23,525 bases of DNA from positions 1 through 23,525 of IMG/VR virus record IMGVR_UViG_3300027387_000028. One strand, 5' to 3'. The notes beneath the pieces were generated by a model. That model saw nothing but the letters and a program-made list of their open reading frames with translations. It did not search any database and had not been told where the DNA came from. Both the position numbers and the translations under genes were made by a program. Source of the stretch: a virus. Positions 1-23,525 of the stretch are shown in pieces; the stretch's first letter is position 1, and each line of letters opens with the position of its first letter.

Positions 1-315
1 ATGAATGAGTTAGGAGCGTTTATCCCACTACCTGGATTTGGTGCTGATGATTATATCAATATGCTTAAACTAGAATCAGTAGCTGTAAGTAGTACAGTAA
101 CTAACTTAGGTAAAGCATTCTTTAATCTAGCAGGATTGTTAACAGGAGATCCGTCTACAGAATATAAACGAGATGTGGGACCTTATGAGTGGCAACAAGA
201 AGGTGCACCTAAGATTCTAAACTTTTTAGCAAAAACTGGTGGTTTAAACGGAAAGCAGATCGAGGGAGCAAATGCATTAAAAAACTTTGAAAGTGCACAA
301 GAACGTTTCAAATAA
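1..315 (+). CDS. C-terminal part of a larger phage protein (probable partial)
   Basis: An open frame runs from the first base of the window to a TAA at 313-315, giving 104 residues. An ATG sits exactly at base 1, but there is no upstream sequence to show that it is a start, so I treat it as the probable C-terminal end of a longer gene entering from the left. The segment has a Gly/Pro-rich stretch, then helices, and ends in a polar tail (FESAQERFK). No catalytic motif is visible. It is followed by a short AT-rich gap and then by small late-type genes on the same strand, so a virion or virion-associated role is plausible by position only. It could also be a complete 104-residue protein. Confidence 0.6.
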   Translation: MNELGAFIPLPGFGADDYINMLKLESVAVSSTVTNLGKAFFNLAGLLTGDPSTEYKRDVGPYEWQQEGAPKILNFLAKTGGLNGKQIEGANALKNFESAQERFK

Positions 316-363
316 GAAAATTCTTTTGTATATTATATATGTAAACAACTAAAAATAAGAACA
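316..363 (+). promoter_or_regulatory. AT-rich leader, possible promoter
   Basis: This 48-base gap is the longest non-coding stretch in the + strand block before the terminator. It has a TTTTG at 324-328 and a TA-alternating run at 329-340, followed by an A-rich leader directly before the ATG. It does not match the Bacteroides -7/-33 consensus (TTTG, about 20 bases, TAnnTTTG) with correct spacing. A phage-specific promoter or a simple A-rich translation leader are both possible. Confidence 0.2.
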
Positions 364-765
364 ATGGCTTTTATTGACATCTTTAATTACAAGAAGTATT
401 TTAGAAAATCTTCTGACGCAACTGTAGCAAGAGTAGGACACGTTAACAAACTTGCAGAAAAAGTTACTCCTGTTGAGTATGTAACTCAGTTGACTAGTAA
501 TACTACTCCTGTAGAGATTAATGCTCCAGTAGGACAAATAACTATGTTTGGTCTATTATCTGGTTCTAACTCTTTTAGAGTAGATAATGATAGAGTAAAA
601 ACAGACAGTGTTGTTATTGCTAGTATAGAGTATTCAAATCTTGCAGATAGATTAGACTCAGTACTTGCAGCACCTGTAAATGTTGTTGATGGCAGTTTTG
701 ATATTGCTTGGTCTACAGCAACATCAACAACAGGAGCATTAAAGATTAATTTTATAGTACTATAA
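364..765 (+). CDS. Small GHVN-motif protein, tandem paralogue 1
   Basis: The 133-residue product starts MAFIDIFNYKKYF and carries ATVARVGHVNKLAEK at about residues 20-34. The next gene has the same opening and motif (MAF...ARYGHVNALAE), so the two are tandem paralogues. After the shared N-terminal helix the sequence is rich in Thr, Ser, Val and Asn in alternating hydrophobic patterns, as in a beta-sandwich. From memory, similar AR-x-GHVN-x-L N-termini recur in small proteins of Bacteroidetes phages near virion genes, which suggests a structural or virion-surface role; that is inference. There is no signal peptide, membrane segment or catalytic motif. Its ATG follows an A-rich leader with no Shine-Dalgarno, and one base separates it from the next gene. 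Confidence 0.8.
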   Translation: MAFIDIFNYKKYFRKSSDATVARVGHVNKLAEKVTPVEYVTQLTSNTTPVEINAPVGQITMFGLLSGSNSFRVDNDRVKTDSVVIASIEYSNLADRLDSVLAAPVNVVDGSFDIAWSTATSTTGALKINFIVL

Positions 766-766
766 T

Positions 767-1186
767 ATGGCTTTTGTAAATATATACAAACTGTCTGACT
801 ATATAAAAGAAAAGACAGATGCGTTGCTTGCTAGATACGGGCACGTGAATGCTCTTGCTGAGATACTTGCACCTAGCATTGGTACATATGACGTTCAATC
901 ATCTACAGATGCTGCTATTACTGTTCCTTTAAATAAAAAAGCAGGTATTATTCAAAATGTTAATATGGCTTTTGGAACAACTATAAAGTTACAAAACTCA
1001 TATGTTAATGAAAATAGCATAGTTTTTTATCATATTGTACCTACAAATACTACCGAACTAACTCAAATAAAATCTGACTTAGGAATGGTAAGAGATATTT
1101 CAAATACAAATGATTTAAACTTTATGATACTTCCTCAAGTAGGTCAGAGAGTCACAGGAGATATACATTTTTGGATATTTAATTAA
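767..1186 (+). CDS. Small GHVN-motif protein, tandem paralogue 2
   Basis: The 139-residue product starts MAFVNIYKLSDYI and carries ALLARYGHVNALAEI at about residues 19-33, matching the preceding gene over roughly the first 35 residues. The remainder keeps the same kind of Thr/Asn-rich beta pattern but has diverged strongly and ends in an aromatic tail (HFWIFN). A conserved N-terminal anchor with a variable C-terminal part would fit two related virion-surface or assembly proteins with different partners, but the sequence alone does not show this. The next gene follows after one base, consistent with one transcript running into the lysis genes. Confidence 0.8.
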   Translation: MAFVNIYKLSDYIKEKTDALLARYGHVNALAEILAPSIGTYDVQSSTDAAITVPLNKKAGIIQNVNMAFGTTIKLQNSYVNENSIVFYHIVPTNTTELTQIKSDLGMVRDISNTNDLNFMILPQVGQRVTGDIHFWIFN

Positions 1187-1187
1187 T

Positions 1188-1733
1188 ATGAGACAGTATA
1201 CCGCAAAGGAACTTAAAGCAGAGTTTGAAAGACTAGGTTATTCATGGCCGGTATTTCATCTTATAGGTATTAGATCTAATGCTAATGCTAAGAATCAGTT
1301 TGATGACCTTATTGGTGTAGTTGAGAAAGATAACATCACATGGTATACTTGTACTACTAATCCAGGTACTCACTGGTTACAGAACCTACTTAATCCAAAA
1401 GGAGCAGCATTACTCAAACCCGGACAATGGGATGATTGCTGGCAGGTAGGTTTACATCAAGGTAAGTATGAAGCATTGACTCAATGCAAACCTGTTACTG
1501 TATATAGAGATGGTAACAAAAATGATGTAGCAGAAGAATCCGCAGTAACAGAGACTGGATTATTTGGTATCAATATTCACCGTGCTAATCCTAGTATAGT
1601 ATCTAAACTTATTGATAAATGGTCTGCAGGATGTCAAGTTCTTAATGACCCAAAGCAGTTCAATGAACTACTTAATAAATGTAAGAAGTCTGGATTCAGA
1701 AGATTTACATATACTCTCCTGAAAGAATTCTGA
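1188..1733 (+). CDS. Candidate endolysin (SxGCQ-type peptidoglycan hydrolase)
   Basis: The 181-residue product has no signal peptide. Its C-terminal half carries GINIHRA (residues 127-133) followed by KWSAGCQVL (144-152), giving a His131...Ser146-x-Gly-Cys149-Gln arrangement reminiscent of cell-wall enzymes using a His/Cys or Ser-x-Gly-Cys site. A Trp/Gly-rich middle (GQWDDCWQVGLHQGKY, 79-94) fits a small hydrolase fold. From memory, related proteins are common in Bacteroidetes phages next to holin-like genes, and here the next gene encodes a two-helix membrane protein that overlaps the stop by one base, followed by two spanin-like genes. I therefore call it the lysis enzyme of the cassette. 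The exact bond cleaved is not readable from the sequence, and a non-lytic structural role is not excluded. Confidence 0.55.
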   Translation: MRQYTAKELKAEFERLGYSWPVFHLIGIRSNANAKNQFDDLIGVVEKDNITWYTCTTNPGTHWLQNLLNPKGAALLKPGQWDDCWQVGLHQGKYEALTQCKPVTVYRDGNKNDVAEESAVTETGLFGINIHRANPSIVSKLIDKWSAGCQVLNDPKQFNELLNKCKKSGFRRFTYTLLKEF

Positions 1734-1999
1734 TGAAGAAATTCTTTTATGATATGTTTAGTTCAAAGGGAGAACTCTCTAGTAAAAGAGTATCTGCTGT
1801 ATTCACATTAGTTAATGTTATTATACTAGCATACATTGCTACATTCAGAAATGATGATCACATCACCCCTGAGTTTATGTTTGACGCTCTTTGTTTAATA
1901 TCTGGTGGTGGATTAGGACTTACTGTTATAGAAAAAATTTTTGATAAGAAAAACCCAAAACCAACTAACAATGACGGAGGAGACTCAGCATCAAATTAA
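1733..1999 (+). CDS. Candidate holin (small two-helix membrane protein)
   Basis: The 88-residue product has a basic N-terminal part (SSKGELSSKRVS, 10-21), a first hydrophobic helix at about 22-39, a short acidic loop (RNDDH), a second hydrophobic, glycine-rich helix at about 48-66, and a polar charged tail. This topology and size are typical of class II holins, which open the inner membrane at the end of infection. Its start overlaps the stop of the candidate endolysin (TGATG), and its 3' end overlaps the next, spanin-like gene by 29 bases. The call rests on topology and context, because holins are too diverse for a reliable sequence motif. Confidence 0.6.
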   Translation: MKKFFYDMFSSKGELSSKRVSAVFTLVNVIILAYIATFRNDDHITPEFMFDALCLISGGGLGLTVIEKIFDKKNPKPTNNDGGDSASN

Positions 2000-2327
2000 A
2001 GAGATAGCAATACTAGTACTAATAGTTATTGTAGGAACTATCTTTATGTACCAGATAGTCTGCTGCGGTAAAGATCATAAAGATGCTGTCACCTACAGAA
2101 GTAAACTTAGTGCGGATAGTCTAACTATTGATTCTTTAAAGATGAAGATTACTCATGACAGTCTTGCTCATGCAGATAGTCTAAGAGCATTGCATATTAA
2201 AAAACTTAATAATAAAGATGATGCAAACAAAAAGAAACGTGATGACGACCGTGCTATTGTTAAGTATGCTACTGATGAGCAGCTTGACAGTCTTTGGTCA
2301 ATTTACTCCCCAAAGATTAACCATTAA
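1971..2327 (+). CDS. Candidate inner-membrane spanin (Rz-like)
   Basis: I start this gene at the ATG at 1971 rather than the in-frame TTG at 1941, giving 118 residues. One N-terminal transmembrane helix (about 9-29, ending MYQIVCC) is followed by a polar, highly charged region with repeated DSL triplets (ADSLTIDSL...HDSLAHADSL) that should form a coiled coil. It ends with a short motif, TDEQLDSLW. This is the layout of Rz-type i-spanins, which cross the periplasm and help destroy the outer membrane. It lies directly after the holin candidate, and its 3' end contains, in another frame, the start of a second spanin-like gene, as in lambda Rz/Rz1. The role is inferred from architecture and position. 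Confidence 0.6.
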   Translation: MTEETQHQIKEIAILVLIVIVGTIFMYQIVCCGKDHKDAVTYRSKLSADSLTIDSLKMKITHDSLAHADSLRALHIKKLNNKDDANKKKRDDDRAIVKYATDEQLDSLWSIYSPKINH

Positions 2328-2682
2328 CGGTAAACCCGGAATATTCTTAACTCCTGAACAGGAGAAGAGTCTTCTTGATGCAATGATAGATTATAAATAC
2401 TGTTCTAGTAGTATACTTCTAAAGGACAGTATAATCTTTGAATTGAATAAATCTATTAAGGACAAAAACTTTGAGATTAATTTATTAACACTAGAATATA
2501 ACAAATGTATAGGTGATGCAAAAACCTATGTTAAAAATTATAATGATCTCTTAGAAGTACACAATAAGCTGATTATTGACCATGAAGTGTTAAAAACTAA
2601 AAATATTACTATTAAAAATTGGACGTTTGGATTAGCATGTAGTACCTTAATGCTAGGTACTTTGCTAATTCTCACAAATTAA
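2218..2682 (+). CDS. Candidate spanin partner with signal peptide and C-terminal helix
   Basis: The 154-residue product starts inside the preceding gene in another frame, overlapping it by 110 bases. Possible starts are ATG at 2218, 2221 or 2242. Lys5/Arg6 and the hydrophobic run TVLLLSMLLMSSL form a signal peptide with a likely signal peptidase I site after VFG; there is no lipobox cysteine. The mature part carries LTINGKPGIFLTPEQE, a long helical or coiled-coil region, and a C-terminal transmembrane helix (about 133-152). An exported N-terminus plus a C-terminal anchor recalls unimolecular spanins, except that those are usually lipoproteins. With the Rz-like gene it could form a two-component system. 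It ends in TAA, and the next ATG uses the last A. Confidence 0.55.
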   Translation: MMQTKRNVMTTVLLLSMLLMSSLTVFGQFTPQRLTINGKPGIFLTPEQEKSLLDAMIDYKYCSSSILLKDSIIFELNKSIKDKNFEINLLTLEYNKCIGDAKTYVKNYNDLLEVHNKLIIDHEVLKTKNITIKNWTFGLACSTLMLGTLLILTN

Positions 2683-2837
2683 TGGACAGTAATTTTTATT
2701 TTTTAAGAGCACAGATACGTGTAATGAATCCAGAATGGACTCAAGAACAAATCAATGAAGAAGTTAAACGCATCATGGAAAAAAACAATGACTGGCATGA
2801 TAATGAAGATGATGGTTGTTTATATTGCGGATCTTAG
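2682..2837 (+). CDS. Tiny acidic protein with C-terminal CxxC
   Basis: Fifty-one residues, starting at the ATG that shares a base with the preceding TAA (TAATG). The product is helical and charged in the middle (MNPEWTQEQINEEVKRIME), turns acidic (NDWHDNEDDG), and ends in CLYCGS, so Cys46 and Cys49 form a CxxC pair. One CxxC cannot complete a zinc site alone; a metal-bridged dimer or a redox pair are possible. The tight coupling to the upstream gene and the intact frame support it as a real gene. Its TAG stop also shows that TAG is used as a stop in this genome. Function unknown. Confidence 0.6.
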   Translation: MDSNFYFLRAQIRVMNPEWTQEQINEEVKRIMEKNNDWHDNEDDGCLYCGS

Positions 2838-2849
2838 TTATATTGTTAT

Positions 2850-2960
2850 ATGAACAAAGAATCTTTTAAACCAGAAAACAACAAGCTTGATGCTATTATC
2901 AAACAAGCTCGTACACAAAAACCTAAACAACCTAAGAATCCAAACGTATGGCAAAGGTAA
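2850..2960 (+). CDS. Tiny basic hypothetical protein
   Basis: Thirty-six residues from the ATG at 2850 to the TAA at 2958. The product begins MNKESFKPENNKLDAIIKQA and has a Lys/Pro/Gln-rich tail (QKPKQPKNPN) ending in VWQR. It has no membrane segment. It overlaps the next gene by 13 bases in another frame, an arrangement typical of translationally coupled phage genes. There are no sequence hallmarks beyond composition. I accept it because of its place in an otherwise gap-free + strand array; it could be non-coding leader for the next gene. Confidence 0.45.
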   Translation: MNKESFKPENNKLDAIIKQARTQKPKQPKNPNVWQR

Positions 2961-3088
2961 ATACTAGTAAAAATAACTACGCACCCACAGGCACTCGTAA
3001 GAAGCGCCCGGGGGTTGTAGCTAAAAAGAAAGCGAGTAAACTAAAAACCAGTAAGAACTATTTAAAGCGTTACCGAGGTCAGGGGTAA
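2948..3088 (+). CDS. Tiny strongly basic protein (possible nucleic-acid binder)
   Basis: Forty-six residues, about a third of them Lys or Arg, with short basic blocks (TRKKRPG, AKKKASKLK) and a C-terminal YLKRYRGQG. From memory, tiny proteins ending in a similar Tyr-Arg-Gly-Gln-Gly tail occur widely in Bacteroidetes phages. Such a polypeptide would be largely disordered and could bind DNA or RNA, for example as a packaged virion protein or a host-RNA-directed factor; this is inference from charge only. It is the last gene of the + strand block, and the terminator follows 26 bases after the stop. Confidence 0.6.
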   Translation: MAKVNTSKNNYAPTGTRKKRPGVVAKKKASKLKTSKNYLKRYRGQG

Positions 3089-3113
3089 ACTTATATTCTT
3101 ACTTTATCGTCTT

Positions 3114-3139
3114 AAAAGTAAACTTAACGGTTTACTTTT
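3114..3139. terminator. Bidirectional intrinsic terminator between convergent blocks
   Basis: A perfect 10-bp stem (AAAAGTAAAC at 3114-3123 pairing with GTTTACTTTT at 3130-3139) encloses a 6-base loop. On the + strand the U-rich arm continues into three more T (3140-3142), and on the - strand the other arm supplies a U tract. It therefore can end both the + strand late transcript and the long - strand transcript. The TAA of the MazG-like gene (3132-3134) lies inside the stem. The stem has only two G-C pairs, so efficiency may be modest. Confidence 0.75.
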
Positions 3140-3521
3140 TTTGTTCTAAGATCTCTTTAATCTTAGGTGGTGAATACAAGTTAGATTTAAGAATCTTACC
3201 ATCCTCTCTCAGGATAGGTAGTCCATCTTCTCCTAACTTACTCATGTTAGATCTCTGTATCTCTTCGAATACTTCCACGATCTTGTCTTGCATACCATGT
3301 TTAAGAATGGTGCCCACAAGTATATATAACTGGTCACCAAGAGCATCAGCGATACCCACCAAATCATTATCACGACATGCCATAAGGTATTCAAATAGTT
3401 CTTCAGCTTGTAGATCATGTCTTAGTTGGTATTCTTTTTCTCTGATTAAACTTGGTTCTGATGCATAGTGTTGTCCGAATACATCATGAAAGTGCTTTAC
3501 AGCATCTATAATATTTTTCAT
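3132..3521 (-). CDS. MazG/PRA-PH-like NTP pyrophosphohydrolase
   Basis: The 129-residue product has the metal-binding signature of the all-alpha NTP pyrophosphohydrolase superfamily: QAEELFEYL (38-46, Glu40/41/44) followed by IADALGDQLYILVG (57-70, Asp59/Asp63). The C-terminal half, FEEIQRSNMSKL and then DGKILKSNLYSPP, matches what is seen in phage and bacterial proteins annotated as phosphoribosyl-ATP pyrophosphohydrolase-like or MazG-like. Such enzymes cleave NTPs or dNTPs to monophosphate and pyrophosphate. In phages they are proposed to clean the nucleotide pool or lower alarmone levels. It is the last gene of the - strand block, two bases after the DUF1599-like gene, and ends within the terminator stem. 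Confidence 0.8.
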   Translation of the reverse strand: MKNIIDAVKHFHDVFGQHYASEPSLIREKEYQLRHDLQAEELFEYLMACRDNDLVGIADALGDQLYILVGTILKHGMQDKIVEVFEEIQRSNMSKLGEDGLPILREDGKILKSNLYSPPKIKEILEQKK

Positions 3522-3523
3522 AA

Positions 3524-4057
3524 TTAATAACTAGAATAATACCACTCATCATAACTAGGTGGTAGTTGTTGAAGTTTCATTTTATCTAACGGATCATTTT
3601 TTTTAGAAAGAGGGTTTACAGGAGAGGATATTCTAGGCATACCTAGTTGATCCATTCCTCTTTCATACCCGGGGGTACGTAACTCTTGTATCTTCTTTTC
3701 AGCTTTTGCAGAAGTCTCTTTAATAGCATCACAGAACCTATTGTGTAGACCATTAGACTCTATCATCATAGCTTCCATAAGAATAAGATAATTAATAGCA
3801 TCACCGAACTTCTCACGGATAATATGTTCTGAGTATGCTTTATCATCACTGATCATATCACGAATAGACTGAAGATGCTTAGTCATGTATTCCCATGCTA
3901 CCATTTCTCTCTTACTATGGAAAGATATTTTAGTACCTTCTTCAAAGTTGTGAAAAACATTTGCATCACCGGAATACTCGGCACCTTTCTTCTGTAATAC
4001 TGATTCAATAAGTTCTTTACGTTTATCTACTAGTTGATTAAATTCTTTTCTATTCAT
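3524..4057 (-). CDS. DUF1599/Nmad1-like phage protein
   Basis: I start at the ATG at 4057 (MNRKEFNQL), giving 177 residues. An in-frame GTG at 4099 would run the coding frame back through a GC-rich hairpin. The N-terminal part has LQKKGAEYSGDANVFHNFEEG, then a Trp/Lys/His segment (EYMTKHLQSIRDMI) and KFGDAINYLILMEAMM. This order matches a widespread phage family related, as I recall, to the DUF1599/nucleotide-modification-associated domain 1, predicted all-helical. A role in nucleotide metabolism or base modification has been proposed for that domain, and the MazG-like gene two bases downstream fits nucleotide-pool control. The C-terminal 50 residues are polar and probably disordered. Confidence 0.6.
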   Translation of the reverse strand: MNRKEFNQLVDKRKELIESVLQKKGAEYSGDANVFHNFEEGTKISFHSKREMVAWEYMTKHLQSIRDMISDDKAYSEHIIREKFGDAINYLILMEAMMIESNGLHNRFCDAIKETSAKAEKKIQELRTPGYERGMDQLGMPRISSPVNPLSKKNDPLDKMKLQQLPPSYDEWYYSSY

Positions 4058-4070
4058 AACATTAAGTTTA

Positions 4071-4110
4071 GACCCAGAGGGGCATGCAAGGGTCTGCACA
4101 CCCCCGGGTC
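4071..4110 (-). promoter_or_regulatory. GC-rich leader hairpin with two competing pairings
   Basis: The only intergenic gap in this part of the - strand block (4058-4115) holds a 40-base GC-rich element. In the - strand RNA, GACCC (4106-4110) pairs with GGGUC (4071-4075), GGGG (4101-4104) with CCCC (4079-4082), then two wobble pairs and UGCA with UGCA, closing a 6-base loop. The loop contains a second GACCC (4090-4094) that could pair with the same GGGUC, so two folds exclude each other. It ends 13 bases before the ATG at 4057 and lacks a U tract, so translation control or RNA processing is likelier than termination. The pairing is seen; the role is inferred. Confidence 0.5.
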
Positions 4111-4115
4111 ATATT

Positions 4116-5195
4116 TTATAGTTCTGGTAAATCTAACACGTCGTCTGACGTACCAAAGTTAAAGAATTCTTCCTCATTAGACAAAGAACTTTCTTCTTTT
4201 TCTTGATCTTCATAGAAAGCATCTGGTACTGGTGTAGTATCAAAAGGCACTTCTTCTTCTTCAAAGTCAAAGATTACTGGTTCATTTACAGGTTCTTTAT
4301 CAATGTCAAAATCTGAACCTGTATTTTCTACATTATCAAAATCTGAAATCAATAAATCATTAGTCATGTTTACATACATCTCCTCTTCTTCTGAAATAAC
4401 ATCAAAGATACTTATCTGATTAGGATCTGTCTCCGGGATATTTACAGGAAATGCTTCTTGTAGAGTTACTGGAGTACTAAGAAGAGTATGTTTTAATTCA
4501 TCATACACTGTATCAAAACATCCGATGTGTGATCTAGTATAGAACTTAGGATGACTATGCTGGATAGAATATGCTAATCCTGTATATACCGTCCATAAAG
4601 ATATCTCTTCGTTATCTTTAAACCACTTATCATAGTAATGTTTACTTGCAGTCAACTGATCTGCTTTAAGATAATCATTAATAAAGGTCTTACCCATGAT
4701 CTCTCCGCACTGATTCTTATTTACAAGTACAACTTCCATAGATGTCTTACGTCTAAGTAATTCATTATAGAAACTATCTGTATGACCAATCTGTGTCTTT
4801 ACATTGTCTACCATCTCTATGTCTGCAGTACCGGTATGTTTACGCATAAAGAAAGCCATGTCTGAAGTAATCATTACTCCGTCAGTATCTTTAAAGTGCA
4901 AACCTACACTACAGTGAAACTTAGTACTCTTATCATATGAGTTAACCCAGGTAAATACTATACCTATATTTGGATCTGTACCATATGACATGTAGTGGTT
5001 ACCAACTGTAACCTGTCCATTTGAAGAGAATAACTCTCTATCTACAATTAAACCAGCAGCTGCTAGTTCTACACGAACAGTATCAAGTATTGACTTATTC
5101 GTAATTACTTTATAACGTCCTCCATGTGAAGGAATTAGGGAAGGGTCACAGAGATAACTCTCCGTGCTCCCACCCATTGCTAATTTGAATGGCAT
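4116..5195 (-). CDS. DUF932-like phage protein
   Basis: The 359-residue product has a soluble N-terminal two thirds and a very acidic, low-complexity C-terminal third (Glu/Asp-rich from about 265 onward, with repeats such as FDFEEEEVPFD). The core contains HFKDTDGVMITSDMAFFMRKHTGT-type segments, a helical stretch around QIGHTDSFYNELLRRK, and LWTVYTGLAYSIQH near 208-221. This order recalls DUF932/plasmid-like phage proteins, whose function is unknown. It sits one base after the DNA polymerase stop in the same operon, suggesting a role around replication or recombination; the acidic tail could recruit basic partners. The start MPFKLAMGG has no Shine-Dalgarno. The family call is moderate only. 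Confidence 0.5.
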   Translation of the reverse strand: MPFKLAMGGSTESYLCDPSLIPSHGGRYKVITNKSILDTVRVELAAAGLIVDRELFSSNGQVTVGNHYMSYGTDPNIGIVFTWVNSYDKSTKFHCSVGLHFKDTDGVMITSDMAFFMRKHTGTADIEMVDNVKTQIGHTDSFYNELLRRKTSMEVVLVNKNQCGEIMGKTFINDYLKADQLTASKHYYDKWFKDNEEISLWTVYTGLAYSIQHSHPKFYTRSHIGCFDTVYDELKHTLLSTPVTLQEAFPVNIPETDPNQISIFDVISEEEEMYVNMTNDLLISDFDNVENTGSDFDIDKEPVNEPVIFDFEEEEVPFDTTPVPDAFYEDQEKEESSLSNEEEFFNFGTSDDVLDLPEL

Positions 5196-5196
5196 A

Positions 5197-7188
5197 TTAA
5201 AATAAACTTAATTGTGATTTTTCTTTTAACTTGCTGATGTTTTCGATTTCTTTATAGACTCTCTCTAGATAATACTCGTCATTGACATCATAGTTATCCC
5301 AAGGTTTAATCTCATAAAGATTAAACTCTGTCTGTAACCACTTACCTGCTTCTAAACGAGTCTCTCTACCATCAGCTTTGTTGACCTTAATTAATTTGCA
5401 ACCTTTGTTAGATACATAATACCGTACTACACCTTGTAGTTCACGATCATGTCTAACTCCTTTTATGAAACAGGTTTCCATAAAAATCCAGTCACCTTTA
5501 CGCTTCACACCTATACAGTAATCAAAGATGTTTCTATTCTGCTGTATGAATATCTCCGGTGCTACATTATGTATAAAGAAATAATAGATTGCTTTTGGCA
5601 CTATTAAAGCAGATTTATTCTTGTGTAGCGGTAAGTCCGAGAACTCGAATCTACCTTTACACTTAGTTGTCTTTACATAATACTTACCGTTATTCTCACG
5701 ATAGACAAAGTGAGGAGTCTTCTTTTTCATAGACTCATACGTTTCTTTATCTACTTCCTTCTCTTTGAATACAGCAATATAGTTGTTTACATCACCAATG
5801 ATCATCTTATCGTACTGATCATGTTCTAGTTGTAACTGAGTCATGTCTTCCCATTTCTTGCAGATCTCTAGATAGCGATCTTTTGCAGTCTCTGGAATGA
5901 TCATTTCTAAACCATCGGTATTCTGCATTAGCGGAACACTCTCAGGAATACCATCAGATAACATCTCATACAACATAACCAGACTAAGCTGACCATTGAT
6001 TGTAATCCTCATAGTAAACTCAGGATCATACAAGAAACTATTCTCGTCATTACTGAGACCATAAGTACTATTTAGGATAATCTTGTAAACATAGTTCTTC
6101 GGATCCTTCTTAGGTATCTTCTTTCTCTCTTCAAAGAACCATTCATACTGTTCACAGAATTCTTCTTTAGGTAAATGCGCAGGAGACCATCTATTCCTAA
6201 TAGCTAGATTAGGATAGAAACTAGTAACATCTGAAGTCATGATAATCATACCATCTTTTGCTTCATAGATACCAGCTTTGGTAGCACCATGCACACCACC
6301 TAAACCAAAATCTGTTTTGACAGACTTATGAGTGACTGAATATTTAAACCCACCCTTAGTATCATTAGGATTAATCTTTAAAGTTTTAAACTTCTCATGG
6401 ATGTTTTTAAACTCTTTGCGATTAAAACTAATATAATCTAAGAGAATGTCTCCTACTACAATAGAGTCTCGTTTAGTTCTCATCTGCTTTAGATCATACT
6501 TTCGTATGTTGAGTTTGCTACTCAAGAAATGCAAGAAGAGTTCTTTAGATATCTTTGGTTCAGAAGCACTGTACAGGTTGATACCATACTCGTTAGTCAA
6601 CGCTTTTCTCAACATGATTTGATCTTTGCTGAGCATCATTACTTGCTTAGTTGCAAGTACATCGTTAATACAGTAACTTATTATAGTATCTAGCTGTTCT
6701 TTTGTGCGGATTACAGTACTGTGTTTGATAGGCATATCGCGAACGTTATTCCAATCCATAGAGTACTCAATCCACTTTAGACTAGATCTTTTTGCAGGAT
6801 TATCCCAGTGATTTAACCGGAATACATCTAGCTGCTTGATACTTAGTATCCGCTCACCATACTCCGGGAATTCACCTTTGTTAGAACGGTCTATAGTATC
6901 TTGAGCTTTCAGATACAGTACATGTGCTATGGTCTCAGCAGGTTCATCGAGATAGTAATCACCTTCTCTAATGATGAACTCAGTAATCTGAGAGTCAAAG
7001 TTTATACCGTTAAATGAAATATGCCAAACTTCTTCACTCTTACAATCTTGTAAGAACGAGTACAATTCAGCATAATCATTCCGAGATTCATGTACTACAA
7101 ATATCTTTTTCTCATCAGATTTATAGTCTATAAATACTGCGACGAAGCAATTAATTAGGGTCTCATAGTCATGTACCCAGTTAGTCAT
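5197..7188 (-). CDS. Family B DNA polymerase with 3'-5' exonuclease
   Basis: The 663-residue protein carries the full exonuclease set: ExoI HDYET (Asp7, Glu9), ExoII FNGINFDSQ (59-67, Asp65), and ExoIII YCINDVLAT (172-180, Asp176). The polymerase part has motif A DVTSFYPNL (320-328), motif B KIILNSTYG (369-377, matching Kx3NSxYG), and motif C QNTDG (422-426). In motif C the usual YxDTD appears as NTD, but the second, catalytic Asp is kept. It would replicate the phage genome with proofreading. It is short for the family, as is usual in small phage polymerases. The ATG overlaps the upstream stop by one base (TAATG). crAss-like phages carry either a family A or a family B enzyme; this one is of the B type. 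Confidence 0.95.
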   Translation of the reverse strand: MTNWVHDYETLINCFVAVFIDYKSDEKKIFVVHESRNDYAELYSFLQDCKSEEVWHISFNGINFDSQITEFIIREGDYYLDEPAETIAHVLYLKAQDTIDRSNKGEFPEYGERILSIKQLDVFRLNHWDNPAKRSSLKWIEYSMDWNNVRDMPIKHSTVIRTKEQLDTIISYCINDVLATKQVMMLSKDQIMLRKALTNEYGINLYSASEPKISKELFLHFLSSKLNIRKYDLKQMRTKRDSIVVGDILLDYISFNRKEFKNIHEKFKTLKINPNDTKGGFKYSVTHKSVKTDFGLGGVHGATKAGIYEAKDGMIIMTSDVTSFYPNLAIRNRWSPAHLPKEEFCEQYEWFFEERKKIPKKDPKNYVYKIILNSTYGLSNDENSFLYDPEFTMRITINGQLSLVMLYEMLSDGIPESVPLMQNTDGLEMIIPETAKDRYLEICKKWEDMTQLQLEHDQYDKMIIGDVNNYIAVFKEKEVDKETYESMKKKTPHFVYRENNGKYYVKTTKCKGRFEFSDLPLHKNKSALIVPKAIYYFFIHNVAPEIFIQQNRNIFDYCIGVKRKGDWIFMETCFIKGVRHDRELQGVVRYYVSNKGCKLIKVNKADGRETRLEAGKWLQTEFNLYEIKPWDNYDVNDEYYLERVYKEIENISKLKEKSQLSLF

Positions 7189-7571
7189 TACTCAGCAGAT
7201 TCTGTTGTTGGAGTAGCAAGCAAATATTGCTCAAAGTCAAATGTATCAGCATTGAAAGCAAAACGCTTTACAAAAGCACGAATCTCATCCAACTGCTCAA
7301 TATAGTACTCCTGGAATGTTTCGATAGTACGACGCTCTTCCTTGTATGGTTTACCTTCACGACTCGGTGTCTTTCTCATTTCGATATCACCGTTGTGATC
7401 AATCTTAGGCATCATGTGAAAAATATCTTTTTGGATAGCACCAATGACAGCTAACACTTTCATGTCTGCGTCAAAGATACATTCTACATAAGGACATTCT
7501 GCGTCCGTTGGGATCATTTTAAATGTCTTACCATTCTTCCAGGTAGACGTGATTAACATCATATTACTCAT
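7188..7571 (-). CDS. Conserved phage hypothetical upstream of DNA polymerase
   Basis: I choose the ATG at 7571 (MSNMMLITSTW), giving 127 residues. A TTG at 7595 in the same frame would create a small overlap with the previous gene but is less likely. The protein is a compact soluble alpha/beta type with no membrane segment. Recognisable features are NGKTFKMIPTDAECPYVE near the N-terminus, a basic central stretch (RKTPSREGKPYKEER), and a helical FQEYYIEQLDEIRAFVKRFA. From memory, a similar protein accompanies the replication genes of related phages; no function is known to me. Its TAA shares a base with the polymerase ATG, so translation of the two is likely coupled. Confidence 0.7.
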   Translation of the reverse strand: MSNMMLITSTWKNGKTFKMIPTDAECPYVECIFDADMKVLAVIGAIQKDIFHMMPKIDHNGDIEMRKTPSREGKPYKEERRTIETFQEYYIEQLDEIRAFVKRFAFNADTFDFEQYLLATPTTESAE

Positions 7572-7591
7572 AATTGTTGGTTTTTGAGACG

Positions 7592-8149
7592 TCAAAGATA
7601 ATCAAATTGAAATTCTTTAACATCAATTTTTAAAGTTTCTTCTTCGATATTAGGTAAATCACATAGCTCACCGACTTCCTCTAGTAAACTAACAGGAACA
7701 TCAAGTAATTTGGCGTATGTTTCAAAATAACCTTCTGGATTAAGAAAACTATTAACTAGATCTCTATTACCCGGGTGATTAGCGAAGAAGTTTAGGATTT
7801 TTATTTTAGATGAAGCATTGATTTTTGAGTAATGACCTTTGAGAAAACATTCCCAAAGATTGCCTTCATCAGAAAGATCAAAAATGTATGTACACTTTGA
7901 ATCTTTTAGTTCATGATAATCGACAAACTTTGGATTGTTAATCAGTTTACTCTTTTCAAACTGTCTGAATTCCATATCTTCTCGAGTATGGTATAAACAA
8001 ACAAGTTTCTTATCTTCAGGTTTTATAACTCCTGGTATAGAGATATAACTCTCTATTGGAACAACAGAAGAACCTCGCTTCAAACCTAAAACAGGGTACA
8101 AGAAAAATCTTGATTTTTGAGCGTACTTGGTATGCAAATATTTTTTCAT
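7592..8149 (-). CDS. Conserved phage hypothetical (185 aa)
   Basis: The 185-residue product starts MKKYLHTKYAQ and has a beta-rich N-terminal half (SRFFLYPVLGLKRG, then SYISIPGVIKPED) and a helical C-terminal half containing FLNPEGYFETYAKLLDVPVSLL and VGELCDLPNIEEE. It has no membrane segment or obvious catalytic motif. It lies between the RecB-like nuclease and the genes leading to DNA polymerase, with gaps of 6 and 20 bases, so it belongs to the replication/recombination operon. From memory, proteins with a similar GYFETYA...VGELCD pattern occur next to nuclease genes in other Bacteroidetes phages, but I cannot name a function. Confidence 0.7.
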   Translation of the reverse strand: MKKYLHTKYAQKSRFFLYPVLGLKRGSSVVPIESYISIPGVIKPEDKKLVCLYHTREDMEFRQFEKSKLINNPKFVDYHELKDSKCTYIFDLSDEGNLWECFLKGHYSKINASSKIKILNFFANHPGNRDLVNSFLNPEGYFETYAKLLDVPVSLLEEVGELCDLPNIEEETLKIDVKEFQFDYL

Positions 8150-8155
8150 GTTTGT

Positions 8156-9124
8156 TTACAATGACATCTTATTTATAAGATAATCATAAGGTAGACTATA
8201 ATTCCTACTAGTATAGTGATACTCAGCTTTCATTAACATCTCATCAAGATTCCAGATCCAGCTATGCAATGTAGCAGCACAAACAGGAAACGCGAATACC
8301 TGCTGGTACTTATCAATAACTATGAAATTAAATCTGATCTCTGAGAGACCTTTAAAGTTTGCTTGTATTAACTTGTAATACATAGCAGCTTGCATCCAAT
8401 ACTTGTAGTACTCAACAGTTTCTCTAAACTCAGAAATTGTCTTTCCGGTAGTTTTAAAGTCATTGATTGTAACAACTTTAGTTTCAGGATCATAAACATA
8501 GTTGTCTATGATACCTTTTAAACCGAATGAATACTTAGTCTCAGCTTCTAGTGGCACCTCACTCCAACTATTAGGCGAACCTAACTGAAGTAAGCTAGTA
8601 ACTGAGTTGTTACTTAGTATTAATTCAACATACCCTTTGAGTCTATCATAGGTTTCCTGATCTATAACAGTCTTGGAACCCTTTGATTTGAGAAACTCAT
8701 AATAGTTAATATTCTCTGCAGTGAGCATCTTTTCTACACGCTGTTGATCAGTCTTAAGACTTTGGTGTAGATTGACCTCCCTTAGAATATCAATTATAGT
8801 TACCTCATGAGATGACAAAGGTAACTGTTCAAAACCGTTTTGGCAAGACAGTGCATACACTTTGTCAATAACTTTACGTGCGTTGTCCCCAGGTAATGTA
8901 GCAAGTGATACTACAAACTGGTCATTAAACTTTTCATTCTCAAGTAGTAAACAGTGAAGAGCTCGACCCTCAATTAAATGAGAGTCAAGCTTGTCTTCAC
9001 GTTGACCAAGAATATAATGTTTATAAAAAGTGTTTGGTACATACAGTAGTTTGTTCAGACTGCTGTAACTGAACTGAAACTTCTTGTTGTAGAACCTCTC
9101 CTCTGCTTGGAAATCCGTTATCAT
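8156..9124 (-). CDS. PD-(D/E)XK (RecB/Cas4-like) exonuclease
   Basis: The 322-residue protein opens with FSYSSLNKLL (18-27) and IEGRALHCLLLE (51-62, His57), and then shows the nuclease core GLKGIIDNY (201-209, Asp207), NDFKTTGK (221-228, Asp222-x-Lys224) and WMQAAMYY (243-250, Gln-x3-Tyr). This matches phage members of the PDDEXK_1/RecB-like family. It would degrade DNA ends, probably with the Sak4-like ATPase and SSB-like protein encoded further upstream. The conserved N-terminal segment supports the ATG at 9124, so the 104-base overlap with the preceding gene is real and not a wrong start. An A-rich leader precedes the ATG. Confidence 0.88.
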   Translation of the reverse strand: MITDFQAEERFYNKKFQFSYSSLNKLLYVPNTFYKHYILGQREDKLDSHLIEGRALHCLLLENEKFNDQFVVSLATLPGDNARKVIDKVYALSCQNGFEQLPLSSHEVTIIDILREVNLHQSLKTDQQRVEKMLTAENINYYEFLKSKGSKTVIDQETYDRLKGYVELILSNNSVTSLLQLGSPNSWSEVPLEAETKYSFGLKGIIDNYVYDPETKVVTINDFKTTGKTISEFRETVEYYKYWMQAAMYYKLIQANFKGLSEIRFNFIVIDKYQQVFAFPVCAATLHSWIWNLDEMLMKAEYHYTSRNYSLPYDYLINKMSL

Positions 9125-10196
9125 TTAGTTTATTATTTATTTTGGTTAATGCTTCCTCAGAGAACTTGTATCCTGTATGTTCAATCATACTAGTTGATGA
9201 TGAGAACTCATCAGCACCTAGTTCATATAAGAAATCTACTACTTCAGGTGTAACTTCACCTTTTTCTATAGCAATGTTGAATACATCTTCATAGTCAAAT
9301 CTAAATTGGTATCTCATGTTAGTTCCTAAGAAACTAATAAGACCTTTGAATGCTACAGTTTTTCTAGTAGGATGATCCCATACTTTATGACCGTATAGTC
9401 TAGAGATCTGTGCTAGATATACAGCACTCTTCTTATAGTTACAGTTAGCCATAATAGTCATAGCAACAGTATGGTTACTAGTATCAGCACTCTCAAACAT
9501 CTGTAAGATAGCTTCAAAGGTATCTCTATCTATTACTGCTTCACCCATCTTATCTAATAGAGCTGCCTCATCATATACCTTAATACCACCATCATTAAAG
9601 AGATTATTTAAGATAAGGTTTGCTTCAATAGATTCCATAGTTATATAGGTACCTGCAAAGTTAAAATCTGCAAAACTAGCACTTGCCCAACTATTACGTG
9701 ACGACTTATACTTCTTATTAATAGATTCTATAGATCGTCTGAAATCTGTGTTATCATCTTTTTTGAAGAAAGAGTTCTTAAACAACTTTGCATCATCAGG
9801 ACTCATAAAAGCTTGTTCACCGTTAGTATGATCAAACTCCTCAAAGACTTTATATATTTGAGTATCAGCTGACTCATAACAGTACTTTGAGTTTGTAAAA
9901 ATCAAGTCTGCCTTCTCAGGATCTCTAACAACACGAGCACCAATAGAATCTAGTAATGACTTTAGTTTCTCTCTAGATACCTCACACTTAGGAGATATAT
10001 AAATAGTTTTAGCACCGGTTAAATCTACAGTTTTATTTACATGCTCATCATAGAAACTTTTAAAGTATCTAATGTTTTGCCAGTTATTATCTGAAAACTT
10101 TACTACTTCTTTTTGAGTACAGTTTAGACTGTCAATAAGACCCATTGAATTTACATTCAATGAATCTACTATGTTAATTTGAATTTTGTTCACCAT
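9021..10196 (-). CDS. Accessory-module paralogue C (BRCT-like segment plus shared module)
   Basis: The 391-residue product is a paralogue of the next gene upstream. Shared parts are a BRCT-like segment (63-101: KTIYISPKCEVSREKLKSL, then GARVV and ADLIF), a region around ESIEANLILNNL (188-199), and a module of about 50 residues (218-269, AVIDRDTFEAILQMFESAD and then ANCNYKKSAVYLAQI). A short version of that module also occurs in the 161-residue protein at 13703-14188. The homology fades near residue 360, and the last 30 residues are encoded inside the nuclease gene in another frame. No enzyme motif is visible. The neighbouring MoxR-type ATPase and vWA protein suggest it is a partner or adaptor. 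An 8-bp inverted repeat lies at codons 12-18. Confidence 0.8.
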   Translation of the reverse strand: MVNKIQINIVDSLNVNSMGLIDSLNCTQKEVVKFSDNNWQNIRYFKSFYDEHVNKTVDLTGAKTIYISPKCEVSREKLKSLLDSIGARVVRDPEKADLIFTNSKYCYESADTQIYKVFEEFDHTNGEQAFMSPDDAKLFKNSFFKKDDNTDFRRSIESINKKYKSSRNSWASASFADFNFAGTYITMESIEANLILNNLFNDGGIKVYDEAALLDKMGEAVIDRDTFEAILQMFESADTSNHTVAMTIMANCNYKKSAVYLAQISRLYGHKVWDHPTRKTVAFKGLISFLGTNMRYQFRFDYEDVFNIAIEKGEVTPEVVDFLYELGADEFSSSTSMIEHTGYKFSEEALTKINNKLNDNGFPSRGEVLQQEVSVQLQQSEQTTVCTKHFL

Positions 10197-11325
10197 ATGG
10201 TTTAATGAATTCTTCGTAATTATACTTTGGGGTTATCTGGATGTTTACATGAGTAAGATCTAATCTTCTCTCAGCATCTTCTCTTTCAGAAGCTAGAATA
10301 CTAGACATAAGTTTATTATATGTTTCTTCTAGTAATTGTCCATTTTTTGCAAGATGGGTTACTATTTCACTTTCATCCATGTTTTCTATAACATTCCAGT
10401 GTACTAAGGTCTTAAATAGTTTAGCTTCTTTAAGTCTGTTATTTTCAGAAGTATCTATACGGTATCTATGCTTCATAGCTAGTCTCCATATATGATACTT
10501 AGAATTCTTAGCATTACAGTTGAATAGAATCTTAGATGCTGTTAGATGATCCTCTTGAGAAGGACTGCTAAACATCATATCTAAACTATTATACATGTCA
10601 TCATCTAGTACTACTTGATTACCACAGGTCTCAATAAAATGTTCTTGTGATATTACTGGTACTTTCTTAGATAGAATATTATATACAAGAGTAAGACTCT
10701 CTGCATTAAGTGCCCACTGTGTAGTAGCATCTTCCATGTTATCAGTATAAGCAGATTTACTGTAGTGAGATGCTAATGCTCTTGTCACTATAATAGTATC
10801 ATCTTGCTTTAACCTGTCATGATAATCTATACCAGTAGTAGGTAATACAATAAACGTATTCTTATTCTTTATAAAATCTACAAGGGTTTGGTTATATACT
10901 ACCTGACTAGAATAGTGTTCACCTACAATACATCCATTAGGATACTGATTCTTATTAATGTCATAGCTTGATGCATCTAGAATATTCTGTTCAGTACCTA
11001 GGATAACAGTAGCTTTTTCTATGTTACTAGTCACGGTCATACCAGATGTTTTACAATACTCTTTGATCTTATAACTAGGTATCTTAGAGTCTGGTAATAA
11101 ATAAATCTTATCTCCAGAAACAGGAGTATAAGCATCACCCCCTTTCAGGAGTGATGCTATTTTATTCCTACTTTCCATAGAGATTTTATACAACTCTGTT
11201 ACACCAATACCACTATTAAACTCATCAGGACTAAACATGTAAACATATTTAAGGGATCCTTCTACAAATTTTAGTTTGCTTGGTAAAGTAGAGTCTTCTA
11301 AAATACTACTAATGTTGTTTTGCAT
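10174..11325 (-). CDS. Accessory-module paralogue B (BRCT-like segment plus shared module)
   Basis: The 383-residue product aligns with the downstream 391-residue protein. It has a BRCT-like segment at 73-111 (KIYLLPDSKIPSYKIKEY, then MTVTS and ATVILG), an ESLTLVYNIL region (209-218), and the shared module at 236-287 (QVVLDDDMYNSLDMMFSSP and then NCNAKNSKYHIWRL). The Asn-Cys-Asn at the centre of the module is common to both long copies. It ends in a polar helical tail. There is no membrane helix or catalytic signature. Its ATG overlaps the MoxR-type stop by one base (TAATG), and its 3' end overlaps the next gene by 23 bases, so the ATPase and both paralogues are translationally linked. An adaptor or substrate-recognition role is inference. 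Confidence 0.8.
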   Translation of the reverse strand: MQNNISSILEDSTLPSKLKFVEGSLKYVYMFSPDEFNSGIGVTELYKISMESRNKIASLLKGGDAYTPVSGDKIYLLPDSKIPSYKIKEYCKTSGMTVTSNIEKATVILGTEQNILDASSYDINKNQYPNGCIVGEHYSSQVVYNQTLVDFIKNKNTFIVLPTTGIDYHDRLKQDDTIIVTRALASHYSKSAYTDNMEDATTQWALNAESLTLVYNILSKKVPVISQEHFIETCGNQVVLDDDMYNSLDMMFSSPSQEDHLTASKILFNCNAKNSKYHIWRLAMKHRYRIDTSENNRLKEAKLFKTLVHWNVIENMDESEIVTHLAKNGQLLEETYNKLMSSILASEREDAERRLDLTHVNIQITPKYNYEEFIKPYGEQNSN

Positions 11326-12512
11326 TATTTTACAGTCATTTTGATTACCTCTGGATTCAACATCAACTTAGACCACTTCTGTTTGTTACCATTAAGGATA
11401 CCCTTAACGATATAATACTTAAGGTCATTGCTGAAGATATCATCAGTAATCAAGTTAGTAACACGATCAATTAATGGTTGAGTTACTGTGTTGTTATTAC
11501 TATAGTGCACTGCATAGTTGATGATACGAGTAGTCATCAAGCTGGCAATATCTGCACGGTAGCTGTTACCCTCACCAATACAAGACTTAAGTTGTCCTTT
11601 GATATACTCCCAACTGTTGTTATTCAATACATCTTTAGGAGTTACCAACTTATCAAGCTTGTTGTTAATGAACATAGTAAACATAGTAGCAAACTCACCA
11701 CCTACAGAACCTTCACCGATCATCTGAATAATAGGAAGACTCTCTTCGAAACTATCTAGACTAGAGATAGAGTTAAAGAATGTAGTGAAGCTACGAGCAT
11801 TAGCACGCTTCTCTGTCAACTCAGGATGTAACAACATAAAGTTAATACAACGAGTGTCGATCTCATTCTCTTCTGCCCATCGCGCCCAACAGTCAATATC
11901 AAACTTCAAGTAACTTGTGATAAAACGAGTCTTTTGCGCTTCGTCAAGAGATGTCACCTGATAGTCACCGTTATCTGGATTACTAGTCAAGATTACAGTC
12001 CAACCTTTTGGTAGCTTCCATGAGATATATTCCTGACGGTCAATGATTTCCATAGTAGCTTGCATGAATCTAGCATCAGCACGAGTATAGTCGTCAAGAA
12101 TCAACAAACCGTTCTCGCCTTTACCTTGAATCCATTCTGGTTGTGCATGCGTCATACGCTTCTCACCAGTAGGAACATACTTCTGCTGAATATACAATGG
12201 CATGATGTTCTCAGGAATCCATTTAGCTACACGCTTACCGTCGTCAGTAGTCTTTGCTACTTCAAATTCCTTAATAGGAAAACCTACTAAGTCACCCAAC
12301 TCCTCGAGCTGACTCAAGGATAATTTTACAAAGTGAAGGTTGTTCTCATTAGCATACTGTAAGATAGTACTTGTCTTACCGATACCTGCTTCACCTTCGA
12401 TGTTTACAGCTACAGGAATCTTTCCATTCTCCTGTAAGTACTTGTTATTATTTACAACGTGTGTTACGAATTGCTTTAACTCATCTGTGTTTAACTGAAC
12501 TTGCTTTGCCAT
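11325..12512 (-). CDS. MoxR-type AAA+ ATPase
   Basis: The 395-residue protein has a Walker A at 40-47 (GEAGIGKT), a LEELGDLVGFP segment (69-79) typical of MoxR-like ATPases, Walker B LLILDDYTRAD (136-146), a sensor-1 TSNPD (176-180) and a basic KTRF (194-197) in the position of an arginine finger or sensor region. It would form a ring and remodel or load metal or partner proteins in the cytoplasm. The gene directly upstream encodes a vWA protein, which is the standard partnership (RavA-ViaA, MoxR-vWA). The ATG has an A-rich leader. The C-terminal 200 residues are helical and without further motifs. Bacterial relatives pair with DUF2201-type proteins, as here. Confidence 0.9.
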   Translation of the reverse strand: MAKQVQLNTDELKQFVTHVVNNNKYLQENGKIPVAVNIEGEAGIGKTSTILQYANENNLHFVKLSLSQLEELGDLVGFPIKEFEVAKTTDDGKRVAKWIPENIMPLYIQQKYVPTGEKRMTHAQPEWIQGKGENGLLILDDYTRADARFMQATMEIIDRQEYISWKLPKGWTVILTSNPDNGDYQVTSLDEAQKTRFITSYLKFDIDCWARWAEENEIDTRCINFMLLHPELTEKRANARSFTTFFNSISSLDSFEESLPIIQMIGEGSVGGEFATMFTMFINNKLDKLVTPKDVLNNNSWEYIKGQLKSCIGEGNSYRADIASLMTTRIINYAVHYSNNNTVTQPLIDRVTNLITDDIFSNDLKYYIVKGILNGNKQKWSKLMLNPEVIKMTVK

Positions 12513-12525
12513 TTTCTTAATTTTT

Positions 12526-13719
12526 TTAATTCAACTTGATTTGTGGTCCAGGAAGACCTTTGTTAATTTCACCACGGGTAGATATTACCCACAACATTTT
12601 ACCTTTTGGTTTTACATCAGTGCTACACTCACCATCTGTGAGATAGAATAAGCACGTATACTTTCTTTGATTTTCATTGTAATACTCTAGTACAGGATCA
12701 AAATCAGTACCACCTCTACCATGAAGAGTTATATCTTCATTAGGTTTGTACTTCTCAATACTACGAATAACAGTATCACATTGTAAGATAGTTACCTCAC
12801 TACCAGTTTTATGTATGTGATGTATCTCATTAAGGAACTCCTTAACTTCTTTATCACTTACAGAACCACTAGTATCTATAGCAACCAACAAGTGTCTCTT
12901 GTTTTTAATCTTAAGACCAGGGTTCTCTTCAAACCTCTTGTTGTCTTTACGTCTAAGTTTCTTAGTGAATACTTCTTTAGCACCACCTGCAAATCTTCTG
13001 ACATAACTACGCCAGTCAAACTTAGGTGGTTCTACATGACGTAGTCTTTCTAAGATACCTTTAAACTCTCCGGGAATAGTACCCCTAGATTTCTCTACAG
13101 AATCTGCAATTTCTTTCAAGATATGTGCTGTCTGAGACTCAAGTAATTTCTTCTCTGCTTCAGATAGATCTTCAAAGTCTTTCCAAGTACCATGATCAGG
13201 AACATTAGTACCACTACTATGTTGTTCACCGTCATCCATACCTGCCATATCAGAGATCTTTCCACCAGAACCAGATTGTTCTTCTTGTTCTTTTGCCTGC
13301 ATCAAAAGTTTGTAATACTCTCTACAACCTGCTTTAGGTGGTAGATTATATTCAGCAAAAGACTCTAGAGTACAACCACCTTCAGGTAAATCTTCCGCAT
13401 CTATGAACTGATTAATCTCAATGTCCATAGCAATGTTTGCTACTTTCTTATTTTGAAATTCATCTTGACACTGAATGTGGAAGAAACCTATATGCAATAA
13501 CTCATGCTTCAGAAGACCTCTCTTGTGATTATCACTAAGAGAGTTCCAGAAGTCTTCGTTAATAGTAAGCTGGAAGTTAACACCATTCTTACTTACACCA
13601 GCAGTAGGTACACGTTTGTTCCACTGCTTATTTAAACTTAGTAGGAGAAGACCATAGAATGGTTCTTTCAACATAAGTTCTTTACTAGCTCTTGCTAGAC
13701 TGTCATGATTGTTTAACAT
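12526..13719 (-). CDS. Zincin-vWA fusion protein (DUF2201-like)
   Basis: The 397-residue protein has two domains. The N-terminal one carries HELLHIGFFHIQ (72-83), a HExxH zinc-peptidase signature with a downstream acidic helix. The C-terminal one is a von Willebrand factor A domain with an intact MIDAS: DTSGS (282-286), Thr338 in GGTDF, and Asp362 in LTDGE. The linker (145-225) is low in complexity and acidic, and a basic patch precedes the vWA domain. This is the architecture of DUF2201 putative metallopeptidases that pair with MoxR ATPases. It could bind a target through the MIDAS and cleave or remodel it with ATPase help. It overlaps the upstream paralogue by 17 bases and precedes the ATPase by 13. 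Confidence 0.9.
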   Translation of the reverse strand: MLNNHDSLARASKELMLKEPFYGLLLLSLNKQWNKRVPTAGVSKNGVNFQLTINEDFWNSLSDNHKRGLLKHELLHIGFFHIQCQDEFQNKKVANIAMDIEINQFIDAEDLPEGGCTLESFAEYNLPPKAGCREYYKLLMQAKEQEEQSGSGGKISDMAGMDDGEQHSSGTNVPDHGTWKDFEDLSEAEKKLLESQTAHILKEIADSVEKSRGTIPGEFKGILERLRHVEPPKFDWRSYVRRFAGGAKEVFTKKLRRKDNKRFEENPGLKIKNKRHLLVAIDTSGSVSDKEVKEFLNEIHHIHKTGSEVTILQCDTVIRSIEKYKPNEDITLHGRGGTDFDPVLEYYNENQRKYTCLFYLTDGECSTDVKPKGKMLWVISTRGEINKGLPGPQIKLN

Positions 13720-14188
13720 GCTTTGGAATTAATTTAAGGTTCATCTCTTCTACGAAATCAAAACCCCAGGTTAATAAATGTTCTTGTAGTGACGCAGAAA
13801 ACTTATCTAGGAAAAACTGCATTGCGGCCGGACTAGTCTTAGTATTCTTCTTAATAACATTATACATACTATTAAAGTTAAGATGTCCTTTATCATTAGC
13901 ACAATCATTTACATATGTCATGATAGATGGACTAAAAGAAGTATGTCTTATAACATCCTGATCATCAGGAGTTGTTACATCATTCTTAAAAGGATCATGA
14001 TTACAGTTACTTTTACTGCAATCTTTTGCAAGCAATAAGATGTACGGAAGGTTCTCTTCCAAGTCTACTGCTTCTATAATACTTACACCGATATATACAC
14101 TTTCTTTGTCAGGACTTGTTAGCATCCCTAATACTCTTTCATAAGTACTATCTGATAGAATAATACTTTCTTGAATGTTCTTTGTCAT
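13703..14188 (-). CDS. Accessory-module paralogue A (short form with shared module)
   Basis: The 161-residue product carries at residues 8-57 the module also seen in the two long proteins downstream: IILSDSTYERVLGMLTSPD, then VSIIEAVDLEENLPYILLL. It lacks the BRCT-like part. The module pattern (Asp/Ser, a Tyr or Phe, hydrophobic helix, Ser-Pro/Ala-Asp, second helix) suggests a pair of helices as in HEAT-like repeats. The C-terminal part is unique to this protein, with a helical segment QFFLDKFSASLQEHLL. It starts on the last base of the upstream stop (TAATG) and overlaps the zincin-vWA gene by 17 bases, so it is translated as part of the same module. No function can be read directly. Confidence 0.75.
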   Translation of the reverse strand: MTKNIQESIILSDSTYERVLGMLTSPDKESVYIGVSIIEAVDLEENLPYILLLAKDCSKSNCNHDPFKNDVTTPDDQDVIRHTSFSPSIMTYVNDCANDKGHLNFNSMYNVIKKNTKTSPAAMQFFLDKFSASLQEHLLTWGFDFVEEMNLKLIPKHVKQS

Positions 14189-14535
14189 TAGTCTTCAATT
14201 TTTAATGTTTTAATTCTCCACAGTGGGTGTTCATTACCACTAACTGCTTTGACCCATTCTTTTGCACTAGGTATATAACCATTGCAATCTTCTTTTACAT
14301 GTTGTTCACCTACATATCTGGTGTATACAGTTCTACCTGCTGTGTTTACAAAGCTTACTCCGAAGATCTTTTCAGCTTCAAATATACCTTCACTATGATG
14401 ACGAAATATTCGGTGGTCACTATGACCTACCCATGATTTAGTCTCATCAAACCAGTTATGTATATGTGTGTAATCTGTTAGTTCACCACCCCACCTTCTA
14501 GCGGATGATTTAGCATGTTCATTCGGATGTGCCAT
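14188..14535 (-). CDS. DUF6915-like His-rich protein
   Basis: I start at the ATG at 14535 (MAHPNEHAKSSARRWGG), giving 115 residues; the in-frame M codons at 14556 and 14550 would lengthen the overlap without adding conserved sequence. The protein has an unusual density of conserved-looking His and Arg: HAKSSARRWGG (7-17), IHNWFDETK (25-33), HRIFRHHSEGIFEAE (41-55), and GEQHVKED (76-83). From memory this matches DUF6915, a small bacterial and phage family of unknown function. The clusters RHH and EQHV could form a metal or nucleic-acid site. It overlaps the upstream DUF6878-like gene by 17 bases. Confidence 0.65.
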   Translation of the reverse strand: MAHPNEHAKSSARRWGGELTDYTHIHNWFDETKSWVGHSDHRIFRHHSEGIFEAEKIFGVSFVNTAGRTVYTRYVGEQHVKEDCNGYIPSAKEWVKAVSGNEHPLWRIKTLKIED

Positions 14536-14875
14536 AGTCACCTGATGCATCAGCACTTTCTATACTTCTTATAACACCGTCTACTTTCCAGGTCTTATCT
14601 TCAATATTTATTCTTACTGTACCATAACCACCGTCATTGTTATACCAATCATACTCATAGTTATTACTAAGAACTTCATAAAGCATTTCTTCTACCTTAG
14701 ATAGAATGACATCATCTACATCTATAGTATTAGCATCCTCATCTTCACAGTATACATGTTCTATTGAACCACTATCTCCACTACCGTCGTATTGAGCAAC
14801 AAGTTCAGTTATACCCATGTTCTTAAGGGAGGATACAAATGCTGCTTCCTCTAATTCATCATTAAATGCACTCAT
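14519..14875 (-). CDS. DUF6878-like small acidic protein
   Basis: The 118-residue product is strongly acidic and carries two distinctive segments: QYDGSGDSGSIE (28-39) and DWYNNDGGYGTV (76-87), separated by a helix (VEEMLYEVLSNNY). The order YDGSGDSG, helix, NNDGGYG and then a beta-rich end is what I recall of DUF6878, a small family of unknown function. Gly/Asp loops of this kind may bind metal. It lies five bases after the GIY-YIG-like gene in an A-rich leader and overlaps the DUF6915-like gene by 17 bases. The two DUFs together lead into the MoxR/vWA module, but whether they belong to it is not shown. Confidence 0.65.
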   Translation of the reverse strand: MSAFNDELEEAAFVSSLKNMGITELVAQYDGSGDSGSIEHVYCEDEDANTIDVDDVILSKVEEMLYEVLSNNYEYDWYNNDGGYGTVRINIEDKTWKVDGVIRSIESADASGDYGTSE

Positions 14876-14879
14876 AATT

Positions 14880-15302
14880 TTATTTTTTAAGTTTATAAAA
14901 ACGTCCTAGGATATTACCATTCAGATACAAATCTGATTCTAGTACACCGTTGACAAACTGATACTTTGTTTCCATATAAGTTAACTCTGTCTTAGAGTAA
15001 CATATCTGCAGGATATTCCTCTTGATAGGAACCTTATCCTTGTGTGCTTCTTTTAACGTAGCATTACTACTGAAGTAATCCTCATACGCAAGCTTAGCAA
15101 CACGCTCATAATTCTTTTTACGTCTGTCTGCCGGAGTATTCTTCTTGGTAAGTTTCTTCTTAGTAACTCTATGAAAATTCTTCTTACCAATATACGCATA
15201 AGACTTTCCATCTATGATAGCTGTCATTTCATATACAAAACCGACAGCACCTTCAGGAATCATATCAGGTGTAAATACCTGATTCTTGTAGATCCAACTC
15301 AT
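14880..15302 (-). CDS. GIY-YIG-like nuclease
   Basis: The 140-residue product shows GFVYEMT (21-27) followed, after a short charged turn, by AYIGKKNF (37-44), corresponding to the GIY and YIG strands of the GIY-YIG nuclease fold. Further on are an Arg in IKRNILQIC (93-101) and Glu111 in TYMETKYQF (108-116), in the positions of the catalytic Arg and metal-binding Glu. The middle (YEDYFSSNATL) resembles phage proteins of this family. It could cut branched or invading DNA during replication. It is not flanked by an intron, so a homing role is not indicated. The ATG overlaps the primase stop (ATGA). The variant first motif (GFVY) lowers confidence slightly. Confidence 0.65.
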   Translation of the reverse strand: MSWIYKNQVFTPDMIPEGAVGFVYEMTAIIDGKSYAYIGKKNFHRVTKKKLTKKNTPADRRKKNYERVAKLAYEDYFSSNATLKEAHKDKVPIKRNILQICYSKTELTYMETKYQFVNGVLESDLYLNGNILGRFYKLKK

Positions 15303-16273
15303 TTGTTTATTGCTTCTTTTAGTAAAGGATATAATACCTCTCGTGTTTTCTCTAGACCGTGATCTCTTACAGAATCTGATAGATCTTTACTTAGTGGTAA
15401 TGTAACATATGGTATACTATACTGTGCTTCATATTTAGCAGCAGCTTTCTTACCGGCAGTATCATTATCAAATAGAATCACGATCTTTTCATACTTAGCT
15501 CTATACATTGCAATAGCACCCGGAGAGATAACAGTGTTCTCACTATCTGGTGCAACAAACTCAGCATTAAATCCAAACTTACTAAGTGACATAATATCTT
15601 TCAGCGAACTGCAGATAATAAGATTAGGTTGTTCGAATTTTAACTGGTCTGTACCTTGAATGTAATTTTTTGTTTTTAGAAACTTATGATCAGCATTAAA
15701 CGGTTGATACATCTTGTATACGCTACCATCAAGTCTTGTGTATGCATAGATATTAGATCCAGTTATAGAAAGACTTTTGATAACATCATCTTGTTCTTTA
15801 TGCATAGTATAGTCACCGACAGGAACGACACCATACTTAACAAGCGTTTCAGAATCAATACCAAACTGAGTCCAGAACTTAGCATCACCTTTATTCCAAG
15901 AACGCTTTGTGAAATCAACAATCTTATATCTTGCTAATCTCTTAAATGTTCTTATGTCATCAGTTGTACCAAGCATCAAAAACTCTCTGTAGTCTTTTAT
16001 AACCTTATTCGCAGCTGCACCGAACTCAAGATCATAGAGTTCCATTACTAACTTTATAGCGGAGCCACCATTACCAGATGAAAAATCTTTGTAATAGTAT
16101 TTGCTATCAGCATAGAATATTGAAAAACTAGGTGTTCTTTCTGTAGGATTAAACAATGATTTAATCTTTACATCTTGACCTACTAGTTTCTCACTCAGAT
16201 TACAATAGTGCTCAAAGATCCAGTGATCAGGAACATCTATAATACTAGACACTAGATTTTTAGTACTTATCAT
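15299..16273 (-). CDS. DnaG-type primase without zinc finger
   Basis: The 324-residue protein begins with a primase-like region: FNPTERTPSFSIFY (41-54) and YYYKDFSSGNGGSAIKL (59-75), the layout of a CHC2-type zinc domain whose cysteines are missing. The C-terminal half is a Toprim domain with LIICSSLKDIM (218-228) and ILFDNDTAGKKAA (266-278; Asp269, Asp271). The usual metal-binding Glu of Toprim motif 1 is replaced in the SSLKD segment, as in many phage primases of this group. It would make RNA primers for the helicase-polymerase machinery. A strong terminator lies directly upstream, so the gene may have its own promoter or depend on read-through. The ATG overlaps nothing upstream. Confidence 0.85.
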   Translation of the reverse strand: MISTKNLVSSIIDVPDHWIFEHYCNLSEKLVGQDVKIKSLFNPTERTPSFSIFYADSKYYYKDFSSGNGGSAIKLVMELYDLEFGAAANKVIKDYREFLMLGTTDDIRTFKRLARYKIVDFTKRSWNKGDAKFWTQFGIDSETLVKYGVVPVGDYTMHKEQDDVIKSLSITGSNIYAYTRLDGSVYKMYQPFNADHKFLKTKNYIQGTDQLKFEQPNLIICSSLKDIMSLSKFGFNAEFVAPDSENTVISPGAIAMYRAKYEKIVILFDNDTAGKKAAAKYEAQYSIPYVTLPLSKDLSDSVRDHGLEKTREVLYPLLKEAINK

Positions 16274-16291
16274 ATGCTAAAGTTTAAAGAT

Positions 16292-16319
16292 AAAAAAGGG
16301 GATGCTTCCACCCCCTTTT
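16292..16319 (-). terminator. Strong intrinsic terminator after the SSB-like gene
   Basis: Read on the - strand, AAAAGGGGGTG (16309-16319) pairs with CATCCCCTTTT (16294-16304), an 11-bp stem with one G-U wobble, around a GAAG tetraloop (16305-16308), and the U tract continues for two more bases to 16292. It lies between the SSB-like gene and the primase, dividing the - strand block. On the + strand it is followed by only one T, so it is directional. Confidence 0.8.
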
Positions 16320-16336
16320 AGTATCAGATAATTAAA

Positions 16337-17017
16337 TTAGAGTTCAAAGTCACTACTCACAGAAGAGGACGTTGCGACGTTACCAGATCCAAATGAATCT
16401 ACAGTCTCAACTTTCTTCTTCTTAATGTGTAGGTCTTTGTCAAATGCAATAACATTAGCTGCATTCTCAACAGGTGCCATATTATAAACACCGCGTTGAT
16501 TACGAACCAAGAACAAGTCATGGTTAGTATAACCGTCTTTGTTAGTATACTCTTTACCACCAATACACATCATTACAAACTTATCTTTGAATGGAGCATC
16601 TTCGTTGAACTTCTCTACATATTCTTCAATAGTTTCAAAGACACCATCGTTATCTTCCATCCACTTGTAAGAATTAGTATTTCTAGCAAGAGACTCAAGC
16701 GCTTTCAAGATGTCGTTCTGACGATATACTTCGATACCAGTCTTAGTAGTACCATCTTTGTATGCATACTCGTTGGTCTTAACTTTACCAACTTGACCAA
16801 GATGTCTTCCTGCATCAGGATTGTTCTTGTCAATATAGAAACCTTCGAAATTCTCAATAGGTTCTGTCTCTACGTTCATTACTAAGAAAGATGCACTTGT
16901 ATCATAGCTTGGTGTTTCCAATTTGATACTGTTGATCTTACATACTACATTACCAGGAGCGATAACTTTCGGCAATCCTGAACCTTCTGAGGATTTTAAA
17001 TTTTTGATACTAATCAT
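16337..17017 (-). CDS. SSB-like single-stranded DNA-binding protein
   Basis: The 226-residue product has an N-terminal beta-rich region (about 20-170) and a Ser-rich tail ending in SSDFEL, the acidic C-terminal type used by SSB proteins to recruit partners. No textbook OB-fold motif can be read, so the call rests on this layout and on context: the gene follows the Sak4-like ATPase by 11 bases, and phage Sak4 recombinases are commonly encoded beside an SSB. It would bind exposed single strands during replication and recombination. A Lys-rich stretch (HIKKKKVETV) lies just before the tail. The terminator follows 17 bases after the stop. It could also be another beta-barrel replication factor. 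Confidence 0.6.
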   Translation of the reverse strand: MISIKNLKSSEGSGLPKVIAPGNVVCKINSIKLETPSYDTSASFLVMNVETEPIENFEGFYIDKNNPDAGRHLGQVGKVKTNEYAYKDGTTKTGIEVYRQNDILKALESLARNTNSYKWMEDNDGVFETIEEYVEKFNEDAPFKDKFVMMCIGGKEYTNKDGYTNHDLFLVRNQRGVYNMAPVENAANVIAFDKDLHIKKKKVETVDSFGSGNVATSSSVSSDFEL

Positions 17018-17028
17018 TTTTCTACTTT

Positions 17029-17772
17029 TTAATCAATGTAAATTTCTGTCCAATTAACTTTTACAGTTCCGTCTTCTAACATTTCAGACAAAACTATCTC
17101 TTTATTACTTAAGTGCGCAGGTCTAGCTCCGCAAGCTACTTCATCAGAGGTCTTAAAACTAATAATGTTTTTCTTACCTTTACGATACAAGTAACCGATA
17201 GAATCAGAGTTTGATGCGGTAATACGTTTAAGTTTACCTGTCAAATCTAAATCTAAGGAGTTAAACTCTGAACCATTCTTTTCAAGCATTGTGTCTTTCA
17301 CGTGACCAACTAAGATTGTACGATCCGCCCATGACTGGATGTAGTTTACAACTTTAGTAAATGCTTCTCTTAAGTATGGGTAACCAGCACCATTAGGTAG
17401 ACTCAATATGTTTCCATACTTAGGTTTACCGTCTGTTAACCAGTTTTTACCCATCGGAGTTTTCATATATAACTCCTCAGCATATGGTATACACATCTCT
17501 TCTAATGCAGTGATTGTGTCAATAGCTACGTACTTGTAAGGATTACCTGCGTCCTTAATAGCTTTACCGATATGCTTAATTTCTTCAACAGACTTTGCTT
17601 CAATCTTTAGAGCATCTAGATACTTAGAACCTCCTTCGAGATCTAGTATTAAACAGTTGTCTAATTGTGATAACAAAGTTGTTTTACCCGTTTTGGGTTT
17701 AGCAAAAATAATCAGGTTCTTCGGACTTGTATTCTCCGCAGGAACCTTTGCTGTAGGTAGTGTGATCTCCAT
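17029..17772 (-). CDS. Sak4-like RecA-fold ATPase (AAA_24)
   Basis: The 247-residue protein has AKPKTGKTTL (24-33, Walker A), ILDLEGGSKYLD (42-53), Walker B YVAIDTITAL (81-90) and a later TILVGHVKD segment typical of AAA_24 phage nucleotide-binding proteins. The family includes Sak4, a RecA-core single-strand annealing or recombination ATPase that works with phage SSB. Here the SSB-like gene follows directly, and a RecB-like nuclease lies further down the block, making a plausible recombination set. There is no DNA-binding extension as in full-length RecA. The ATG at 17772 follows an A-rich leader and a gap of 13 bases. Confidence 0.85.
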   Translation of the reverse strand: MEITLPTAKVPAENTSPKNLIIFAKPKTGKTTLLSQLDNCLILDLEGGSKYLDALKIEAKSVEEIKHIGKAIKDAGNPYKYVAIDTITALEEMCIPYAEELYMKTPMGKNWLTDGKPKYGNILSLPNGAGYPYLREAFTKVVNYIQSWADRTILVGHVKDTMLEKNGSEFNSLDLDLTGKLKRITASNSDSIGYLYRKGKKNIISFKTSDEVACGARPAHLSNKEIVLSEMLEDGTVKVNWTEIYID

Positions 17773-17785
17773 GTTTTTATAATAA

Positions 17786-18319
17786 TTACTTAACTAAATC
17801 GTTTAACCAAGACTTGCTGCTTACAGGTTTCTTTAATAGAATCGCTGCAAGATCTCTGATAGTCATATCAGAAATAGGAGCATCATCCATCAAAGATGAG
17901 AACTCTTCGAACTCTGTAATTTCAATACCTGAACGAGTAGCAATAGTTTTAGCTGGTGCTTTAACTTTTACTAACTCACTAACAGGAATAAGATATCTCA
18001 AAGCAGAATCAGTTGTAGGTGTGGTATCATACTCATCCTCCCAGTGGGGATTAAAGTGCAACTTCCACAATGTACGTTCTGAATCTTGCGGTACAAATTC
18101 ACCAGAGACAAACTCTGTATAGAAATCAGTACCTTTACGTAACTCACTAGGGAAAAGACTAATGTGTAATTCGTCTTTACCTTTTGGTCTGTACGCTAAC
18201 TTTGGATAAAAATACGCATCAGGAATATTCAATGCTTCGAATACAGGTTGATGTTTCTCTCTTAGCTCAGCAACTTTTGTCTTAGAATCTACTTTTTCTG
18301 TTTTTAAACTTACACTCAT
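17786..18319 (-). CDS. Conserved replication-block hypothetical (177 aa)
   Basis: The 177-residue product is soluble, with a beta-rich core (FYPKLAYRPKGKDELHISLF, then TLWKLHFNPHWEDEYD) and a C-terminal helical region (DMTIRDLAAILLKKP) ending in WLNDLVK. It has no recognisable enzyme motif. Its ATG overlaps the helicase stop by four bases (ATGA), and the Sak4-like gene follows after 13 bases, so it is almost certainly a replication or recombination accessory factor. The C-terminal short helices could be a peptide used to dock on the helicase or SSB-like protein. I do not recognise the family. Confidence 0.65.
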   Translation of the reverse strand: MSVSLKTEKVDSKTKVAELREKHQPVFEALNIPDAYFYPKLAYRPKGKDELHISLFPSELRKGTDFYTEFVSGEFVPQDSERTLWKLHFNPHWEDEYDTTPTTDSALRYLIPVSELVKVKAPAKTIATRSGIEITEFEEFSSLMDDAPISDMTIRDLAAILLKKPVSSKSWLNDLVK

Positions 18320-19305
18320 ATTTTAACTCTTTTTTCTTGTTGAGGTGGTGTAGGCATTTCTGAAATACGCATGCGTTCAAACTCTGCTTTGAAGAAACTC
18401 ATACGAGCATCACCATTGCGGCATTTCAAGAAGTGCAATACAAGCACCCGATCATTTTCTATGATATACTTATCAGGACCATAGAACCTAATCTTTTGTT
18501 TAGCAGGTCTATTGATACCAATAAGTGTATCAGCGTGTTGAAGCAACGCATCTGAACCGAAGATATCAGACTCTAGTATATAATTACCATACTTACCGTC
18601 TTCATTCCTCTCAGGATTGTCAATACCACGATTTAACTGAGTGAGAATTATGAACGCAATAGGATATCTCCTCTTGAGTTCTGTAACCATCTCACCAAGA
18701 TTATACAAGGTATCAAACTTATCCTTCTCAAATGGTGCTTTCTTTAACAGCAAAGAGTGATCTAAGGTAACTACTGTCTTTGTAAAGTCTACTGTACCGT
18801 CTTCGTTTTTAACAGCATGATGATTCATGTAAGCTGTTATAGTTTCTCTTAATTCATTAACGGTCAGTGGTTCTTCTACAATGTCAATAGGAATCTTAAC
18901 TCTCTCTTTGGCATGTTCATAGCATACTGCTAGATCTTCATTCGACAACTTTCCATCCGCACTACATAAGTACTTATATGATTTACCAAGTACACTGGAA
19001 AACTCTCTAATTGCAGAAGTACGAGCAAGCATTTCGAACTGAAATTCTAATACTCTGAACTTCTCATCAGGATTAAGTTTGAACGATTCACGTACAATCT
19101 GATCCTTAATTAGAGTTTTTCCACTACCGGGACGACCACCTATTACAGTCATTGAGTGCCATTCAAGACCGTCAGTAGTCGCATCATTAAACTTTTCCCA
19201 CGGAGTTTTCAAGCTGCGAATGTGACCATCCATTCTACCTTTGAGGTAAACTAAGGAGTCAACGAATCCTTGCTTCTGGTCTTTCCAAAGCTTTTTATTC
19301 TCCAT
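18316..19305 (-). CDS. DnaB-type replicative helicase (SF4)
   Basis: The 329-residue protein is a RecA-fold motor: Walker A GGRPGSGKT (56-64), Walker B TVVTLDHSLLL (177-187, Asp182), the LTQLNRG motif (221-227, Gln223), and an end motif KCRNGDARM (294-302) in the place of the DnaB arginine-finger or hairpin region. It would unwind DNA at the fork as a hexamer. The N-terminal DnaB domain is absent, leaving a short 50-residue lead, so the primase or loader contact must differ from E. coli. The next gene starts on its stop (ATGA). Upstream are a small membrane protein and a candidate loader-like gene. Confidence 0.9.
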   Translation of the reverse strand: MENKKLWKDQKQGFVDSLVYLKGRMDGHIRSLKTPWEKFNDATTDGLEWHSMTVIGGRPGSGKTLIKDQIVRESFKLNPDEKFRVLEFQFEMLARTSAIREFSSVLGKSYKYLCSADGKLSNEDLAVCYEHAKERVKIPIDIVEEPLTVNELRETITAYMNHHAVKNEDGTVDFTKTVVTLDHSLLLKKAPFEKDKFDTLYNLGEMVTELKRRYPIAFIILTQLNRGIDNPERNEDGKYGNYILESDIFGSDALLQHADTLIGINRPAKQKIRFYGPDKYIIENDRVLVLHFLKCRNGDARMSFFKAEFERMRISEMPTPPQQEKRVKI

Positions 19306-19316
19306 ATGTAGTGTGA

Positions 19317-19511
19317 TTATCGTTGCTGAATATCAATCCAGCGATGTACAAATCTATAAAATGTATGTGATAAAACCAAAATAAATTCAATAATTAAATA
19401 CTGAAAGATACTAACATCTATCACAAAATTACTAAGAATCAAATAGCATATGACCGATAAAATAATCGACGTCAATAGCTTAGCTATGATTTTTTCTATT
19501 TTTAAACTCAT
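19317..19511 (-). CDS. Small membrane protein in replication block
   Basis: The 64-residue product has a basic N-terminal start (MSLKIEKIIAK), a first hydrophobic helix (about 11-27), and a second (about 33-53), ending in a basic aromatic tail (YRFVHRWIDIQQR). It overlaps the upstream gene by four bases and precedes the helicase by 11. A membrane protein at this place could tether the replication apparatus or act on the host envelope; neither is shown. Alternatively it is a small accessory protein unrelated to replication. Confidence 0.6.
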   Translation of the reverse strand: MSLKIEKIIAKLLTSIILSVICYLILSNFVIDVSIFQYLIIEFILVLSHTFYRFVHRWIDIQQR

Positions 19512-20068
19512 ACTACTTTTTCTGAAAAATGTGGAGAGTTATCTTGGTCATCTCCGCTTAATACAATGTCACAACAATTTGCTAATTCAGAATCCCAAGA
19601 CTTATCTGAATTTTGTTTACGTATAAAATACTGTGAGTTACGCATAAACTTGAAATTGTCTTTTTCGAAACTGTCTACATAGTATACTGTAGCTGCTATA
19701 ATAGTCTTCCAGTCATACTTGTAGTTCTTAAAGAACCATCTGAATGCTTCTTCAATGTTTCTTTTGTTTACTCTAGCAGGTTTGCCAGACGGTAGTTTAC
19801 CTTTAGGAAAGATATTAAGAAATACATCAACATGATCTAGTGAATTACTAGTAGAATTTTCATTCTTAGTTAAACTCTCTAAAAGCAAATCACCCTTGCT
19901 GGTAATTTTGGAACTTTCTATATAACCTTCAGCAATTAGTCCACGTAATTCTAACTGTGGATTAATATTCTTAGCTAGATTTTTGTTTTTGATACACCAT
20001 AGTAAGTATAACTGATTAGGTGTTAAGTTATTATCCTCTATAAACTGAAAAAGTTGTAGCATGTCCAT
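19508..20068 (-). CDS. Candidate replication accessory protein (winged-helix-like N-terminus)
   Basis: The 186-residue product has a helical N-terminal part (LFQFIEDNNLTPNQLYLLW, then LRGLIAEGYIESS and ITSKGDLLLESL) that reads like a winged helix: two helices, a turn and a short beta wing with 'ITSKG'. After a Ser/Asn-rich linker the C-terminal domain (about 75-170) has EAFRWFFKNYKYDWKTII and KFMRNSQYFIRKQ. It lies between the DnaA-like gene and the helicase, where phages often encode a replisome organiser or helicase loader. No ATPase motif is present, so it would not be a DnaC-type loader. I therefore call it only a candidate. Confidence 0.55.
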   Translation of the reverse strand: MDMLQLFQFIEDNNLTPNQLYLLWCIKNKNLAKNINPQLELRGLIAEGYIESSKITSKGDLLLESLTKNENSTSNSLDHVDVFLNIFPKGKLPSGKPARVNKRNIEEAFRWFFKNYKYDWKTIIAATVYYVDSFEKDNFKFMRNSQYFIRKQNSDKSWDSELANCCDIVLSGDDQDNSPHFSEKVV

Positions 20069-20082
20069 ATGTTTCTGCTAAT

Positions 20083-20574
20083 TTAGATATTAATAACGTA
20101 ATCTAGTACTTCAGAATTAGGATGTTTTCTTAGTTTCTCCAAAAATGTGTTATATAACTTACGCATAGGAACCTCGTTGTATAACAATGCTTCTTCTACA
20201 CGTTTACGTGCAAGAGTAACCGTGCTACGAGAAGAACCAATACGTGATGCTATTGCTTCATCAGTATAACCCATCTTACCTCCAATGTATGCAAGTACTT
20301 GTCTAACAGTTGCTTTACCTTTATCTTTATTATTCTTATGAAGATTGATTGATTTAGGATTAATCTCAAGAGCAATATCGACAAGATCTTCTAGTGAAAC
20401 TCTAAAGTCAATAAATACATCATGGTATGTTACTTTCTTTATGATCTCACTTTGTTCTATTGCAACACCTACATTTTTAGCAAATGTTCTTAGCACACCA
20501 TTTAGTTGTTGGTTTAGTATCAGTACTGCATTATCTAATGCCTCCTGCACCTTTGTTTGTACTTCTGAATTCAT
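20083..20574 (-). CDS. DnaA-domain-IV-like DNA-binding protein
   Basis: The 163-residue product has a helical N-terminal half and, at about 87-128, KATVRQVLAYIGGKMGYT, then AIASRIGSSRSTVT and LARKRVEE. This follows the DnaA domain IV pattern (Arg-Gln, helix, Tyr-Ser/Thr spacing, Gly-x-x-Arg-x-Ser/Thr-Thr-Val helix-turn-helix, then Arg/Lys-x3-Glu). No AAA+ domain is present. It would bind DNA sequence-specifically, perhaps as the phage origin recogniser or as a repressor or decoy of host DnaA boxes. It overlaps the upstream small gene by 44 bases and precedes the candidate accessory protein by 14. Resemblance to other Trp-repressor-like HTH proteins is also possible. Confidence 0.7.
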   Translation of the reverse strand: MNSEVQTKVQEALDNAVLILNQQLNGVLRTFAKNVGVAIEQSEIIKKVTYHDVFIDFRVSLEDLVDIALEINPKSINLHKNNKDKGKATVRQVLAYIGGKMGYTDEAIASRIGSSRSTVTLARKRVEEALLYNEVPMRKLYNTFLEKLRKHPNSEVLDYVINI

Positions 20575-20791
20575 TTCTTGATATTTTAAAATCTCTTTTT
20601 AAGTCTAACTTACTTTCATATGCTGCAATTATACTACCAATACCTGTCATCTTGATACCAGCTTGGGATAATGCATCATGTAAACACTTGTTAGTAAAAG
20701 TACCTTTAGTTGTAACTACTTTAAATTCTACTTCACCATACTTAGTAAGTTTAGTAGTAACTCTTACGTTTCTTGTGTCTATATTTACCAT
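20531..20791 (-). CDS. Small hypothetical protein between UDG and DnaA-like gene
   Basis: The 86-residue product is soluble, with a beta-hairpin-like N-terminal half (NVRVTTKLTKYGEVEFKVVT), a short helix (CLHDALSQAGIKM) and a basic polar tail (RSTNKGAGGIR). It overlaps uracil-DNA glycosylase by seven bases and the DnaA-like gene by 44, the last part in a different frame. No family is recognised. Its size, soluble character and place suggest a small accessory factor of DNA metabolism, but this is by position only. Confidence 0.6.
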   Translation of the reverse strand: MVNIDTRNVRVTTKLTKYGEVEFKVVTTKGTFTNKCLHDALSQAGIKMTGIGSIIAAYESKLDLKRDFKISRNEFRSTNKGAGGIR

Positions 20792-21489
20792 ATGATCTTT
20801 GGTTTATTTTGTTTCTCTAAAGTACTATTTATCTTATTCCACACATCATCACAATTCCATTCGGATTGTTTCATATATGCAGCACTTGCTGGATGAGATA
20901 CTATAAATTTATAGTTACTATCGGGTACAAAATCAGCAAGTTTTGCTGCTTGTTTACCCATAAATACATAAATTATGTTTTGTCTATTCCAAACTAATGC
21001 ATCTAATAAAGCAATTACAAAAGGAGACCATAGTAGTTGATGACTACCTGGTTTTCCAATAGTTGTAGTAAATGCAGAATTTAATAATAATACACCTTGA
21101 TTACTCCATCGTGTAAGATCCGGATCTGTTGACACTATACCTGTTGTCTTTCTAATAGACTCTTGTATATATCTCAACGATGCTTCTGGTTTACCCGTAA
21201 TACTACATGAAAATGCAACACCATCTGCTACACCTTCTTGTGGATACGGATCTTGACCGATCATAACCACGTTTACATTATCAAAAGAACACACTTCAAA
21301 AGCTCTAAATAGGTGCTTTATCTTAGGTGTGAATCTTTTATTATCCATTGCTTCTGCTAGTAAAGTCTCGAGTATCTTGTCCATTTCTGAACTTAAAACA
21401 AAAGTTTTGAGATACTCAGACCAACCAGCGTCTTTCAATTTCACATACAGTTTTTCTTTTACTTCTTGTAAGTTTACGTTTTCTAACAT
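20785..21489 (-). CDS. ung: Uracil-DNA glycosylase (family 1)
   Basis: The 234-residue protein has the family 1 signatures: VVMIGQDPYPQEG (74-86) with catalytic Asp80 and Tyr82, VAFSCS (91-96), LLLNSAFTT (134-142, Asn137), and HPASAAY (199-205) in place of the usual HPSPLS. It removes uracil from DNA by cutting the base-sugar bond. In phage it would protect AT-rich DNA or remove host-derived misincorporated dUMP. The usual His of GQDPYH is Pro here, a change in the water-activating loop's outer part, not in the catalytic Asp. Its start faces a + strand gene 25 bases away, giving a back-to-back promoter region. Confidence 0.9.
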   Translation of the reverse strand: MLENVNLQEVKEKLYVKLKDAGWSEYLKTFVLSSEMDKILETLLAEAMDNKRFTPKIKHLFRAFEVCSFDNVNVVMIGQDPYPQEGVADGVAFSCSITGKPEASLRYIQESIRKTTGIVSTDPDLTRWSNQGVLLLNSAFTTTIGKPGSHQLLWSPFVIALLDALVWNRQNIIYVFMGKQAAKLADFVPDSNYKFIVSHPASAAYMKQSEWNCDDVWNKINSTLEKQNKPKIIW

Positions 21490-21514
21490 AGATTTGTATA
21501 AATTAACTTACGGT
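21490..21514. promoter_or_regulatory. Divergent 25-base spacer between ung and + strand gene
   Basis: Only 25 bases separate the two opposite ATG codons. The sequence is AT-rich (TTTGTATAAATTAACTTA in its centre). It is too short for two full promoters, so at least one -33-type element would have to lie inside the neighbouring coding region. I see no exact Bacteroides consensus. The call is made on geometry alone. Confidence 0.3.
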
Positions 21515-21832
21515 ATGAGCGAAGAACAAAACAACAAAAAACAGCTTGAAGTATTAAAGAAAGACGCTGTGGTAAAGGTAGAATTACCTACTGCTTTATA
21601 TGAGCGTCTCAATCAAATAATCTTCGAATTAATTCCTTGTAAAGATCATTCTGAGTTCCTTGGTCTTATTGATATAATCAATAAAGGTGAGGAAAATACA
21701 GATGAAAATAGAATTGCTTATCATCTCAAAACTTTGATTCTTACTCAGTTACAGATTGAGAATGCAGCAAGAGAACAGGGATTAACCGAAACTGTTGATG
21801 TTGATTTAGATAAGGATCCCGAATCAATATAA
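21515..21832 (+). CDS. Isolated + strand hypothetical in the - strand block
   Basis: I start at the ATG at 21515 (MSEEQNNKKQLEVLKK), giving 105 residues; an earlier in-frame ATG would lie inside ung antisense and gives a Ser/Phe-rich stretch without protein character. The product is soluble and acidic at both ends (VDVDLDKDPESI tail), with KVELPTALYERLNQIIFELI and a helical second half. It is the only + strand gene between 3132 and 23525, and its TAA overlaps the end of the convergent gene by nine bases. Separate orientation suggests separate timing, perhaps an early regulator. No family is recognised. Confidence 0.75.
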   Translation: MSEEQNNKKQLEVLKKDAVVKVELPTALYERLNQIIFELIPCKDHSEFLGLIDIINKGEENTDENRIAYHLKTLILTQLQIENAAREQGLTETVDVDLDKDPESI

Positions 21833-22198
21833 CGGGAACCCTATCTTATCACCAATAGATATACATGTTTCAATAGCTCTAGATAATTCTTCTTTGCTAC
21901 AATTAGCAAAAGATTTATGATCTTCTCCTTCTATCAAACCACATTCTTCTTTTACATACATCTTCATCTCATCTAAAGTATTACCACTATACTCAGCTAG
22001 TTCTCTGATACACTTATGGAGCTTGCTCAACTGTGCATAGCTTCCGTTATCTTGAACTATCTCATAGGTAATTGTAACTTTAGATCCTTCAGGTACTTGT
22101 TGAAGAAACAGGTCTAACTTAGTCTGTGATAACTTATCAAAACTAAGAGACTTATTTTCCTTCGTCGCTTTTACGCTTACGGGTAACAGGTTTGCCAT
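21824..22198 (-). CDS. NinB-like recombination protein (candidate)
   Basis: The 124-residue product has a beta-rich start (GSKVTITYEIVQDNG) followed by QLSKLHKCIRELAEYSG, TLDEMKMYVKEECGL, and KSFANCSKEELSRAIETC, ending in IGFPLY. This order (short beta part, a helix beginning with Gln-Leu-Ser-Lys, a 'DEMK...YVK' helix, then 'S...EEL...IE') recalls phage NinB/Orf recombination mediators, which help displace SSB. It would fit the SSB-like and Sak4-like proteins further down the block. The match is by pattern only. It overlaps the previous gene by 47 bases and meets the + strand gene tail to tail. Confidence 0.5.
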   Translation of the reverse strand: MANLLPVSVKATKENKSLSFDKLSQTKLDLFLQQVPEGSKVTITYEIVQDNGSYAQLSKLHKCIRELAEYSGNTLDEMKMYVKEECGLIEGEDHKSFANCSKEELSRAIETCISIGDKIGFPLY

Positions 22199-22430
22199 TG
22201 TACGATTTTCTAGGTTGACCTTTATCTTTTCTTGGTTTTCTCTTGAGTTTAGCTAACTCTGCTTTTAAACTATGGTTCTCTACTAAACCATCTGCATATT
22301 TATTTATTATTCTATCGTAAGTAGTTTCTAAGTCATTAAGTTCTTCTTTAGACTCTTTATACTTTGCTCTGAATAAAAAGGCTGCCCCTGTTGCACAGAT
22401 AGTTGCAAATACTAAAACTGGTGTAATCAT
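22152..22430 (-). CDS. Small membrane-anchored coiled-coil protein
   Basis: The 92-residue product has an N-terminal hydrophobic helix (about 3-20, PVLVFATICATGAAFLF), then a charged coiled-coil region (YKESKEELNDLETTYDRII and on to AELAKLK), and a strongly basic tail (RKPRKDKGQPRKS, then KPVTRKRKSDEGK). The layout suggests an inner-membrane anchor with a cytoplasmic coiled coil and a nucleic-acid-binding tail; orientation is inferred from the positive-inside rule. It overlaps the downstream gene by 47 bases and the upstream one by four. It could attach phage DNA or transcripts to the membrane, but this is speculative. Confidence 0.6.
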   Translation of the reverse strand: MITPVLVFATICATGAAFLFRAKYKESKEELNDLETTYDRIINKYADGLVENHSLKAELAKLKRKPRKDKGQPRKSYNGKPVTRKRKSDEGK

Positions 22431-22750
22431 TTTTTACTGTATTTATTTTGTTTGTAATCCTTTATAATTTCTGTAATTTCAGGTAAGTCCATTAAAGGAA
22501 GTGTACTTACCTCTTCACCAAACTCTGTTATTGCTCTAACAAAGTTTGTCATATCTAGACCAGGTGTCTCCCAAAAAGCTTTGAATAAATGACCGTGTTC
22601 TTTAAGAACTGTATCTACAAAGTTCTTCATAGTCATCTTAGTCTTGTGTTTGTTAAACCACTTAATACTTTCAGTATTATCACATGCATGAATGCATACT
22701 TCTAAATGCATCATGAGATGCACTACTCTTAGCTTTTCTTCTTCAGTCAT
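22427..22750 (-). CDS. Hypothetical soluble helical protein (107 aa)
   Basis: The 107-residue product is predicted helical and soluble: TEEEKLRVVHLMMHLEVCIHAC, then KWFNKHKTKMTMKNFVDTVL and LDMTNFVRAITEFGEEV. Two Cys and several His in the first 30 residues (MMHLEVCIHACD) could bind metal but do not form a known motif. It ends in a Lys-rich tail and overlaps the membrane-anchored coiled-coil gene by four bases. I recognise no family. It is probably an early accessory protein by its position in the leading part of the - strand block. Confidence 0.6.
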   Translation of the reverse strand: MTEEEKLRVVHLMMHLEVCIHACDNTESIKWFNKHKTKMTMKNFVDTVLKEHGHLFKAFWETPGLDMTNFVRAITEFGEEVSTLPLMDLPEITEIIKDYKQNKYSKK

Positions 22751-22751
22751 A

Positions 22752-22955
22752 CTAGTCTTGTTCTCTAATCTTTTTACTTAGTTCTTCAAATAACACCACA
22801 ATGAGTGCAAATATAAGAATCAGTAATACCATTGGTATCATCCACCATAAAGGTAAAGTTATCCACCACCATGACCAATCAATAACATCTGAAAGTTTCA
22901 GTGTTAATAGCACTATAAAAACTATAGCACTTAAAGACAAACCGTTATTTTCCAT
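22752..22955 (-). CDS. Small tryptophan-rich membrane protein
   Basis: The 67-residue product has two hydrophobic segments (about 7-22 and 33-56) separated by a Trp-rich stretch (DWSWWWITLPLWWM), and a short charged tail (EELSKKIREQD). This is typical of a small inner-membrane protein. Its start overlaps the end of the upstream gene by 11 bases. Possible roles include superinfection exclusion or host membrane interference, which often fall to such early small proteins, but nothing in the sequence decides this. Confidence 0.6.
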   Translation of the reverse strand: MENNGLSLSAIVFIVLLTLKLSDVIDWSWWWITLPLWWMIPMVLLILIFALIVVLFEELSKKIREQD

Positions 22956-23190
22956 ATCTTTTTACAAATTTATGCATTTGGTACCATTCGTGAAAACTTT
23001 TTGTTTCATGTCCTTCTTCGCTATGAACACCTTCTACAAAACCATTGTTCCATGCATTATGTAAATCGTTTTTATCATAGCAAACATGTTCTTTAAGCAT
23101 ATCTATCTCAGCATTTTTCATCAATAGTTTTGCATAGAATATGAGAAATAAAGATATAAAACTAACTATTACTGCTATTATTATCAACAT
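22945..23190 (-). CDS. Small N-terminally anchored hypothetical protein
   Basis: The 81-residue product starts with a long hydrophobic helix (LIIIAVIVSFISLFLIFYA, about 2-20) that is most likely an uncleaved membrane anchor, followed by a polar region with several His, Glu and Trp (WNNGFVEGVHSEEGHETKSF, then HEWYQMHKF). The His-rich part could bind metal. It overlaps the upstream gene by 29 bases and the downstream one by 11, both in other frames. No family is recognised. Confidence 0.6.
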   Translation of the reverse strand: MLIIIAVIVSFISLFLIFYAKLLMKNAEIDMLKEHVCYDKNDLHNAWNNGFVEGVHSEEGHETKSFHEWYQMHKFVKRYGK

Positions 23191-23458
23191 CTTTTTGTTT
23201 ATTAATTATTTTGTTAATCTCTGCCAGGTGCTCAAGTCTAATAGCTTCAAGCTCCTCTTCTTTTTGTACTTCTTTTACAGACTTAAAGAATCCTTGTAGC
23301 ATCTTGGGATAGATGGGTGTACCTGCAGTCATGATGATCTTCTCATCAAGTTCTTTGTTATTACCTTTACCTATACCAATGTACCACTTAGTTTCATAAC
23401 CATTGTCTACTTTTACAATGCCTATCTTATCAAACCATATAGAGTCTACAATTTTCAT
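23162..23458 (-). CDS. Hypothetical soluble protein (98 aa)
   Basis: The 98-residue product begins with a beta-rich part (SIWFDKIGIVKVDNGYETKWYIGIG, given here as two halves around residues 6-30), then a short hydrophobic turn (AGTPIYPKMLQGFF) and a long charged helix (VQKEEELEAIRLEHLAEIN) ending in an Asn/Ser tail. It has no membrane segment. The pattern suggests a small beta barrel followed by a coiled coil for oligomerisation. No family is recognised. The 3' 29 bases overlap the next, membrane-anchored gene. Confidence 0.6.
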   Translation of the reverse strand: MKIVDSIWFDKIGIVKVDNGYETKWYIGIGKGNNKELDEKIIMTAGTPIYPKMLQGFFKSVKEVQKEEELEAIRLEHLAEINKIINKQKDVDNNSSNS

Positions 23459-23476
23459 AACTTAAGAGTTTTAATG

Positions 23477-23525
23477 TTAGTCTTCACCATCATTTTTATT
23501 TAGTTTTTTTATCAATGTATTAAGA
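23477..23525 (-). CDS. C-terminal end of a gene entering from the right (partial)
   Basis: On the - strand an open frame enters from the window edge and ends at a TAA at 23477-23479, with the last residues LIKKLNKNDGED. It is too short to identify. Placement 18 bases before the next ATG and the charged C-terminal composition fit the end of a real gene, but a chance open stretch of this length is also possible. Confidence 0.4.
   Translation of the reverse strand, partial: LNTLIKKLNKNDGED

Follow-up and report, generated by a model that had tools for sequence, protein, structure and literature searches.

A MoxR-type ATPase, a zincin-vWA protein and their module-sharing neighbours in the replication cassette of an uncultured crAss-like phage lineage

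Five genes lie end to end on the minus strand of the window, a 23,525-nucleotide stretch of viral DNA (IMG/VR record IMGVR_UViG_3300027387_000028): a small protein here called A (161 aa, 13703..14188), a zincin-vWA protein (397 aa, 12526..13719), a MoxR-type AAA+ ATPase (395 aa, 11325..12512) and the larger proteins B (383 aa, 10174..11325) and C (391 aa, 9021..10196). A, B and C are treated below as putative adaptors of the ATPase-vWA pair. All five open reading frames are intact at the boundaries first assigned to them, and the tight packing remarked on in an earlier note on this DNA is borne out: A overlaps the vWA gene by 17 nt, the ATPase gene overlaps B by 1 nt and B overlaps C by 23 nt, with a gap of 13 nt between the vWA and ATPase genes.

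The ATPase matches PHROG 1297 at 2e-36 and reaches 18.1 bits (0.003) against Pfam AAA_3, whose cut-off is 27 bits. By its sequence it is a diverged MoxR-type enzyme, with intact Walker A, Walker B, sensor-1 and arginine finger (residues 40-47, 136-141, N178 and R196) that are near-invariant among 89 related sequences. Its partner combines DUF2201_N (8e-19; 68.7 bits, cut-off 23.2) with DUF2201 (2e-20; 73.3 bits, cut-off 26.4) and matches PHROG 1314 at 3e-67. In 95 sequences the HELLH motif (residues 72-76, 13492..13506) is conserved, H72, E73, H76 and H81 each being kept in at least 97%, and the MIDAS is complete (DTSGS / GGT / TDG). The protein is thus a predicted peptidase of the zincin-vWA type, and the name 'HNH endonuclease' that PHROG 1314 carries is rejected. 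The original identification of a MoxR-type ATPase beside a HELLH-vWA protein stands for both, with the refinements that the ATPase is diverged and that its partner is a DUF2201_N-DUF2201 protein. Group I introns and other inserts interrupt these genes repeatedly at the codons for Walker A, Walker B, HELLH and the MIDAS GGT, as expected of functionally frozen sites.

The observation that A, B and C have a module in common holds, and the homology extends further than first described. The earlier note had put its length at about 50 residues; that stretch is the best-conserved part, the first two to three helices, of an all-helical module of ~112 columns that takes up the entire A protein and, in B and C, the C-terminal half. 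The profile-profile comparison on which the kinship of the three proteins depended is significant: A-family against B/C-family alignments give a probability of 98.2-98.3 and E of 2-3e-14 over 112-114 columns (hhalign). An A-only profile finds B/C at 1e-15, the reverse search finds A at 6e-13, and against 4,588 ORFs the A profile matches A and B/C and nothing else. Within the window alone, none of 2000 shuffles reaches the real score for any pair of module stretches (z-scores 5.5 for A-B, 6.9 for A-C and 14.9 for B-C). In A, a stand-alone six-helix domain (AlphaFold2 pLDDT 81.6), the predicted helices span residues 13-23, 28-40, 47-59, 87-96, 105-114 and 120-140. The initial hairpin lies at residues 8-52 of A (14033..14167; hairpin HMM 1e-12), 237-280 of B (4e-17) and 220-262 of C (1e-19), within modules that run from residue 236 to ~350 in B (10276..10620, by alignment) and from 219 to 334 in C (9195..9542, by profile-profile alignment with A). 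A Foldseek search of the PDB with the A model returns no significant match, the weak ones being HEAT/armadillo-like.

B and C each carry a second, N-terminal region ahead of the module. In C (AlphaFold2 pLDDT 78.6) residues ~60-112 (9861..10019) form a predicted domain that is BRCT-like: its top PDB matches in Foldseek, from one predicted model, are PARP1 BRCTs with probabilities of 0.97 (E 0.11) and 0.96, followed by other BRCTs (E 0.1-0.4 for the whole set), and Pfam BRCT_2 is found at 0.015, below its cut-off. The corresponding region of B (~residues 71-112, 10990..11115) is called BRCT-like from its alignment to C rather than from a predicted fold of its own. The tail of C is predicted to be disordered (pLDDT below 50 from residue 358) and ends in the tip CTKHFL (9024..9041); among 88 distinct sequences compared, most single-copy relatives end in D-D-x-F-[ED]-W-F. 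All B-type and all C-type copies fall into two clades at 100/100 support. A recent duplication is thereby rejected, and on this tree, some of whose joins involve long branches, B and C are evidently ancient paralogues. C matches a crAss-like virus protein in BFVD at 1e-7; an NCBIfam match of C to Hsp33 (1e-5) is put down to chance, being far under the cut-off and confined to 2 of 34 family members, as is a Pfam death-effector match (0.007) in one B/C relative. Sequence searches of the PDB with B/C, the ATPase and the vWA protein gave nothing useful. The full B/C alignment has no stretch conserved enough for a distant scan, and a narrower one was used instead; the pattern scan gave no homologue in 84,980 bacterial and archaeal genomes, on which ground a bacterial origin of B/C is rejected. 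Nor do B/C-type proteins have a match among 50,697 phage records.

The source virus appears to belong to a deep, aquatic and uncultured crAss-like lineage, whose hosts are probably Bacteroidota. The window's DnaB is 31% identical to those of crAss phages; the TerL of a relative (the window has none) finds crAss phages as its best matches at ~25%; and crAss-type TerL, DnaB and gene order, the features by which Crassvirales are recognized, are all found, the DnaB-hyp-Sak4-hyp order being similar. In this lineage the order A, zincin-vWA, MoxR ATPase, B/C is kept in nearly all of ~160 viral loci, 116 of them reading A-vWA-AAA-B/C and 12 A-vWA-AAA-B-C. The others are contig ends, loci with intron-split genes or loci in which A was not detected (L033, L079, L087 and L169). 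DnaB-Sak4-primase on one side and exonuclease-PolB on the other consistently enclose the block: in contigs long enough to show them, the exonuclease is present in 119 of 119 cases, PolB in 47 of 48, primase in 68 of 75, Sak4 in 58 of 60 and DnaB in 50 of 55. The paralogues might have turned up apart from their neighbours, but no B/C locus among the ~160 is without the ATPase, and the suggestion that the module-bearing proteins are dedicated further components of one conserved phage module is supported. Median identity to the window is 61% for the ATPase and 55% for the vWA protein, and 24-29% for the adaptors (only where these are detectable). A conserved engine with divergent adaptors is as expected if a motor relies on separate factors for its specificity.

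Helices 1 and 2 of the module also recur on two further, unrelated kinds of small protein in the same genomes. One family, seen in relatives, lies immediately 5' of the exonuclease-TerL-portal genes and the other near UDG/NinB. Per-genome E-values of these satellite hairpins run from 1e-9 to 1e-3, profile comparison with the module gives 2e-8 and 1e-9 (hhalign), and reciprocal models built from the satellites recover A at 3e-8 and 5e-10, the best reversed decoy scoring 0.76. Satellites are not detected in the window's closest relatives (contigs of 62-79 kb). The hairpin is a putative docking tag for the motor.

We favour, at a probability of about 0.45, the reading that the five genes encode an ATP-driven remodeller or protease of phage replication-recombination complexes, with A, B and C as adaptors and the hairpin as docking tag. 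The ATPase ring would work together with the vWA protein, which may bind clients through its metal site and perhaps cut them through HELLH. Through their BRCT-like domain and the acidic, aromatic tip at the C terminus, B/C would contact the replisome, a single-strand-binding protein (an SSB-like protein is encoded at 16337-17017) or DNA ends, and their helical module would link them to the engine (or to A). The most speculative step is that the hairpin on other phage proteins would let the same engine reach neighbours of repair genes and of the terminase-portal genes. The fixed place of the block in the replication cassette and the BRCT-like domain are what point to replication and recombination, and replisome remodelling, one of the roles first suggested, fits both. 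The bolder notion of a lineage-wide docking code that steers one engine to the replication apparatus and to terminase-portal packaging, a hub possibly handing DNA from one to the other, is possible but doubtful.

Virion remodelling, also suggested at the outset, retains some probability because small hairpin proteins adjoin terminase and portal. These would be the clients of an assembly chaperone in which the ATPase-vWA-protease pair folds, assembles or trims capsid, portal or tail, the role proposed for a jumbo-phage MoxR + metallopeptidase-vWA pair (PMC7824862); a MoxR-vWA pair is also reported for tail development of an archaeal virus. We consider this rather unlikely here, since the block sits in the replication cassette and not in a late block, BRCT-like domains usually belong to replication and repair proteins, and the second satellite family adjoins UDG/NinB. 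It is less likely still that the hairpin is a common structural building block, a HEAT-like helical pair or oligomerisation element unrelated to the ATPase: helical arrays of this kind are commonplace, and the window's own sub-clade yielded no satellites, but the unrelated proteins keep specific side chains (M-L-x-S-x-D-x-D-N) and not generic heptads, seven of eight satellite-bearing contigs also have B/C and vWA genes (the eighth is a 29-kb fragment), and no hairpin was found in four other crAss-like phages that lack the five-gene block.

Action against host proteins, the remaining proposal, would have the adaptors mark these for remodelling or cleavage, perhaps as an anti-defence system. The adaptors do diverge fast, and the MoxR-vWA ternary systems of bacteria serve in conflict, with effector-associated domains (EADs) common to core and satellite proteins (PMC7159879). 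This proposal is unsupported and very unlikely: the block is universal, syntenic and fixed in the lineage rather than patchy, PADLOC gives no convincing defence or conflict match, other phage proteins bear the same hairpin, and the scan of cellular genomes found no B/C. Nor is the block a ternary conflict system of the described kind, the comparison originally drawn. Both unite MoxR and vWA proteins with a third component, but the window's block is phage-encoded and has no effector domain, and its third components differ, A, B and C having no VMAP, iSTAND or FtsH-type match in Pfam, NCBIfam or PADLOC. The hairpin resembles EADs in layout only (core plus separate proteins); its sequence showed no homology to an EAD, and Pfam holds no related sequence.

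RavA-ViaA likewise joins a MoxR ATPase to a vWA co-chaperone; ViaA is not known to have a zincin domain, and RavA-ViaA lacks the extra module-bearing proteins of the window. The same two engine proteins do form a pair already known in phages (PHROG 1297 + PHROG 1314; jumbo phages, N4-like gp24/gp25): the window's vWA protein is 28-30% identical, over up to 97% of its length, to proteins of hundreds of named phages, mis-annotated as HNH endonuclease, in which the two genes are usually adjacent. What is new is the adaptor family and its dispersed hairpin, absent from every library searched; six named phage regions with the pair were inspected and, unlike the window, have no A or B/C homologue. 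With fixed partners, a constant position among the replication genes and a common tag on possible clients, which set this lineage apart from the other phages inspected, the question of what the phage engine targets becomes directly testable, and the block would be a first example of a phage replication/packaging AAA+/vWA machine with its own adaptor code. A literature search of largely open-access papers did not find the ATPase-vWA pair in crAss phages. The gut crAss phages cr125_1 and cr10_1, two of ten named phages sampled, carry in the same replication cassette a pair of other subfamilies, an AAA_5 ATPase and a DUF7192 protein, without HELLH-vWA and without A, B or C.

The minus-strand genes A (13703-14188), vWA (12526-13719), AAA (11325-12512), B (10174-11325) and C (9021-10196) are intact and near-overlapping. 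The stretches of A, B and C that the earlier note had likened to one another are alike as single sequences in every pairing (0/2000 shuffles match the real score). Locus retrieval with B as query returns 8 loci, and with AAA as query 80 loci; the A and B/C families were compiled separately, with members assigned by gene position. A profile of A alone matches B/C sequences (E 1e-15), a profile of B/C alone matches A (E 6e-13), and profile-profile alignment of the two (hhalign; probability 98.3, E 2.2e-14, 112 columns) was reproduced on alignments from an alignment program. These matches establish that the shared unit takes up all of A and, in B and C, the C-terminal half; thus, the homology claimed for a module of about 50 residues stands, but its size does not. 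AlphaFold2 models are concordant (six matching helices, A against C residues 224-327). Among the 4,588 ORFs of these neighbourhoods, the A profile finds no carrier of the module beyond A and B/C.

In whole-record scans, the same profile also finds matches outside the block. A model of the unit's first two helices (the hairpin) made from A and B/C alone reaches 19 further proteins (satellites; E 1e-7 to 7e-3), the next match (E 0.77) being level with the best reversed decoy (0.76), and models made from satellites alone reach A at 3e-8 and 5e-10; the regions behind these searches were preselected for matching, and the fair statistics are the whole-record scans and the unbiased per-genome E-values, 4e-9 to 2e-3. 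Profile-profile comparison of the hairpin gives 2.4e-8 against a family of 135-160 aa, which adjoins NinB-like and UDG genes, and 1.4e-9 against small proteins. The latter (83-112 aa, often a tandem pair, with a coiled coil in one type) carry the hairpin at the extreme C-terminus and lie just upstream of genes for an exonuclease, a 171-aa protein, TerL and the portal. Seven of the 8 satellite-bearing contigs have B/C and vWA; the remaining one is a 29-kb fragment.

C has a predicted BRCT-like N-terminal domain (Foldseek best match PARP1 BRCT, probability 0.97, E 0.11, then several other BRCTs), assigned to B by alignment; Pfam BRCT matches in family members are weak. In a comparison of C with predicted viral proteins, the matches are to a protein of an uncultured Caudovirales member (2e-11), two paralogues from a single podovirus (5e-8 and 3e-6) and a protein of a CrAss-like virus (1e-7). 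B-type and C-type separate as two clades (100/100): both occur in the window's clade, C-type alone in many relatives and B-type alone in loci L020-L032. Where a C-type protein is the single copy, its C-terminus mostly reads D-D-x-F-[ED]-W-F, an acidic aromatic tip whose likeness to single-strand-binding protein tails is one of resemblance only.

vWA is DUF2201_N plus DUF2201, above Pfam cut-offs, with its HELLH and MIDAS residues kept across 95 relatives; Walker A, Walker B, N178 and R196 of AAA are kept across 89. PHROG 1314 is misnamed 'HNH endonuclease', a label carried over to many phage records: its members are zincin-vWA proteins. The engine pair is widespread (a vWA relative is present in 393 named phage records), and its described carriers include jumbo phages (PMC7824862) and N4-like phages (PMC2784036). 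Median identity of relatives to the window is 61% for AAA and 55% for vWA, and 24-29% for the proposed adaptors A, B and C. Group I introns or inserts of another sort recur at the catalytic codons of the engine genes. In L006 (5767-7998), L116, L118, L119, L121, L140 and L145 the ATPase gene is split by group I introns (Rfam RF00028), at Walker A (after residue 44) or Walker B (about residue 148). Inserts in the vWA gene lie at HELLH (residue 74) and MIDAS (residue 337) in L058, L062, L073, L095, L109 and L158, with no Rfam intron above threshold in the scanned subset.

The earlier note had taken A, B and C for the third component of a phage module. With B/C relatives as bait (80 loci), the ATPase is in every locus and vWA is missing from one, which stops at the edge of its contig. 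When loci are pooled, the gene order is A-vWA-AAA-B/C in 116 and A-vWA-AAA-B-C in 12. On contigs with room, exonuclease (119/119), PolB (47/48), primase (68/75), Sak4 (58/60) and DnaB (50/55) lie at matching distances. A pattern scan of 84,980 bacterial and archaeal genomes finds no B/C relative, and neither does tblastn against named phages. A DUF6915 protein (14188-14556), directly upstream of A and beside the block in 137/156 loci with room, may be an operon member.

Homology, synteny, intact catalytic motifs and recurrent inserts at catalytic codons are established facts about this block. An ATP-driven remodeller with adaptors fits, because the engine is conserved, its partners diverge fast and the location is the replication cassette. 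The ATPase would assemble as a ring and, with A, B and C as putative adaptors, act on presumptive clients, possibly with proteolysis; the hairpin may serve for docking. The set of zincin, AAA and BRCT-like domains also allows a variant, in which it would clear proteins stuck on DNA. The ATPase-vWA pair is of an already known kind. Nothing in the searched libraries describes the A/B/C family, the BRCT-like architecture within it or the dispersed hairpin.

The virus is of a deep, aquatic crAss-like lineage ('aquatic' being read from contig spread and Flavobacterium kinship), with contigs of up to 123 kb. Its DnaB is closest to gut crAss phages (31%), a relative's TerL is nearest crAss TerL (about 25%) with Flavobacterium phages next, and replication gene order is similar to cr125_1. 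B/C is absent from ten named crAss-like or related phages, and A from the six of these tested; two of the ten have a different pair, AAA and DUF7192, within the same cassette. The replication cassette of gut crAss phages has a DUF7192 protein beside an AAA_5 ATPase (L194 6759-7667, L195 6796-7602), where annotations read transcriptional regulator and porphyrin biosynthesis.

In the window, the family B DNA polymerase (5197-7188) has QLSLF at its C-terminal end and the protein at 4116-5195 an internal NQISIF; the two sequences resemble motifs that bind a sliding clamp, and no clamp gene was noticed within the window. A likely single-strand-binding protein (16337-17017), without a Pfam match, has the acidic tip SDFEL (DFSLD in relatives), to be compared with the FEWF/DYFL tips of C-type adaptors.
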